From NCBI RefSeq assembly GCF_014251375.1, contig NZ_CP059187.1:372001-436000 (forward strand): a DNA stretch of 64,000 bases. Reading direction: 5' to 3'. This DNA is from Blattabacterium cuenoti. Lineage in GTDB: Bacteria; Bacteroidota; Bacteroidia; Flavobacteriales; Blattabacteriaceae. Position numbers and translations under genes: made by a program. Positions 1 through 64,000 of the stretch are shown piece after piece (within the stretch, counting starts at the first letter, position 1; every line of letters begins with the position of its first letter). The notes under the pieces are model-generated. The model worked only from the letters and a program-made list of their open reading frames with translations. It ran no database searches and had not been told where the DNA came from.

Positions 1-343
1 TTTAAATGAAGTATTTCAAAAATATTTTAAATCTTTTTCTTCTTTCAAAGAAAAATTCTCTGAAATAGCATTAAATAGATTTGGATCTGGATGGGCATGG
101 CTTTGTGTTAAAGAAAAAAAAGAACTCACTATTTGTTCTACAGGAAATCAAGATAATCCATTAATGTTAGGAATCAATTGTGATTGTGATGGTATCCCAA
201 TTTTAGGATTAGATGTTTGGGAACACGCTTATTATCTTAAATATAAGAATCGTCGTATAGATTATATTTCTTCTTTTTGGAACATTGTAAACTGGAAAAA
301 AGTAGAAGAAAACTATAAAAAAGAAATTAATTTAATTAATTAA
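1..343 (+). CDS. sodA: Superoxide dismutase Fe/Mn family, 3' part
   Basis: An open frame runs in from the left edge (first full codon at 2) to TAA at 341-343, giving 113 C-terminal residues. They carry the SOD metal-ligand signature D-V-W-E-H-A-Y (Asp codon at 212, His codon at 224) and the upstream G-S-G-W-A-W-L stretch, both typical of the C-terminal alpha/beta domain. The enzyme dismutates superoxide in the cytoplasm. The N-terminal helical domain with the other two ligands lies outside the window, so Fe or Mn preference cannot be judged. Downstream 344-517 is AT-rich with only a weak hairpin. Confidence 0.93.
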
Positions 344-517
344 TCAGATTCTAGATACAAACAATAATAAATAAATTAAAAAATCTCTCTCTCTATAGAT
401 AGTAGAGACTTATTTTCTATTCATTTTACATCTCTCTATTATTATTTTATTCGTTGTATATATATTATAATCAGAGATTAAATTAGAATTAGAAAATGAA
501 ATGAATTAAAATAATTA

Positions 518-898
518 ATGGGGAAAATTATTTTAGAAAATATAAAATTATTCGGATTTCATGGATGCATGCCTGAAGAATCATATGTGGGATCTTATTA
601 CACAGTAAATGTAGAGGTAGAATTAGATCTTTATAAAGCCTCTGTTAATGATGACTTATCAAAAACCATTAATTATGTCCACTTATATCGCATCGTGAAA
701 GAAGAAATGGCAACTAATTCTAAATTATTAGAACATTTAGCACAAAGAATAATTCAACGAATAAGAAAAAAATATAGTAAAGTAGATTTGATAAAGTATA
801 CAAAAATAAAAATATGTAAAGAAAACCCCCCTTTGCAAAGTAATGTAGATAGAGTCTGTGTTTTACTAGAAGATAAAGATCTAATTAATAAAAATTAA
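518..898 (+). CDS. folB: Dihydroneopterin aldolase
   Basis: A 126-residue protein of normal family length. The start region G-K-I-I-L-E-N-I-K-L-F-G-F-H-G-C is the typical FolB beginning, and E-S-Y-V-G-S-Y-Y-T-V-N-V-E-V-E follows as usual for the tunnelling fold. It converts dihydroneopterin to 6-hydroxymethyl-dihydropterin and glycolaldehyde in folate synthesis. A lysine near residue 100 (I-K-I-C-K-E-N-P-P) fits the catalytic Lys. ATG at 518 is the only sensible start. The stop codon at 896-898 abuts the tRNA-Cys gene directly, so the two are probably on one transcript. Confidence 0.93.
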   Translation: MGKIILENIKLFGFHGCMPEESYVGSYYTVNVEVELDLYKASVNDDLSKTINYVHLYRIVKEEMATNSKLLEHLAQRIIQRIRKKYSKVDLIKYTKIKICKENPPLQSNVDRVCVLLEDKDLINKN

Positions 899-969
899 GG
901 CACTGTGGCCGAATGGAAAGGCAGAGGTCTGCAAAACCTTTTATAGCGGTTCGATTCCGCTCTGTGCCT
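899..969 (+). tRNA. tRNA-Cys(GCA)
   Basis: A 71-nt cloverleaf can be folded by hand: acceptor 899-905 with 962-968, D stem GCC/GGC, anticodon stem GAGGT/ACCTT around loop CTGCAAA, and T stem AGCGG/CCGCT around TTCGATT. The anticodon is GCA, hence cysteine, and discriminator base 73 is U, the known identity element of tRNA-Cys. The acceptor stem has one T-T mismatch at the sixth pair. CCA is not encoded. The gene starts on the base after the folB stop codon, so its 5' end must be cut from the folB message. Confidence 0.96.
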
Positions 970-1071
970 CTCCTCAATTTTCAATTTTTTTAGAATATTT
1001 ATGTAATAATCTAAATTTGACAGGAGTTATCCCTCTGTTAGGTTATATTTTTTGCACATTTTTTTTTAGTG

Positions 1072-1099
1072 ATGACTTTATAATAGAGTCATTTTTTTT
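1072..1099 (+). terminator. Rho-independent terminator after tRNA-Cys
   Basis: Stem ATGACT (1072-1077) pairs with AGTCAT (1087-1092) around a 9-nt loop, followed by a run of eight T at 1092-1099. It lies about 100 nt after tRNA-Cys on the same strand and would end the folB-tRNA transcript. The stem is short and AT-rich, but the T run is good. Confidence 0.55.
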
Positions 1100-1237
1100 C
1101 TAAAAATCATATGATCGATTTACTTATAGAACTTGTTTGTAAAAATTTTAGAAAAAAATACTCTTGCTAATTTCTGAAAAAAAATAAAAAAAAATGGGAA
1201 AAGAATTATCTTACTCATCTTTTTTCTATATTTTCTG

Positions 1238-1245
1238 TACATTTG
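1238..1245 (+). promoter_or_regulatory. Candidate promoter -7 box for hemD
   Basis: TACATTTG fits the Bacteroidetes/Flavobacterium -7 consensus TAnnTTTG. No TTTG element is seen at the expected -33 spacing. It lies 70 nt before the hemD start. Such a motif arises by chance in AT-rich DNA, so this is only a candidate. Confidence 0.35.
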
Positions 1246-1314
1246 CGTTAATACATTTTATGATTAAAAATTTGATTTTAAATCAATAACAACAAGATTA
1301 TTATTAATGAAAAA

Positions 1315-2058
1315 ATGATGAAGATCAATAATATTCTCATTTCACATCCTCTCACAGGTTCAGATTCTCCGTATTTAAAATTAAGTAAAAATAAAAATGT
1401 AAAAATAGATTTTAGATCTTTTATAGAAGTAAAAGGGGCATCATCTAGTGATATTAGAAAACAAAAAATTAATTTTTCTGATTTTACTGTTGTTCTTTTT
1501 ACAAGCAAGAATTCAGTAGACCACTATTTTAGATTAGCAAAATCTATGCGTTTCAAAGTTCCTATCTCTATGAAATATGTCTGTCAAACAGAAACAATTG
1601 CTTACTATTTACAAAAGTATGTAGTCTATAGAAAAAGAAAAATTCACATTGGAAAAAAATCTTTTAAAGATATACTTCCTTACATAAAAAAAAATTCAAA
1701 AGAAAAATTTCTTTTTCCGTCTTCAAACATATTCAATCCAGAAATCTCAAACATGTTAAATACATTGAATCTTTTCTGGAAAAGAGCAATCTTATATAAA
1801 ACTTCTTCCAGTGATTTATCTGATTTAAAACATATTATATATTACGATATATTAGTTTTTTTTAGTCCCGCATGTATCAAATCTTTATTTGAAAATTTCC
1901 CAAATTTTGATCAAAATAATATAAAGATCGCAACTTTTGGAAAAAAAACTTTGGACGCTGCTTCCAAAGCAGGATTGAAAATAGCTATAAAAGTACCGAC
2001 TCCAGAATTTCCTTCTATGTCCATGGCACTAGAAAAATACATAAAAGAATATCGTTAA
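1315..2058 (+). CDS. hemD: Uroporphyrinogen-III synthase
   Basis: A 247-residue protein of the family length. The early segment I-L-I-S-H-P, the middle V-V-L-F-T-S-K-N-S-V-D-H-Y-F and the late D-I-L-V-F-F-S-P-A-C-I-K-S-L-F are the typical HemD strand-loop elements of its two Rossmann-like domains. It closes and inverts ring D of hydroxymethylbilane to give uroporphyrinogen III in haem synthesis. HemD is poorly conserved, so the call rests on these elements and on flavobacterial-style length. ATG at 1315 is followed directly by another ATG. The gene converges on glmS with a 15-nt gap. Confidence 0.87.
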   Translation: MMKINNILISHPLTGSDSPYLKLSKNKNVKIDFRSFIEVKGASSSDIRKQKINFSDFTVVLFTSKNSVDHYFRLAKSMRFKVPISMKYVCQTETIAYYLQKYVVYRKRKIHIGKKSFKDILPYIKKNSKEKFLFPSSNIFNPEISNMLNTLNLFWKRAILYKTSSSDLSDLKHIIYYDILVFFSPACIKSLFENFPNFDQNNIKIATFGKKTLDAASKAGLKIAIKVPTPEFPSMSMALEKYIKEYR

Positions 2059-2073
2059 ACTTTTTTTGACTCA

Positions 2074-3918
2074 TTACTCAACTGTTACTGATTTAGCTAA
2101 ATTTCTAGGTTGATCCACGTTTTCACCTCTTATAAATGCAATTTGATAAGCCAATAGTTGAAGAGGAATCACCGTTAACAACGGACTAAGTTCTTCAGAA
2201 ATATTAGGTATCTTTATAACGTAATCTGACAACATAGATACTTGAACGTCTCCTTCATTGACTATAGATATAATTTTCCCTTTTCTAGCTTTAATTTCCT
2301 GAATATTTCCTATTATCTTTTCATAACATCCTTTTTTTGTTGCAATGATAACTACTGGCATATTTTCATCTATTAAAGCAATAGGACCATGTTTCATTTC
2401 AGCAGCAGGATATCCTTCAGCATGGATATAAGAAATTTCTTTTAATTTTAAAGCCCCTTCCAAAGCTACTGGAAAATTGATTCCTCTTCCTAAATAAAGA
2501 AAATTATTTACATTGTAATATGCTTTAGCTATTTTTTCTATATCGTTTTCAATCATTTCTAAAGTCCTGTTTACTTTTTCTGGAATCAATCCAAATTCTT
2601 GGCATAAATGATTGTAACGATATTCTGTAAGAGATAATCTATATTTTCCTATCTTCAAAGCTAATAAAACAAGAACTGCTATTTGTGCAGTAAATGCTTT
2701 TGTAGAAGCTACTCCAATTTCAGGACCTGCATGTGTATAAGCCCCTGCATCCACATTTCTAGCAATAGAAGAACCTACAACGTTACAAATTCCGAAAACG
2801 AAAACACCTTTCTTTTTTGCTAATTTCAAAGCAGATAAAGTATCTGCAGTTTCTCCTGATTGAGAAATCACTATCACAATAGTATCTTTTTTTTCTAAAA
2901 TAGGATTTCTGTATCTAAATTCAGAAGCATATTCCACTTCTACAGGAATTCTTGCAAGTTCTTCTAATAAATATTCTCCAATCAAACCTGCATTCCACGA
3001 ACTTCCACATGCAACTATAGTAATACATTTTGCGTTTATAAAAATATTTTTATTAGATTCAACTCCATTAATCCATATTAATCCATCTGTTAATCTTCCT
3101 CTCAAGGTATCCAAAATCGTTTTTGGTTGTTCATAAATTTCTTTTAACATAAAGTATTTATATTCCCCTTTTTCAATTTCTTTTAGATTAATCTGAAGTT
3201 CTTGAATAATCGGACTCAGTTTATGATTATCCACAATTTTACGAAGATCTAATTCTTCTCCCTTCCTAAGAATTGCCATTTCTCCATCTTTTAAATAAAT
3301 TACATTTTTTGTATAATCTAAAAAAGGAATAGGATCTGATGCAATAAAAAATTCTCTCTCATTAATTCCTAATGCAAGAGGACTCCCCAATTTAGCAATA
3401 ACAATTCTTTCTGGATGATATTTTTCTACTATAGCAATTGAATATGCTCCAACTATTTCATTTAAAGAAATTCTCACTGCTTCTTCTAAAGATAATTTAT
3501 TTTTTTTTTTAATAAATTCAATCAAATTTACAAGAACTTCTGTATCCGTTTTACTTTTAAAAGTAAATCCATTCTTAAGTAAAATAATCTTAATAGCATG
3601 ATAATTTTCTATAATTCCATTATGAATTAAAATAAGTTCATTAGAATTAGAAACATGAGGATGTGCATTCACATCATCTGGCCCCCCATGTGTTGCCCAT
3701 CTTGTATGCCCTATTCCTGTGGTTCCTTTAATTTGAATAGAAGAAATTTTTTTCTTTAATTCATTCACTTTTCCCTTGGACTTATATAAAGTATATCCAT
3801 TTTCATAAAAAACGGCTATTCCTGAACTATCGTATCCACGATATTCCAATTTCTTTAATCCATTAATCAAAATGGGATATGCATCTCTATATCCCAAGTA
3901 ACCAATTATACCACACAT
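2074..3918 (-). CDS. glmS: Glutamine-fructose-6-phosphate aminotransferase
   Basis: A full-length 614-residue enzyme. It begins M-C-G-I-I-G-Y-L-G, where Cys2 is the N-terminal nucleophile of the glutaminase domain (about residues 2-220). Two SIS isomerase domains follow (about 290-430 and 460-600), with C-G-S-S-W-N-A and S-Q-S-G-E-T-A-D-T, and the C-terminus K-S-V-T-V-E is the conserved tail. It makes glucosamine-6-phosphate for peptidoglycan and lipid A precursors. It lies 61 nt downstream of the GT5-like gene on the same strand, probably one operon. Confidence 0.97.
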   Translation of the reverse strand: MCGIIGYLGYRDAYPILINGLKKLEYRGYDSSGIAVFYENGYTLYKSKGKVNELKKKISSIQIKGTTGIGHTRWATHGGPDDVNAHPHVSNSNELILIHNGIIENYHAIKIILLKNGFTFKSKTDTEVLVNLIEFIKKKNKLSLEEAVRISLNEIVGAYSIAIVEKYHPERIVIAKLGSPLALGINEREFFIASDPIPFLDYTKNVIYLKDGEMAILRKGEELDLRKIVDNHKLSPIIQELQINLKEIEKGEYKYFMLKEIYEQPKTILDTLRGRLTDGLIWINGVESNKNIFINAKCITIVACGSSWNAGLIGEYLLEELARIPVEVEYASEFRYRNPILEKKDTIVIVISQSGETADTLSALKLAKKKGVFVFGICNVVGSSIARNVDAGAYTHAGPEIGVASTKAFTAQIAVLVLLALKIGKYRLSLTEYRYNHLCQEFGLIPEKVNRTLEMIENDIEKIAKAYYNVNNFLYLGRGINFPVALEGALKLKEISYIHAEGYPAAEMKHGPIALIDENMPVVIIATKKGCYEKIIGNIQEIKARKGKIISIVNEGDVQVSMLSDYVIKIPNISEELSPLLTVIPLQLLAYQIAFIRGENVDQPRNLAKSVTVE

Positions 3919-3979
3919 TTGATTAAATTAGAATTTAAAAATTATTATTTTTTTTGTTTGATTATGTATGTATGTTTTA

Positions 3980-4801
3980 TTAATCAATCTGTTCTAAAAC
4001 AGTTTCTTTATAAAATTGTTGATAAACGGTTTCTATTTTTTCTTCTACAGGATAATATTTTAATACTAAAAACTTATTCTTTTCTATATAATCTTCTATT
4101 TCTTTTGGAAAAGAAAGATCTCCTTTTATTATAGCATCAGAAAAATCCATACATAATTTAATTAAATTAAAATAATTTGGATTTTCTAATAATTTTATTT
4201 TTCTAGATTTGATTCCATCAAATCTAATTTTATTAATTAGATCTTTATTTAAAACTCCTTTAAAAGGTTTATTATATATAGATGCTATTATTTTTGCATT
4301 TCTATAAATAAAATCATTTTTATAAAAATTCTTTATATATAGCGGAATCAGAGAACTGATCCAACCATATATATGGATAATATCAGGAACCCAATTCAAT
4401 TTCTTTACAGCTTCTAAAACTCCTTTAGTAAAAAACAGAGCTCTTTCGTCATTATCATGAAAAAATATTCCATTCTCATCTTCATAAATCGCTTTTCTTT
4501 TAAAATATTCTTCATTATCTATAAAATAGACTTGTAATCTAGCATCAGGAATAGACGCTACTTTTATCAATAAAGGTTGATCTATGTCATTAATAATTAA
4601 ATTCATTCCCGACAAACGAATAACTTCATGCAGTTGATGTCTTCGTTCATTAATTACTCCAAATCTTGGCATAAAAATACGTACATCATTTCCAATAGAC
4701 TGCATAAATTTGGTCACCTTAAAAACAGATAAAGAAATTGGATTCTCTGAAGAAAAAGGAAATAAATCTGAAGAAACATATAATATACGTTTGCCTGTCA
4801 T
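3980..4801 (-). CDS. Short GT5-type glycogen/starch synthase-like protein
   Basis: A 273-residue protein that matches only the N-terminal Rossmann half of glycogen synthase (for example R-I-L-Y-V-S-S-D-L-F-P-F and W-V-P-D-I-I-H-I-Y-G-W). The ADP-glucose-binding K-T-G-G-L motif is not recognisable near the N-terminus, and the whole C-terminal GT-B half is missing. As I recall, flavobacteria carry a similar short homologue next to glmS and pan genes, so the length may be native rather than a truncation. A true glycogen synthase activity is doubtful and the role is unknown. Confidence 0.72.
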   Translation of the reverse strand: MTGKRILYVSSDLFPFSSENPISLSVFKVTKFMQSIGNDVRIFMPRFGVINERRHQLHEVIRLSGMNLIINDIDQPLLIKVASIPDARLQVYFIDNEEYFKRKAIYEDENGIFFHDNDERALFFTKGVLEAVKKLNWVPDIIHIYGWISSLIPLYIKNFYKNDFIYRNAKIIASIYNKPFKGVLNKDLINKIRFDGIKSRKIKLLENPNYFNLIKLCMDFSDAIIKGDLSFPKEIEDYIEKNKFLVLKYYPVEEKIETVYQQFYKETVLEQID

Positions 4802-4848
4802 CTGAGAGTTATTTTTTTATATATATAGTAAAAAAAAACGGATCAATG

Positions 4849-4856
4849 CAAAGATA
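4849..4856 (-). promoter_or_regulatory. Candidate promoter -7 box for the GT5-like/glmS operon
   Basis: On the minus strand this reads TATCTTTG, an exact TAnnTTTG match, about 48 nt before the ATG at 4801. A clear TTTG -33 box is not seen. The motif and its place suit a short leader, but chance matches are expected in this AT-rich DNA. Confidence 0.35.
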
Positions 4857-5033
4857 ATAAATAATCAACAATACTGAATGACATCCGAAAACATAAACAT
4901 ATGAAAAATAATAAATTTTCTATTCTATAAATTCCTAATTATAGAATTTCAGATTTTTATTCTTGAACTATTATTCATTAATAAATACGTTTTTTATTTT
5001 TTATTATGAAATTAAAAAAAAGAAAAAAAAGAT

Positions 5034-6974
5034 TTGAAAAGAAAAATTCTACATAACAATTTAGCTACTGGATTCATAAATATTACTAGCTATGGATATG
5101 CTTTTGTAAGTATAAATGGAAAACAAAACGATATTTTTGTTTCGAAAAAAAACACAAATAGAGCTTTAGAAGGAGATTTAGTGAGAATCCGGTTTTTAAG
5201 AATTTCAAATAATAGAATAGAAGGAAAAGTTCTAAAAATTCTAAAAAGAAAAAGAAAAAATTTTATAGGAATATTGAAAATTCAATCTCATTCCTCTAAA
5301 TATGGATCAGTAGTAGTTTATAACAAAACTATTCATGTAGATATACATATTCCAAAAAAAAAACTAAAAGGACATTTTCACAATGAAAAAGTGTTAGTCA
5401 GAATAATATCATGGCCCAAAAATTTCAATAATCCTTTAGGGGAAATCATAAAAGTATTTGGATTATCTGGAGAACATAAAACGGAATTTTATTCTTTATT
5501 GGAAGAGTATGGAATCCCATATGAATTTCCTAAAAAAGTAGAAAAAGAAGCAAAAGAAATTGGATTAAAAAAAAATTTTGATACCAATCAAAGAAAAGAT
5601 ATGCGAAATATTAATACTTTTACTATTGATCCTATAGATGCAAAAGATTTTGATGACGCGATTTCAATTAGAAAATTAAATACAAACATTTGGGAAATAG
5701 GAATTCATATTGCAGACGTATCACATTATGTAAAAGAAGGAACTTTACTGGATCAAGAAGCATACATACGAGCAACATCTGTTTATTTTGTAGGAAAAGT
5801 GATTCCTATGCTCCCAAAAATATTATCAAATAATATTTGTTCTTTGAAACCTGAAAAAGATAAACTCAGTTTCTCATTTATTTTTAATATCAACCGTGAA
5901 GGAAAAATATTAAAAAGTTGGATAGGAAAAACAATCATTAGATCCAATAGAAAATTTACATATGAAGAAGTACAAAAAATTATAGATAAAAAAAAAGGAT
6001 CTTTTTATGAAGAAATTTCAACTTTGTTATTTTTTTCCAAAATTTTAACTCAAAAAAGAATAAAAAACGGAGCAATTTTTTTAGATAAAGTTGAAATCAA
6101 ATTCCATTTGGATAAAAATAAAAATCCGATTGAATTGTATTTAGAAAAAAACAATGATGCTCATAGATTGATAGAAGAATTCATGTTATTGACTAATAGA
6201 AAAATTTCAGAATTTGTAAGTTTAAATATAGATGGAAAACCTACTAAAAAAACATATATTTATAGAATACACGAAAAACCCGATTTTCAAAAAATTTTCG
6301 TTTTAAAAAAAATAATAGAACCGTTAGGATATTTTTTAAATGTAAAAAATCTAAAAGAATCTATTAATCATCTCTTGAAAAATGTTAAAGGAAAATCAGA
6401 AAAAAATATGGTTGAAAATTTAATTTTGCGTTCCATGAGCAAAGCAAAATATTCCACAAAAAACATAGGACATTATGGGTTATCCTTTAACTATTATACT
6501 CATTTTACTTCCCCCATAAGGAGATATTCAGATATTATAGCACACCGTTTATTAGATTTTTATTTGATGAAAAATAAAGAATGTAAATCAAAAATAAAAT
6601 CTGTGGATTTTTATGAAGAACAATCTAAACATTGTAGTTATCAAGAACGCATAGCAGTAGATGCAGAAAGAGAATTTTCAAAATTTATACAAGTAAAATA
6701 CATTAAAAAATACCTAGGAGAAGAATTTTATGGAATTATTACAGGATTTACAAGTTGGAGTGTTTATATAGATTTATTATTATTTCAAACTGAAGGAATG
6801 GTTCTATTACGTGACATAAAAGAAGACATTTATACATTAAATTCAAATAATTATAATAATAGCATAATTGGTAAAAAAAAAAGAAAGATTTATCATTTAG
6901 GAGATAAAGTAAAAGTAAAATTAATTGATGCAAATGTAGAAAAAAAACAAATCACTCTTGATTGGATTCAGTAA
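5034..6974 (+). CDS. rnr: Ribonuclease R / RNase II family
   Basis: A 3'-5' exoribonuclease of 646 residues, shorter than the usual 700-plus because the N-terminal helix-turn-helix region is missing. The cold-shock-type domain (about 10-130) is followed by the RNB catalytic block with D-P-I-D-A-K-D-F-D-D-A-I near residue 200, whose Asp residues bind metal, and a C-terminal S1 domain (about 560-646). The open frame has an in-frame stop at 5013 and no ATG, so it must start at TTG 5034. Alternatively the real start is ATG 5006, one frame off, whose short lysine-rich frame runs through two A8 tracts. Losing one A would join that ATG to the RNB frame. Confidence 0.9.
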   Translation: MKRKILHNNLATGFINITSYGYAFVSINGKQNDIFVSKKNTNRALEGDLVRIRFLRISNNRIEGKVLKILKRKRKNFIGILKIQSHSSKYGSVVVYNKTIHVDIHIPKKKLKGHFHNEKVLVRIISWPKNFNNPLGEIIKVFGLSGEHKTEFYSLLEEYGIPYEFPKKVEKEAKEIGLKKNFDTNQRKDMRNINTFTIDPIDAKDFDDAISIRKLNTNIWEIGIHIADVSHYVKEGTLLDQEAYIRATSVYFVGKVIPMLPKILSNNICSLKPEKDKLSFSFIFNINREGKILKSWIGKTIIRSNRKFTYEEVQKIIDKKKGSFYEEISTLLFFSKILTQKRIKNGAIFLDKVEIKFHLDKNKNPIELYLEKNNDAHRLIEEFMLLTNRKISEFVSLNIDGKPTKKTYIYRIHEKPDFQKIFVLKKIIEPLGYFLNVKNLKESINHLLKNVKGKSEKNMVENLILRSMSKAKYSTKNIGHYGLSFNYYTHFTSPIRRYSDIIAHRLLDFYLMKNKECKSKIKSVDFYEEQSKHCSYQERIAVDAEREFSKFIQVKYIKKYLGEEFYGIITGFTSWSVYIDLLLFQTEGMVLLRDIKEDIYTLNSNNYNNSIIGKKKRKIYHLGDKVKVKLIDANVEKKQITLDWIQ

Positions 6975-6985
6975 ATAAAAAAAAT

Positions 6986-7465
6986 TTAAATTCTCACAGA
7001 ATGAGGAACAAAAACAGTATAATCCCCCCTATTTTTGATGATATCTCTTACAACACAAGAACTAATATGAGACTTGTTATAAGAAGAAAAAATAAATACC
7101 GTTTCAATAGAAATAGAATTTGAATTTTCTAATTCTTTATTTGCATAAAACATATTCTTTTCAAATTCAAAATCCAATTGATTTCTAATCCCTCTCAACA
7201 AAAAATGAGCCTTTTTTTTTATACAAAAAGAAGTTATAAGCCCCTGAAATATATCTATTTCGATTCTATCTTTAGAAAAACTGAAAAAAGTTTTTTCTAT
7301 CCATTCTTTTCTTTTTCTAAAAGAAAACATGTTTTTCTTTTCATTATTTTTTCCAATGGCTATAATGATTTTATCAAACAAATTTAAAGATCTAATAATA
7401 ACATCATAATGTCCCAAAGTTATAGGATCAAATGAACCAGGAAAAACAGCAATCTTTTTCTCCAT
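6986..7465 (-). CDS. coaD: Phosphopantetheine adenylyltransferase
   Basis: 159 residues, the normal CoaD length. The nucleotidyltransferase motif F-P-G-S-F-D-P-I-T-L-G-H (His19) and the C-terminal I-S-S-C-V-V-R-D-I loop are present. It transfers AMP from ATP to 4'-phosphopantetheine, the penultimate step of coenzyme A synthesis. It converges on rnr (11-nt gap) and diverges from ricT. A short perfect inverted repeat lies in its leader at 7481-7496. Confidence 0.95.
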   Translation of the reverse strand: MEKKIAVFPGSFDPITLGHYDVIIRSLNLFDKIIIAIGKNNEKKNMFSFRKRKEWIEKTFFSFSKDRIEIDIFQGLITSFCIKKKAHFLLRGIRNQLDFEFEKNMFYANKELENSNSISIETVFIFSSYNKSHISSCVVRDIIKNRGDYTVFVPHSVRI

Positions 7466-7480
7466 AAATAATAATAAACT

Positions 7481-7496
7481 CCATACTTTAGTATGG
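7481..7496. repeat. Inverted repeat in the coaD-ricT divergent region
   Basis: CCATAC TTTA GTATGG is a perfect 6-bp inverted repeat, GC-richer than its surroundings and 16 nt upstream of the coaD ATG. It could be a leader hairpin in coaD mRNA or an operator. No regulator is suggested by the sequence. Confidence 0.35.
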
Positions 7497-7547
7497 AAAT
7501 ATATAAATTAAATTATTTTATTGAAAATAATAAGGATAAGAAAAGTT

Positions 7548-7555
7548 TATTTTTG
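7548..7555 (+). promoter_or_regulatory. Candidate promoter -7 box for ricT
   Basis: TATTTTTG fits TAnnTTTG, with an ATTG at 7520-7523 about 24 nt upstream as a poor -33 element. It lies 20 nt before the ricT start, so the leader would be very short. Confidence 0.38.
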
Positions 7556-7575
7556 TTTGTAAACTCATTAAAATA

Positions 7576-8646
7576 ATGGAAAAATTATGTTCTAGTTGTT
7601 TTAATAATCAATATTGTAATAATAGAAATAAAAATAGAAGTAGAAGAGAGAATCATTTTAAATTTGACGTAATAGATTGGTTGTCCAATATACAATCTCC
7701 TTTTGAAGAAAAAAAAAAGATAGTAGAAGTAAAATTTAAAAATGATAGAAAAGAATTTTTTCTCTATTTTGAAAAAATTCCTCTTTATCAAGGGGATCCT
7801 GTCACTGTTGAAACTGTAGAATCTACTAATAATAAAAAACCTATAGAATATGATGTGGGAATAGTAAATCTAACTGGAGAATTAGTAAAATTACAAATAC
7901 GAAATAAAAATATTTCCTTGGATTCTTTAACAAAAAAAATATATAGAAAATCAACAAATAAAGAAATAAATATCTGGAATTATTCAAAAAAAAAAGAATA
8001 CAAGAGTCTTTTACAGGCTAGAAAATTTGCAAAAGATTTAAATCTTACTATGAAAATTTGTGATGTGGAATATCAAGGAGATGGAAAAAAAGCCACATTG
8101 TATTATACAGCAGTAAATAGGGTTGACTTCAGAAAATTGATCAAGGAATTAGCTAAAACATTTCGTACAAGAATAGAAATGCGTCAGATAGGATATAGAC
8201 AAGAAGCAGCAAAAATTGGGGGGATAGGATCTTGTGGACGTGAACTTTGTTGTTCTACTTGGTTAAAAAAATTAAAGACCGTTAACACCAATTCTGCTAG
8301 ATATCAACAACTTTCTATCAATATACAAAAATTAACTGGACAATGTAGTAAATTGAAATGTTGTTTAAACTATGAATTGGATACCTATTTATCTGCTATA
8401 AAAGATTTTCCAGACATTCATAGCAAAATTTATACAGAAAAAGGGGCTGCACAATGTATGAAAATTGATGTTTTTAAAAAAAAAATGTGGTTTTCTTACA
8501 TAAAGAATCCAAACACCTGGTACATAATAGAATTAAAAAAGATAAAAGATATTTTAAAAAAAAACAAAAAAAATAAAATAGCTCCTCCCCTGGAAAAATT
8601 ATCAACAATCAATGCCATTCAAAATACAAAATTAACATATAAATAA
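7576..8646 (+). CDS. ricT: PSP1 / RicT (YaaT) family protein
   Basis: 356 residues with the PSP1 C-terminal domain: G-I-G-S-C-G-R-E-L-C-C-S-T-W-L and L-T-G-Q-C-S-K-L-K-C-C-L-N-Y-E, two cysteine clusters that in RicT take part in an iron-sulfur regulatory complex. The N-terminus also has a C-S-S-C pair and a later Cys. In Bacillus the homologue forms a complex with RicA and RicF that affects RNase Y; whether partners exist here is unknown. In free-living flavobacteria I recall a gliding lipoprotein gene (gldH) between ricT and the PBP gene; here only 48 nt separate them. Confidence 0.85.
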   Translation: MEKLCSSCFNNQYCNNRNKNRSRRENHFKFDVIDWLSNIQSPFEEKKKIVEVKFKNDRKEFFLYFEKIPLYQGDPVTVETVESTNNKKPIEYDVGIVNLTGELVKLQIRNKNISLDSLTKKIYRKSTNKEINIWNYSKKKEYKSLLQARKFAKDLNLTMKICDVEYQGDGKKATLYYTAVNRVDFRKLIKELAKTFRTRIEMRQIGYRQEAAKIGGIGSCGRELCCSTWLKKLKTVNTNSARYQQLSINIQKLTGQCSKLKCCLNYELDTYLSAIKDFPDIHSKIYTEKGAAQCMKIDVFKKKMWFSYIKNPNTWYIIELKKIKDILKKNKKNKIAPPLEKLSTINAIQNTKLTYK

Positions 8647-8694
8647 AAATTAAAAATTTTTTAAAAAAAAAATGAAAATAAAATAATTTTATAC

Positions 8695-11079
8695 GTGTAT
8701 AAAAAAAATAAAAAAAATAAAATCAGTTTTTATTTACGTATACTTCTTTTTTATTTTTGGTTTTTCTTTTTTTTGGGGATTAGCATACTTTTTGTCATTT
8801 TTTATTTTGCATCGAAAGGATATTTAGGTCCTTTACCCAATACTAAAGATATCGAAAAACCCACAATGGAAGTTGGATCAGAGGTATATGATACAAATGG
8901 AATTTTACTTGGGAAGTTTTTTTCAGAAAATAGAACACTAATTACTTATAAACAACTTCCAAAATATTTTGTAAATGCCTTGATAGCAAAAGAAGATATT
9001 CGTTTTAAAAATCATTCAGGAATAGATCTAAAGTCACTTATCCGAGCCATTATTTCTTTGGGAAAAAGAGGAGGTGGGAGCACCATTTCTCAACAATTAG
9101 CAAAACTTCTTTTTACAGGTAAATCTGCGAAAAATAAACTAGAAAGAATCCATCAAAAACTTTTAGAATGGATCATGGCGGTTGAATTAGAAAAACGTTA
9201 TACAAAAGAAGAAATCATTACTATGTATTGCAATAAATTTGATTTTTTGTATAATGCAAAAGGAATTGAGACTGCTGCTCATACTTATTTTAATAAAAAA
9301 GCTTCAGAATTAAATTTAGGAGAATGTGCGACATTAGTTGGAATGCTAGAAAATCCTTCTTTGTATAACCCAAAAATGTATCCTAAAAGATCTAAAAAAC
9401 AAAAAAATTTGGTTTTACATCAAATGAATAAATATAATTTTTTGAATAGAAAAAAATATGAAAATGAATTAAAAAAAAACATAAAAATAAACTTCAAAAT
9501 TCAAAAAAAAGATTTTGAATTATTAACCTATTATGGAGATTTTTTAAAAAAGGAAATCCAAGATGCATTAGATGATTACGAAAAAAAAACGGGAAAAAGA
9601 TTAAATCTTTATTCTAGTGGATTAAAAATATACACATCTATTGATGCGAAAATGCAAGATTATGCTGAAAAAGCAGTTAAAAAACATCTTAGTCAATTAC
9701 AAATTCTATTCAATAATTTTCAAAAAAAAAACAAAAACTCTCCATTTTTTAATATATCTCAAGAAAAAACAAAGAGAATTCTTATATCTGCTATGCATAG
9801 AACACAGCTTTATCAAGAACTGAAACAAAAAGGGATTAAAGAAGAAAAAATTATAGAAGAATTTAAAAAACCAAAATATCTCAAATTATTCACTTGGAAT
9901 GGAGAGAAAAAAGTTTTCATATCCCCATGGAATTTTATTCGTTATCAAAAAAGTATTATCCAAGCTGGATTATTATCTATAGAATCTTATACAGGATATA
10001 TAAAAGCATGGGTAGGAGGAATAGATTTTAATTATTTTCAATATGATCATGTAGCAAAAACACAACGTCAAATTGGATCCGTTTTTAAACCTATTTTATA
10101 TGCAACTGTTATTAATGAATTACATTATACACCTTGTACTAAAATATCAAATGAAAAATTCCATATAGGAAAATGGTATCCTAGAAATTCAAATGGAAAA
10201 TATGGAGGATTTTTAACATTAAAAGATGGATTAGCACAATCAGTAAATACAATTTCTGCTCGTCTTATATCTCAAATAACCCCAGTTCCAGTAATTAAAT
10301 TAGCAAAAAAAATGGGAATAGAATCTATCATTCCTGAACATCCCTCCATTGCTCTTGGATCGGCCGATTTAACACTGTACGAAATGACGGGAGCATTTAA
10401 TACATTTACTAATTATGGTTCTTACGTAAGACCTAGTCTTTTAGTTAAAATAGAAGATGAATATGGAAAATTAATCAAAGAACATATAGATTTTAGTAGA
10501 AGACAAGTTTTTAGCGAAGAGGTTGCATATATAATGTTAAAACTAATGCAAGGGGTAGTTCAATATGGAACTGCTAAAAGATTATTGAAGTATTATAATT
10601 TTTTAGGATTAGATATAGCAGGAAAAACGGGGACGAGTAATGAAAATTCAGATGGATGGTTTATAGGAATGATTCCAAATTTAACTACTGGAGTATGGGT
10701 TGGATGGGAAGATAGATTTGCTCATTTTGAAAGTATAAAATTGGGGCAAGGAGCTAATATGGCATTACCTATATGGGCTTATTATATGAAAAGTTTATAT
10801 AAAGATTCAAGCCTTATTTATCATGATAAACTATCATTTCATAAACCAGAAAATTTCAAATATAATTGGACCCATTGTGAAGATATTTTTCATAATGAAG
10901 ATGAAGATGAAGATGAAAAAAAAAATAAAGATTCCGATTCTTCTACTGAGACTAAGAATGATGATAATAATAATGAGAATGAAGATGAAAAAAAAAATAA
11001 AGAAGAAGAGATGATAAACTTTAATGAGAATAATATCAATACAGAACCTGATAATAAAAATATTACGATAGATAAATAA
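8695..11079 (+). CDS. mrcA: Penicillin-binding protein 1A, bifunctional
   Basis: A 794-residue class A PBP that polymerises and cross-links peptidoglycan. A membrane anchor (about 12-38) is followed by the GT51 glycosyltransferase domain with E-D-I-R-F-K-N-H-S-G (from residue 100) and G-G-S-T-I-S-Q-Q-L-A (from 127). The transpeptidase domain has S-V-F-K (462-465), S-V-N (516-518) and K-T-G (644-646). The C-terminal 60 or so residues are a low-complexity Asp/Glu/Asn/Lys tail with no known fold. The start is GTG at 8695; the nearby ATG at 8672 is out of frame and soon stops. It follows ricT and leads into the serA-like gene 11 nt later. Confidence 0.95.
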   Translation: MYKKNKKNKISFYLRILLFYFWFFFFLGISILFVIFYFASKGYLGPLPNTKDIEKPTMEVGSEVYDTNGILLGKFFSENRTLITYKQLPKYFVNALIAKEDIRFKNHSGIDLKSLIRAIISLGKRGGGSTISQQLAKLLFTGKSAKNKLERIHQKLLEWIMAVELEKRYTKEEIITMYCNKFDFLYNAKGIETAAHTYFNKKASELNLGECATLVGMLENPSLYNPKMYPKRSKKQKNLVLHQMNKYNFLNRKKYENELKKNIKINFKIQKKDFELLTYYGDFLKKEIQDALDDYEKKTGKRLNLYSSGLKIYTSIDAKMQDYAEKAVKKHLSQLQILFNNFQKKNKNSPFFNISQEKTKRILISAMHRTQLYQELKQKGIKEEKIIEEFKKPKYLKLFTWNGEKKVFISPWNFIRYQKSIIQAGLLSIESYTGYIKAWVGGIDFNYFQYDHVAKTQRQIGSVFKPILYATVINELHYTPCTKISNEKFHIGKWYPRNSNGKYGGFLTLKDGLAQSVNTISARLISQITPVPVIKLAKKMGIESIIPEHPSIALGSADLTLYEMTGAFNTFTNYGSYVRPSLLVKIEDEYGKLIKEHIDFSRRQVFSEEVAYIMLKLMQGVVQYGTAKRLLKYYNFLGLDIAGKTGTSNENSDGWFIGMIPNLTTGVWVGWEDRFAHFESIKLGQGANMALPIWAYYMKSLYKDSSLIYHDKLSFHKPENFKYNWTHCEDIFHNEDEDEDEKKNKDSDSSTETKNDDNNNENEDEKKNKEEEMINFNENNINTEPDNKNITIDK
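10897..11002 (+). repeat. Acidic-tail coding repeats with two A10 tracts
   Basis: Within the PBP1A tail, codons GAA-GAT are repeated and lead into AAA-AAA-AAT-AAA at 10897-10929 and again at 10981-11002. Each copy contains an uninterrupted A10 tract (10916-10925 and 10988-10997). Both are in frame. They are likely hotspots for replication or transcription slippage, where a frameshift would affect only the dispensable-looking tail. Confidence 0.6.
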
Positions 11080-11090
11080 TAAAGTAAGTT

Positions 11091-12050
11091 ATGATAAAAA
11101 GAATATTAATTTTAGATAAAAATCATCCTTTTATCATATATAAACTCAGAAAAGAAAAATTAATTTGTGATGAAAATTATTTTGATCCTGTAGAAATCAT
11201 TATGAAAAATATCTTTTTATATGACGGAATTATTTTGAGAAGTCGTTTAAAAATAGATAAAAAATTTATGAATAAGGCTATAAATTTAAAATTTATAGCT
11301 CGTGTTGGATCTGGAATGGAAAATATAGATAAAGATTATGCTTTAAAAAAAGGGATTACATTAATTTCTTCTCCAGAAGGAAATAAAGATTCTGTAGCAG
11401 AACATGCTATAGCTATGCTTTTATGTATGATGAATAATGTTATTCGTACTCATCAAGAAATTAAGATAGGAAAGTGGAACAGAGAATCTAATATAGGAAA
11501 AGAGATAATGGGAAAAACAATAGGAATTATAGGATATGGAAATACTGGAAAAGCTTTTGCTAAAAAACTTTCAGGATTTGAAACGACAACATTATGTTAT
11601 GATATCCTTCCTAAAATAGGAGATAATTATGCAAAACAAGTAGATATGGAAAAAATATTTATAGAATCTGATATAATTAGCCTTCATGTCCCTTATACAA
11701 AGGGGACAAAAGGAATGGTAAACGAAAAATTTATAAAAAATTTTTGTAAACCTTTTTATTTAGTGAACACTTCTCGTGGAGAATGTGTGCTTACTGAGCA
11801 TTTGGTAAATGCATTGAAAAATGGAAAGATATATGGAGCCTGTTTAGATGTACTAGAATATGAAAAATCTTCTTTTGAAGATTTTTTCAATCATCGAAAT
11901 CTTTCTAAAAACTTTTTTTATCTTATTGATTCTGATAAAGTTATATTAACCCCCCACATTGCTGGATGGACAAAAGAATCAAGATATAAAATGGCTAAAA
12001 TCATTGTTAATAAAATAATTTTTTTAAAAAAAAAATTTCATTATCACTGA
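11091..12050 (+). CDS. serA: D-3-phosphoglycerate dehydrogenase-like 2-hydroxyacid dehydrogenase
   Basis: 319 residues of the D-isomer 2-hydroxyacid dehydrogenase family. The Rossmann motif G-I-I-G-Y-G-N-T-G is central, the catalytic Arg is in N-T-S-R-G-E, and the catalytic His is in T-P-H-I-A-G-W-T. The early A-R-V-G-S-G-M-E-N-I-D segment matches short SerA proteins that lack the ACT regulatory domain. It probably oxidises 3-phosphoglycerate as the first step to serine, which would feed the nearby cysE-cysK genes. Other 2-hydroxyacids cannot be excluded. It is 11 nt downstream of the PBP gene and probably cotranscribed. Confidence 0.82.
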   Translation: MIKRILILDKNHPFIIYKLRKEKLICDENYFDPVEIIMKNIFLYDGIILRSRLKIDKKFMNKAINLKFIARVGSGMENIDKDYALKKGITLISSPEGNKDSVAEHAIAMLLCMMNNVIRTHQEIKIGKWNRESNIGKEIMGKTIGIIGYGNTGKAFAKKLSGFETTTLCYDILPKIGDNYAKQVDMEKIFIESDIISLHVPYTKGTKGMVNEKFIKNFCKPFYLVNTSRGECVLTEHLVNALKNGKIYGACLDVLEYEKSSFEDFFNHRNLSKNFFYLIDSDKVILTPHIAGWTKESRYKMAKIIVNKIIFLKKKFHYH

Positions 12051-12072
12051 ATTTTTTTATGAATCTGAATTA

Positions 12073-13149
12073 TTAGTATACATCCTTTGAATAACGTTTA
12101 TTTTTTTTCATTTTTTTTAAAAATTCGAGAGAATTTTCTCCTAACTCTTCTTTTATTACACGAAGTAATGTATTTTCAACATCCACACTCATATTTTTTT
12201 TTTTTCCGCAAATGTAAATATATGCACCATTTTTTATCCATTTGTAAAACTCTTTACGGTTTTTCCATATTTCATCTTGTACATAAATTTTTTTTTTTTG
12301 ATCTCTAGAAAAAGAGATATTTATATGGTTTAATATTCCATTTTTTTTCCAATTTTTTATTTCCATTTGATATAGAAAATCAATTTCTGAATATTGATTT
12401 CCAAAAAAAAGCCAATTTTTTCCAGTAGATCTATTAATTTCTCTTTCATATAAAAAAGAACGAAAAGGAGCTATCCCCGTACCAGTTCCAATAAGTATTA
12501 TATCCTTATTGGATTTTGGTAATTTAAATAAATGATTTCTATGAATAAAAAAAGATAATAGATCTCCTTTTTTTAATTTAGAAAGAAAATTAGAACAATA
12601 TCCATATTTAATTTTTCCATCAATTTTAAATTGATGACGTAATACTGTAATATGTATTACAGTATTATTGTGTGCTTTAGGAGAAGATGAGATAGAATAC
12701 AATCTAGGTTTTATAGGATCCATAAGCTCAATAAAATCTTTTAATTGAACTTCCTTTTTTAAAGGAAATTTTTTTAAAAGATCAAAAAAACTCCATATTT
12801 TTTTATTAGAATAAATAGGATTTTGATCTGAAAAAAAAGAATACTTACTTAACATATTTCGGGATAAATGAACGATGTTAAATTTTTTTTTAAACATAAA
12901 AAACATCATATTTTTTTCATTTTTATCATTAAAAATTATTTTTTTCCAACTTTTCAAAAAATTCATAATTTTATGAACTTCTTCTGATGAGTTTTCCGCC
13001 ATTATTGCAACAGAGTCTCCTGGAGAGTAGTCACCAGATTCATTCATCAATATTTCAATGTGATAAAATTCTTTATGAGATTTATTATTTTTTTTGTTTA
13101 AAAGTAAATTATTCAAAACTATTCCACATAAATGTTTTTTTTCCCTCAT
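12073..13149 (-). CDS. cysJ: CysJ-like FAD/NADPH reductase without flavodoxin domain
   Basis: 358 residues matching the ferredoxin-NADP-reductase half of sulfite reductase flavoprotein CysJ. The connecting/FAD domain has Y-S-P-G-D-S-V-A-I (41-49) and R-L-Y-S (149-152). The NADPH site is G-T-G-T-G-I-A-P (221-228), with I-C-G-K-K-K-N-M later, and the C-terminus R-Y-S-K-D-V-Y closely resembles that of E. coli CysJ. The N-terminal FMN flavodoxin domain of about 200 residues is absent, and no open frame for it lies upstream. It is the last gene of cysE-cysK-cysJ and presumably feeds electrons to a sulfite reductase encoded elsewhere. A general ferredoxin/flavodoxin reductase role is possible. Confidence 0.78.
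   Translation of the reverse strand: MREKKHLCGIVLNNLLLNKKNNKSHKEFYHIEILMNESGDYSPGDSVAIMAENSSEEVHKIMNFLKSWKKIIFNDKNEKNMMFFMFKKKFNIVHLSRNMLSKYSFFSDQNPIYSNKKIWSFFDLLKKFPLKKEVQLKDFIELMDPIKPRLYSISSSPKAHNNTVIHITVLRHQFKIDGKIKYGYCSNFLSKLKKGDLLSFFIHRNHLFKLPKSNKDIILIGTGTGIAPFRSFLYEREINRSTGKNWLFFGNQYSEIDFLYQMEIKNWKKNGILNHINISFSRDQKKKIYVQDEIWKNRKEFYKWIKNGAYIYICGKKKNMSVDVENTLLRVIKEELGENSLEFLKKMKKNKRYSKDVY
12618..12667. repeat. Two adjacent inverted repeats inside the cysJ-like gene
   Basis: The first is CATCAATTT / AAATTGATG (12618-12626 and 12628-12636), 9 bp with a one-base centre. The second is TAATACTGTAAT / ATTACAGTATTA (12640-12651 and 12656-12667), 12 bp with a 4-nt loop. Both lie within codons of the FAD domain, only 3 nt apart. 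Confidence 0.6.
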
Positions 13150-13161
13150 TTTTATATTAAT

Positions 13162-13177
13162 ATGTTAATTTTAACAT
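13162..13177 (-). other. Hairpin between cysK and the cysJ-like gene
   Basis: ATGTTAA TT TTAACAT is a perfect 7-bp inverted repeat that begins on the base after the cysK stop codon and lies 12 nt before the cysJ-like ATG. No T run follows on the minus strand, so it is more likely a processing or stability element than a terminator. Confidence 0.35.
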
Positions 13178-14086
13178 CTAAAAAAGATTCTCTACTGATA
13201 AATATCTTTCTCCCGTATCATAATTGAATGTAAGTATTGTAGATTCTCTAGAAATATTAGAGAGTTTTTTGTCTATAGCTGACAAAGAAGCTCCTGTAGA
13301 AATTCCAACAAGAATCCCTTCTTTTATTGCAATTTTTCTGACAAACTTAAATGCTTCTTCTTTTGATACCAAAAAAGATCCATTTAAAAGATTCACATTT
13401 AGAATAGGGGGGATAAATCCAGCTCCTAATCCTTGCAAGGAATGAGTTCCTCCAACCCCTCCAAATATAACAGGAGATTCCACTGGTTCTACAGAAAAAA
13501 TTTTTACTTTTGGAAATTTTTTTTTCAATACTTCTGCTACTCCAGTTATATGTCCTCCAGTCCCCACTCCTGTAATAAAATAATCTATTCCCTCAGGAAA
13601 AGAATCAATAATTTCCTTTGCAGTTGTATGACTGTGTATATTTGGATTGGAAACATTCTCAAATTGTCTTGGCATCCAAGAATTAGGTATAGAATTTATC
13701 AACTCTTCTGCTTTTTTAATAGAACCTTTCATTCCTTCTTCTCTAGGAGTAAGGACAAATTTTGCTCCGAAAATAGAAAAAAGTTTTCTTCTTTCAATAC
13801 TCATGGATTCGGGCATAACTAAAATCAGACGATATCCTTTTACAGCAGAAACCATAGCTAGCCCTACTCCGGTATTTCCAGATGTAGGTTCTATAATGAG
13901 ATCCCCCCTTTTAAGTATTCCTTGATTCTCTGCATCTTCAATCATTGATAATGCAATTCTATCTTTAATACTCCCCCCAGGATTATTTTTTTCCAATTTT
14001 ATCCATACTTTATGAGTAGGAAATAAACGATTAAGATGGACATGAGGTGTATTCCCAATAGTTTTTAGGATGCTTTCTACTCTCAT
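13178..14086 (-). CDS. cysK: Cysteine synthase (O-acetylserine sulfhydrylase)
   Basis: 302 residues, a fold-type II PLP enzyme. The PLP lysine is K41 in G-G-S-I-K-D-R, and the substrate loop T-S-G-N-T-G is at 68-73. The phosphate-binding G-V-G-T-G-G-H and the C-terminal G-I-S-T-G-A-S are also present. There is no CBS domain, so it is a plain cysteine synthase rather than cystathionine beta-synthase. It joins O-acetylserine from CysE with sulfide to give cysteine. It lies 21 nt after cysE in the same operon. Confidence 0.95.
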
Positions 14087-14107
14087 TTTTTTTTAATTTT
14101 TTTTATA

Positions 14108-14950
14108 TTATATCATAAAATTAATAGAATCAGGAAAAGGGGTATTATTATTACGCATTTTAATTTCACTTTTTTGATAAACTATAGAGAAAGGAGGAAT
14201 ACTACGGGTTACCCATACATTCCCCCCAAGTATGCTATCGTGTCCAATTACAGTTTCTCCTCCCAAAATAGTTCCTCCAGCATAGATAGTTACTTTATCT
14301 TCTATGGTAGGATGACGTTTTTTATTTTCTAATTTTTTATCTACATATATGGCACCTAAAGTTACTCCTTGATATATTTTAACATTATTTCCTATTTTTG
14401 TGCTAGATCCAACTACTATTCCGGTTCCATGATCTATTACAAAAGAATTTCCTATTTCTGCAGAAGCATGAATATCCACCCCCGTTTTACTATGCGCGTA
14501 TTCTGTTATCAATCTAGGAAAAATTGGAATATTTTGAATCCATAGTTGATGAGCTATTCTATATAACGCGGTAGCAAAAAAACCAGGATAGGACAAAAAT
14601 ATTTCTTCTATAACAGTTGCGGCAGGATCAAATTCTAAAATGGCATTAGCGTCCATAATTAACGTCTGATAAATATGAGGAATTTTTTTAAAGAATTTTT
14701 GAGAAAGTTTTTCAGAATTTTTTTCTTCAATGTTTAATTCTAAAAAAATAGAATATAACTTTTTTTGTAAAATTTTATAATTTTTTTTGAAAAAAGAAAT
14801 TTTATTTAAAATCTTTTTGTCAGGCGTAAAAAGAATATAAAATAAATCTTCCACAAATTTTGTGGACATTTTTTTATTTGGAAAAGAATATTTTCTTTTT
14901 TTATTATTTTCAAATAGTTTTTCTAAAAAATCTATATTTAGATTTTGCAT
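14108..14950 (-). CDS. cysE: Serine O-acetyltransferase
   Basis: 280 residues: an alpha-helical N-terminal region of about 130 residues, then a left-handed beta-helix of hexapeptide repeats with I-D-H-G-T-G-I-V-V-G-S, V-K-I-Y-Q-G-V-T-L-G-A and G-G-N-V-W-V-T-R-S-I. The catalytic His is in the D-H-G-T-G segment. It makes O-acetylserine from serine and acetyl-CoA, the committed step of cysteine synthesis. It is the first gene of the cysE-cysK-cysJ operon, divergent from icd. Confidence 0.94.
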   Translation of the reverse strand: MQNLNIDFLEKLFENNKKRKYSFPNKKMSTKFVEDLFYILFTPDKKILNKISFFKKNYKILQKKLYSIFLELNIEEKNSEKLSQKFFKKIPHIYQTLIMDANAILEFDPAATVIEEIFLSYPGFFATALYRIAHQLWIQNIPIFPRLITEYAHSKTGVDIHASAEIGNSFVIDHGTGIVVGSSTKIGNNVKIYQGVTLGAIYVDKKLENKKRHPTIEDKVTIYAGGTILGGETVIGHDSILGGNVWVTRSIPPFSIVYQKSEIKMRNNNTPFPDSINFMI

Positions 14951-15030
14951 TTTTTTATATTATTATTTTCATTGTATGAAATAAACCAATAATTATCCTA
15001 TCTAATAGTTTAGTTTTTTTTTGAAAATTA

Positions 15031-15038
15031 CAAAATTA
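15031..15038 (-). promoter_or_regulatory. Candidate promoter -7 box for the cys operon
   Basis: Reads TAATTTTG on the minus strand, fitting TAnnTTTG, about 80 nt before the cysE ATG. The nearest TTTG (rc of 15070-15073) is 31 nt away, further than the usual -33/-7 spacing, so support is limited. Confidence 0.3.
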
Positions 15039-15184
15039 TTAGATGTTTTTAAGAATTCTATTTTGAATTCAAAAAAATAATACAAAAAATATGTTATTTT
15101 TCTTAAAATAAAAAAATACAGAATATAATAAAAAAATTTGTCACTTTTTTATTCTTAATTCATTAAGATAAGTTAGTTAATATT

Positions 15185-16426
15185 ATGAAAAAGATAAAAG
15201 TAATTCATCCTATAGTAGAAATGGATGGAGATGAAATGGCTAGAATTATATGGAAGTACATAAAAAAATATTTTATATTCCCTTATTTGGATATTAAAAT
15301 TATCTATTTTGATCTGGGAATAAAAAATAGAAATTTAACAAATGATCAAATAACTATAGATGCATCTCATGCGATAAAAAAATATAATGTAGGAATAAAA
15401 TGTGCAACTATCACTCCAGATGAAGAAAGAATGAAAGAATTTCACTTAAAAAAAATGTGGAAATCTCCAAATGGAACTATCCGAAATATGATAGACGGAA
15501 CCTTATTTAGAGAGCCAATCATAGCAAAAAATATTTCTCGTTTGATCCCAAATTGGAAAAAACCTATCTGCATAGCACGTCATGCTCATGCAGATCAATA
15601 TAATGCAGTAGATTTTCTTATTAAAGAAAAAGGAAAATTATATATTTCTTTTATTCCCGACAATAAGAACAGTAGTAGTAAAAAATTTGGAATACATCAT
15701 TTTTCAGGAAATGGAATTGCAATGGGAATGTATAACACAGATGAATCTATTTATGGATTTGCTCGTTCTTGTTTCAACTATTCTATTTACAAAAAATGTC
15801 CTCTTTTTCTTTCTACAAAGAATACAATTCTAAAAACATATGATGGAAGATATAAAAAAATATTTCAAAACTTGTATGAAAAAGAATTTCAATCAAAGTT
15901 CAAAGATCTTCAAATTACTTACGAACACCGTTTAATTGATGATATGGTTGCGTATGTAATAAAATCAAATGGAGGATTTGTATGGGCATGTAAGAATTAT
16001 GATGGAGATGTACAATCAGATGCTATAGCTCAAGGATTTGGATCATTAGGAATGATGACTTCAACATTATTAACTCCTGATGGAAAAACATTAGAATCAG
16101 AAGCTGCACATGGAACTGTAACAAAACATTATAAATTATATAAAAAAGGAGTAAAAACATCAACAAATCCAATTGCATCTATTTTCTCATGGACACGGGG
16201 GCTTAAACATCGTGCATTTTTAGATAAAAATCAAGATCTAAAAGATTTTTCTGAAAAAATAGAAAAAACATGTATAGAAGTAATAGAATCTGGAAATATG
16301 ACTAAAGACTTATTTCAAATTGTTAATACAAAAAATAGTATAAAAAATTATTTAGATACAAAATCTTTTTTGAATCTTTTGAAATTACATTTTGATAAGA
16401 AAATACTAAATAATAATTTAAATTGA
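15185..16426 (+). CDS. icd: Isocitrate dehydrogenase (NADP), homodimeric eukaryote-like type
   Basis: 413 residues. The start [17 protein letters not shown] and the substrate motif S-P-N-G-T-I-R-N are those of the type II IDH group shared with eukaryotic cytosolic IDH, rather than the E. coli Icd type. Metal-binding Asp residues lie in I-D-D-M-V-A and N-Y-D-G-D-V-Q-S-D, and [10 protein letters not shown] is in the NADP region. It converts isocitrate to 2-oxoglutarate, supplying carbon for glutamate and NADPH. Its last 9 nt overlap the 3' end of menE on the other strand. Confidence 0.96.
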
Positions 16427-17503
16427 TTTTTGGATCAACTTATTCATTATTTCTTTTTTTCTTAATTTTCCCAATGAATTCTCTATAAATTTTTTCACAA
16501 AAAAAATATGTTTGGGCATAAAAAATTTTTTTTTACCTAAAAAAATTGATTTTGGAATACGAAAAAAGAAAGGATCACTTTCTATAACTAATACAATTTT
16601 TTCACCTAATTTTTTATCTGGAATTGAAGAAACAAAAAACCTCTTTTTAAATGTTAGAAATAATGGAAAAAGATCTTTTTCTATCAATTCGGGGACAACT
16701 TTGATCCCACCACTATTAATAAGATTATCATATCTTCCAACCCAGTAAAATTTGTCTTTTGATATCAGATGAACAATATCATTTGTCTGAATAAATGAAT
16801 CCATACAATATGGAGAAAATACTTTTAAACAATTTCTTTTGTCTCTACTAAGAGAAATATCTTTGAATGATTGATAATAATTAGTTTTATTTAATCCATT
16901 AATTTTTTTTAAAGCTATATGCCCCAATGTTTCCGTCATTCCATAAGTTGCATAACAAAGAGTTGAAATATTTTGTAATTTTTTTTCCAAATCACTAGAA
17001 ATAGGGGCACCTCCTATTAAAAGAATTTTTATATTTTCCAATTTTTTTAAAGATGAATAAACTTGTATCGGAACCATTGATGAAATATCGAAAAAATATT
17101 CTTTGTTGATATTTTTTAATGGATTAGAAGACGGAGGAATACAATAAATATTCCACTCAAATAAAATAGCACGGACAAAAAACATTTTTGTTGCTATAGA
17201 ATCTATAGATAAACATAATAATCCTTTTAATCCCTTTTTTTTGAGATTAAAATAATCTACTGTCATTTTTGCACATCTTATCATATATTTTTTTTTAAGA
17301 AAAACTTTTTTAGGAATACCTGTAGTTCCGGAAGTAAATCCAATCAATCCAGGATTACTATCATACCAACTTTTCAAAAAAGAAAGAATTGATTTTTGCC
17401 AATAAAAGAAAGGATGTCCTGGGGAAAAGAGATTTTTAAAAATTTTTTTAGAAGAAAAATTTATCCATAAACCCAACCCTAAATGAGATTTTTTATCTTC
17501 CAT
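16418..17503 (-). CDS. menE: O-succinylbenzoate-CoA ligase
   Basis: 361 residues, compact as usual for flavobacterial MenE. The AMP-binding motif [11 protein letters not shown] is at 55-65, followed by [10 protein letters not shown] and the C-terminal [11 protein letters not shown] with the conserved adenylation lysine. It activates 2-succinylbenzoate with CoA in menaquinone synthesis. It is last in the menB-menA-hydrolase-menC-menE run, and its start overlaps menC by 25 nt. Confidence 0.92.
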
Positions 17504-18558
17504 TTTTTAATAATAAAAGGATTATACCAAATACTTCCTTTTTTGATTTGTAAAGGAGATAAAAAATTATTCATATAAAAAGATCCTGTCTCTAATCCAT
17601 GAGTTATCTGATCATTTACAAGATTAAAAGTCCATTGAGTAATAGCATTCATTCCTATATTGCTTTCTAAAGAAGAACTAATATACCACTCAATTTTTCT
17701 TTTTTTAGCTTCTAAAATCCATTTTTTAGAACCTAAAAAACCTCCACATATACTTGGTTTCAAAACAATATACTGAGGAGATATAAAATCTAATAATTTT
17801 TCTTTCAAAAATTTAGATTTAAATTGATTTATAGTTGTTAATTCTTCATCTAATGCAATAGGTAATTTTGAATTTTTGCATATATAAGCCATTTCATTCC
17901 AATTTCCAGGAGTTATAGGTTGTTCAACAAAATAAACAAAATTTAAATCAAATAACTTATTAATACAATCCAAAGCACTTTTTTTATCTTTAAAAGAACC
18001 ATTTGCATCTATACGGATTTTTATATTATTATATTTTTTTTTTATTTTTTTTAACAAAAAATACTGATAAGGAAAAAGTTTTGAACTTATTTTTATTTTA
18101 ATACATGAAAATCCTAGATATATTTTTTCCTCTACTTTTTTGAAAAATTCATTTTCAGAAGTATTTAACCAAATGAGACTACTTGTAGGAAGTCCATTTT
18201 TACCATCAGTAAAATCAGAATTATATAATATTGGAAATCCCTTATTAAAACTTAAAAAAGCTTGTTCTAATCCAAAAAAAATAGATGAATACGAAATGAA
18301 TCTGCGATAATACATGGGATCAATTTTTTTACTACGATTTATCTTTTTAGAAATAAATAGTAATTCTTTTTCATAATTATACAAATTTTTTAATGCAAAA
18401 TGATCCAATAATGGATTGCATTCTCCAATTCCTATTCTTTTATTTTTTTCTTTTAAAATTAGAAACCAAATAATATTATGTTCAAATATTCTATTAGAAT
18501 TCTTTATTTTTTCTTTAAAAAAGAATAATTTTTTTTTTATAATTGATTGAAAAAACAT
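17479..18558 (-). CDS. menC: o-Succinylbenzoate synthase
   Basis: An enolase-superfamily protein of 359 residues from the ATG at 18558. A longer frame would begin with TTG at 18582 inside the hydrolase gene, but the ATG sits one base after that gene's stop and is preferred. Catalytic features are the K-I-K pair in C-I-K-I-K-I-S, Asp in R-I-D-A-N-G-S-F, Glu in F-V-E-Q-P, Asp in A-L-D-E-E and Lys in V-L-K-P-S. It dehydrates SHCHC to 2-succinylbenzoate. The 3' end overlaps menE. Confidence 0.9.
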   Translation of the reverse strand: MFFQSIIKKKLFFFKEKIKNSNRIFEHNIIWFLILKEKNKRIGIGECNPLLDHFALKNLYNYEKELLFISKKINRSKKIDPMYYRRFISYSSIFFGLEQAFLSFNKGFPILYNSDFTDGKNGLPTSSLIWLNTSENEFFKKVEEKIYLGFSCIKIKISSKLFPYQYFLLKKIKKKYNNIKIRIDANGSFKDKKSALDCINKLFDLNFVYFVEQPITPGNWNEMAYICKNSKLPIALDEELTTINQFKSKFLKEKLLDFISPQYIVLKPSICGGFLGSKKWILEAKKRKIEWYISSSLESNIGMNAITQWTFNLVNDQITHGLETGSFYMNNFLSPLQIKKGSIWYNPFIIKKWKIKNLI

Positions 18559-18559
18559 A

Positions 18560-19261
18560 TTAAATACACATGGTGTCTCCAATTTTTAACAAAAAAAGTT
18601 CTTTATTTTTTTCATAAAACTTCTCTTTTGCCTTTTTTTTATCTATTTTAATCGCCTCAAAAGTATCATAATGTACCCCTAAAACTTTTTTACATTGTAA
18701 AAAATCAGAAGCAATTATAGCTTCCTCTACACCCATTGTATAAACTCCTCCTATAGGAAGAATAGAAATCTTCAATGTTCCAAAACTGGGGATAAGTTTC
18801 ATTTCATATGTAAGAGAAGTATCTCCTGATAAATAGATATTTTTTTTATCTTTGGTTTGTAAAAGGAATCCTCCCGGATTACCTCCATAAGTTCCATCGT
18901 CAAAAACGCTAGAATGAGTTGCCCAAACATATTTTAATCTTCCAAATGGAAAAGAAATAAAAGATCCATAATTAATACCATATGTTTTTAATTTTTTTTT
19001 TTCAAAAAAATTAGATATTTCATAATTTGAAATTACCAAAGATCCAAATTTATTAGCAAATAATTCTGTATCACAAACATGATCATAATGCGCATGTGTT
19101 AATAAAATGTAATCTATTCTTTTAAAATATTTTATACATCTATTCAATAATTTTGAATCTTTTTTGAATAGAGGATTTCCATAAAAAAAAGGATCTACTA
19201 ACAAAAAAATTCCATGTATTTCTATCATGTATGTACTATGACTAAAAAAAGTAATTTTCAT
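18560..19261 (-). CDS. Metallo-beta-lactamase fold hydrolase of the menaquinone cluster
   Basis: 233 residues. The metal motif L-T-H-A-H-Y-D-H is followed by Y-L-S-G-D-T-S and V-H-Y-D-T-F, as in the UPF0173-type metal-dependent hydrolases. As I recall, flavobacteria keep such a gene between menA and menC. MenH-like thioesterase or another hydrolase step in menaquinone synthesis is a fair guess from position, but the substrate is not shown by the sequence. It is packed between menA (19 nt) and menC (1 nt). Confidence 0.8.
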   Translation of the reverse strand: MKITFFSHSTYMIEIHGIFLLVDPFFYGNPLFKKDSKLLNRCIKYFKRIDYILLTHAHYDHVCDTELFANKFGSLVISNYEISNFFEKKKLKTYGINYGSFISFPFGRLKYVWATHSSVFDDGTYGGNPGGFLLQTKDKKNIYLSGDTSLTYEMKLIPSFGTLKISILPIGGVYTMGVEEAIIASDFLQCKKVLGVHYDTFEAIKIDKKKAKEKFYEKNKELFLLKIGDTMCI

Positions 19262-19280
19262 ATTTTACAATTTATATTTT

Positions 19281-20212
19281 TCAAAATCTAACATTAAACA
19301 ATACTCCAATTCCTATTGAATAAAAAAAGGTTATTAAAATTAGTTTTTTTAGTTCTAAATTAAAATCTTTTGGACTTGATATAAAAATAATTTTTTTTAT
19401 GTGATTTATTAAAAAAGGAAAAATAAAAATTAAATAAAAAAATTGATATCCTCCATTATAGTTTAAATAAATAAAGTAGATTCCTAAAAAAAAAGAAATC
19501 AAAATAGAAAAAACATGGTATAATTTTGCATACTTAATTCCAAGTATTCCTGCTACTGTATATTTTCCATTTTTAGAATCATTTTCTATATCTCTCATAT
19601 TGTTAATATTCAAAACGGATACATTTAGAAATCCTATAGATAAAGATAAAAAAAAACATCCCTATGCCAAGTATGAGTGTATAAAAAATAACTTCCCATT
19701 ACAGAAACAACTCCAAAAAAAATAAGAACAAATAGATCTCCCATTCCTATATATCCATAAGGTTTTTTTCCCATAGAATAGTTTATAGAACTATATATAC
19801 AAATTAATATTCCTAAAAAGTAAAATAAAAGAATAAAAAAATTATTCACATTTACTTTAATTGATTGGAAAATCAATAAAATTCCAGAAAAAAATGATAA
19901 AATAGAAAAAACATTCACTGCTTTTCTCATTTCTAATAATGAAATAAAACCTTTCTGAATTGGATGCAATGGACCTATTCTTTTGCAATTATCTACTCCT
20001 TTAACAAAATCTCCATAATCATTTGAAAAATGAGATAGTACTTGTAAAAATAAAGCAGTCATTAAACACAAAAAATAAGTAACAAAACTTACTTGATATC
20101 CTTTATATTTTGAAATTAAAAAACTCAAAGTGATTCCAGAAAAAGATAAAAGTAAAGTATGAAGTCTGGCAGATACACACCAATACTTCAACTTTTTATT
20201 CATGATTTTCAT
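19281..20212 (-). pseudogene. menA: 1,4-dihydroxy-2-naphthoate polyprenyltransferase, frameshifted
   Basis: Two frames together make a MenA of about 310 residues. Codons from 20212 to 19634 give the N-terminal 192 residues, with S-H-F-S-N-D-Y-G-D-F-V-K-G-V-D, the first Asp-rich prenyl-diphosphate motif, and several membrane helices. The reading then hits a stop just after an A9 tract (19648-19656, T9 in the message). In the other frame the protein continues from that tract with L-S-L-S-I-G-F-L-N-V-S-V-L, then I-N-N-M-R-D-I-E-N-D, the second Asp motif, to 19281. One extra base in the tract restores the gene. Its ATG overlaps the menB stop (ATGA). Either a pseudogene, rescued by slippage, or a sequencing error. 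Confidence 0.88.
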
Positions 20213-21036
20213 AAAATTTTTGAAAATTTCTTAAAGTTTGGATTTCTTTTTTCTAAAAAAGCATTCTTTCCCTCTTGAGATTCCTCCATTAAATAAAACA
20301 TAAAAGTAGCATCTCCTGCTAATTGCATCAATCCATGTTGTCCATCTAGTTCTGCGTTTAAACATCTTTTAATCATTCTCAAAGACATAGGACTTCTCTT
20401 TTGTATTATTTGACACCATTCTATGGTTTTTTTTTCTAGGTTTTTTCTAGAGACAACTTTGTTAATTAAACCCATACTTAAAGCTTCTTCAGCAGAATAT
20501 TCTTTACATAAAAACCACATTTCTCTTGTTTTTTTTTGACCAATATGACGAGCTAAATAAGAGCATCCAAAACCTCCATCAAAAGATCCAACTTTAGGAC
20601 CTGCTTGGCTAAAAGTAGAATTATTTGATGCAATTGTTAAATCACAGACTACATGTAAGACATGCCCACCACCTATAGCAAAACCATTTACCATTGCAAT
20701 AACAGGTTTAGGCAATTCTCGTATTTTTTTATAAAAATCTAAAATATTTAATCTTGGAACTCCGTCTTTTCCTAAATATCCCCCTAATTTTCTTGTTCTA
20801 AGATCTCCCCCGGAACAAAAAGATTTATCTCCAGAACCTGTTATAATCAATACATCTATATCTTTCCTATCACGACATATATCTATAGCATCAATCATCT
20901 CTTTAACTGTTTCCACACGAAAAGCATTATGACATTCCGGTCTGTTAATTTCTATTTTCGAAATTCCATTCCAAAAATGGAATAATATATCTTCATATTT
21001 TTTAACTGAAATCCAATTTACTGTATAAGAATGCAT
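20209..21036 (-). CDS. menB: 1,4-dihydroxy-2-naphthoyl-CoA synthase
   Basis: 275 residues of the crotonase family. It has [14 protein letters not shown], the oxyanion-hole segment [13 protein letters not shown], and the MenB-specific [12 protein letters not shown]. It closes the naphthoquinone ring from succinylbenzoyl-CoA. It is the first gene of this menaquinone run and is translationally coupled to menA by a 4-nt overlap. menD and menF are not in the window. Confidence 0.96.
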
Positions 21037-21123
21037 AAATTAATAAAATTTAAATTTTAATGTTTTACTTACTTATTAACAAAATAAAAAAAATTTTCTC
21101 AATCAATAATAAAACGGAATTTT

Positions 21124-21591
21124 ATGTTACGAAATATGTTTTCAATAATTCTAGGGATAATAGTAAGTGTTTCTGAAATACTTTTTTCTATTAAATTAAT
21201 AAAAAAAAAATTTGTAGAAATTCAATTCATTTCATTAAAAAATTTGAAAGATATTTTTATACATGCACCAACTAAGTTTTTTATAATTTTAATTTTTTTT
21301 TATGCTTTAAGTGCATTTTTGGGGGGGATCACAACATCTTTTTTTGTACAAAAGGCTAAAAAAGCTTATGCAATGTTAAATGGATTTATTTTACTCATTA
21401 TTTTCTTTATACAAATTTTTTTATATACAATTCCTATCTGGTTTAAAATTATTATTTTAACAATATTTTTTCCAATATCATATTTAGGAGGAGAATTTAT
21501 AGAAAATGTTATCAGTTTCATTCCAAAAAAATGGACTTTATTAATAAATAAAAAAATCCAGAAAAATAACCTATCAAAGCGATCCAACTAA
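21124..21591 (+). CDS. Unknown small membrane protein, four predicted helices
   Basis: 155 residues, very hydrophobic, with helices at roughly 3-23, 50-75, 84-102 and 105-125. Noticeable elements are L-G-G-I-T-T-S-F-F-V-Q-K-A-K-K-A-Y in the second loop and I-S-Y-L-G-G-E-F near the end; a similar pattern occurs in small flavobacterial membrane proteins of unknown function. I do not recognise a function. The gene is flanked by menB (divergent) and nhaD (convergent), and its last 74 nt overlap the nhaD 3' end. A G7 tract lies at 21321-21327. Confidence 0.7.
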   Translation: MLRNMFSIILGIIVSVSEILFSIKLIKKKFVEIQFISLKNLKDIFIHAPTKFFIILIFFYALSAFLGGITTSFFVQKAKKAYAMLNGFILLIIFFIQIFLYTIPIWFKIIILTIFFPISYLGGEFIENVISFIPKKWTLLINKKIQKNNLSKRSN

Positions 21592-22816
21592 TTTTTTTCA
21601 AATACCATAAAAAATCTATTTTTTCCATTCCCATAGCCGCAACTCCAGAAGCGGATCCTATAATAAGAAGACTCCCCCCCGTACCAGAAACATAAGCTAT
21701 ATAATTCCAAAATTCGTGATCAATAGGATAAGAAAACATAGATATAGTTGCTGCTACTAGTGGAACATTATCTATAATAGAAGAAATCAAACCAAATATA
21801 AAAGCTGTTAATTTCCACGTAAAAACTATTTCCATAATCCAATGAGAAAGATTATATAATATTCCTAAAGATTCTAATGCAGAAACGGATAGTAATATTC
21901 CTAAAAAAAATAAAACACTGGATAGATCTATTTTTCTAAAAACTTCATCTATAGAAAAACTTTTTTTAAAATTTAATAAAGTTATTATAATAAAAAATAT
22001 TCCAAGTGAAAGCAACATTCCCATATATGGAGGGACACCTATCAGAGTTTTTAAAATAGGTACAAATAACATAAGAGATAACCCCACATTCAATAAAAAA
22101 AAACCTCTTTTAAGATCTAATTGAGATAACTGAGTTTCTTTAACTTGAATAAATCCATTAAAAATAGACATTCTAGAACCTAATAAAGTAGAAAAAAACA
22201 TGCATAAAAAAGATGGAATAAATATTTCTTTTATAAGATTTATAGTGGTAACTTTTTCAGAAATCCATAACATTGTAGTAGTAATATCTCCAATAGGAGA
22301 CCATACCCCCCCAGCATTGGAAGATATAATCACAAACCCTAAATAATATAAACGTTCTTTATAATCATAAATAATCTTTCTTAATAAAGAAACCATAACT
22401 ATAGTTGCAGTAAGATTATCTATTATTGCAGATAAAAAAAAGGATAAAAAAGTTATTATCCATAAAAATTTACGTTTCGTATGATTAGAAAATAATTCTC
22501 TTAATGCCTCGAATCCAGAAAAAATATCAATAATAGAAATAATAGACATTGCCCCAATTAAAAAAAAAATAATTTCAGATGCTTTTCCTAAAGAATGTAA
22601 TAATAAATAATGATATTTATCAAAACTAGTACTACAGTTAAATAATTGTTTATTATGATCTAACTCAAAAATTTGAGGTCTCCAAAACATAATTAAAGAC
22701 CAACAAATAGATGCCATAATAAGAGATGGAATTATCTTATTTAAGGATACAATATTTTCAAGTGTAATAAATAGATATCCAATGATAAAAACTAATATTA
22801 TTACCATTGACTGCAT
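21518..22816 (-). CDS. nhaD: Sodium/proton antiporter NhaD type
   Basis: 432 residues with about 11-12 membrane helices. N-L-T-A-T-I-V-M-V-S, S-S-N-A-G-G-V-W-S-P-I-G-D-I-T-T-T-M-L-W and D-N-V-P-L-V-A-A are the conserved ion-transporter-superfamily segments of NhaD. It exchanges Na+ for H+ across the inner membrane for pH and sodium balance. Its 3' end overlaps the convergent small membrane protein gene by 74 nt. Two glycine-coding C7 tracts (21674-21680, 22306-22312) are present. Confidence 0.92.
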   Translation of the reverse strand: MQSMVIILVFIIGYLFITLENIVSLNKIIPSLIMASICWSLIMFWRPQIFELDHNKQLFNCSTSFDKYHYLLLHSLGKASEIIFFLIGAMSIISIIDIFSGFEALRELFSNHTKRKFLWIITFLSFFLSAIIDNLTATIVMVSLLRKIIYDYKERLYYLGFVIISSNAGGVWSPIGDITTTMLWISEKVTTINLIKEIFIPSFLCMFFSTLLGSRMSIFNGFIQVKETQLSQLDLKRGFFLLNVGLSLMLFVPILKTLIGVPPYMGMLLSLGIFFIIITLLNFKKSFSIDEVFRKIDLSSVLFFLGILLSVSALESLGILYNLSHWIMEIVFTWKLTAFIFGLISSIIDNVPLVAATISMFSYPIDHEFWNYIAYVSGTGGSLLIIGSASGVAAMGMEKIDFLWYLKKISWIALIGYFSGFFYLLIKSIFLE

Positions 22817-22912
22817 ATTATATAATTACTTTCTTATTATGTACTGTATTTATTGTTGTTGTAATAATTATTTTAAAATAAAAGGAATATTGATTGTGGT
22901 TTATTCTTTAAT

Positions 22913-22934
22913 TTGACTTTATAAATAAAGTCAA
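22913..22934. terminator. Palindromic hairpin between eno and nhaD
   Basis: TTGACTTTAT (22913-22922) is followed after AA by its perfect complement ATAAAGTCAA (22925-22934). It lies 16 nt past the eno stop codon, at the end of the long ribosomal block. No good T run follows on the minus strand, so termination would be weak; it could also be an RNA end-protecting hairpin. Confidence 0.4.
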
Positions 22935-22950
22935 TTCAATAAATATTTTT

Positions 22951-24240
22951 TTAATGAAAGGTCCATCCTGGATAACAGGAGTTTTTTCCTAGTATTTCTT
23001 CGATACGAAATAATTGATTATATTTTGAGGTTCGTTCAGAACGACAGATCGAACCAGTTTTAATTTGTCCAGTATTAAAAGCAACTGAAAGATCTGCTAT
23101 GAAGCTATCTTCTGTATCTCCAGAACGATGAGAAATAATGTTATTATATCTATTTTTTTTTGCTAAATTGATGGTATTTACAGTTTCAGTAAGCGTCCCT
23201 ACTTGATTTACTTTAATAAGAATAGAATTAGCAATTCCTTTTTTTATTCCTTTATTTAATCTTTCTATTTTTGTTACAAAAAGATCATCTCCAACTAATT
23301 GGACATTATTTCCTATTTCATCTGTTAACAATTTCCAACCTTCCCAATCGTTTTGATCCATTCCATCTTCAATAGATAAGATTGGATATCTTTTCACCAA
23401 ATAAGATAAGTAATTTACATGTTCTTGACTAGACTTCTTAATTATTTTTTTGTTTTTTCTTCTATCAAATTTGGAATAATTATATTGATTATCTGAATAA
23501 AATTCAGAAGCTGCGCAATCTAAAGCTAATCCTATATGATCATATGGCTCATAATTTGCCATATATATAGATTCTAAAAGATTATCCAAAACATCTTCTA
23601 TATTAAATAAATTTGGAGCAAACCCCCCTTCATCACCAAGATTAGTGGAGAATCCTTTTTTCCTCAAAAGTTCCCTTAGTTTGTAAAAAACTTTATGTCC
23701 CATTTGAATAGATTCAAAAAAACTATTTGCTTTTACAGGAATAATCATAAATTCTTGAAATGGAATACAAGAATCAGAATGTTTTCCTCCATTTATAATA
23801 TTTATTAAAGGAACCGGAAGAATTTTTGAAGAAATTCCACCTATGTATCTGTACAGAGGTAATTTCAATTCTTTTGATGCAGCTTTTGTTACAGCTAACG
23901 AAATTCCTAAAATTGCATTTGATCCTAATCTTTTCTTATTTTTTGTTCCATCTAAATCTAACATTAATTGATCAATATATTCTTGTTCCATAACTGATTT
24001 TCCAATCAACTCAGGAGAAATAATATTATTAACATTTTGAACTGCCTTAAAAACTCCTTTTCCTAAAAAAAACTCACATTCATCACGCAATTCAAAAGCC
24101 TCTTCTATTCCTTTAGAAGTACCTGATGGAACTGACGCTCGTCCTAATATATTATTTTCTGTAATTACATCTACTTCAACAGTTGGATTTCCTCTAGAAT
24201 CTAATATTTGTCTCGATTTAATCTTTTTAATTTTGCTCAT
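22951..24240 (-). CDS. eno: Enolase
   Basis: 429 residues, full length. It has S-R-Q-I-L-D-S-R-G-N-P-T-V-E-V at the start, G-D-E-G-G-F-A-P-N, the catalytic-Lys segment I-L-I-K-V-N-Q-V-G-T-L-T-E-T, and S-H-R-S-G-D-T-E-D. It interconverts 2-phosphoglycerate and phosphoenolpyruvate. The ATG lies inside the last codons of rplQ (14-nt overlap), so eno is the tail of the ribosomal operon. In free-living relatives I recall carA between rplQ and eno; it is not here. Confidence 0.97.
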   Translation of the reverse strand: MSKIKKIKSRQILDSRGNPTVEVDVITENNILGRASVPSGTSKGIEEAFELRDECEFFLGKGVFKAVQNVNNIISPELIGKSVMEQEYIDQLMLDLDGTKNKKRLGSNAILGISLAVTKAASKELKLPLYRYIGGISSKILPVPLINIINGGKHSDSCIPFQEFMIIPVKANSFFESIQMGHKVFYKLRELLRKKGFSTNLGDEGGFAPNLFNIEDVLDNLLESIYMANYEPYDHIGLALDCAASEFYSDNQYNYSKFDRRKNKKIIKKSSQEHVNYLSYLVKRYPILSIEDGMDQNDWEGWKLLTDEIGNNVQLVGDDLFVTKIERLNKGIKKGIANSILIKVNQVGTLTETVNTINLAKKNRYNNIISHRSGDTEDSFIADLSVAFNTGQIKTGSICRSERTSKYNQLFRIEEILGKNSCYPGWTFH

Positions 24241-24700
24241 AAATTCTTCCTCTATCCTTTTTTTTTATTAAATTTTTTGTTTTTTTACTACTACGTCTCG
24301 TGTATTTTCTCTTGTTTTTTTTAATTTTAATAAAAGATAAATCATTGAAATCTACTAATTCTATCAAAGAATACTTAGACATATCTCCCAACCGAAATCC
24401 AACTTTTATAATTCTTGTATATCCACCAGAACGTTCCCGTACTTTTTTAAAAACATCTTTGAAAAGTTCTGACACTGCAATTTTGTCTTTCAATAATGAA
24501 AATATATTTCTTCTTGAGTGAAGAGTATTTATTTTAGATTTTGTAATAATAGGTTCTATATATCTTTTTAATGCCTTAGCTTTAGCTAAAGTTGTGAAAA
24601 TTCTTTTTTCTTTAATCAAAGAAGAAGACATGTTAGAAAGCATAGAGTTCCTATGTCCAAATTTCCTACTTAAATGATTATTTTTTTTTCTATGATTCAT
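24227..24700 (-). CDS. rplQ: Ribosomal protein L17
   Basis: 157 residues. The N-terminal L-S-R-K-F-G-H-R-N-S-M-L-S-N-M and R-I-F-T-T-L-A-K-A-K-A-L are the L17 signature. The Lys/Arg-rich tail makes it longer than the E. coli protein, as in other Bacteroidetes. It is 21 nt after rpoA, and its end overlaps eno. Confidence 0.96.
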   Translation of the reverse strand: MNHRKKNNHLSRKFGHRNSMLSNMSSSLIKEKRIFTTLAKAKALKRYIEPIITKSKINTLHSRRNIFSLLKDKIAVSELFKDVFKKVRERSGGYTRIIKVGFRLGDMSKYSLIELVDFNDLSFIKIKKNKRKYTRRSSKKTKNLIKKKDRGRIYEQN

Positions 24701-24721
24701 CTATCTATTAGATTAGAAAAT

Positions 24722-25720
24722 CTATTTTTTTAATTTAAACCCTGATATCTCCATTCCAAAATACAATCCTTTTTCTTTCATTCGACTTTCTAATTCATCC
24801 AAAGATTTTTTACCAAAATTTCTCATTTTTAACATACTCGATCTACTACCACTTACTAAATCAGCTATAGTTTTTATAGATGCATATTTTAAACAGTTTT
24901 TTGTACGTACAGATAAATTCATATCACTTAATTTGGATTTTAATAAAGTCCGCATACGTAAATATTCTTCTTCATATTTTATTTCTTTATCTATTTTATC
25001 ATGTTCTTTTTTTCCAATCTTTTCATAAGAAAAAATAGAAAAATACTGTATTAATATTTTAGAAGCTTCCATTAAAGCTGATTTTGGACAAACAGAACCA
25101 TCTGTTTTTATTTCTAATGAAAGATTTTCAAAATCAGTTTTCTGACCTACACGACAATTTTCTATTGTATATTTTACATTTCTAATAGGTGTATAGATAG
25201 AATCTATAGGAATAGTGTCAATTAAAAAATCATTATTATTTTTATTTTCTTCTGCAGGAACATATCCTCTTCCTTCTTCTATGGTAAAACTGATTTCTAA
25301 TGGAACATTATTTTTATTACAAATAACTAAATCTGTATTTAAAATCTGAAAACTAGAAATAAATTTATTTAATAACTTTCCTGTTATTTGTTCATAATGA
25401 CTTTCGATATAAGCATTAACTATCTCTTTTTTGATTGTTCCTTGAATTTTTCGTTTTAAACGAATTTTTTTAAAATTTAAAACAATTTCAGTAACATCTT
25501 CAACAATTCCCTCTATAGTAGTAAATTCATACTTTACTCCTTTTATTCTAATAGAAGTAACCGCAAATCCTTTTAAAGAACCTAAAAGCACTCTTCTTAA
25601 TGCATTTCCCAATGTTATTCCATAACCAGGTTCTAAAGGTTTTAAATGAAAAATACCTCTATAATCAGAGAATTCGGATGTTGTAATTTTATCAGGTTTA
25701 ACAAAATCTAGAATAGACAT
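24722..25720 (-). CDS. rpoA: RNA polymerase alpha subunit
   Basis: 332 residues. The N-terminal dimerisation domain has F-H-L-K-P-L-E-P-G-Y-G-I-T-L-G-N-A-L-R-R-V-L-L. The C-terminal DNA-binding domain (about 265-330) has S-V-R-T-K-N-C-L-K and M-R-N-F-G-K-K-S-L-D-E-L. Both domains are intact, so UP-element or activator contacts remain possible despite genome reduction. Sits between rpsD and rplQ as usual. Confidence 0.97.
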   Translation of the reverse strand: MSILDFVKPDKITTSEFSDYRGIFHLKPLEPGYGITLGNALRRVLLGSLKGFAVTSIRIKGVKYEFTTIEGIVEDVTEIVLNFKKIRLKRKIQGTIKKEIVNAYIESHYEQITGKLLNKFISSFQILNTDLVICNKNNVPLEISFTIEEGRGYVPAEENKNNNDFLIDTIPIDSIYTPIRNVKYTIENCRVGQKTDFENLSLEIKTDGSVCPKSALMEASKILIQYFSIFSYEKIGKKEHDKIDKEIKYEEEYLRMRTLLKSKLSDMNLSVRTKNCLKYASIKTIADLVSGSRSSMLKMRNFGKKSLDELESRMKEKGLYFGMEISGFKLKK

Positions 25721-25744
25721 ATAATTAATACTATATTATAGATG

Positions 25745-26359
25745 TTATTTTGAATATAACTCAACAATTAGTTGTTCTTTTATATTTTCGGGGATCTGAT
25801 TTCTTTTTGGAACCATTCTAAATATTCCAAACATGTTTTTTTCATCTAAAATTAACCAATCAACTACCGTTCCTTCTACTTTATTTTTTATAGATTCTAA
25901 TATGACTGGATGTTCTTTAGATTTTTCTCTAATTTCAATTTTATCTCCAGGATTCAATCTAAAAGACGGAATACTAACAATACTTCCATTAACCATAATA
26001 TGTCTATGAGAAATTATTTGACGTGAAGAAGATCTAGATGGAGCAAATTTCAATCTAAAAACAACATTATCCAAACGAGATTCACATGCTTGTAATAATA
26101 ATTCTCCAGTAACTCCTTTTTTTCTTACAGATTCTAAAAACAATCTTTCAAATTGTCGTTCCAATATTCCATAAGTGTATTTTGCTTTTTGTTTTTCTAA
26201 CAATTGTACGAAATATTCAGAACGTTTTCCTCTACGAAGAATACTATTTCCATGTTGACCTGATGGATATTTTCTTCTTTCGAAATATTTATCTTTTCCA
26301 TATATACATTCTCCAAATCTTCTTGATATTTTAGTTTTTGGACCTATATATCTTGCCAT
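25745..26359 (-). CDS. rpsD: Ribosomal protein S4
   Basis: 204 residues from the ATG at 26359, where M-A-R-Y-I-G-P-K is the standard S4 beginning; an in-frame ATG six codons upstream is possible but not expected. The S4 RNA-binding domain (R-L-D-N-V-V-F-R-L) is in the middle. It nucleates 30S assembly on 16S rRNA and in many bacteria represses its own operon. Confidence 0.96.
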
Positions 26360-26380
26360 AAATTTAAAAAAATTCAATAA

Positions 26381-26767
26381 TTAAACTCTTCTCCTTTTAG
26401 GAGGTCGACATCCATTATGTGGTAATGGAGTTATATCTTTTATTAAAGTAACTATAAGTCCTGAATTACTTAATGCTCGTATTGCTGCATCTCTACCTGA
26501 TCCAGGTCCTTTAACTTTTACTTCAACTTTTTTTATGCCTGCATTTAATCCATTTTTTGCAACATCTTCTGCGGTCATTTGAGCGGCATAAGGAGTATTT
26601 TTTTTAGATCCTTTAAAATTCATCTTTCCTGCAGATGACCAAGAAACTACTTCACCTTTTTTATTAGTCAAAGTAATAATAATATTATTAAATGTAGATT
26701 GAATATGAGCTATTCCAAATGAATCTACAACAACTGATTTTTTCCTTCCATAGGATGATTTTTTCAT
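26381..26767 (-). CDS. rpsK: Ribosomal protein S11
   Basis: 128 residues from the ATG at 26767, chosen over an in-frame ATG six codons upstream because M-K-K-S-S-Y-G matches the usual lysine-rich N-terminus. The conserved [10 protein letters not shown] and the C-terminal [11 protein letters not shown] are present. Part of the 30S platform near the E site. Confidence 0.96.
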
Positions 26768-26800
26768 ATTATTTATGAATAACAAAAATTATTTTAATAA

Positions 26801-27181
26801 TTAATTTTTTGATACTTTTTTCTTATTGGCGACAGTTTTTCTTTTTCCTTTTCTAGTTCTACAATTATTTTTGGTTTTTTGTCCTCTTAATGGTAAACAT
26901 TTTCTATGTCTAGTTCCTATATAACAACCAATATCCATTAATCGTTTGATATTCATTTGAATTTCTGATCTCAATTCTCCTTCAATTTTTACATTGTTTG
27001 AGATATACTTTCTAAGTATACTAATTTCTTCATCAGACCAATCTTTAACTTTTTTATTCTCGTCAATTCCAACATTGAACAATATTTTTTTTGACAAATT
27101 TCTTCCAATTCCATATAAATAAGTCAAACCTATAACACTATTTTTAGATTTTGGAATATCCACTCCAGAAATTCTACTCAT
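26801..27181 (-). CDS. rpsM: Ribosomal protein S13
   Basis: 126 residues. The start R-I-S-G-V-D-I-P and the later [27 protein letters not shown] are typical, ending in a basic tail. It contacts 16S rRNA in the head and the P-site tRNA. Confidence 0.96.
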
Positions 27182-27191
27182 ATTTTAACTT

Positions 27192-27308
27192 TTAACCTTG
27201 TTTTTGTTTAAATCTTGGATTTTTTTTATTAATAATCCGCAAACGTTTTTTTCGAATTACAATTTTACAATTATCAGTCCTTTTTTTTAAAGAAGCTCTT
27301 ACTTTCAT
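27192..27308 (-). CDS. rpmJ: Ribosomal protein L36
   Basis: A 38-residue gene: ATG at 27306-27308, stop at 27192-27194. The product begins [10 protein letters not shown] and ends N-P-R-F-K-Q-K-Q-G, a full-length L36. Only one cysteine remains, so it is the zinc-free form usual in Bacteroidetes. It lies between infA and rpsM as in flavobacteria. Confidence 0.95.
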
Positions 27309-27326
27309 AATCAATATCTATTTTTT

Positions 27327-27545
27327 TTAATATCTATATGTTATTCTTCCTCTTTCTAAATCATAAGATGACATTTCTAACCTTACTTTATCTCCAGGCA
27401 ATATTTTTATGTAATGCATTCTCATTTTTCCAGAAATATGAGCCTTAACAATACATCCGTTTTCCAATTCAACACGAAACATTGCGTTTGGAGATGATTC
27501 TATAATAGTTCCATCTACCTCAATATGTTTCTGTTTTGCCATCAT
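27327..27545 (-). CDS. infA: Translation initiation factor IF-1
   Basis: 72 residues of the single S1-like OB fold, with [19 protein letters not shown] and [12 protein letters not shown]. It binds the 30S A site. Two ATG codons are adjacent (27545 and 27542); the second gives the usual M-A-K-Q. A 113-nt gap without obvious features separates it from secY. Confidence 0.96.
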
Positions 27546-27658
27546 AACAATACAACTGTTTGTTTAATTTAATATAATAAATATAAAAAAAAACAAATAA
27601 AAACTATGAATTTTTTTGTTTTTTTATATTGTATTTTTCATTGATTATGACTTATTGA

Positions 27659-29065
27659 TCAATTTTTATTAAAATATCTAAATTTACTATCTTTTTTTTT
27701 CATCATCATTAATCCATCATAATGATAATTTAACAAATATATATTAACTTGTTGTATCACATCTAAAATAACACCAACTACAATTAACAAAGATGTTCCC
27801 CCATAAAATAATGAAAAATTTTGAGTTATTCCTATACTTCGATAAACTACAGAAGGAAGTATCGCAATAATTCCCAAAAGTACTGCCCCTGGGATAGTTA
27901 TATTAGATAAAACATGATCTATATATTCTGCAGTTTCTTTTCCCGGTTTTATTTTAGGAATATGTCCTCCATTTCTTTTTAAATCATCTGCCATTTGATT
28001 TACCGGAATACTAATAGCAGTATAAAAAAAAGTAAAAATTATTACTAATAAGAAAAAAGTTAAATTATACCATAATCCATAAACATCTTGAAAAAGATGG
28101 AAAAAATTTTTCATTTTATTATTATTTACATACTCTGAAAAAGTTAATGGAAAAAGCATAATTGCCTGAGAAAATATAATCGGCATAACACCTGCTGCAG
28201 TCATTTTCAATGGAATATATTGATGTCTTTTTTGTATTAACTTAGAATTGGAACTTAAAGACTTATAATGAGAAACATATTGTACAGGAATTTTCCTAAT
28301 TGCTTGTATAATTATAATAGAAAAAAGTACTACTAATAACCATAATAAAAACTCAAAAAATAAAACAATAAAACCTCCATTTCCAATTTCTATTTTACTA
28401 AGTATTTCTTTTGAAACTGCTTCTGGAAAACGAGCTATGATCCCCGACATAATAATCAAAGAAATCCCATTTCCTATTCCTTTATCCGTAATTTTATCAC
28501 CCAGCCACATGGTAAACAAAGTTCCAGATGTTAATACCATAATTCCAATCCCCCAAAATAAAGTTTTTCCATAAAATGAATTTATATCAATAAGATAAGT
28601 TTTGGATATAGAAGAATATGATAAAAAAGGGATAAACTGTTTAGTTAAAGAAATAAGATATACTGGAGCTTGTATTAAGCATAAAATTACAGTTAACCAT
28701 CTTGTCATAAGACTAATTTGTTTTCTTCCACTTTCTCCATCTTTTTGTACTCTTTGAAGAGTAGGAATAATAAGACACATTAATTGTATTATGATAGAAG
28801 CTGAAATATAAGGCATAACTCCAAGTGCTAAAACAGATGCACGATTAAAAGCTCCTCCAGTAAAAGAAGAAAGAATTTGCATAAGTCCTTTAGATCCAGG
28901 ATTGAAATTTTTCATAAAATCACTAATCCCCAAAGGATTAATCCCCGGAATAGGAACATATGCTGCAAAACGATATATTAATAGAAAACCTAAAGTTGTT
29001 ATTATTTTTTTACGTAATTCTTTTGCATTCCAAATATTGTGAAATGTAATAAAAAAATTATTCAT
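27659..29065 (-). CDS. secY: Protein translocase subunit SecY
   Basis: 468 residues with ten predicted membrane helices. Y-V-P-I-P-G-I-N appears near the N-terminus, I-P-V-Q-Y in a cytoplasmic loop and L-K-R-N-G-G-H-I-P in the loop before the last helices. It forms the protein-conducting channel used by SecA and by SRP-delivered ribosomes; the SRP RNA gene is also in this window. Confidence 0.97.
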   Translation of the reverse strand: MNNFFITFHNIWNAKELRKKIITTLGFLLIYRFAAYVPIPGINPLGISDFMKNFNPGSKGLMQILSSFTGGAFNRASVLALGVMPYISASIIIQLMCLIIPTLQRVQKDGESGRKQISLMTRWLTVILCLIQAPVYLISLTKQFIPFLSYSSISKTYLIDINSFYGKTLFWGIGIMVLTSGTLFTMWLGDKITDKGIGNGISLIIMSGIIARFPEAVSKEILSKIEIGNGGFIVLFFEFLLWLLVVLFSIIIIQAIRKIPVQYVSHYKSLSSNSKLIQKRHQYIPLKMTAAGVMPIIFSQAIMLFPLTFSEYVNNNKMKNFFHLFQDVYGLWYNLTFFLLVIIFTFFYTAISIPVNQMADDLKRNGGHIPKIKPGKETAEYIDHVLSNITIPGAVLLGIIAILPSVVYRSIGITQNFSLFYGGTSLLIVVGVILDVIQQVNIYLLNYHYDGLMMMKKKDSKFRYFNKN

Positions 29066-29074
29066 AAATAATTT

Positions 29075-29527
29075 TTATATAGATAAAATATCTCCCCCAA
29101 CTTTTTTTATAGAAGAAATAGCTTTTTTACTAAACTTAGATGCATAAATTTTTAATGGAGATAACAATTTTCCTCTTCCTAAAATTTTTAAAACATCATT
29201 TTTACGAATTAGATTAATGCTCAACAATACTTTTTTATCTACAACACTATTTTCAGATATCTTTCCTTTGGATACTAAATCTTGTAATGTATCTAAATTA
29301 ATACAAAAATATTTTTTTTTATTTCTTTTTCTAAATCCGTATTTAGGAATACGTTTTTGTAAAGGCATTTGCCCTCCTTCAAACCCAATTTTTTTGGAAT
29401 ATCCAGAACGAGATTTTTCTCCTTTATGTCCTCTTCCACAAGTCCCCCCTTTTCCAGTCCCTTGTCCCCTTCCTAATCTTAATTTCTTTTTATTTGATCC
29501 TTTTTTTGGTTTTAAACTACTTAACAT
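29075..29527 (-). CDS. rplO: Ribosomal protein L15
   Basis: 150 residues. The Gly/Arg-rich N-terminus R-L-G-R-G-Q-G-T-G-K-G-G-T-C-G-R-G-H-K-G and the following F-E-G-G-Q-M-P-L are diagnostic. Normally rpmD (L30) separates it from rpsE; here only 18 nt do. Confidence 0.96.
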   Translation of the reverse strand: MLSSLKPKKGSNKKKLRLGRGQGTGKGGTCGRGHKGEKSRSGYSKKIGFEGGQMPLQKRIPKYGFRKRNKKKYFCINLDTLQDLVSKGKISENSVVDKKVLLSINLIRKNDVLKILGRGKLLSPLKIYASKFSKKAISSIKKVGGDILSI

Positions 29528-29545
29528 AAAAATTTTAATAAATTT

Positions 29546-30070
29546 TTATCCACTGTACACTTTTTGAATTGAAATATCCCTTTGTTTTGCTATTGTTTGA
29601 ACATCTCTTAAACAAGAGAGGGCCTTAAGCGCAGCTTTAATCAAATTATGAGGATTAGATGAACCTTTAGATTTTGATAAAATATTTTTAAATCCAGCAG
29701 CTTCAAAAACAGCTCTTAAAATACCACCTGCAATGATTCCAGTTCCATCTGAAGCAGGTTTTATAAGTACTTTTGCTCCTCCATATCTGGATTCTTGTTC
29801 ATGAGGAATAGTTCCTTTAAATACACATACTTTACGTAAATTTTTTCTTGCTTTTTCTCCTGCTTTATGAATAGCATCAGGAGCTTCCTTAGATTTTCCA
29901 AATCCATAGCCCACCATTCCTTTTTTAGTTCCTTTAATTACAATTGCACTAAAGCTAAAATATCTTCTTCCTTTTGTTACTTTACAAACTCTAGTAACTC
30001 CTATTAATTTTTCTTTTAATTCTATCCCACCTATAATATTTTTTCCTTTTCTTTTTTTTTCTATTTTCAT
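29546..30070 (-). CDS. rpsE: Ribosomal protein S5
   Basis: 174 residues. The N-terminal double-stranded-RNA-like domain has V-T-K-G-R-R-Y-F-S-F-S-A-I-V, the V-G-Y-G-F-G-K-S-K-E-A-P loop follows, and the C-terminal part has I-A-G-G-I-L-R-A-V-F-E-A-A-G. It helps decoding fidelity. Confidence 0.96.
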   Translation of the reverse strand: MKIEKKRKGKNIIGGIELKEKLIGVTRVCKVTKGRRYFSFSAIVIKGTKKGMVGYGFGKSKEAPDAIHKAGEKARKNLRKVCVFKGTIPHEQESRYGGAKVLIKPASDGTGIIAGGILRAVFEAAGFKNILSKSKGSSNPHNLIKAALKALSCLRDVQTIAKQRDISIQKVYSG

Positions 30071-30082
30071 ATTTTTTTTTAA

Positions 30083-30424
30083 CTAAAATTTCAATCCCAT
30101 TTCTCTAATTCCTTCAGCTAATGATTTGATTCTACCATGATACAAATATCTTCCTCTATCAAAAATAGCTTTTTGTATATTCAATTCTTTTGCTTTTTTA
30201 CCAAAAAGTTTTCCAACTTCATTGGATAACTCTATTTTTGTTTTATTCTCTTTTTTTAAAATATTTTCTCTTGAAGAAGAAAAAATTAAAGTCCGTCCAG
30301 AATCATCATCAATCATTTGTACATATATAGATTTATTACTTCTAAAAACAGATATTCTTGGTTTATTTGATTTCCCAAAAACTTTTCCTTTTCTCAATTT
30401 AAATTGAATTTTTTTTTTTTTCAT
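30083..30424 (-). CDS. rplR: Ribosomal protein L18
   Basis: 113 residues with R-I-S-V-F-R-S-N-K-S-I-Y-V-Q, A-I-F-D-R-G-R-Y-L-Y-H-G-R-I and the ending G-L-K-F. It binds 5S rRNA together with L5. The N-terminus is lysine-rich. Confidence 0.95.
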   Translation of the reverse strand: MKKKKIQFKLRKGKVFGKSNKPRISVFRSNKSIYVQMIDDDSGRTLIFSSSRENILKKENKTKIELSNEVGKLFGKKAKELNIQKAIFDRGRYLYHGRIKSLAEGIREMGLKF

Positions 30425-30465
30425 TTCATTTTATTATTAATCAAACAATAAAATAATATTTTTAT

Positions 30466-31017
30466 TTAGGCAGATTTACCCGTCTTTCTTCTAATATATT
30501 CGTTTAAATATCTTATTCCTTTTCCTTTATAAGGTTCTGGTTTTCTGAAAGATCTTATCTTAGATGCAATAATCCCTAAAAGTTGTTTATCATAAGATTT
30601 CAAAATAAGAATAGGATTTTTACCTTTTTCCATTCTTGCTTCTATATCAATTTCTTCAGGAATCTGCATCATAATATTATGAGAAAATCCTAAATTCAAT
30701 TCTAATATTTTTTCATGACTAGACACTCTGTATCCAATTCCTACTAACTCTAATACTTTTTTAAATCCTTTGGAAACACCTTGTATCATATTATTAATTA
30801 AAACACGATACAACCCATGTAAAGACCTAGATTTTTTATTTTCTTGATTCCTAATTAAAAATAATTTTCTTTCATGATAATGAATAACTAATTTAATTTC
30901 TGAAGAAATTTTTTGACATAAATGACCTAATTTTCCATTAACAAATATTTTATCATTTTCAATTTTAACTTCTACATTTTCAGGAAAAAAAATAGGAGAT
31001 TTACCAATTTTAGACAT
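30466..31017 (-). CDS. rplF: Ribosomal protein L6
   Basis: 183 residues with the duplicated L6 fold. S-K-I-G-K-S-P-I at the start and the late P-E-P-Y-K-G-K-G-I-R-Y motif identify it. It sits near the GTPase-associated centre of the 50S. Confidence 0.96.
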   Translation of the reverse strand: MSKIGKSPIFFPENVEVKIENDKIFVNGKLGHLCQKISSEIKLVIHYHERKLFLIRNQENKKSRSLHGLYRVLINNMIQGVSKGFKKVLELVGIGYRVSSHEKILELNLGFSHNIMMQIPEEIDIEARMEKGKNPILILKSYDKQLLGIIASKIRSFRKPEPYKGKGIRYLNEYIRRKTGKSA

Positions 31018-31029
31018 ATTTTTAATAAT

Positions 31030-31419
31030 TTAAAATACATAACATAATACCTCACCACCTAATCTTTTTCTTCTCGCTTGTTTATCTGTCATTACTCCAA
31101 AAGATGTAGAAATAATTGCAATCCCCAATCCATTTAATACACGGGGAAGATTTTTAAATTTTGAATATTTTCTTAAACCCGGTTTACTTATTCGAATTAT
31201 TTTTTGAATAACAGATATTTTTCCTTGAGAATATTTTAAAGCTATTTTTATAAATTTTTTTTTCTTTTCTAATTTATAATCTAATATATATCCACTTTCT
31301 AATAAAACTCTAGTAATTTCTTTTTTCAATTTAGAATATGGAATTTCTAATAATTTATGTCTTGCAAGACAAGAATTTCTAATTCTAGTTAAAAAATCTG
31401 CAATAGGATCTGTGTTCAT
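31030..31419 (-). CDS. rpsH: Ribosomal protein S8
   Basis: 129 residues. [12 protein letters not shown] at the start and [14 protein letters not shown] near the end are S8 hallmarks. It binds 16S helix 21, and in enterobacteria it represses the spc operon; such control here is unproven. Confidence 0.96.
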
Positions 31420-31432
31420 TTTTTACAACAAA

Positions 31433-31702
31433 TTACCAACTAGCTTTTTTTACTCCCGGAATCAAACCTTGAGAAACCATATCTCTAAAAATAATTCTAG
31501 ATATTCCAAATTTCCGCATGTATCCTCTACATCTTCCTGTAATAGAACATCTATTTCTTAAACGTACTGGTGAAGCATCTCTAGGTAATCTTTGAAGGAG
31601 TTCATAAGATTTAGAATCTTTTAATATTTTACGTTTTTTTTCGTATTTTAAAACTGTTTTTTCTCTTTTTTTTTGTCTTGCTTTTACAGATTCTTTAGAC
31701 AT
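31433..31702 (-). CDS. rpsN: Ribosomal protein S14, long zinc-free form
   Basis: 89 residues, the long form with no C-x-x-C pairs. [14 protein letters not shown] and [10 protein letters not shown] are conserved. It lies 2 nt before the rplE stop region in the standard spc order. Confidence 0.96.
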
Positions 31703-31704
31703 TT

Positions 31705-32265
31705 TTATTTCTTTTTTTTATTAAATGGTATTCCAAAATAAGATAATAAATATTTAGATTCTTGATCATTTTTAGCAGAGGTTACAAATGTAATATTCAT
31801 CCCTCTATTTTTTTTTATTTTATCAATATTAATTTCAGGATAAATAATTTGTTCACTAATCCCCATATTGTAATTTCCATATCCATCAAAACTATTTTCT
31901 TTTACTCCAATAAAATCTCTTACTCTAGGTAAAGAAATATTAATCAATCTTTCTAAAAACTCATACATTTTTACTCTTCGTAATGTTACTTTCACACCTA
32001 TAGGCATCCCCTTTCTAAGTTTGAATCCAGATTCATCGTGTTTTGAATAACAAAAAACAGCTTTCTGTCCTGAAATAGACGTAATTTCATTTAAAGAGCT
32101 CTCTATTATTTTTTTATCTGATGAAGAAGATCCAATTCCTTGATGAATAACAATCTTTTTTATTTTAGGAACTTCCATAACTGATCTATATCCAAATCTT
32201 TTTATTAAAGAAGGAATAATTTTTTTTTCATATAACTTTTTTAAAGTTAAAGATTGATCAATCAT
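31705..32265 (-). CDS. rplE: Ribosomal protein L5
   Basis: 186 residues with [14 protein letters not shown], the I-S-L-P-R-V-R-D-F and [14 protein letters not shown] segments. It binds 5S rRNA and contacts the P-site tRNA. Its ATG overlaps the rplX stop (ATATGA). Confidence 0.96.
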
Positions 32266-32474
32266 ATTTTTTTCAAATTAGATAAATGTATAGGAAGTTC
32301 TTTTTTTATAATTTCTCCTTTAGGCTTCTCTGAACTAGGCTTAATATGTTTTTTAACTATGTTGATTCCCTCTATAATAGCCTTATTCTTTTTTAAAAAA
32401 ACCTTTAACACAATTCCTGTGTTTTTTTTATAATTTCCTGATAAAATCAATACTTTATCTCCTTTTTTTATCAT
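32262..32474 (-). CDS. rplX: Ribosomal protein L24, short
   Basis: 70 residues against roughly 100 in most relatives. The KOW part is intact (K-K-G-D-K-V-L-I-L-S-G-N-Y-K-K-N-T-G and I-V-K-K-H-I-K-P). The protein ends at I-H-L-S-N-L-K-K-I, where L24 normally continues for about 30 residues. The stop lies within the rplE start, after an A7 run, so the truncation looks fixed by the overlap. L24 starts 50S assembly. Confidence 0.9.
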   Translation of the reverse strand: MIKKGDKVLILSGNYKKNTGIVLKVFLKKNKAIIEGINIVKKHIKPSSEKPKGEIIKKELPIHLSNLKKI

Positions 32475-32520
32475 AAATAAAAAAAAACTTAAAAAAATAA
32501 AATTTATTAAAAAAATAAAA

Positions 32521-32892
32521 TCATAAAACTTCTTGTGCTAAAGAAACAATTTTCATATACTCTTTCTCTCTTAATTCTCTAGCTACTGGTCCAAATACTC
32601 TACTTCCCAACATATCTCCTGAAGGGTTTATAAGTACACAAGCGTTGTCATCAAAACTTATATATGAACCATCTTTTCTTCTAGTTCTTTTTTTTGTTCT
32701 TATAATTATGGCCTTAAAAACCTGCCCTTTTTTCACAATATCTCCTCCTGAAGAAGCAGACTTAATTGTAACAATTATGGAATCTCCCAATGATGCATAC
32801 CTTTTTTTTGTACCTCCTAAAACACGAATAACTAACGCTTCTTTAGCACCAGTATTATCTGATACTTTACATATTGATTCTTGCTGTAACAT
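32521..32892 (-). CDS. rplN: Ribosomal protein L14
   Basis: 123 residues. [14 protein letters not shown] and [13 protein letters not shown] are the usual conserved segments. It lies in the intersubunit bridge of the 50S. A 46-nt A-rich spacer separates it from rplX. Confidence 0.96.
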
Positions 32893-32896
32893 AATA

Positions 32897-33187
32897 TTAC
32901 TTTTTAGAATTTTCCAATATTGCGACCAATCTCCAACATTTTTTTTTACTCATAGGTCTAGTTTCCATAATACTAACATAATCTCCATTTTTAGAAATAT
33001 TTTTTTCATCATGAACCATATATTTTTTTTTTCTCAAAATACTCTTTCCATAATATTTATGTTTCACTTTTCTAATTTCAGAAATAATAATAGTTTTGTT
33101 CATATTATCACTTATTACTATTCCTTTTCTCTGTTTCCTATATTTCAAGATTTCTTTATTTTTTTTCTTTTGATTTTCTTCTTTCAT
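32897..33187 (-). CDS. rpsQ: Ribosomal protein S17
   Basis: 96 residues. The core [13 protein letters not shown] and [14 protein letters not shown] are diagnostic. The N-terminus has about 15 extra lysine-rich residues, and its ATG lies 32 nt inside rpmC; no later ATG would keep the conserved core. Binds 16S rRNA early in assembly. Confidence 0.94.
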
Positions 33188-33371
33188 TTATTCTTTTGTT
33201 CAATTCAGTCTTTAATCTTGCAACATTTCTTCTCAACATTCTAATCTCCATGGGATTTTTTTTCAATCTTACTGTATGTTCAATTTTTACATTTTGATAA
33301 TTTCTTTCCTGAAGATTTATATTATTTTTTAAATCCTTCAAAGATAAAGATCTAATATCTAAAAATTTCAT
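33156..33371 (-). CDS. rpmC: Ribosomal protein L29
   Basis: 71 residues, two long helices, with the conserved N-P-M-E-I-R-M-L-R-R-N-V-A-R segment. It is near the exit tunnel. The 3' end overlaps rpsQ by 32 nt, longer than other overlaps in this block. Confidence 0.93.
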   Translation of the reverse strand: MKFLDIRSLSLKDLKNNINLQERNYQNVKIEHTVRLKKNPMEIRMLRRNVARLKTELNKRINERRKSKEKK

Positions 33372-33372
33372 A

Positions 33373-33795
33373 TTATTTTATTATAAAATCATTTAAAAAA
33401 ATAAATTTCATTTTAATAGGTAATTTTTGAGAAGCTAATCTTAATGCTTCTCTAGCTATTGTCATAGATACTCCGTCCACTTCAAATAAAATTCTTCCCG
33501 GCTTAATTACAGATACCCAAAATTCTACTGGTCCTTTTCCTTTTCCCATACGAACTTCTTGTGGTTTTTTTGTTATAGGCTTATCTGGAAAAACATTAAT
33601 CCATAATTTTCCTTCTCTTTTCATATATCTTGTAGCAGCAATACGAGCTGATTCTAATTGTCTAGATGTCACCCAAGCACTCTCCATAGCTTTTATTCCA
33701 TATGCCCCTCTTGAAAGAAAAACTCCTTTTGTAGAATTTCCTCGTATACGACCTTTCTGTTTTTTTTTATACTTGGTTTTTTTGGGTTGTAACAT
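33373..33795 (-). CDS. rplP: Ribosomal protein L16
   Basis: 140 residues. [10 protein letters not shown] at the start, then [14 protein letters not shown] and [13 protein letters not shown]. It lines the A-site tRNA elbow in the 50S. Confidence 0.97.
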
Positions 33796-33805
33796 AATAT
33801 AAGTC

Positions 33806-34516
33806 TTATATCTTTTTTCTCTTCTTCAAAAAATGAGAAGATTTATTAGAACGATGTTTTTTTTGCATTTCTTCTAATAATGGAAATAATTCTTTCTTTC
33901 CATAAATTTCTCCTTTCATAATCCAAACTTTTACTCCTATACTACCATAGATGGTATGAGCAACTTCCATATGATAATCTACATCAGCTCTAAAAGTCCC
34001 AAGAGAAATTCTTCCTTCTTTATAAGATTCACATCTTGCCATTTCTACTCCATTTAATCGTCCTGACATTTGTATTTTTATTCCTTTAGCATTCATTCTC
34101 ATTGCTGAAAAAATAGATTGTTTAATAGCTTTTTTATAAGATACTCTATTTTCTAATTGTTTTACCAATCCTTTAGAAACTAGTGGTGCATCTAACTCAG
34201 GACGTTTTACTTCGGATATATTTATCTGAACTTCTTTTTTAGTTATTTTTTTTAATTCCTTTCTAACAGTGTCAACTTCATCTCCTCTTTTTCCTATAAC
34301 AAGAGCGGGCCTTGAAGTTCGAATAGTAATAGTAATAAATTTTAGAGTTCTTTCTATAAAAATTCTAGAAATAATTCCTTTTGGAAATCTTGCGTCTATA
34401 TATCTTCTTACTTTAAAATCTTCTTGTATTCTATCCTTGTAATTATTACACCAACTGGATTGCCATCCCATAATAATTCCCAAACGATTAACAATTGGAT
34501 TTGTCTTTTGTCCCAT
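33806..34516 (-). CDS. rpsC: Ribosomal protein S3
   Basis: 236 residues. [13 protein letters not shown], the KH domain around V-I-G-K-R-G-D-E-V, and the C-terminal [10 protein letters not shown] are present. It guards the mRNA entry site of the 30S. Confidence 0.97.
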
Positions 34517-34519
34517 ATT

Positions 34520-34885
34520 TTATTTTTTATTTTTTTCTTCTACTAAAAGAAGAATAATATTACTCGATCTTTTTCTGATTCTATGTCCTCTTCCTTGAGG
34601 TACCGGCCTTACCCTTTTCAAAGTTTTTCCTTGATTTATTCTAATATCTTTTATATATAAAGATGGAGAATTATCCATTTTTGAATATTTCTTGTTCCAA
34701 TTAGATAATGAGGAAAGGATTAATTTTCTTATGAAAATAGAAATACTCCGTTTCGGAGTATATTTTAATATTTCCAAAGCTTCCTGTATTTTCTTGGATT
34801 TAATTAAATCCGCTACTAATCTTATTTTTCTTGGAGAACAACGGATTCCATTTAATGAAGCAGTAGAATTTTTTTCAAAACTCAT
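34520..34885 (-). CDS. rplV: Ribosomal protein L22
   Basis: 121 residues. R-C-S-P-R-K-I-R-L-V-A-D-L-I and the tunnel beta-hairpin region R-V-R-P-V-P-Q-G-R-G-H-R-I-R-K identify it. It lines the nascent-peptide tunnel. Confidence 0.96.
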   Translation of the reverse strand: MSFEKNSTASLNGIRCSPRKIRLVADLIKSKKIQEALEILKYTPKRSISIFIRKLILSSLSNWNKKYSKMDNSPSLYIKDIRINQGKTLKRVRPVPQGRGHRIRKRSSNIILLLVEEKNKK

Positions 34886-34906
34886 TATTAGAGATGATTT
34901 TGTAAT

Positions 34907-35194
34907 CTAATTTTTTTTTACTTTAAATTTATTTTTAGATCCACTATGTCCTCTAAAAGTACGTGTAGGCGCAAATTCCCCTAGTTTATGTCCAATCATA
35001 TTTTCTGTAATATACACATTAATAAATTGTTTACCATTATGAACAGAAAAAGTTTGCCCTACAAAATCTGGTAAAATTGTTGATGGTCTTGACCAAGTTT
35101 TAATAACAGTCTTTTTTTCAGATTTTATATTATTTAAAACTTTACTATATAATTTATGAGATACATATGGACCTTTTTTGATTGACCTAGCCAT
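34907..35194 (-). CDS. rpsS: Ribosomal protein S19
   Basis: 95 residues from the ATG at 35194, where [11 protein letters not shown] is the standard start. The frame stays open 39 codons further into rplB, but that part is only a shadow. The [15 protein letters not shown] motif is intact. It sits in the 30S head next to S13. Confidence 0.96.
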
Positions 35195-35207
35195 AATAAT
35201 TATTATT

Positions 35208-36032
35208 TTATTTTTTCCGTCTTTGCAAAATATATTTACTTGAATATTTCTTTTTAGAACGTGTTCTAAATCCTTTAGAAGGAAACCCTTTTCTACTTCT
35301 AGGAATTCCACCAGATGCTTTTCCTTCGCCCCCTCCCATAGGATGATCTACAGGATTCATCGCAACTCCTCTAGTTCTAGGCCTTCTTCCTAAATGTCTA
35401 TTTTTACCCGCTTTTCCATACATAATTAATTGATTATCAGGGTTAGAAACAACACCAATAGTTGCCATACAAGTTTCCATTATCATTTTTACCTCTCCAG
35501 AAGGAAATTTAATAGTAGCATATTTTCCGTCTTTTGCAAATAATTGTGCATAAGCACCTGCACTTCTAGCTATTTTTGCTCCTTGTCCTGGTCTAATTTC
35601 TATACAAGAAATATTAGTTCCTAAAGGAATTTCACTTAAAAAAGTTGAATTTCCCACATTTATAGATATTTTATTTCCAGATACAACTTCTTGCCCTATT
35701 TTCAATCCATCCATAGCAATAATATATCTTTTTTCTCCATCTTTATAATGAATAAGTGAAATAAAAGAAGATCTATTTGGATCATATTCTATAGATTTTA
35801 CAATTCCAGGAATTCCAAATTTTTTCCTTTTAAAATCAATAATTCTATATTTTTTTTTATGACCTCCTCCAAAATATCGCATGGTCATTTTTCCAAAATT
35901 ATTTCTTCCTCCAGACTTACATTTTCCTTTTACAAGAGTTTTTTCTGGATGAGAAACAGTAATCTGATCAAACTTATTAACAACTCTAAATCTTTGACTT
36001 GGAGTAATAGGCTTTAATTTTTTAACTGACAT
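35208..36032 (-). CDS. rplB: Ribosomal protein L2
   Basis: 274 residues. The RNA-binding and SH3-like domains are complete, and the [13 protein letters not shown] loop, including the conserved His implicated at the peptidyl transferase centre, is present. It follows rplW with no gap between stop and start. Confidence 0.97.
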
Positions 36033-36329
36033 TTAAACTTTTTTTTCTTCTTCTTTTTGAAAAAAATTAATTTTTTTATTTAATTGAATAATCGCTTTTT
36101 TTATTTTATTCGTTTTTCCATATAATAATCCCCCTTTTTTAGTACATTTGGATTTTCTTTTTCTAGCAGAAATCATTGTATGAATATTTTCTACAGAAAA
36201 TCCAAAAATCTGATTCATTTCTTTTTTTATTCTTGCTTTATTCCAATTTACAGGAACAGAAAAAGTATAAATATTTTTTTTCTCTTTTTCGTAAGATTTA
36301 TCTGTTATAAAAGGTTTAATTAAAATCAT
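36033..36329 (-). CDS. rplW: Ribosomal protein L23
   Basis: 98 residues. I-K-P-F-I-T-D-K-S-Y near the start and the basic R-K-R-K-S-K-C-T-K-K-G loop mark L23. It forms the docking site for SRP and trigger factor at the tunnel exit. Its stop codon directly abuts the rplB ATG. Confidence 0.94.
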   Translation of the reverse strand: MILIKPFITDKSYEKEKKNIYTFSVPVNWNKARIKKEMNQIFGFSVENIHTMISARKRKSKCTKKGGLLYGKTNKIKKAIIQLNKKINFFQKEEEKKV

Positions 36330-36352
36330 ATCTTTATTTTTTGTTTTGATTA

Positions 36353-36985
36353 TTAATTAACATTTAGAAATTCATGTATTTTTTTTACAGAATTTTCAGA
36401 AAAAAGAACATATGAAGAATTCAATAAAGAGTAACTATCTAATTCATTTATATTTAATAATCTAAAATTCTTTAAGTTTCTAGATGATAAATATAAATTT
36501 TTATTTGGTGTTCCAATAACCATCAATAATTTTTTTTCTTTTAGTTGAAAAGAATTTAATATGTTTAAAAATAATTTCGTTTTCGGAATTTCTAATTTTA
36601 AATCTTCTATTATTTTTACTTTATTCTTTTTCAATTTATCTTCTAAAAGATATTTTTTTACTAATTTTTTAGTAATTTTATTTAACTTAAGAGAATAATC
36701 TCTCGGTCTAGGTCCAAAAATTCTTCCTCCTCCTCTAAATAAAGGATTCTTTATATCTCCTTTTCTAGATCCTCCTGTTCCTTTTTGTCTATGTAATTTT
36801 CTTGTACTTCCAGACAATTCACTTCTTTCTTTTGATTTATGTGTTCCTTGTCGTTTTTTAGAAAAAAATCTTTTTATTTCTAAATAAACAGAATGATCAT
36901 AGGATCTAAAATTTAAAATCGAATCACTGATTTTAAATTCACGATTTGTACTATTTCCTTTGGAATCTAAAATTTCTAATATCAT
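36353..36985 (-). CDS. rplD: Ribosomal protein L4
   Basis: 210 residues. The long tunnel loop with R-Q-K-G-T-G-G-S-R-K-G-D and G-G-G-R-I-F-G-P-R-P-R-D-Y is unmistakable. In enterobacteria L4 also represses the S10 operon; no leader structure for that was identified here. Confidence 0.96.
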   Translation of the reverse strand: MILEILDSKGNSTNREFKISDSILNFRSYDHSVYLEIKRFFSKKRQGTHKSKERSELSGSTRKLHRQKGTGGSRKGDIKNPLFRGGGRIFGPRPRDYSLKLNKITKKLVKKYLLEDKLKKNKVKIIEDLKLEIPKTKLFLNILNSFQLKEKKLLMVIGTPNKNLYLSSRNLKNFRLLNINELDSYSLLNSSYVLFSENSVKKIHEFLNVN

Positions 36986-36991
36986 TATATA

Positions 36992-37618
36992 TCATTTCTT
37001 TTTCTTCTTAACTATTAAATAAGAGTTTCTATTTCCAGGAACAGACCCTTTTAAAACTAAAATACTTTTATCAAAATCTATTTTCAATATTTTCAAGTTT
37101 TGAATAGTTACATTTTTTCCTCCCATTCTTCCAGCCATTTTTTGTCCTTTAAAAACACGTGAAGGATCGGATCCTGCCCCTATAGATCCAGGAGATCTTA
37201 ATCGATTGTGTTGTCCATGAGTTTTTTCACCAACTCCTGAAAAATTATGTCTTTTAACTACTCCTTGAAATCCTTTTCCTTTAGAAATTCCTTTTACATC
37301 TATCAATTCTCCTTCTTCAAAAAGATTATTTATATTCATTTTATCTCCCAATTTAAAATGGGGGAAAATTCCTCTAAATTCAAATAATTTTTTTTTTGGA
37401 ATAATTCCAGCTTTTTTAAAATGTCCCTTAAGAGATTTAGTAATTCTTTTTTTTTTATCGATCATTCCAAGTTGAACTGAAGAATATCCATCGTTTTCTA
37501 TGGTTTTTATTTGAACTATATAACATGGACCAATTTTTACAACAGTACATGAAATACTTTCTCCAGATTCAGAAAAAATACTAGTCATTCCTAAATGGAT
37601 TCCTATTACGCCCAACAT
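36992..37618 (-). CDS. rplC: Ribosomal protein L3
   Basis: 208 residues. [10 protein letters not shown], then [15 protein letters not shown] and M-A-G-R-M-G are the L3 core motifs reaching into the peptidyl transferase centre. Confidence 0.97.
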
Positions 37619-37644
37619 TATATTATTATATTTTTTTTTATTAT

Positions 37645-37950
37645 TTATACTTTTATTTCAGCTTCTACTCCGCTTGGTAATTCTAATTTCATCAAAGCAT
37701 CTACTGTTTTAGATGATGCATTGTGAATTTGTAAAAGTCTTTTATGAGTAGGTAATAAAAATTGTTCTCTTGATTTTTTATTTACATGCGGAGAACGTAA
37801 TACGGTAAATATTTTTTTTTCAGTTGGTAGAGGAACCGGCCCATTTAAAACCACCCCAGTTGGAAGAACAGAATTTACAATTTTTTCTGCAGATTTGTCT
37901 AATAAATTATAATCATAAGATTTCAACTTAATTTTTATATCGTGACTCAT
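37645..37950 (-). CDS. rpsJ: Ribosomal protein S10
   Basis: 101 residues. [31 protein letters not shown] and H-K-R-L-L-Q-I are S10 signatures. It directly follows fusA (55 nt); no tuf gene lies between. Confidence 0.97.
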
Positions 37951-38005
37951 AATATTATATTATCTTGAATATTTATTTATTTTCTTTGATTTTCCTTTCT
38001 TATTC

Positions 38006-40108
38006 TTATTGTTTTTTATCCAACTTCATCATATTTTCTGTAATATTAGAAGGAACTTTTTCATAATGAGAAAATTCCATAACAGAAGTCCCTCTTCCAG
38101 AAGAAAGAGTCCGAAGAACAGTAACATATCCAAACATTTCTGATAAAGGAACTAAAACTTGAATAACTTTTACATTATTACGACTACGACTTATCATATT
38201 CTGGACAATTCCTCTTCTCCGATTTAAATCTCCTATTATATCTCCCATGTTTTCTTCTGGAATTATTAATTCTAATTTCATTATAGGTTCTAACAAAACA
38301 GGTTTAGCTTTTTTAGCAGCTTCTTTAAATCCTAATTTTGCAGCTATTTCAAAAGATAGTTGATCAGAATCAACTGTATGATAAGAACCATCTAAAATAG
38401 TAATTTTTGCACTATCTATTTCATATCCGGATAAAGGTCCAATTTTCATCATCTCTTTACATCCTTTTTCTATAGAAGGAATATATTCTTTAGGAATGTT
38501 TCCACCTTTTATTTTGTTAACAAATTCTAATCCCCCCCCCATTTGATCACCTGGTTCTAATTTAAAAAATATATCTGCAAATTTTCCTTTTCCTCCTGTT
38601 TGTTTTTTGTAAATTTCCCTGTATTCTACTAAATTGGTCAATGCTTCTTTATATTCTACTTGAGGGTTTCCTTGATTAACTTCAACTTTAAATTCCCTTT
38701 TCATTCTATCTATAATAATTTCTAAATGTAATTCCCCCATCCCAGAAATAATAGTTTGACCTGTATAATTATCTGTACGTACTTGAAAAGTAGGATCTTC
38801 TTCCATCAATTTAGATAAAGCAAAACTCATTTTATCTATATCAGATTTGAATTTTGGTTCTATAGCAAATCCTATCACTGGATCAGGAAAAGATATTTTT
38901 TCTAATAAAATTGGAAATTTTTCATCACATAATGTATCACCGGTTTTGATATCTTTAAATCCAACTATAGCAGCAATATCTCCAGCACCTATTTCTGAAA
39001 TAGGATTTTGTTTATTAGCATGCATTTGATAAATTCTAGAAATTCTTTCTTTATTTCCTGATCTTGCATTAAAACTATATGATCCAGAATTTATTTTTCC
39101 AGAATAGACTCTAAAAAAAGCCAAACGTCCTACAAAAGGATCGCTTGCTATTTTAAATACTAAAGCTGAAAAAGGTTCTTTTTGACTAGGAGTTCTTTTT
39201 ACCTTCATTTGATTAATGGGGTTGATTCCAACAATATCTTTTCCCTCAATAGGAGAGGGTAAATAACGACAAATAGCATCTAACATTGCTTGAACTCCTT
39301 TATTCTTAAAAGAAGATCCACATAAAATAGGAATAACTTTCATTTTTATTGTATTCTTCTGTAAAGAATCGATTATTTCTTTTTCAGAAATAGAAGAAAA
39401 ATTATCATATAAAAATTTTTCCATAATTGCATCATCATATTCTGACAATGTTTCAATCAACTTATAACGGTAATCTTTTACCATATTTTTCATTTCAGTT
39501 TGGATAGGTTCTTTTCTATATGTCATTCCATAATTATTATCATCCCATATGATAGATTGATTAGAAATTAGATCAACTACTCCTATAAAATTATCACCAT
39601 ATCCAATAGGAATCTGCAATGGGATAGAATTCCCTCCTAAAATTTTTTCAATTTGTAAACAAACATTCAAAAAATCAGCGCCTTGTCTATCCATCTTATT
39701 TACAAATGCAATTCTAGGAATGCCATATTTATCTGCTTGTCTCCATACTGTTTCCGATTGAGGTTCCACCCCATCTACAGCACTAAATAACACTACCATA
39801 CCATCCAAAACTCTCATAGATCTTTCTACTTCTACGGTAAAATCAACATGTCCTGGAGTATCAATAATATTAATTTGATATTTTTTATTTTTATACATCC
39901 ATTCACAACGTGTTGAAGCAGATGTAATAGTAATTCCACGTTCTTGTTCTTGTAACATCCAATCCATTGTAGCGGCACCATCATGAACTTCTCCTATTTT
40001 GTGATTAATTCCCGTGTAAAACAAAATTCTTTCCGTAGTAGTAGTTTTTCCTGCATCTATATGCGCGGCAATCCCAATATTTCTTGTATATCTTAAATCT
40101 TTTTCCAT
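38006..40108 (-). CDS. fusA: Elongation factor G
   Basis: 700 residues, full length. The GTPase domain has [13 protein letters not shown], the switch [14 protein letters not shown] and N-K-M-D. Domains II-V follow, with G-M-G-E-L-H-L-E-I. It drives tRNA-mRNA translocation. A C9 tract (38532-38540) codes for Gly-Gly-Gly, unusual for such AT-rich DNA. Confidence 0.97.
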
Positions 40109-40118
40109 TCTCTATATT

Positions 40119-40604
40119 TTAAAAAAATCTAAAATGAGAAAATGCTTTATTGGATTCAGCCATTTTATGAATATTTTCTTTTCTTTTAATCGCTTCTCCT
40201 TGTTCTTTGAAAGCGTCCAATGTTTCATAAGCTAATTTATAAGACATTGTTTTTTCATTTTTTCTAATAGAAGCACAAGATATAAGCAATTTCATTGCTT
40301 TCGTAATCTTACTATTGGATGAAATAGGAATAGGGACTTGTATATTAGATCCTCCCATACGGCGATTTCTTACCTCCACATGAGGCATTATATTTCTTAA
40401 TCCTTCTTTCCATATTTCCAATGCGGATTTGACTTCCTTTTCTCCTTTAATTTCTTCTATTTTATTCATAGATTCATAAAATATTTTATACGCTAAACTT
40501 TTTTTTCCATTTTTCATTAAGTGATTAACAAATCGTGTCACTAAAGGATCATTAAACTTTGTATCAGGAAAATATATTTTTCTTTTTTTTTTAACTTTTC
40601 TCAT
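40119..40604 (-). CDS. rpsG: Ribosomal protein S7
   Basis: 161 residues. D-P-L-V-T-R-F-V-N-H-L-M, G-G-S-N-I-Q-V-P-I-P and N-K-A-F-S-H-F-R are conserved. It organises the 30S head. The ATG shares one base with the rpsL stop (TAATG), implying translational coupling. Confidence 0.96.
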   Translation of the reverse strand: MRKVKKKRKIYFPDTKFNDPLVTRFVNHLMKNGKKSLAYKIFYESMNKIEEIKGEKEVKSALEIWKEGLRNIMPHVEVRNRRMGGSNIQVPIPISSNSKITKAMKLLISCASIRKNEKTMSYKLAYETLDAFKEQGEAIKRKENIHKMAESNKAFSHFRFF

Positions 40605-40999
40605 TAATTATTTTTAATTTTTTTTTTATCCTCATTAGCTTTAGTTCCATATTTACTTCTACTTTTTCTTCTTCCATTTACTCCCGCAGTATCCCTAGCA
40701 CCACGTACTATTTTATATTTTACTCCAGGTAAATCTTTTACTCTTCCTCCTTTTACTAGAACTATAGAATGTTCTTGAAGATTATGTCCTTCTCCAATTA
40801 TATAACTAATAACTTCTTTTCCATTTGTAAAACGAACACGAGCAACTTTACGCATGGCCGAATTTGGTTTTTTTGGAGTAGTGGTATACACACGCGTACA
40901 AACACCTCTTTTTTGAGGACAAAATCCTAACGCTATAGATTTTCTTTTTTTAGGAACAGAAATTCTTCCTTTTCTAATTAACTGCTGTATGGTAGGCAT
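40604..40999 (-). CDS. rpsL: Ribosomal protein S12
   Basis: 131 residues. [24 protein letters not shown] and [11 protein letters not shown] are present, including the Lys in P-K-K-P-N-S that is mutated in streptomycin-resistant strains elsewhere; here it is the sensitive-type lysine. First gene of the str block. Confidence 0.97.
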
Positions 41000-41026
41000 T
41001 TTTTTCTTAAATAATAATAAATAAAA

Positions 41027-41848
41027 CTAAAAATGATTTATATAAATTTTTTCATTCTGAAAAGGTTCTTCTTCCCAAGATTGAATATTAAGTTCTTTAT
41101 AAATATACTGAAAAGTAGAAAGTAAGCATGGAAATCCATCCACAATAGCTACATTGTGTTCAAAATGAGAAGAGATATTTTTATCTGACGTTGTAATAGT
41201 CCATCCATCATTATGGAAAAAAACTTCTGGAGATCCTTTATTAACCATAGGTTCTATAGAAAGGACAAATCCTTCTTTAAGTTTCAATCCTTTTCCTTTT
41301 TCTCCAAAATTAGGTACTTGTGGATCTTCATGCATTTTTTTTCCTAATCCATGGCCGACAAGATCTTTCACTACGCTATATCCATTTTTTTCTATACAAT
41401 TTTGTATAGAAAACCCAATATCTCCAATATAATTTTCATTTTTACATTTAGAAACTCCAATATAGAGAGATTTTTTAGAACAATCAAGAAATTTTTTTAT
41501 GTTATTTGAAACTTCTCCTACTTCAAAAGTATAAGCATGTTCTCCATAAAATCCATTCATATAAACTCCACAATCTATAGATAATATATCTCCATTACAT
41601 AATGGAGTTTGATTAGGGACACCATGTACTACCTGATGGTTAGGAGATGCACACAAAGTGTTTGGAAAATCATATAAACCCAAAAAAGCGGGAATCCCCC
41701 CATGATCTCTAATATAATTTTCAGCAAGTTTATCTAAATAAAGTGTGTTTACTCCAGGTTTTATTTCTTTAGCTAACATTCCTAATGTTTTAGATGCTAA
41801 AAATGCACTTTTCTTAATCAAGATTATTTCTTCTATAGTTTTTACCAT
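41027..41848 (-). CDS. map: Methionine aminopeptidase type I
   Basis: 273 residues of the pita-bread fold. Ligand segments are I-D-C-G-V (first Asp), G-F-Y-G-E-H-A-Y (where the second Asp is expected but Glu is found), G-H-G-L-G (His), S-I-E-P-M (Glu) and F-E-H-N-V-A-I (Glu). It removes N-terminal Met from new proteins. It has about 20 extra C-terminal residues. It lies 27 nt downstream of gpmI's neighbour region and just before rpsL on the same strand, so it may be cotranscribed with the str genes. Confidence 0.93.
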   Translation of the reverse strand: MVKTIEEIILIKKSAFLASKTLGMLAKEIKPGVNTLYLDKLAENYIRDHGGIPAFLGLYDFPNTLCASPNHQVVHGVPNQTPLCNGDILSIDCGVYMNGFYGEHAYTFEVGEVSNNIKKFLDCSKKSLYIGVSKCKNENYIGDIGFSIQNCIEKNGYSVVKDLVGHGLGKKMHEDPQVPNFGEKGKGLKLKEGFVLSIEPMVNKGSPEVFFHNDGWTITTSDKNISSHFEHNVAIVDGFPCLLSTFQYIYKELNIQSWEEEPFQNEKIYINHF

Positions 41849-41901
41849 ATTTATTATTCATTCATCTTGTTGTATTCTTTTTTTTTAAAAAAAACTACTA
41901 A

Positions 41902-43437
41902 CTAACTTAATAATATAGAATTTCCACTCATCTCATTTGGTTTTGGCAAATTCATTAATTGAAGTATAGTCGGAGCTACATCTGATAAAACAGATTCTTT
42001 TTTCAAAATATTTTTTTTGTTTTTAAATTCTTTACCTAATAAAATAAAGGGGACCAAAGAACTTGTATGAGAAGTATTTGGAGTTCCATCAGAATTTATC
42101 ATATAATCTGCATTTCCATGATCTCCAACTATAATAACTGTATATGAATTTTTCATAGATTCTTTAAAACAAATTTTTACACATTCATCTACAAATTCAC
42201 AAGCTGTAATAGTTTCTTTCATTTTTCCAGTATGACCTACCATATCTGGATTGGAAAAATTTAAACAGATAAAATCTGCTTTCTTTTTTTTTATTTGAGG
42301 AACAATCTGATTTACAATTATTTTTGCGCTCATTTTAGGTTCTAAATCGTAAGTGGATACTTTAGGAGAAGTACATAAAATTCGGGTTTCTCCAGAAAAA
42401 GGAATTTCACGTCCTCCTGAAAAAAAATAAGTTACATGTGGATATTTTTCTGTTTCTGCAATTCGGATTTGTTTTTTTCCTTTTTTTTCCAATACTTCCC
42501 CTAAAGTATTCGACAAATTTTTCTTCTTAAAAAGAACATAAATATCTTCATACTTTTGATTATAACAAGTCATAGTAACATAATATAGATCTAATTTATC
42601 ATTATTGTTTGACAAAAAATTATTATTATATCCTGTTAAACATTCAGTAATTTGTCTAGATCTATCCGAACGAAAATTAAAACAAAAAACAACATCTCCT
42701 TTTTTGATTCTAGAAATAGGATTTCCAAAAGAATCAACAACTATTAGAGGAAATAAAAATTCATCAGTAATTTTTTTATTATAAGATATTTCTATAGATT
42801 TTACCACATTATTAGTATACATTCCTTTAGAATGTACCATAGCATCATATGCTATTTTAATTCTTTTCCATCTTTTATCTCGATCCATAGAATAATACCG
42901 CCCAATAACTGTAGATAATTGACCTACAGAATGATTCATCATATTTAAAAGACTTTTAACATAAAAAATCCCACTATTTGGAGAAGTATCCCGTCCATCT
43001 GTAAACGCATGAACAAAAACATTTTTTATTTTTTTTCTATGCGCTATTTTTAGCAAATGAAAAAGATGATTCATATGTGAATGAACCCCTCCATCAGATA
43101 ATAATCCAATAAAATGAATGTTTTTTTCACAAGAATGAACATAATCAAAAACAGGATCAATCTTTTTTTGAAAAGATCCTTTTTTAATAGATTTATTTAT
43201 TTCTTCTAAACTTTGAATCACTTTCCTTCCAGAACCTAAATTTATATGACCTACTTCAGAATTCCCCATTTGTCCTTTTGGTAATCCAACAAGTAATCCA
43301 GAAGCATGTAGTTTGCTAAAAGGATAATTCATATGACAAAAATCAATAAAAGGAGTATTTGCTTGATAAATAGCAGAACTCTTTTTCACAGAAGTGAGCC
43401 CCCATCCGTCTAATATAATCAATATTAATTTTCTCAT
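41902..43437 (-). CDS. gpmI: Phosphoglycerate mutase, cofactor-independent
   Basis: 511 residues of the alkaline-phosphatase superfamily. L-I-L-D-G-W-G at the start, the catalytic Ser in M-G-N-S-E-V-G-H-I-N-L-G-S-G, D-G-R-D, R-S-D-R and the late V-G-D-H-G-N-A-D metal site are all there. It interconverts 3- and 2-phosphoglycerate, next to enolase in glycolysis/gluconeogenesis. An 81-nt gap separates it from tsf. Confidence 0.96.
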   Translation of the reverse strand: MRKLILIILDGWGLTSVKKSSAIYQANTPFIDFCHMNYPFSKLHASGLLVGLPKGQMGNSEVGHINLGSGRKVIQSLEEINKSIKKGSFQKKIDPVFDYVHSCEKNIHFIGLLSDGGVHSHMNHLFHLLKIAHRKKIKNVFVHAFTDGRDTSPNSGIFYVKSLLNMMNHSVGQLSTVIGRYYSMDRDKRWKRIKIAYDAMVHSKGMYTNNVVKSIEISYNKKITDEFLFPLIVVDSFGNPISRIKKGDVVFCFNFRSDRSRQITECLTGYNNNFLSNNNDKLDLYYVTMTCYNQKYEDIYVLFKKKNLSNTLGEVLEKKGKKQIRIAETEKYPHVTYFFSGGREIPFSGETRILCTSPKVSTYDLEPKMSAKIIVNQIVPQIKKKKADFICLNFSNPDMVGHTGKMKETITACEFVDECVKICFKESMKNSYTVIIVGDHGNADYMINSDGTPNTSHTSSLVPFILLGKEFKNKKNILKKESVLSDVAPTILQLMNLPKPNEMSGNSILLS

Positions 43438-43518
43438 ATCCTTATTTAAATAAATAATATTGTTATAATAATAACTATCTAATAATAAAAGTATTATATA
43501 ACGTTTAAATGTTTAAAT

Positions 43519-44343
43519 TTAATGAATAGTTACTCTTTTGTAAAGAGTAATTTTTAAATTCTTGTTATATTTATTAATATATTCTTGAATAGTTATTTTG
43601 TTGTTTTTTATAAATTTTTGATGAACAAGTGTATTTTTTAACAAAAACTTTCTAGTTTTTCCTTGAATTATTTTTTCAGTGGTTTTACGATCTATTTTTT
43701 TACTATTGATTTGATATTGAATAATATCAATTTCTTCTTTTATCAAAGAATCTGGAACTGTTTTTTCATCAATAGCTATCGGATTCATAGCAGTTACATG
43801 CATTGCGATATTTCTTGCAATCAAATCGTTTATTCCTTTTTGAGAAGAAAAACCAACTAAAGTAGAAATTTTATTATTGTGTGTATAACTAGAAACAAAA
43901 GTAGCATCTATCCTTTCAAAAAATTTTAATTCCAGTCTTTCTCCTACAATCCCCATTTTTTCATAGATCATTTCTTCAATATTTTTTTCATTCAGACGAC
44001 TAGACAAAAATTCTTTTTTATTATTATATGATAATGAATGATCAGATAATTTTTTTAAAAAATTCAAAAAAACAGAACTCTTAGAAAGAAAATCAGTTTC
44101 ACAACTCAATCCTATAATTGTTCCACAAGTACGATCCATATTTACAGAAGAAAAAACACCCCCTTCTTTCATTTCAAAAGAAGAACGATTCATGGCTATT
44201 TCTTTTCCTATTTTTCTTAAAAAAATTACTGCATCATCAAAATTTCCATTAGTCTCTATCAAAGCTTTTTTACAATCCATTATTCCAACTCCAGTTTTTT
44301 TTCTCAGCTTAAAAATTTGATCGGAAGAAATTTTTTTTTTCAT
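43519..44343 (-). CDS. tsf: Elongation factor Ts
   Basis: 274 residues. L-R-K-K-T-G-V-G-I-M-D-C-K-K-A-L is the N-terminal signature that contacts EF-Tu; the core has L-S-C-E-T-D-F and A-M-H-V-T-A-M-N-P. It recycles EF-Tu-GDP. It follows rpsB by 2 nt, the classic rpsB-tsf pair. Confidence 0.96.
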   Translation of the reverse strand: MKKKISSDQIFKLRKKTGVGIMDCKKALIETNGNFDDAVIFLRKIGKEIAMNRSSFEMKEGGVFSSVNMDRTCGTIIGLSCETDFLSKSSVFLNFLKKLSDHSLSYNNKKEFLSSRLNEKNIEEMIYEKMGIVGERLELKFFERIDATFVSSYTHNNKISTLVGFSSQKGINDLIARNIAMHVTAMNPIAIDEKTVPDSLIKEEIDIIQYQINSKKIDRKTTEKIIQGKTRKFLLKNTLVHQKFIKNNKITIQEYINKYNKNLKITLYKRVTIH

Positions 44344-44345
44344 AA

Positions 44346-45092
44346 CTATTTATTATGATTGGGCCCAACATTTTTTTGATTTTCTTCATGTTCTTTTTCT
44401 TTCTTCAAAGAAGAAATTCCTTGTTGTATTGCTTCTGAAACAAACTGCAAAATAACATTAATAGATTTAGAAGAATCATCATTTGATGGAATAGGATATT
44501 TAATTCCATTTGGATCTGTATTAGTATCTACCATTGCAAAAACTGGTATATTCAATTTTATAGATTCAGACAAAGCAATTTTTTCTTTGTAGGGATCTAC
44601 TAAAAAAACTCCACCCGGAAGATGATTCATGAGAGAAATACTCCCCAAATTTTTATATAGTTTTTCATACAATCTATTTATTAATAATCTTTCTTTTTTT
44701 GATAGTGTATTGAAAGTTCCGTTTTTCTTCATTCTTTCTATATTGTTCATTTTTTTCACAGATTTACGAATAGTAGTAAAATTTGTTAATAACCCACCTA
44801 ACCATCTTTCTGTAACAAAAGGCATATTTACTTTTTTTGCGTAAAATGAAATTTTTTCTTTTGCTTGAGCTTTCGTTCCTACTAACAGAATTTTTTTACC
44901 AAGAGAAACAATTTTTTTGATTCCATTGCAAGCATCTTTAAGTTGTATTATTGTTTTAGATAAATCTATGATATGAATTCCTCCTTTTTTCATGAAAATA
45001 AAAGGGCGCATGTTTGGATTCCATTTTCTTGCAATGTGACCAAAGTGAACTCCGGCTTTCAATAAATCTTGAGTATTAACTTTTATTTCCAT
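44346..45092 (-). CDS. rpsB: Ribosomal protein S2
   Basis: 248 residues. L-L-K-A-G-V-H-F-G-H, K-W-N-P-N-M-R-P-F-I and V-D-T-N-T-D-P-N are standard S2 motifs. The C-terminus has a charged low-complexity tail. Runs in a rplM-rpsI-rpsB-tsf order. Confidence 0.96.
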   Translation of the reverse strand: MEIKVNTQDLLKAGVHFGHIARKWNPNMRPFIFMKKGGIHIIDLSKTIIQLKDACNGIKKIVSLGKKILLVGTKAQAKEKISFYAKKVNMPFVTERWLGGLLTNFTTIRKSVKKMNNIERMKKNGTFNTLSKKERLLINRLYEKLYKNLGSISLMNHLPGGVFLVDPYKEKIALSESIKLNIPVFAMVDTNTDPNGIKYPIPSNDDSSKSINVILQFVSEAIQQGISSLKKEKEHEENQKNVGPNHNK

Positions 45093-45112
45093 TTAATTTT
45101 TCAATTAAGAAA

Positions 45113-45493
45113 TTAACGTTTTGAAAATTGATATTTTTTTCTTGCTTTTTTTTGTCCAAATTTTTTTCTTTCTACTTCTCTAGAATCTCTTGTTAACAAT
45201 CCATCAGATTTTAATGTACTTCTATTTTTTAAATCTAATTCGCAAAGTGCACGAGATATCGCAAGACGAATTGCTTCTGCTTGACCATTAATCCCCCCCC
45301 CATTAACTTTAATATCAATATCAAATTGATTAACTTGGTTTAATATCTTAAGTGGATATAAAATTTTATCATAAATACTTCTTGAAAAATATTTTTTATA
45401 TTCTCTAGAATTAATTGTAATTATTCCACTTCCTTCTTTCAAGTATATCCGTGCTAGAGATCTTTTTCTTCTTCCTATTGAATGAATAATCAT
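45113..45493 (-). CDS. rpsI: Ribosomal protein S9
   Basis: 126 residues. I-G-R-R-K-R-S-L-A-R, V-N-G-G-G-I-N-G-Q-A-E-A-I-R and the basic C-terminus with terminal S-K-R, which reaches the P-site tRNA. The Gly-Gly-Gly codons form a C9 tract at 45293-45301. Start overlaps the rplM stop by 4 nt. Confidence 0.96.
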   Translation of the reverse strand: MIIHSIGRRKRSLARIYLKEGSGIITINSREYKKYFSRSIYDKILYPLKILNQVNQFDIDIKVNGGGINGQAEAIRLAISRALCELDLKNRSTLKSDGLLTRDSREVERKKFGQKKARKKYQFSKR

Positions 45494-45936
45494 TTCAAAT
45501 AAACAGGTTTTTGAGATTGATAATTATGTTTACTTCCATAATATACATGAAGATTTTTTATAATTTTTCTTCCTAAACGATTTTTAGGAATCATTCCTTT
45601 CACCGCTTTATATATTAATATTCTAGGATCTTTCTTGAAAAGATTCTTTACAGAAACTATTTTTCTTCCTCCAGGAAATCCAGTGTAACGAATATATTTT
45701 TTATTAATCCATTTTTTTCCAGAAAGTTTTATTTTTTCTGAATTAATGACAATTACATGATCTCCGCAATCGACATGTGGAGAAAAAATAGATTTATGTT
45801 TTCCTCTTATTCTTAAAGCAACTTGAGAAGAAAATCTTCCAAGATATTGATTTTCAGCATCCATTACAACCCACATTTTTTTAGTTTTAGTAGTAGAATT
45901 ATTAAAAAAAGTGGTTTTAAAACTTAATGGGTCCAT
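45490..45936 (-). CDS. rplM: Ribosomal protein L13
   Basis: 148 residues. W-V-V-M-D-A-E-N-Q-Y-L-G-R-F-S-S-Q-V-A, P-H-V-D-C-G-D-H-V-I-V-I-N and M-I-P-K-N-R-L-G-R are L13 hallmarks. First gene of the rplM-rpsI-rpsB-tsf run; divergent from dnaK across 245 nt with no exact TAnnTTTG on either strand. Confidence 0.96.
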   Translation of the reverse strand: MDPLSFKTTFFNNSTTKTKKMWVVMDAENQYLGRFSSQVALRIRGKHKSIFSPHVDCGDHVIVINSEKIKLSGKKWINKKYIRYTGFPGGRKIVSVKNLFKKDPRILIYKAVKGMIPKNRLGRKIIKNLHVYYGSKHNYQSQKPVYLK

Positions 45937-46181
45937 GTATTAGATTTAGAATCTTTTGTTAATAATTTGTTAATGAATAAATATGAAATATAAGAAAAAA
46001 ATAATAATAAATGACTTTTTGTCATAAAAAAACAAATTATTTTTTTTCTACATTAGAATTGTATTGTCATACACAATTTTTCTATTACTTTAAAAGAGAT
46101 CTATTTTCATTTTTTCATTAGATTTCATTTATGGCATAATGATTGAAGTATTTAAATTTATGAAAAAAACGTAATAAAAAA

Positions 46182-48098
46182 ATGAGTAAAATTATAGGTA
46201 TAGACTTAGGAACTACAAATTCTTGTGTAGCTGTAATGGAAGTTAATGATCCTGTTGTTATCCCTAATTCAGAAGGAAAAAGAACAACACCTTCAATTGT
46301 TGCTTTTGTAGATAGTGGAGAAAGGAAAATAGGAGATCCAGCAAAAAGACAAGCCGTAACAAATCCACAAAAAACCATTTTTTCAATAAAACGTTTTATG
46401 GGGAGAATGTATTCTGAAGTTTCAGAAGAATTAAAACATATTCCTTATAAAGTTGTGAAAGGTGGCAACAATACGCCAAGAGTTGATATAGAAAAAAGAT
46501 TATATGCTCCTCAAGAAATATCTGCTATGATACTTCAAAAAATGAAAAAAACTGCTGAAGATTATTTAGGAGAAGAAATAAATAGAGCGGTAATCACAGT
46601 TCCCGCGTATTTTAATGACGCACAAAGACAAGCAACTAAAGAAGCGGGAGAAATCTCAGGATTAAAAGTAGAAAGAATTATAAATGAACCAACAGCAGCC
46701 GCATTGGCATATGGATTGGATAAAAGCAACCAAAATAAAAAAATAGTTGTATATGATTTAGGGGGAGGAACTTTTGATGTTTCTATTTTAGAATTAGGAG
46801 ATGGAGTTTTTGAAGTTCTTTCTACAAATGGGGATACTCATTTAGGAGGGGATAATTTTGATCAAGTTATAATAGATTATTTTTCTAATGAATTTCAATC
46901 TAAAGAAGGAATTGATCTTAGAAAAGATCCTATGGCATTACAACGTTTAAAAGAAGCTTCAGAAAAAGCGAAAATAGAATTATCATCTTCTACACAAACA
47001 GAAATCAATTTACCATATATTACAGCAACAGAATCTGGGCCGAAACATTTGGTGATAACTCTTACTAGAGCAAAATTTGAACAATTATCTGAAAGTTTAA
47101 TACGTCGTTCCATAGATCCATGTTCTAAAGCTTTAGATGATGCAGGATTAACTACAAAAGATATAAATGAAGTGATTTTAGTTGGAGGATCAACGAGAAT
47201 TCCGAAAGTACAAGAAAGCGTTGAAAAATTTTTTCAAAGAAAACCGTCTAAAGGAGTTAATCCAGATGAAGTAGTAGCAATTGGAGCGGCTATACAAGGA
47301 GGAGTTTTAACAGGAGATGTACAAGATGTGTTATTACTTGACGTTACTCCTTTATCTTTAGGAATTGAAACATTAGGAGGAGTTTTTACTAAACTTATTG
47401 ATTCTAATACTACTATACCAACTAAAAAATCAGAAATATTTTCTACTGCATCTGACAATCAATCAGCAGTTACTATCCGTGTAGGACAAGGAGAAAGATC
47501 CATGTTTAACGATAATAAAGAAATAGGGAGATTTGATTTAGTGGATATTCCACCAGCACCTAGAGGAACTCCTCAAATAGAAGTTACTTTTGATATAGAC
47601 GCAAATGGAATTCTCCATGTATCAGCAAAAGATAAAGGAACTGGAAAAAAACAATCAATACGTATTGAAACATCTTCTGGATTAAATCAAGAAGAAATAG
47701 AAAAAATGAAAAAAGAAGCAAAAGAAAACGCTAAAGAGGATGAAAAAATAAAGGAAGAAATAAATAAGTTTAACGCTGCAGATAATCAAATATTTCAAAC
47801 AGAAAAACAATTAAAAGATTATGGAAATAAGTTATCTGAAAAAAACAAAAAAAATATTGAAGAATCTTTAAAAAATTTGAAAGATGCCTATAATAAAAAA
47901 GATCTTATAGCTATTGATAATAGCATGAAAAAATTAAATGATGCTTGGACTAGTTCTTCAAAAGAACTTTATGAAAATAAAAAAAACAATAAAAATGATG
48001 ATACTGACACTAATAATACAAATACAAAAAATGATGAAGAAAAAAACAATAAAGGAAACGAAAACATACAAGATGTTGATTATGAAGAGGTAAAATAA
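46182..48098 (+). CDS. dnaK: Chaperone DnaK (Hsp70)
   Basis: 638 residues. The ATPase domain begins [11 protein letters not shown] and has [12 protein letters not shown] and V-G-G-S-T-R-I-P; the substrate domain has [11 protein letters not shown] charged Asn/Lys/Asp tail leads to the conserved end D-V-D-Y-E-E-V-K. It folds and protects proteins, and is often abundant in reduced endosymbionts. No CIRCE repeat is seen upstream. Confidence 0.98.
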
Positions 48099-48119
48099 AT
48101 ATAAAAAAAAAAAGGGAGT

Positions 48120-48779
48120 TCATGGAATAATAGAAATTTTTGTTTTCCCTCCAATTACTTTTTCTCCATTCTTTATCAAAAGAATAGAATTTAATGGTAG
48201 ATAAATATCTACTCTTGATCCAAACTTAATGAAACCAAATTCTTCTCCCTTTTTCACAAAAAAACCTTCCTTAGCATAAAGGACAATACGACGAGCTAAA
48301 AATCCAGCTATTTGTCTAAATAGAATTTTTTGTTTTTTTTTGTTTTCTATGACAATAGTACTTCGTTCATTATTCAATGATGCTTTTTGAAACCAAGCTA
48401 TGAGGTATTTTCCGGGATGATATTTGACATAAATAATTTTTCCGGAAATAGGAAATCTATTAACATGAACATTAAAAGGAGACATAAAAATAGATATGCA
48501 TATACAATATTTTTGTAAATACTCATTTTCAAAAGATTTTTTTATATCTACAATTTTTCCATCAGCGGGAGAAATAATTTCTTTTTCATTCTCACTGTAG
48601 GGAAAATTTCTTTTCGGATTTCTAAAAAAAAATAAAAGAAAAATATATAGAGAAATCAATAATACAGATATAAAAAAATTAGTTAGTTTGGAAAATAAAA
48701 AAATAGATAAAAAAATGAATAAAAAAATTATAAAAAATGCATATATCAAAAAAGTAACTCCTTCTTTATGAATAATCAT
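48120..48779 (-). CDS. psd: Phosphatidylserine decarboxylase
   Basis: 219 residues, the short archaeal/Bacteroidetes-type Psd. Hydrophobic N-terminal segments are followed by I-S-P-A-D-G-K-I-V-D, S-I-F-M-S-P-F-N-V-H-V-N-R and the processing site F-I-K-F-G-S-R-V-D, where the Ser after Gly becomes the pyruvoyl group. It makes phosphatidylethanolamine at the membrane. It is last of rsfS-ftsH-cdsA-psd and converges on dnaK with 21 nt between stops. Confidence 0.94.
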   Translation of the reverse strand: MIIHKEGVTFLIYAFFIIFLFIFLSIFLFSKLTNFFISVLLISLYIFLLFFFRNPKRNFPYSENEKEIISPADGKIVDIKKSFENEYLQKYCICISIFMSPFNVHVNRFPISGKIIYVKYHPGKYLIAWFQKASLNNERSTIVIENKKKQKILFRQIAGFLARRIVLYAKEGFFVKKGEEFGFIKFGSRVDIYLPLNSILLIKNGEKVIGGKTKISIIP

Positions 48780-48815
48780 TAATTTTAATGAATTAATAAA
48801 TAATAAAAAAATGGA

Positions 48816-49670
48816 TCATAGATAATGATATCCAGCAAATACTGTTGCTATAATTGAAATGACAAAGATAAAACTATCTAATCTATCTAAAAAACCTCCA
48901 TGTCCAGGAAACCAAATTCCTGAATTTTTTACACTATAATATCTTTTAATAGTAGATTCTACTAGATCTCCTATAGTAGCAAAAATAGGAACAATAAAAG
49001 AAAGAATCAACCAATAAATTTTTCCCCATACATTATATAAAATTAATCCAGAAATTAAACAACTTATTACCCCCCCCAAAAATCCTTCTATAGACTTTTT
49101 AGGAGATATAGATATAGCGATTTTTCTCTCACCCCATTTTTTTCCTATCAAATAAGAGAAAGAATCATTTGTCCATATCAAAATAAATATTCCTAAAATT
49201 AATTCCTTTCCCACAAGGGAATAAACATAAGAAGCCAAGTAAAAAGGAATTATAATATATACTAATCCTAAGATTAATGAATTAATTTGCATAATTTTTT
49301 CTTCATGAGAAAGTGTTTTAGAAAATAATTGAATAATAAAAAATATTGTAGAATAAGGAATAAAACAAATGATATATAAAATTAAACCTTTTTCCATAAA
49401 AATATCTAAAAATATAGAAAGTAAAAAAAAGAGTGAAACAACTTTGATCAAAATTGTTTTTGTCCTAGACATATTTAAAAATTCAAATAAACAAAGAAAA
49501 GATAAGATCATCATTACTATTCTGAAAAATTTTTCACCTTTTTCAATTGAAAAAACAATTAGAAAAATAAATCCAACCCCCGTAAAAAACCTTATTAACA
49601 AATTGAAATACTTTTTTTTCACATATATTATAATATGATGATCCACTTTTTCATTTTCATATTCACTCAC
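48816..49670 (-). CDS. cdsA: Phosphatidate cytidylyltransferase
   Basis: 284 residues with about eight membrane helices. The C-terminal family signature S-T-I-K-R-Y-Y-S-V-K-N-S-G and P-G-H-G-G-F-L-D-R-L-D is complete except that the Asp after the second Lys is Asn. It makes CDP-diacylglycerol, the precursor for phosphatidylserine and hence for Psd next to it. The frame starts with GTG at 49670 inside the ftsH 3' end (8-nt overlap); no better start is seen upstream. C8 tract at 49070-49077. Confidence 0.92.
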   Translation of the reverse strand: MSEYENEKVDHHIIIYVKKKYFNLLIRFFTGVGFIFLIVFSIEKGEKFFRIVMMILSFLCLFEFLNMSRTKTILIKVVSLFFLLSIFLDIFMEKGLILYIICFIPYSTIFFIIQLFSKTLSHEEKIMQINSLILGLVYIIIPFYLASYVYSLVGKELILGIFILIWTNDSFSYLIGKKWGERKIAISISPKKSIEGFLGGVISCLISGLILYNVWGKIYWLILSFIVPIFATIGDLVESTIKRYYSVKNSGIWFPGHGGFLDRLDSFIFVISIIATVFAGYHYL

Positions 49671-51621
49671 TACGAACGTTTTTATTAGACTTACTCAATA
49701 TTTCTCCAATATCATCCAAAAAAGGTCTTTCTCCAAAAATTTTCTTTAAATCTTCTCTAAATAGAACTTCTTTTTCCAAAAGTTCATTAGCAAGAATAGA
49801 CAATTTTTTTTCATTGTTTTTTAATATGCTTTTTGCTCTTTTATATTGTTCAGTTATAATTTTAGATATTTCTTCATCTATAATTTGTGCTGTTTTTTCG
49901 CTATAAGGTTTAGAAAAAGAAAATTCATTTTGTCCTGTAGAATCATAATAAGTGATATTTCCAATTCTATCATTTAGACCAAAAACAGCTACCATGGATT
50001 GTGCTTGTTTTGTAACTTTTTCTAGATCATTTAATGCTCCTGTAGAAACATTACTAAAAATAATTTCTTCTGCAGATCTACCAGCTAATAATGCACATAT
50101 TTCGTCTTTCATTTGTTCAGGAGTAGTTAATTGTCTTTCTTCAGGAAGATACCATGCAGATCCTAAAGATCTCCCTCTGGGGACAATAGTAACCTTTACT
50201 AGGGGGGCTGCATGTTCTAATAACCAACTTATTGTAGCATGTCCCGCTTCATGATAAGCTATACGTTTTTTTTCACTTGGTTTTATAATTTTATTCTTTT
50301 TTTCTAATCCACCTATAATCCTATCAATAGCGTCTAAAAAATCTTGACTTTCTATTTTAGATCTATCTCTTCTTGCTGCTATAAGTGCAGATTCATTACA
50401 TACATTTGCAATATCTGCCCCACTAAAACCTGGCGTCTGTCTTGCTAAAAAATCAGTGTCTATTTGATCAGAAAGAACAAGTCTATGAAGATGTACACGA
50501 AAAATCTCTCTCCTTTCATTTAATTCTGGAGGATCTACTAATATAGTTCTATCAAATCGACCTGGACGAAGCAAAGCTTTATCTAATATATCTGATCTAT
50601 TTGTAGCTGCTAAAACAATTACATTCGTATGAGTCCCAAATCCATCCATTTCTGTAAGCAACTGATTCAAAGTGTTTTCTCTTTCATCATTGGAACCTAC
50701 AATACTACTTTTTCCTCTTGCTCTTCCTATAGCATCAATTTCATCAATAAATATAATACATGGAGATTTTTCTTTAGCTTTTTCAAACAAATCTCTTACT
50801 CTTGAAGCACCTACCCCTACAAACATTTCTACAAAATCAGAACCGGAAAGAGAAAAAAATGGAACTTTTGCTTCCCCTGCAACAGCTTTTGCTAATAATG
50901 TTTTTCCAGTTCCAGGGGGCCCTATTAAAAGAGCACCTTTTGGAATTTTTCCTCCTAATTTAGTGTATTTTTGAGGGCTTTTTAAAAATTCTACAATCTC
51001 TTGAACTTCTTCTTTAGCTCCTTCTAATCCCGCAACATCTTTAAATGTTATTTTTACGTTATCATTTTCATCAAACAATCTAGCTCTAGATTTTCCTATA
51101 TTAAATATTTGTCCTCCTGCTCCCCCCCCTGTAGATCCTATTCTTCGAAATATAAAAAACCAAAAAATAATCAACAATATAAAAAATATCCCATAATCAA
51201 AAAAGAATTTTGTGATTGTATATTCTTGTTGATTTTTGAAATCAATAACGGCATCTAAATTATATCTTTTCTTATATTCCTCGAACTTTCTTTGAAAAAA
51301 TTGTAAATCTCCTATTTCGAACTCATATCTCAAAGGATGTTCGGTGGTTATAAATTTTTGATTCAGATTATCATTAGGTATAATATTTATTCCATGAGAT
51401 GGAAGAAATTCTTTTTTCAAATAAACATGTACAATTTCTCTATGTTTCACTATAATTTTTTCTATCTCTCCTTTTGAAAGAATATCGAAAAAAGTATCTT
51501 GATCAATTTTTTTAGGATTGTAAAAAGAAGATTTTAAAAAAAATATTCCCAAAAATATAGCTAATATGACTACATATATCCAAAAAAAGTTGTTTTTACT
51601 CTTTACTTTTTTATTTATCAT
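49663..51621 (-). CDS. ftsH: ATP-dependent zinc metalloprotease FtsH
   Basis: 652 residues. Two membrane helices (about 11-30 and 138-158) flank a periplasmic domain. The AAA domain has Walker A G-P-P-G-T-G-K-T (234-241) and Walker B F-I-D-E-I-D; the protease has H-E-A-G-H (457-461). It degrades misfolded membrane proteins and some regulators. A glycine-rich linker is coded by a C8 tract (51122-51129). Confidence 0.98.
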
Positions 51622-51679
51622 AAATACTTCATTTTTTTTATATAAAATCTAAAATTTTAGATTTAGAGAAAAAAAATTT

Positions 51680-51994
51680 TTATTTCCAAATACTTTCTAT
51701 ATCATAATGCAATCTGACTTCTTTTTGGAAAATATGGACCACAATGGAAACATAATCTATTAATACCCATTCTCCATTTTTAACTCCTTCTATATGCCAA
51801 GGTTTTTCTTGTAATTTATCAATTGTTCTATTTTCTATAGATCTCGAAATAGCAAAGACTTGATTTTTAGAATTCCCATTACAAAGAACAAAGTAATCAC
51901 AAATAAAATTAGTTTGATTTTTCAAATCAATAACAGAAATATCATAACCTTTTACCATTTGAATTCCTTCTATAATCTTTTTTAATAATAGCAA
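51680..51994 (-). CDS. rsfS: Ribosomal silencing factor RsfS
   Basis: 104 residues of the RsfS/YbeB/Iojap family, with C-D-Y-F-V-L-C-N-G-N-S, P-W-H-I-E-G-V-K-N-G-E-W-V-L-I-D-Y and V-V-H-I-F-Q-K-E-V-R. It binds L14 and blocks subunit joining when nutrients are short. No ATG exists between the upstream stop and the conserved part; the frame begins at TTG 51994, which also suits the candidate promoter at 52031-52038. It leads the ftsH-cdsA-psd genes. Confidence 0.92.
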   Translation of the reverse strand: MLLLKKIIEGIQMVKGYDISVIDLKNQTNFICDYFVLCNGNSKNQVFAISRSIENRTIDKLQEKPWHIEGVKNGEWVLIDYVSIVVHIFQKEVRLHYDIESIWK

Positions 51995-52030
51995 AACGGA
52001 AATTTTTTAAAAAAATTATTTATTTTATTG

Positions 52031-52038
52031 CAAAAATA
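52031..52038 (-). promoter_or_regulatory. Candidate promoter -7 box for rsfS-ftsH-cdsA-psd
   Basis: Reads TATTTTTG on the minus strand, an exact TAnnTTTG match, about 37 nt before the rsfS TTG start. No clear -33 TTTG. The spacing to the start codon favours it. Confidence 0.42.
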
Positions 52039-52087
52039 AGTTTTTCACTTTGAAAAAGAAGTTACATTTTTCAATAAATAAAATAAT

Positions 52088-52859
52088 TTGAAAAAATTCA
52101 TTTGGAAAATATCTACAATTTTTTTAAAAAAAATTGATTCTACCAATCAATATGCAAAAAAAAATATTTCAAAATATCCAGATTGGACTATTATCCTTAC
52201 AAAAAATCAAACAGATGGAAAAGGCGCAGGAAATAACATATGGTATTCAGAAAAAGGAAAAAATTTAACTTTTAGTATTATTTTAAAATCAATTAATTTA
52301 TCTGTAGAAAAAGGATATCTTATAAATTTATTCATTAGTAATGCAATCCATAAAACATTGATGACTTACAGTCAATCTATTTGGATAAAATGGCCCAACG
52401 ATATTATTTTAATGGATAAAAAAATAGCAGGAATTCTAATAGAAAATAGTCTTTTTTGTAAAAAAATATATACTAGTATTATAGGTATAGGAGTAAATGT
52501 AAATCAAATACAATTTGATAAAAAATTTAATCAAGCTTCCTCTCTAAAAAAATTATTTCATAAAAATTTTGATATAAAAAAACTTTTTAATGATATTGTT
52601 TATTCTATTCAAAAAGAATATTTACTGCTTTTTAATAAAAAAGGGCTTTTTTATGGGGAAAAAATAATACGAAAATATTATATAAACCATCTTTACATGA
52701 AAAACAAAATAGGAACTTTTTTCATAAAAAAAAAATACAATAATTCATGGAATTATTAGAAATATAACAAAAAACGGACATTTAATAATTGAACTAAAAA
52801 ATAATAAATTCTATTTTTTTTCTCAAAAAGAAATTGAATTTATTATTGATATTTTTTGA
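52088..52859 (+). pseudogene. birA: Biotin-protein ligase, frameshifted near the 3' end
   Basis: The open frame 52088-52759 gives 223 residues with I-D-S-T-N, Q-T-D-G-K-G-A-G-N-N-I-W, N-L-T-F-S and the catalytic-Lys segment K-W-P-N-D-I-I-L. No N-terminal DNA-binding domain is present, as usual in flavobacteria. After an A10 tract (52726-52735) the frame soon ends. In the +1 frame the protein continues with N-T-I-I-H-G-I-I-R-N-I-T-K-N-G-H-L-I-I-E-L to TGA at 52857, the expected C-terminal beta-barrel. Nine instead of ten A would join them. The catalytic core is intact, so the short form might keep activity. The start is TTG; no ATG is available. Confidence 0.88.
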
Positions 52860-52870
52860 TTCTTATCCAA

Positions 52871-54625
52871 TTATTTTGTTATTTTTTTGATTTTACCATA
52901 AATTTTTTCTTCCTTTAAAAGGAATTTTTTAATAAAAAATATTAATCCAATATTAATAACATTAGATGTAAAATAATAAAGAGAAAGACCCGAAGCATAA
53001 CTATTTATAAATAATAACATAATCACAGGCATTAAATACAATATTAAATGCATATCAGAAATATTTCCAAAATTATTATTATTTACATTTTTGTGATTAA
53101 TATTTCTATTATCATTGTTGCTTAATTTTGTGTAAATCAAAAGGACTATAGCATATAATAAAGTGAGTAAACTCACATGATTTCCATAAAATGGAATAAA
53201 AAAAGGAAGTTCCATGATAGAATCATATGATGTTAGATCATCTACCCATAAAAAAGATTTTCCTCTAAGATTAATTATAGTAGGAAAAAATTTAAACAAA
53301 GAATAAAAAATAGGAATTTGAAATAATGTAGAAAAACATCCAGACATTGGATTTATACCTACTTTTTGGTATAATTCCAACATGGCTTTTTGTTTTTTTA
53401 AAGGATCTGAATTTTTCAGTTTATTATTCAATTCGTCTATTTCTGGACGAATTAATTTCATCATAGCATTTAATTTATATTGTCTATAAGTTACTGGAGA
53501 TAGAATAAGTTTTACAACAATAGTCATTAAAATAATGATGATCCCATAATTCAAATTTGTTTTTTCAAGAAATTTGAAAATTGTTAAAAAAAAATATTTA
53601 TTTATCCATTTTATAATTCCCCAACCAAATGGAATAATATTCTCAATTCCTTTCCCATATTTCTTTAATAAAGAAAAATCTAATGGACCAAAATAAAATT
53701 TAAAATAAAGATTTAATTCTTCATTTTCTTTTTTATTTAAATCTAGAGAAATATGAGATTGAATTTTTTTTAAAAAATTTCCAGATAAAAAATTATCAGA
53801 TCGAATAAAAAAAACATTTTTTACCGGTTTTTCAACCATAAATATGGTTGAAAAAAATTGTTGTTTATATGCAATCCAATTCAAATTAGATATGTTTTTT
53901 TCTTCTGTATTTTTTTCAGATAGATAATTAACAGAATTAGAATGATTCTTAGTAGAAAAATTAGAATAATAAACTTGAGTATAAGAATTTTCCCAATTTC
54001 TATCCTTTTCTAGGGAAAAAATTCGTTGTTCTAAATCAATAAAAACCGGTTTTATTTTTAATAAAAAAGAAGCCATTCCTATTGTTCTCACAAATAATTT
54101 AATATCATACTGATTATTTGATCCTAACTGATATATATATTCAACAAATCCTTTTCCATACGGATTTCTGGCTCTCATTATAAGAGTAGTATTTTTTTCA
54201 TTCTTTTTTAAAGAAAATGGATAAAAATATAAATCTCTTGTATTAATGAAAGAAAATCTGTTTTTAATAAAAAAAATAGTACCATATGAAAAACTAGAAT
54301 CTTTTATTAAAAAAAGATTTTTTTTATGTAAAAAATGAATGGGATCATAAGCTTTATATTTTTTTAAAAAAACTTCATCAAGAAATCCCCCCAAACTAGA
54401 AATTCTAAGTTTTAAAACTTTATTTTCTATGAAAATTTTTTTTATTTTATTTTCTTGATTCCATTTCTTTTTTTTTTCTGATTCTATAAAGAAAATAGAT
54501 TTCTTCTCTTCTTCTGATCTTAATTGTTTATTATTAGATGTATTTATATACGTAAATATTGTTATAATCAAAAAAATAAGTATCAGTCCAATGATAGGAT
54601 TATAATCCAAATTTTTACCCTCCAT
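52871..54625 (-). CDS. yidC: Membrane protein insertase YidC
   Basis: 584 residues from ATG 54625; the frame also has an ATG at 54652 inside pyrG, but M-E-G-K-N-L-D-Y-N-P-I-I-G is the usual flavobacterial start. An N-terminal anchor, a large periplasmic domain (about 50-340) and the five-helix insertase core with N-Y-G-I-I-I-I-L-M-T and G-C-F-S-T-L-F-Q-I-P-I-F follow. It inserts membrane proteins with or without SecY. Overlaps pyrG by 11 nt. Confidence 0.95.
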   Translation of the reverse strand: MEGKNLDYNPIIGLILIFLIITIFTYINTSNNKQLRSEEEKKSIFFIESEKKKKWNQENKIKKIFIENKVLKLRISSLGGFLDEVFLKKYKAYDPIHFLHKKNLFLIKDSSFSYGTIFFIKNRFSFINTRDLYFYPFSLKKNEKNTTLIMRARNPYGKGFVEYIYQLGSNNQYDIKLFVRTIGMASFLLKIKPVFIDLEQRIFSLEKDRNWENSYTQVYYSNFSTKNHSNSVNYLSEKNTEEKNISNLNWIAYKQQFFSTIFMVEKPVKNVFFIRSDNFLSGNFLKKIQSHISLDLNKKENEELNLYFKFYFGPLDFSLLKKYGKGIENIIPFGWGIIKWINKYFFLTIFKFLEKTNLNYGIIIILMTIVVKLILSPVTYRQYKLNAMMKLIRPEIDELNNKLKNSDPLKKQKAMLELYQKVGINPMSGCFSTLFQIPIFYSLFKFFPTIINLRGKSFLWVDDLTSYDSIMELPFFIPFYGNHVSLLTLLYAIVLLIYTKLSNNDNRNINHKNVNNNNFGNISDMHLILYLMPVIMLLFINSYASGLSLYYFTSNVINIGLIFFIKKFLLKEEKIYGKIKKITK

Positions 54626-56270
54626 ACATAGAATTTTTTTCCTTATAATCATAGGACTGACTATCTATATTCCCATTGGCAACTTGCACAAAATAAGTAA
54701 ATAAAGGATGAGGTTTCGTTATTGTACTTTTATATTCAGGATGATATTGAACTCCTAAAAAAAAAACATGATTTTCTAATTCAAACGCTTCTACTAACCC
54801 CGTATCAGGATTAATTCCCACCGCTTTCATTCCGAAATTAGAAAAATTTTCTAAATAATCATTATTAAATTCATATCTATGACGATGTCTTTCCCAAATT
54901 TCTTTTTTTCCATAAATAGAAAAAATTTTTGTTCCTTCTTTTAATACACATTTCCAATTTCCTAAACGCATAGTTCCACCTTTTTGTCTTATATTTTTTT
55001 GATTTTTCATTAACCTAATAACCGGATAAGAAGAATGTGGATTAATTTCATGACTTTCTGCTTTTTTCATTCCTAATACATTTCTAGCGAATTCTATTAC
55101 TGCTATTTGCATTCCTAAACAAATTCCAAAAAAAGGAATTTTATTTTCTCTAGCATACTTTGCAGTAAGTATTTTTCCTTCTATTCCTCTATTTCCAAAT
55201 CCGGGAGCTACTAGAATTCCAGAAACTCCCTCAAAATATTTTTGAATATTATTATCTTGAATCATTTCTGAATAAACCCATTTTATATTAACATTAATTT
55301 CATTTTTAGTTCCTGCATGAATCAACGCTTCTATAATTGATTTATATGAATCATGTAAAGAAACATATTTTCCAACTAATGCTATTACCACTTTATATTT
55401 AGGATTTTTATATTTTTTAACAAAAGATTTCCATTTTTTTAAATTAGGAGGAATAACAGTAGATAAATTTAAATGTTTCAAAACTACTTTGTCAAAATTT
55501 TGAATATGTAATAAACAAGGAATATCATATATAATTTTAGTATTAATCGATTCAATCACATGCTCTTGTTTAACATTGCAAAACAATGCTAATTTTTTAC
55601 GAATATTATGAGAAATATGTTTTTCCGTTCTACAAACTAAAATATCAGCTTTTATCCCTTTTTCCATTAAACTTCTAACAGAATGTTGAGTCGGTTTTGT
55701 TTTTACTTCTCCAGTAAAAGAAATATACGGTAATAAAGTTAAATGAATAACTAATCCATTAAATTCCCCTAATTCCCACTTCAATTGACGTACAGATTCA
55801 ATATAAGGAAGAGATTCTATATCTCCAACAGTTCCCCCAATTTCAGTAATAACAATATCATAAATTTCTGATTCTCCAAGAATTTTAATACGTCTTTTAA
55901 TTTCATTTGTAATATGAGGAATTACTTGTACTGTTTTTCCTAAATAATTTCCTTTTCTCTCATTATCAATAACTTTTTTATATATCATTCCAGATGTAAC
56001 ATTATTTTCTTTCGTAGTAGATTGATTTAAAAACCGTTCATAATGTCCTAAATCTAAATCTGTTTCCGCTCCATCTTTAGTTACAAAACATTCTCCATGT
56101 TCATAAGGATTTAAAGTCCCGGGGTCTATATTAAAATAAGGATCTAATTTTTGAATTGTCACTTTATATCCTCTAGATTTTAACAACATTCCTAATGAAG
56201 CTGATACTATTCCTTTTCCCAAAGAAGAACTTACTCCACCTGTAACAAAAATATATTTTGTTCTTCTCAT
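54615..56270 (-). CDS. pyrG: CTP synthase
   Basis: 551 residues. The synthetase domain starts K-Y-I-F-V-T-G-G-V-S-S-S-L-G-K-G, with D-P-Y-F-N-I-D-P-G-T. The glutaminase domain has the nucleophile in F-G-I-C-L-G-M-Q and the His/Glu pair in V-Q-Y-H-P-E-Y. It aminates UTP to CTP with glutamine. First gene of pyrG-yidC. Confidence 0.98.
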   Translation of the reverse strand: MRRTKYIFVTGGVSSSLGKGIVSASLGMLLKSRGYKVTIQKLDPYFNIDPGTLNPYEHGECFVTKDGAETDLDLGHYERFLNQSTTKENNVTSGMIYKKVIDNERKGNYLGKTVQVIPHITNEIKRRIKILGESEIYDIVITEIGGTVGDIESLPYIESVRQLKWELGEFNGLVIHLTLLPYISFTGEVKTKPTQHSVRSLMEKGIKADILVCRTEKHISHNIRKKLALFCNVKQEHVIESINTKIIYDIPCLLHIQNFDKVVLKHLNLSTVIPPNLKKWKSFVKKYKNPKYKVVIALVGKYVSLHDSYKSIIEALIHAGTKNEINVNIKWVYSEMIQDNNIQKYFEGVSGILVAPGFGNRGIEGKILTAKYARENKIPFFGICLGMQIAVIEFARNVLGMKKAESHEINPHSSYPVIRLMKNQKNIRQKGGTMRLGNWKCVLKEGTKIFSIYGKKEIWERHRHRYEFNNDYLENFSNFGMKAVGINPDTGLVEAFELENHVFFLGVQYHPEYKSTITKPHPLFTYFVQVANGNIDSQSYDYKEKNSMYGG

Positions 56271-56445
56271 TTAATTAATGTAATTATTTAATGATTTCAA
56301 TGAATGATATTTAATTATTTATTATTTCCTATTTCCTTGTATTTACTCTTAATCTTTAAGACTAAAAAAATAGCTAAATTTACAATTTTAAAAACTTTAA
56401 TTAAAAAAAACTAAAATTTTTGTAAAAAAAATTCTAATTTTTTTT

Positions 56446-56453
56446 TATATTTG
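56446..56453 (+). promoter_or_regulatory. Promoter -7 box for the SRP RNA gene
   Basis: TATATTTG matches TAnnTTTG, and a TTTG at 56419-56422 lies 23 nt upstream, at the long end of the accepted -33/-7 spacing. It is 15 nt before the 5' base of the SRP RNA stem, close to where initiation is expected. Confidence 0.55.
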
Positions 56454-56467
56454 TCAAAATACTTAAC

Positions 56468-56575
56468 GGAGCAAGTCCTACACAATCAGCTCCCTATAAA
56501 ACCTCCAGGGTGGGAACACAGCAAAGGTAAATACGGTAGTAGCGATGTGATGTAGGTTCGCTTGCTCCTTTTTTT
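56468..56575 (+). ncRNA. ffs: Signal recognition particle RNA, small bacterial type
   Basis: About 100 nt. The ends pair perfectly (GGAGCAAG 56468-56475 with CTTGCTCC 56561-56568), then CCTACA with TGTAGG. The apical helix 8 is a near-perfect match to the SRP consensus: CCT, asymmetric loop CCAGG, stem GTG, tetraloop GGAA, stem CAC, loop AGCAA, then AGG (about 56502-56528). It binds Ffh to target membrane proteins to SecY. The closing stem followed by T7 (56569-56575) can also terminate the transcript. It lies 20 nt before clpX. Confidence 0.93.
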
Positions 56576-56595
56576 CATCATGCATAAAATGAAAG

Positions 56596-57849
56596 ATGGA
56601 AGATTTATTTAAATGCAATTTTTGTGGAAGAAAAAAAAATGAAATAACTTTTCTTATATCAGGAATAAATGGACATATTTGTAACTTTTGTATAGAAAAA
56701 ACTTATTCTTTAATTCATAAAAAATTAGAACAAAAAAAAGAAATTGATGAACAACAACTGATTAAGTTTTTAAAAAAACCTAAAGAAATAAAAAAGTTTT
56801 TAGATCAATATGTTGTAGGACAAGATGAAGCAAAAAAAGTTATTTCTGTTGCTGTCTATAATCATTATAAAAGAATTCAATTTATAGTAGAGAATAAAAA
56901 AAATAAAATAGAAAAAAAAGACATTAAAAATGAAAAAATAGAAATAGAAAAATCCAATATTTTGTTAATTGGAAATACAGGAACCGGAAAAACATTACTT
57001 GCTAAAAGTATTTCTAAACTTTTAAAAATTCCTTTCACTATAGCAGATGCAACAACTTTAACTGAAGCTGGATATGTTGGAGAAGATGTGGAATCTATTT
57101 TATCTAGATTGTTACAATCTGTTAATTATAATATTAATTCTGCTGAAAAAGGAATCGTATTTATTGATGAAATTGATAAAATTTCTAAAAAAAGTAATAG
57201 TAATCCATCTATTACTAGAGACGTGTCTGGAGAAGGTGTTCAACAAGCTCTACTTAAAATATTAGAAGGAACTATAATAAATGTTCCTCCGCAAGGAGGA
57301 AGAAAACATCCTGATCAAAAAATGATACCAATCAATACAGAAAATATTTTATTTATAGCTGGAGGAACATTTGATGGAATAGAAAAAATTTTATCAAATA
57401 GAATCAATCAATATTCTACTATTGGATATCACACTCAATCTAAAAAAATTGAAAAAAAGGATGTAATTTTTTTTAAAAATATAATATCTGATGATTTAAA
57501 AAAATTCGGATTGATTCCAGAGCTCATTGGAAGATTTCCTATTATAACTTATCTAAATCCATTAAATAAAATAATGTTAAAAAAAATTTTAACAGAACCC
57601 AAAAATGCTTTGATTAAACAATATCAAGAATTATTTAACATGGATAAAATTTCTCTAAATGTTACAAATAAAGCCTTAAATATTATAGTAGATAAAACTA
57701 TTCAATTAGGATTAGGAGCTAGAGGATTACGTTTTTTTTGCGAAAAACTTTTTTTAGATTATATGTTTAATATTGACGATCATATAGAAGAAAATATTCA
57801 TAAAAAATTGAATATAGATGAAAATGTAGCTAAAAAAAAATTATCGTAA
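56596..57849 (+). CDS. clpX: ATP-dependent Clp protease ATP-binding subunit ClpX
   Basis: 417 residues. The N-terminal zinc finger uses C7, C10, C29 and C32. The AAA+ domain has Walker A G-N-T-G-T-G-K-T (126-133), where Asn replaces the usual Pro, Walker B I-V-F-I-D-E-I-D and the R-D-V-S-G-E-G-V-Q-Q segment. It unfolds proteins for ClpP. A lysine-rich insert at about 100-120 is longer than in E. coli. Confidence 0.97.
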   Translation: MEDLFKCNFCGRKKNEITFLISGINGHICNFCIEKTYSLIHKKLEQKKEIDEQQLIKFLKKPKEIKKFLDQYVVGQDEAKKVISVAVYNHYKRIQFIVENKKNKIEKKDIKNEKIEIEKSNILLIGNTGTGKTLLAKSISKLLKIPFTIADATTLTEAGYVGEDVESILSRLLQSVNYNINSAEKGIVFIDEIDKISKKSNSNPSITRDVSGEGVQQALLKILEGTIINVPPQGGRKHPDQKMIPINTENILFIAGGTFDGIEKILSNRINQYSTIGYHTQSKKIEKKDVIFFKNIISDDLKKFGLIPELIGRFPIITYLNPLNKIMLKKILTEPKNALIKQYQELFNMDKISLNVTNKALNIIVDKTIQLGLGARGLRFFCEKLFLDYMFNIDDHIEENIHKKLNIDENVAKKKLS

Positions 57850-57854
57850 TTAAA

Positions 57855-58871
57855 TTAATTGATTAAATTACTTTTTTTTTGTAGCAAATTCCATAATTTA
57901 TCTTTTAATATTGTTAAACCTTCTCCTGTAAAAGAAGAAATGAATGTTATATCATTTTCTCCTAATGAAGAAAAAATTGTTTTTATTTTATTTTTTTCTT
58001 TCAAAGAAATTAAGTCGGATTTAGAAATAGCTAACAAACGTTTTTTATTCAATAAATTTGGATTGAATTCTTTTAATTCATTCAATAAAATAAAATATTC
58101 TATTTCTTTTTTTTTTGTTTTTTCTGAAGAAAAAAGAAATAATAAAATAGAGTTTCGTTCTACATGTTTTAAAAATTGATATCCTAATCCTTTTCCTTGT
58201 GATGCATTTTCTATGATTCCAGGAATATCTGCCAATACAAAAGAATTATAATTTATAAATGCTATCCCCAAATGAGGTTTTTTAGTTGTAAAAGAAAAAT
58301 TTCCTATTTTTGGTTTTGCTTTTGTAAGTGTAGAAAGTAAGGTAGATTTTCCTGAATTAGGAAATCCGATTAATCCAACATCCGCTAAAATTTTCAATTC
58401 TAAATAAATCCAACTTCCCATAGTTTTTATTCCAGGTTGTGCATAATAAGGAGATTTAATTTTTGAATTTTTGAAAAAAAAATTCCCTCTTCCTCCTTTT
58501 CCTCCTTTAAATAAAACTTTTTCTTGAAGATTTTTGTCAATTTCTAAAATAATTTCCTTGTTTTTATCTTTAACAACAGTTCCTAAAGGAACTTCTATAA
58601 ATAAATTTTTTCCATTTGATCCAGTAACATTCTTTTTTTTTCCAGAAAATCCAGATTGAGCTATCCAATGTCTATGATATTTCAAATGAAAAAATGTATT
58701 TATATGCGAATTCCCTTTAATAATAATATTTCCTCCTTTTCCTCCTGATCCTCCATCAGGTCCGCCTTTTTTTATATTTTTTTCTCTATGGAAATGAATG
58801 CTCCCAGATCCTCCATCTCCACTTTTGCAAAAAATTTTTACAAAATCTATAAAATTATCTTTCATATTCAT
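57855..58871 (-). CDS. obg: GTPase Obg
   Basis: 338 residues. The glycine-rich Obg fold at the N-terminus (G-D-G-G-S-G-S-I-H-F-H-R-E and G-G-P-D-G-G-S-G-G-K-G-G) is followed by the G domain with G-F-P-N-S-G-K-S-T-L-L-S and D-I-P-G-I-I-E. It helps 50S assembly and links to stress control. Convergent with clpX (5-nt gap), 20 nt after adk. Confidence 0.96.
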   Translation of the reverse strand: MNMKDNFIDFVKIFCKSGDGGSGSIHFHREKNIKKGGPDGGSGGKGGNIIIKGNSHINTFFHLKYHRHWIAQSGFSGKKKNVTGSNGKNLFIEVPLGTVVKDKNKEIILEIDKNLQEKVLFKGGKGGRGNFFFKNSKIKSPYYAQPGIKTMGSWIYLELKILADVGLIGFPNSGKSTLLSTLTKAKPKIGNFSFTTKKPHLGIAFINYNSFVLADIPGIIENASQGKGLGYQFLKHVERNSILLFLFSSEKTKKKEIEYFILLNELKEFNPNLLNKKRLLAISKSDLISLKEKNKIKTIFSSLGENDITFISSFTGEGLTILKDKLWNLLQKKSNLIN

Positions 58872-58891
58872 TGATAAAATATTATGTTTTT

Positions 58892-59476
58892 TTATAATAA
58901 ATTATTTATTATTTTTTTTTCAATGAAAAAGGATATTTTTTCTATTGAATAAGAGGCATTTAATTCAACTATATTTTTTTCCCATTTACTACTATTCCAA
59001 ATAAATGCAGTTTTTTTATTATATTCTTCTATTCTTTTTTGTACAGTGATCATATCTGTATCATCGTCTCTATTACTTATTTTACCTCTTTTTAAAAGTC
59101 TATTAATTAATAATTTTTTTCTTATAAAGGAAAAAGAAAAAATTATATTTATTCTCCCCAAATAAAATTTATCTAATATTTTTTCTAAAGAAAAAATTTG
59201 ATTCCTAGTTCTAGGATACCCATCATATACAATCCCTTTAACGTGAAAATGTTTTTTCATTTCCAAATTTAACATATCTGTAGTTATTTTATCAGGAACT
59301 AATATTCCTTTATTAATATAATGACTCGCAAGTATTCCTAAATTGGTTTCTTTTTTTATGTGATTTCTAAACAGAATTCCAGTAGATAAATGAATAAATC
59401 CAAATTTGTTTGCTACAATCCTTGCTTGAGTTCCTTTTCCACATCCTGGTGGACCAAATAATATAATGTGTATCAT
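58892..59476 (-). CDS. adk: Adenylate kinase
   Basis: 194 residues, the short-LID type. P-loop G-P-P-G-C-G-K-G-T-Q, AMP-binding H-L-S-T-G and V-Y-D-G-Y-P-R-T are present. It equilibrates ATP, AMP and ADP. The sequence is more diverged than neighbours in the LID region (R-G-K-I-S-N-R-D-D-D). Pairs with obg in one operon. The 185-nt gap after it shows no clear feature. Confidence 0.95.
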   Translation of the reverse strand: MIHIILFGPPGCGKGTQARIVANKFGFIHLSTGILFRNHIKKETNLGILASHYINKGILVPDKITTDMLNLEMKKHFHVKGIVYDGYPRTRNQIFSLEKILDKFYLGRINIIFSFSFIRKKLLINRLLKRGKISNRDDDTDMITVQKRIEEYNKKTAFIWNSSKWEKNIVELNASYSIEKISFFIEKKIINNLL

Positions 59477-59661
59477 ATAAAAATTATGAATCTTATTTAC
59501 TATTTTACTTACAATAATGAATAATGATTTCCGATTCTTCTAATTCTATTCTAATAAATTGTAGAAAAAGAAGATTATTAGTTGGAGAGTTTTTTTTTGA
59601 TTTAATAAATAGTATTCAATCAAAATTTTTATGAAAAACTTTTTTTTTGTGACTTGTGTAT

Positions 59662-61056
59662 TTACAAATGAATAGTTTTTCCATAAGCATTTGCTACAGA
59701 TTCTAAAATAGATTCACTTAAAGAAGGATGTGGATGAATACTGTTTATTATTTCACAATGAGTAGCTTCTAATTTTCTAGAAACTACCACTTCGGAGATA
59801 ATTTCTGTGACATTATTTCCTATCATCTGACATCCCAACCATTCATCATATTTGGAATCAAAAATTACCTTAACAAATCCCTCTGGATTATCATCAGAGA
59901 TAGATTTTCCAAGTGCTGAAAAAGGGAATTTTCCTATTCTAATTTGATATCCTTTTTCTTTAGCTTCTTTTTCTGTATACCCAACAGAAGCTATTTCAGG
60001 AAAACAATAAACACATTTTGGAATATTATTATAATCTATTTTTGGAGAATTTAAACATTTTATATTTTCAACACATGAAATTGCCTCATGTGAAGCTACA
60101 TGCGCTAAAGAAGGGGTTTCTATTACATCTCCAATAGCATAATATTCATCTATATTAGTTCTATAATTTTTATCAACGGATATAAACTCTTTTTCAGTAG
60201 TGCGAATCCCTACCTCTTCTAATCCAATTGATTTAATATTTGGAGTAACTCCAATTGCGGAAAGTACTATATCTGTTTCTAACGATATTTCTTGTTTATT
60301 AATAGTTTGAATATGAACTGTAACACCTTTGTTTTTATTAAATTCTATTTTTTTAATAGTAGATGACAAATAAATTTTAATTCCTTTTTTCTCAAAAGAA
60401 TCTTTTAAATAAGAAGATATTTCTATATCTAAATTTGGAAAAATCTGGGGACAAATTTCTAAAATAGTAATCTCTGTCCCCATAGAACTATAAAAATATG
60501 CAAACTCTAAACCTATGGGGCCAGATCCGATAATAATCATTTTTTTAGGAAGTGTTTTAAGAGAAAGTGCTTCTTTATACCCTATAACTTTTTTTTCATC
60601 TTGTTGAAATTCTTTTTTTATTTTCGATTTTGATCCAGTAGCTATGATAATATGAGAAGCGTTATGTTCCTCTATTTTTTTTCCACTTTTTAATATTTCA
60701 ACTCTTTTCCCACTTTTTAATTTTGCATTTCCATATATAACATGAACTCCATTTTTTTTCATTAGAAATGAAACTCCTTTTTTCATTTTATTAACAACAT
60801 TCCTACTTTTTTGAATTATTTTTGAATAGTTAACTTTTATTTCATCTATTTCAAATAATTCTCTGTTTTTTTTTATATTTTGCAATATTTTAGCACTATT
60901 TAAAATAGATTTTGTAGGAATACATCCCCAATTTAAACAAACACCTCCTAAAGATTCTTTTTCAATAAGAGCAGTTTTCATCCCTAGTTGTGAAGCTCGT
61001 ATAGATGCAACATAACCCCCCGGTCCGCTTCCTAAAATAATAACATCAAAATACAT
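59662..61056 (-). CDS. lpdA: Dihydrolipoyl dehydrogenase
   Basis: 464 residues. FAD-binding G-S-G-P-G-G-Y-V-A, the redox disulfide C40/C45 in G-G-V-C-L-N-W-G-C-I-P, the NAD-binding G-S-G-P-I-G-L-E and the catalytic H-P-H-P-S-L-S-E are complete. It is the E3 subunit for pyruvate or 2-oxoglutarate dehydrogenase complexes. Confidence 0.97.
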   Translation of the reverse strand: MYFDVIILGSGPGGYVASIRASQLGMKTALIEKESLGGVCLNWGCIPTKSILNSAKILQNIKKNRELFEIDEIKVNYSKIIQKSRNVVNKMKKGVSFLMKKNGVHVIYGNAKLKSGKRVEILKSGKKIEEHNASHIIIATGSKSKIKKEFQQDEKKVIGYKEALSLKTLPKKMIIIGSGPIGLEFAYFYSSMGTEITILEICPQIFPNLDIEISSYLKDSFEKKGIKIYLSSTIKKIEFNKNKGVTVHIQTINKQEISLETDIVLSAIGVTPNIKSIGLEEVGIRTTEKEFISVDKNYRTNIDEYYAIGDVIETPSLAHVASHEAISCVENIKCLNSPKIDYNNIPKCVYCFPEIASVGYTEKEAKEKGYQIRIGKFPFSALGKSISDDNPEGFVKVIFDSKYDEWLGCQMIGNNVTEIISEVVVSRKLEATHCEIINSIHPHPSLSESILESVANAYGKTIHL

Positions 61057-61116
61057 AAATACAAGATATTATAAATCAAATAAAAATAAATAAATGTGAT
61101 CTATAATATAAATTTA

Positions 61117-61124
61117 CAAATTTA
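61117..61124 (-). promoter_or_regulatory. Promoter boxes for lpdA
   Basis: On the minus strand TAAATTTG (TAnnTTTG) is preceded by TTTG (rc of 61142-61145) with a 17-nt spacer, within the range reported for Flavobacterium promoters. It lies about 60 nt before the lpdA ATG. Confidence 0.48.
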
Positions 61125-61299
61125 ATTTTCATTAATTTTTGCAAAAAAAATATAAAAAAATCAAAAAAATAAATCATATAAAATTTTTTAAAAAAATTCG
61201 TTTTTTGTATGTATATTATATGATGCATTATGAAATTTAATTGAAAAAAAATCATAATAATAAAGATAACATCTAACTAATAAGAATAAGAATTAGATC

Positions 61300-61971
61300 A
61301 TGAAGTTTTTTATAGATACTGCTAATTTAGATGAAATAAAAGAAGCTAAAAAAATGGGGATTTTGGATGGTGTAACTACAAATCCTTCTTTAATAGCAAA
61401 AGAATCTATTTATAATAAAAATGATATTTATAAACATTACATATCTATTTGTAATATTTTAGGTAAAAAAAATTCAAAAAATGTTAGTGCAGAGATTGTT
61501 AGCGTTGATTACCTTGACATGGTACAAGAAGGAGAAGAGATTTCATCATTACATCCAAAAATTGTTGTTAAAATTCCTGCAACAGAAAACGGGATAAAAA
61601 CTATAAAATATTTATCAAAAAAAAACATTAAAACTAATTGTACACTCATATTTTCATCCGGACAAGCACTTTTAGCGGCTAAATCGGGATCTTATTATGT
61701 TTCTCCATTTTTAGGAAGATTAGATGATATCTCTCAAAATGGATTGGATTTAATAAAAGAAATTAAAACTATTTATAGTTTATATCGTTTTGATACAAAA
61801 ATTATAGCCGCATCTATACGTCATCCTTTACATATTATAGAATGTGCAAAAATAGGAATAGATGCTATAACTTCTCCAAGAAACATTATATCAAATCTTA
61901 TAAATCATCCTTTAACGAAAATAGGATTAGAAAAATTTTTAAAAGACTATAAGAAAAAAATACGTAATTAA
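61300..61971 (+). CDS. tal: Transaldolase, short TalC/FSA-like type
   Basis: 223 residues. M-K-F-F-I-D-T-A-N-L-D-E-I, G-V-T-T-N-P-S-L-I-A-K-E and the Schiff-base Lys (K91) in V-V-K-I-P-A-T fit the short transaldolase/fructose-6-phosphate aldolase group. Transaldolase is more likely since the family in Bacteroidetes is so annotated and a pentose-phosphate step is needed. Monocistronic, with rpoZ converging. Confidence 0.93.
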   Translation: MKFFIDTANLDEIKEAKKMGILDGVTTNPSLIAKESIYNKNDIYKHYISICNILGKKNSKNVSAEIVSVDYLDMVQEGEEISSLHPKIVVKIPATENGIKTIKYLSKKNIKTNCTLIFSSGQALLAAKSGSYYVSPFLGRLDDISQNGLDLIKEIKTIYSLYRFDTKIIAASIRHPLHIIECAKIGIDAITSPRNIISNLINHPLTKIGLEKFLKDYKKKIRN

Positions 61972-61985
61972 AAAAAGTGAAAATA

Positions 61986-62011
61986 TTAAATTGATTTAAT
62001 TTTTATTTTTC
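61986..62011 (+). terminator. Possible terminator for tal
   Basis: TTAAAT TG ATTTAA (61986-61999) is followed by T-rich DNA to 62011 on the plus strand. The stem is short and AT-only and lies in the last codons of rpoZ, so support is weak. Confidence 0.25.
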
Positions 62012-62306
62012 CATCTAAAAAATACTGTAAGGATATAGATGTAGGTTTTGGCAACTTCTCATAAAATTTTGATAATTCTATTTGCTCTTTGTTTTCAAAT
62101 ATTTCTTCCAAATGATTTTTATTCATTATACTAAATTCCTCTAATTTTCTATCTAAATCATTTTTTAAACGAGAACTAATTTCTCGACTTATTTTTTCTA
62201 AAATACAAATTACTTCATAAATGTTTCTTTTTGATAGTTTCTCCAAAACCATACGATCTACGGGTTCAGTATTCATTGGAGCTTTAATGTATTTTAAAAA
62301 ATTCAT
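61986..62306 (-). CDS. rpoZ: RNA polymerase omega subunit, Bacteroidetes type
   Basis: 106 residues from ATG 62306 (a TTG at 62312 in frame is less likely). N-I-Y-E-V-I-C-I-L-E-K-I-S-R near the middle and E-E-I-F-E-N-K-E-Q-I-E-L-S-K-F-Y-E-K-L-P-K-P match the flavobacterial omega-like protein that follows bamD. It would stabilise the beta' subunit. It lies 2 nt after bamD. Confidence 0.85.
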   Translation of the reverse strand: MNFLKYIKAPMNTEPVDRMVLEKLSKRNIYEVICILEKISREISSRLKNDLDRKLEEFSIMNKNHLEEIFENKEQIELSKFYEKLPKPTSISLQYFLDGKIKIKSI

Positions 62307-62308
62307 TT

Positions 62309-63043
62309 TCAATTATTCATTAATTTTTTATAAAGATCTTGCAATTTCTTTATATGATAGTAATTATTTGGATATGATTTGACATATTTCTTATATGATT
62401 CTAAAAAGTCAGAAATATTTTTTTTGTGATTTGTATTATTAGCTATGGCTATCCTATATCTAATAATACAAATTTTATATAAAACATTTTCTTTGAAATT
62501 GCTTTTTGGAAAATCATTTAAAAAATCTCGGAAAGAAACTAAAGCTGCATAATTTTTCTGCATAGAAAAATATATATTAGCTATATAATAATCTTTTTTT
62601 TCAATTTTTTTCAACAGTTCATTCAAAAGTTTATTCGCTTCTGTTATTTTAGAACTGTTTTGAAATCTTTGAATAAATTGATTTAAAATATCAATAGCCA
62701 TATAAGTATTTTTTTGATCTAAATCAAAATTCAACGAGGAAAAATAAAAATTTAATCCTTTTCTGAAAAATTCATATTCTTCAAAATTTTTTTCTTCTTT
62801 AGTTTCAGAATAAGACTGAATGTTTTTTCTATAAAAAAATTTTTGAAATAACTCTTTTTTTTCATCCCATTTACTATTATTGCGATTAATAATTTCTTTT
62901 CTATCTGTAGAATAAATTTCTTCTCTAACTTTTTCTTTACTTTCTCTATCTAGTACATTTAGTACATTACCGTATCCATATACAGAAGAACTTAAAAAAA
63001 CCAAAAATAAAATCAAAATACAAATATTTTTTTTTTGATTCAT
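62309..63043 (-). CDS. bamD: Outer membrane assembly factor BamD-like TPR protein
   Basis: 244 residues from ATG 63043. A hydrophobic signal (I-C-I-L-I-L-F-L-V-F-L-S-S-S-V-Y-G) is followed by TPR-like helices, with A-I-D-I-L-N-Q-F-I-Q-R-F and A-L-V-S-F-R-D-F-L-N-D-F-P-K-S as repeat cores. BamD normally has a lipobox Cys; none is at the end of this signal, so it may be periplasmic or only signal-anchored. Identified mainly by TPRs, length and its place before rpoZ. The N-terminal third is poorly conserved. Confidence 0.8.
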   Translation of the reverse strand: MNQKKNICILILFLVFLSSSVYGYGNVLNVLDRESKEKVREEIYSTDRKEIINRNNSKWDEKKELFQKFFYRKNIQSYSETKEEKNFEEYEFFRKGLNFYFSSLNFDLDQKNTYMAIDILNQFIQRFQNSSKITEANKLLNELLKKIEKKDYYIANIYFSMQKNYAALVSFRDFLNDFPKSNFKENVLYKICIIRYRIAIANNTNHKKNISDFLESYKKYVKSYPNNYYHIKKLQDLYKKLMNN

Positions 63044-63045
63044 AT

Positions 63046-63549
63046 TCAAAATTTTTTATCTAAATCACGATCAAATAAATAAAGCCCTAATTTTTCATCT
63101 CCTATTAATTCAATTTTACTTAATATACTTTTACTTAAATTTTCCTCTTCTATTTGTTTTTCTACATACCATTGTAAAAAGTTATATGTAAAATAATCTT
63201 TTTCTTGTAAAGATAATTCAACAAGAATATTAATTTCAGATGAAATTTTTATTTCATGTTCAAATAATTTTTGAAACAGTTCTTTCAAAGAATTATATGA
63301 ATAAGATTTTTCATAAAAATGTAAATTTTCATATGGAAAAATTGCTGCATATCCGCCTCTTTTATTAATATATCTCATTAACTTTAACATATGGTTTCTT
63401 TCTTCATTTGAATGATTGTATAAAAATTCACATATTCCTTCAAACCCTTTATATTCTGACCAAGATGCCATAGATAAATATAATTGAGAAGATTCCAATT
63501 CTCTAATCAATTGTTTTTTTAATCCTTTTTGTATTTTTTCACTAAACAT
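63046..63549 (-). CDS. ftnA: Ferritin (FtnA-like)
   Basis: 167 residues of the non-haem ferritin four-helix bundle. E17 in the first helix, E-x-x-H in E-E-R-N-H-M, a Glu in F-E-H-E-I-K and the late Q-W-Y-V-E-K-Q-I-E-E-E align with the E. coli FtnA ferroxidase site. It stores iron. It overlaps the bamD frame boundary closely (TGA of ftnA at 63046-63048) and lies 16 nt after dapA, an uncommon neighbour pair. Confidence 0.94.
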   Translation of the reverse strand: MFSEKIQKGLKKQLIRELESSQLYLSMASWSEYKGFEGICEFLYNHSNEERNHMLKLMRYINKRGGYAAIFPYENLHFYEKSYSYNSLKELFQKLFEHEIKISSEINILVELSLQEKDYFTYNFLQWYVEKQIEEENLSKSILSKIELIGDEKLGLYLFDRDLDKKF

Positions 63550-63565
63550 AAAATTTTTATTTTTT

Positions 63566-64000
63566 TTAAATTAAAATTTCTTTATTTTCTCCTAAAAAGG
63601 ATATCATTTTTCTTTTTAAAGAATCCGTTCCATTCAATAATGGAAGTCTTACATAGGAATTACATATTTTTATAATATTTAAAAACATTTTAATTCCAGT
63701 TGGATTTCCTTCTTTATAAATTAAATCAATCATAGAAAGAATTTCATAAAAAATATCAAAAGCCTTTTTGACATTATTCTTTTTAGCAAAAGAAACCATT
63801 TCAGAAACTTGATTTGGAAATCCTTGTGCTATTACAGAAATAACCCCATCTCCTCCTCCTAATATTATAGGTAAAGTGAGAAAATCATCTCCTGATATTA
63901 CACTAAAATTTTTTGGTTTTTTTTCAATAATTCTATAAGATTGCAAAACATTTCCAGACGCTTCTTTTATTCCTATTATTTTTTGAAAATCATTAGCTAA
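63566..64000 (-). CDS. dapA: 4-hydroxy-tetrahydrodipicolinate synthase, C-terminal part
   Basis: 145 C-terminal residues; the 5' part runs off the right edge. I-I-G-I-K-E-A-S-G-N holds the Schiff-base lysine (codon 63965-63967). V-I-S-G-D-D and G-G-D-G-V-I-S-V then follow, as in DapA. It condenses pyruvate with aspartate semialdehyde, opening the lysine/diaminopimelate pathway needed for peptidoglycan and for supplying lysine. Members of the family include other aldolases, but the details favour DapA. Confidence 0.94.
   Translation of the reverse strand, partial: LANDFQKIIGIKEASGNVLQSYRIIEKKPKNFSVISGDDFLTLPIILGGGDGVISVIAQGFPNQVSEMVSFAKKNNVKKAFDIFYEILSMIDLIYKEGNPTGIKMFLNIIKICNSYVRLPLLNGTDSLKRKMISFLGENKEILI

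Follow-up and report, generated by a model that had tools for sequence, protein, structure and literature searches.

The birA locus

The window, a stretch of 64,000 nucleotides from the Blattabacterium cuenoti genome designated G000 here, carries a birA gene that opens at a TTG codon, as in most relatives, and encodes a predicted product of 223 residues (ORF and translation). The frame is lost at a run of exactly 10 A and terminates 24 nt beyond it, and the +1 frame, which overlaps the end of the run, stays open for 41 further codons (NTIIHGIIRNITKNGHLIIELKNNKFYFFSQKEIEFIIDIF; peptide example, NITKNGHLIIELK). A sequence-only reading of this DNA had described a frameshift at this run; its coordinates, the A10 run, the distance to the end of the frame and the stop of the +1 frame were all borne out by the sequence and its translation. 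The features of the locus are listed in Table 1, together with the sites at which the birA frame breaks in other genomes of the genus.

Table 1. Features of birA in the window and positions of birA frame breaks among Blattabacterium genomes
Feature	Position	Strand	Content and evidence
birA zero-frame ORF	52088..52759	+	TTG start at 52088; catalytic domain, first strand of the C-terminal domain, out-of-frame tail to TAG (52757-52759); ORF, PF03099, TIGR00121, IKWPND and GIGVNVN motifs
A10 tract	52726..52735	+	Frame lost here, one base in surplus for the frame of the 41 codons that follow; sequence, alignment with 48 congeners, six reference genomes
41 codons of the C-terminal barrel	52734..52859	+	Other frame, with TGA (52857-52859); tblastn to relatives, pN/pS
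Tail YNNSWNY of the truncated product, with TAG	52736..52759	+	Out of frame; translation
Break in birA of G000 (window)	codon 213		A10
Break in birA of G030, G028, G005 and G036	codon 28		A10 where in-frame G042, G003 and G027 have A11
Break in birA of G034	near codon 54		A12
Second break in birA of G005	near codon 95		A12

In tblastn searches against 48 congeners, the 41 codons matched the C terminus of birA in nearly all of them, with ~45-76% identity (for example, E 2e-14 in G026), and the matches were in frame with the catalytic core in every congener with an intact birA. The estimate of about 40 extra codons belonging to the BirA C terminus thus proved accurate, and the homology led us to reject a chance ORF as an explanation for the +1 frame. 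Intact relatives whose genes have no homology to these codons had been proposed as the observation that would speak against the sequence-only reading; homology was found to be present. Separate expression of the C-terminal piece was also considered and rejected, as that frame contains no ATG, GTG or TTG codon between 52734 and 52856.

The two nearest relatives are in frame at the tract, with GTA-A8-CAATTATTCATGG in G037 (the A8 being counted after GT) and GTGAAAAACACAATCAATCATGG in G026. Relative to six reference genomes, the window gene is displaced by 1 mod 3, that is, it is one base too long, and one base fewer fits the register of G037 and G026, in agreement with the earlier proposal that nine A would restore the gene. 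The frameshift was unique to G000 in the alignment with the 48 congeners; it lies on a terminal branch and may be recent. The window gene fits the poly(A) pattern of endosymbionts, namely a single indel in a homopolymer of at least about 9 nt in a gene that is open elsewhere. Inheritance by several lineages was not found for the window tract, and was found for other tracts in birA, menC and coaD. Such shared inheritance is supporting evidence in the published cases of slippage and no strict requirement.

Domain organization of the truncated product

The catalytic domain of the window protein is complete (PF03099, E 2e-19; TIGR00121, 127.3 bits for a cut-off of 83.1), with the IKWPND and GIGVNVN motifs present, and the core is intact as the sequence-only reading had stated. 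The protein of an intact relative, strain ALLACbim, was folded as a stand-in for window BirA. The prediction (mean pLDDT 86) has as its best match the biotin protein ligase (BPL) of Pyrococcus horikoshii (2deq_A; TM 0.79/0.84), and it places the strands of the C-terminal barrel at residues 206-211, 216-225, 231-235, 238-242 and 247-249. The intact ALLACbim enzyme is thus predicted to fold like the BPLs of P. horikoshii and Aquifex aeolicus, which have no DNA-binding domain; in window BirA, unlike in these enzymes, the frameshift detaches the C-terminal barrel. Its first strand alone shares the frame of the catalytic domain, and the 41 codons for the rest are out of frame. According to the model, the truncated protein would keep that strand and lose about four of the five, so that the removal of the C-terminal domain claimed earlier should read as the removal of most of it.

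The completeness of the catalytic domain and of its key motifs raises the possibility that the 223-residue protein works unaided and that the barrel is dispensable in the symbiont, which was among the options put forward by the sequence-only reading. We regard this as very unlikely, given that conservation of the C-terminal codons extends to essentially all congeners, that they have a counterpart in the free-living Bacteroidota enzymes compared and that they are still constrained in the window lineage (see below). The predicted truncation would moreover leave a single unpaired strand of a five-stranded barrel. In E. coli BirA, the C-terminal domain is required for activity.

Recurrence of birA frameshifts in the genus

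The birA frame is broken in 6 of 49 Blattabacterium genomes, in all cases at poly-A runs of 10-12 nt, and four different tracts are involved (Table 1). The five genomes other than that of the window had escaped the sequence-only reading. Three of them, G030, G005 and G028, form a clade that has a support of 1.00 in a tree of 21 concatenated proteins (10,027 columns) and of 0.95 in a birA tree of all 49 genomes. The simplest reading is that the A10 at codon 28 was already in their common ancestor; it is also possible that this run changed repeatedly in the three lineages, because such runs mutate fast. In G005 (L079, about 428 kb and 432 kb), the two birA frameshifts each fall one base short, and clpX is frameshifted at an A12 run as well.

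Programmed frameshifting at a site conserved in the genus was rejected, since the birA breaks are spread over four tracts that differ across the genus and the closest relatives keep the frame at the window tract. For a phase-variable contingency locus, in which tract length switches a gene on and off reversibly, a single-copy ligase is an atypical target.

Frameshifts at homopolymers in other genes

To place these breaks among those of other genes, the equivalents of the 64-kb window were scanned in 21 genomes, with at least three reference genomes per call. The scan yielded 17 frameshifts at runs of 9-12 nt, in birA (7), cysJ (3), coaD (3), menC (2), clpX (1) and menA (1); birA is over-represented in this set because the sample of 21 genomes deliberately included each of the five further genomes in which birA is broken. 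Targeted searches added coaD in G024 and menC in G017 and G039. Overall, coaD is frameshifted in 4 of 49 genomes (G007, G013, G024 and G027), at the same poly-A run, and absent from none; menC is similarly frameshifted at a poly-A run in 4 of 49 (G012, G016, G017 and G039) and absent from none. The coaD shift is common to the sister pair G024 and G027, and that of menC to the sister pair G016 and G017.

Length calls at homopolymers of 9-12 nt are error-prone, and the tract might have been misassembled or be polymorphic among genome copies, with A9 as the true or major form. In a survey of about 264 kb of G000, comprising the window and ~200 kb of further stretches, three frameshifts were found (birA, A10; menA, T9; murF, A11), all of them at such runs and none elsewhere, as this explanation would have it. 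On the other hand, the shifts are not distributed randomly over tracts. Among runs of at least 10 A, 7 of 23 were out of frame in birA (49 genomes) versus 7 of ~360 in other genes (21 genomes), an excess (p=3e-6; p=0.0015 with shared shifts counted once) that is to be taken as indicative because the two samples were drawn differently, and that argues against scattered errors as the whole story. Several shifts are furthermore inherited by clades (birA in G030, G005 and G028, menC in G016 and G017, coaD in G024 and G027), so that the phenomenon as such is real. For the window's own tract, we consider an incorrect or variable length to be unlikely but a serious possibility. The asymmetry between A and T on the coding strand was considered as a test for sequencing errors and is uninformative, because coding runs of at least 10 A exceed those of T by ~10:1.

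The direction of the shifts is strongly biased. In 21 of the 23 tract frameshifts scored the run is one base short; it is one base long only in window birA and in rnpA of G037. A run that is short by one can be compensated by a +1 insertion in transcription or by ribosomes slipping by -1; when it is one base long, restoration of the frame takes -1 or +2. The bias is compatible with the survival of rescuable frameshifts, with a mutational bias toward deletions or with under-calling of runs. It offers a testable signature: if survival is limited to frameshifts that the polymerase can reverse, the window allele would be expected to be a young one, inefficiently rescued or miscalled. In Buchnera transcripts, insertions at homopolymer runs outnumber deletions by 151 to 16 (PMC5574713).

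Constraint on frameshifted genes and requirement for a biotin ligase

With the tract excluded, pN/pS of birA in G030, G005 and G028 was 0.25-0.37, compared with 0.28-0.39 in intact pairs. In a neutral simulation with the observed number of substitutions, which used a simple substitution model and took the shift to be as old as the clade, in none of 2000 trials did the gene escape stop codons in all three lineages, and the nonsynonymous fraction observed in the clade (0.52-0.61) was below the neutral 1% quantile (0.70-0.77; range by transition bias). To judge by these patterns, the frameshifted birA copies of this clade are not decaying. In the window lineage, comparisons with the two nearest relatives gave values of 0.28-0.375 after the tract and 0.29-0.335 before it, from few sites. 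Purifying selection on both sides of the tract thus holds for the clade with the codon-28 A10, and the window lineage, in which the shift may be recent, is consistent with it. For coaD, pN/pS was 0.39-0.66 in the affected lineages and 0.20-0.26 elsewhere, although a comparison that included an intact neighbour gave 0.53; constraint on this gene appears, from these values, to be relaxed in the frameshifted lineages.

The demand for the enzyme was examined in the genome itself. The biotin/lipoate ligase domain PF03099 has a single match in the single-contig genome of 639,840 bases, and no second biotin ligase that would make birA dispensable was found among PF03099 matches genome-wide. AccB, the substrate of BirA, is intact (ORF L092, 1477-1965), with the biotin site EAMKL, and is adjoined by an intact AccC; loss of the substrate was thereby ruled out. 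According to a published reconstruction, biotin synthesis is absent from both host and symbiont (PMC9603385), and therefore import and attachment of biotin are required. Finally, birA was found in 49 of 49 Blattabacterium genomes (~0.51-0.64 Mb), including the smallest, of 511 kb.

These data bear on a recent loss of function or strong weakening of the window gene, with birA beginning to decay or the host covering biotinylation. The frameshift is unique to its lineage and has the less repairable direction, as might be expected in this case, and the lineages with a frameshifted coaD are somewhat relaxed, like the comparison with the intact neighbour. Nevertheless, birA has been lost in none of the 49 genomes, AccB and AccC are intact, the gene has neither a second lesion nor relaxation past the tract, and the clade with an older birA frameshift did not decay. 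The early decay envisaged by the sequence-only reading is unlikely, given that every genome of the genus has birA, that its frame has been broken repeatedly and that the constraint on it is unchanged, and we likewise judge a recent loss or weakening to be rather improbable.

Proposed rescue by slippage

Rescue by slippage at the tract is the likeliest account of the window gene, and among the three options of the sequence-only reading it is the one that we favour. That reading had missed that the tract is long by one base, a direction that is harder to repair and that sets it apart from nearly all such tracts of the genus. One A would have been added to the poly-A run, probably by replication slippage, and the gene would still be used. 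RNA polymerase, as the most likely agent, might then slip at the A10 and restore the frame by the loss of one A or the gain of two. The resulting fraction of in-frame messages, whatever its level, would give rise to some full-length biotin ligase, and a small yield should suffice because the ligase is needed in catalytic amounts only. We give this reading about an even chance of being correct. As its tract is one base long, the window allele is unusual and its rescue is less certain than for the relatives.

Tolerance of poly-A frameshifts through slippage is established in Buchnera and Blochmannia (PMC3017870), and in the genes studied by Tamas et al., 12-50% of the transcripts are corrected at such runs according to a review (PMC5009743). 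The published cases (Tamas et al., 2008; Wernegreen et al., 2010), as described in these two papers, resemble the present one in several respects, in that they concern AT-rich obligate insect symbionts, a single indel in a run of A9-A12 within a gene that is open and under constraint elsewhere, shifts that several relatives have inherited, and cell-wall and other retained genes, murF being hit here too. In contrast with these cases, Blattabacterium belongs to the Bacteroidota and not to the Gammaproteobacteria, birA is hit repeatedly at four tracts, the window tract is long rather than short, and the frameshifts come from genome sequences. A point against slippage rescue in general is that the study of Buchnera transcripts at homopolymer runs found no transcript with a restored frame (PMC5574713).

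Among the Bacteroidota, the authors of the genome of Walczuchella, a flavobacterial insect symbiont, remarked in passing that genes frameshifted at homopolymers may stay functional (PMC3971599), whereas the Blattabacterium case has been tested here with trees and measures of constraint across 49 genomes. No report of such frameshifts in Blattabacterium was found in the open-licence literature searched. Blattabacterium birA would be a new case of an already known phenomenon, to which the window tract itself may belong. If transcripts confirm it, slippage-tolerated frameshifts would reach beyond the gammaproteobacterial symbionts of ants and aphids to Blattabacterium, the cockroach symbiont in the Bacteroidota, and would affect a gene that is retained throughout its genus. 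The case is also a warning against labelling genes split at A or T runs in these genomes as pseudogenes.

A more far-reaching proposal is that universally retained enzymes (birA, coaD, menC) stay out of frame at poly-A runs as a stable condition, nearly always one base short, and that +1 slippage by RNA polymerase (or -1 slippage by ribosomes) thereby limits the enzyme to a low level. Window birA would then be the rare opposite allele, and the 21:2 ratio would be a signature of selection rather than of mutation alone. We consider this proposal distinctly doubtful. Families of cofactor enzymes (birA, coaD, menA and menC) seem to be hit more often, which might hint at low demand; this was not relied on, the numbers being too small.

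Further interrupted genes

The orthologues of two of the recurrently affected genes lie in the window on the minus strand, coaD at 6986-7465 and menC at 17479-18582. A menA-like gene for a prenyltransferase of the UbiA family (19305-20212, minus strand) ends early, after 192 residues, near 19649-19688, at a T9 of the coding strand; its remainder, of ~115 codons in another frame, matches nine reference genomes, and the tract is one base short. Outside the window, murF of G000 is one base short at an A11 run (L173, about 12521-12554), as judged from a single reference genome. G037 has tract frameshifts in truA and rnpA, each called against a single reference; that of rnpA (L177, 16023-16359, minus strand) is an apparent A10 frameshift, one base long like that of window birA.

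The window also encodes a cysJ-like sulfite reductase flavoprotein (12073-13149, minus strand) of 358 residues, compared with about 570-580 in relatives. Its N-terminal domain seems to have been lost, since Pfam finds no flavodoxin domain in the protein. Poly-A frameshifts of cysJ were observed in G026, G028 and G032.
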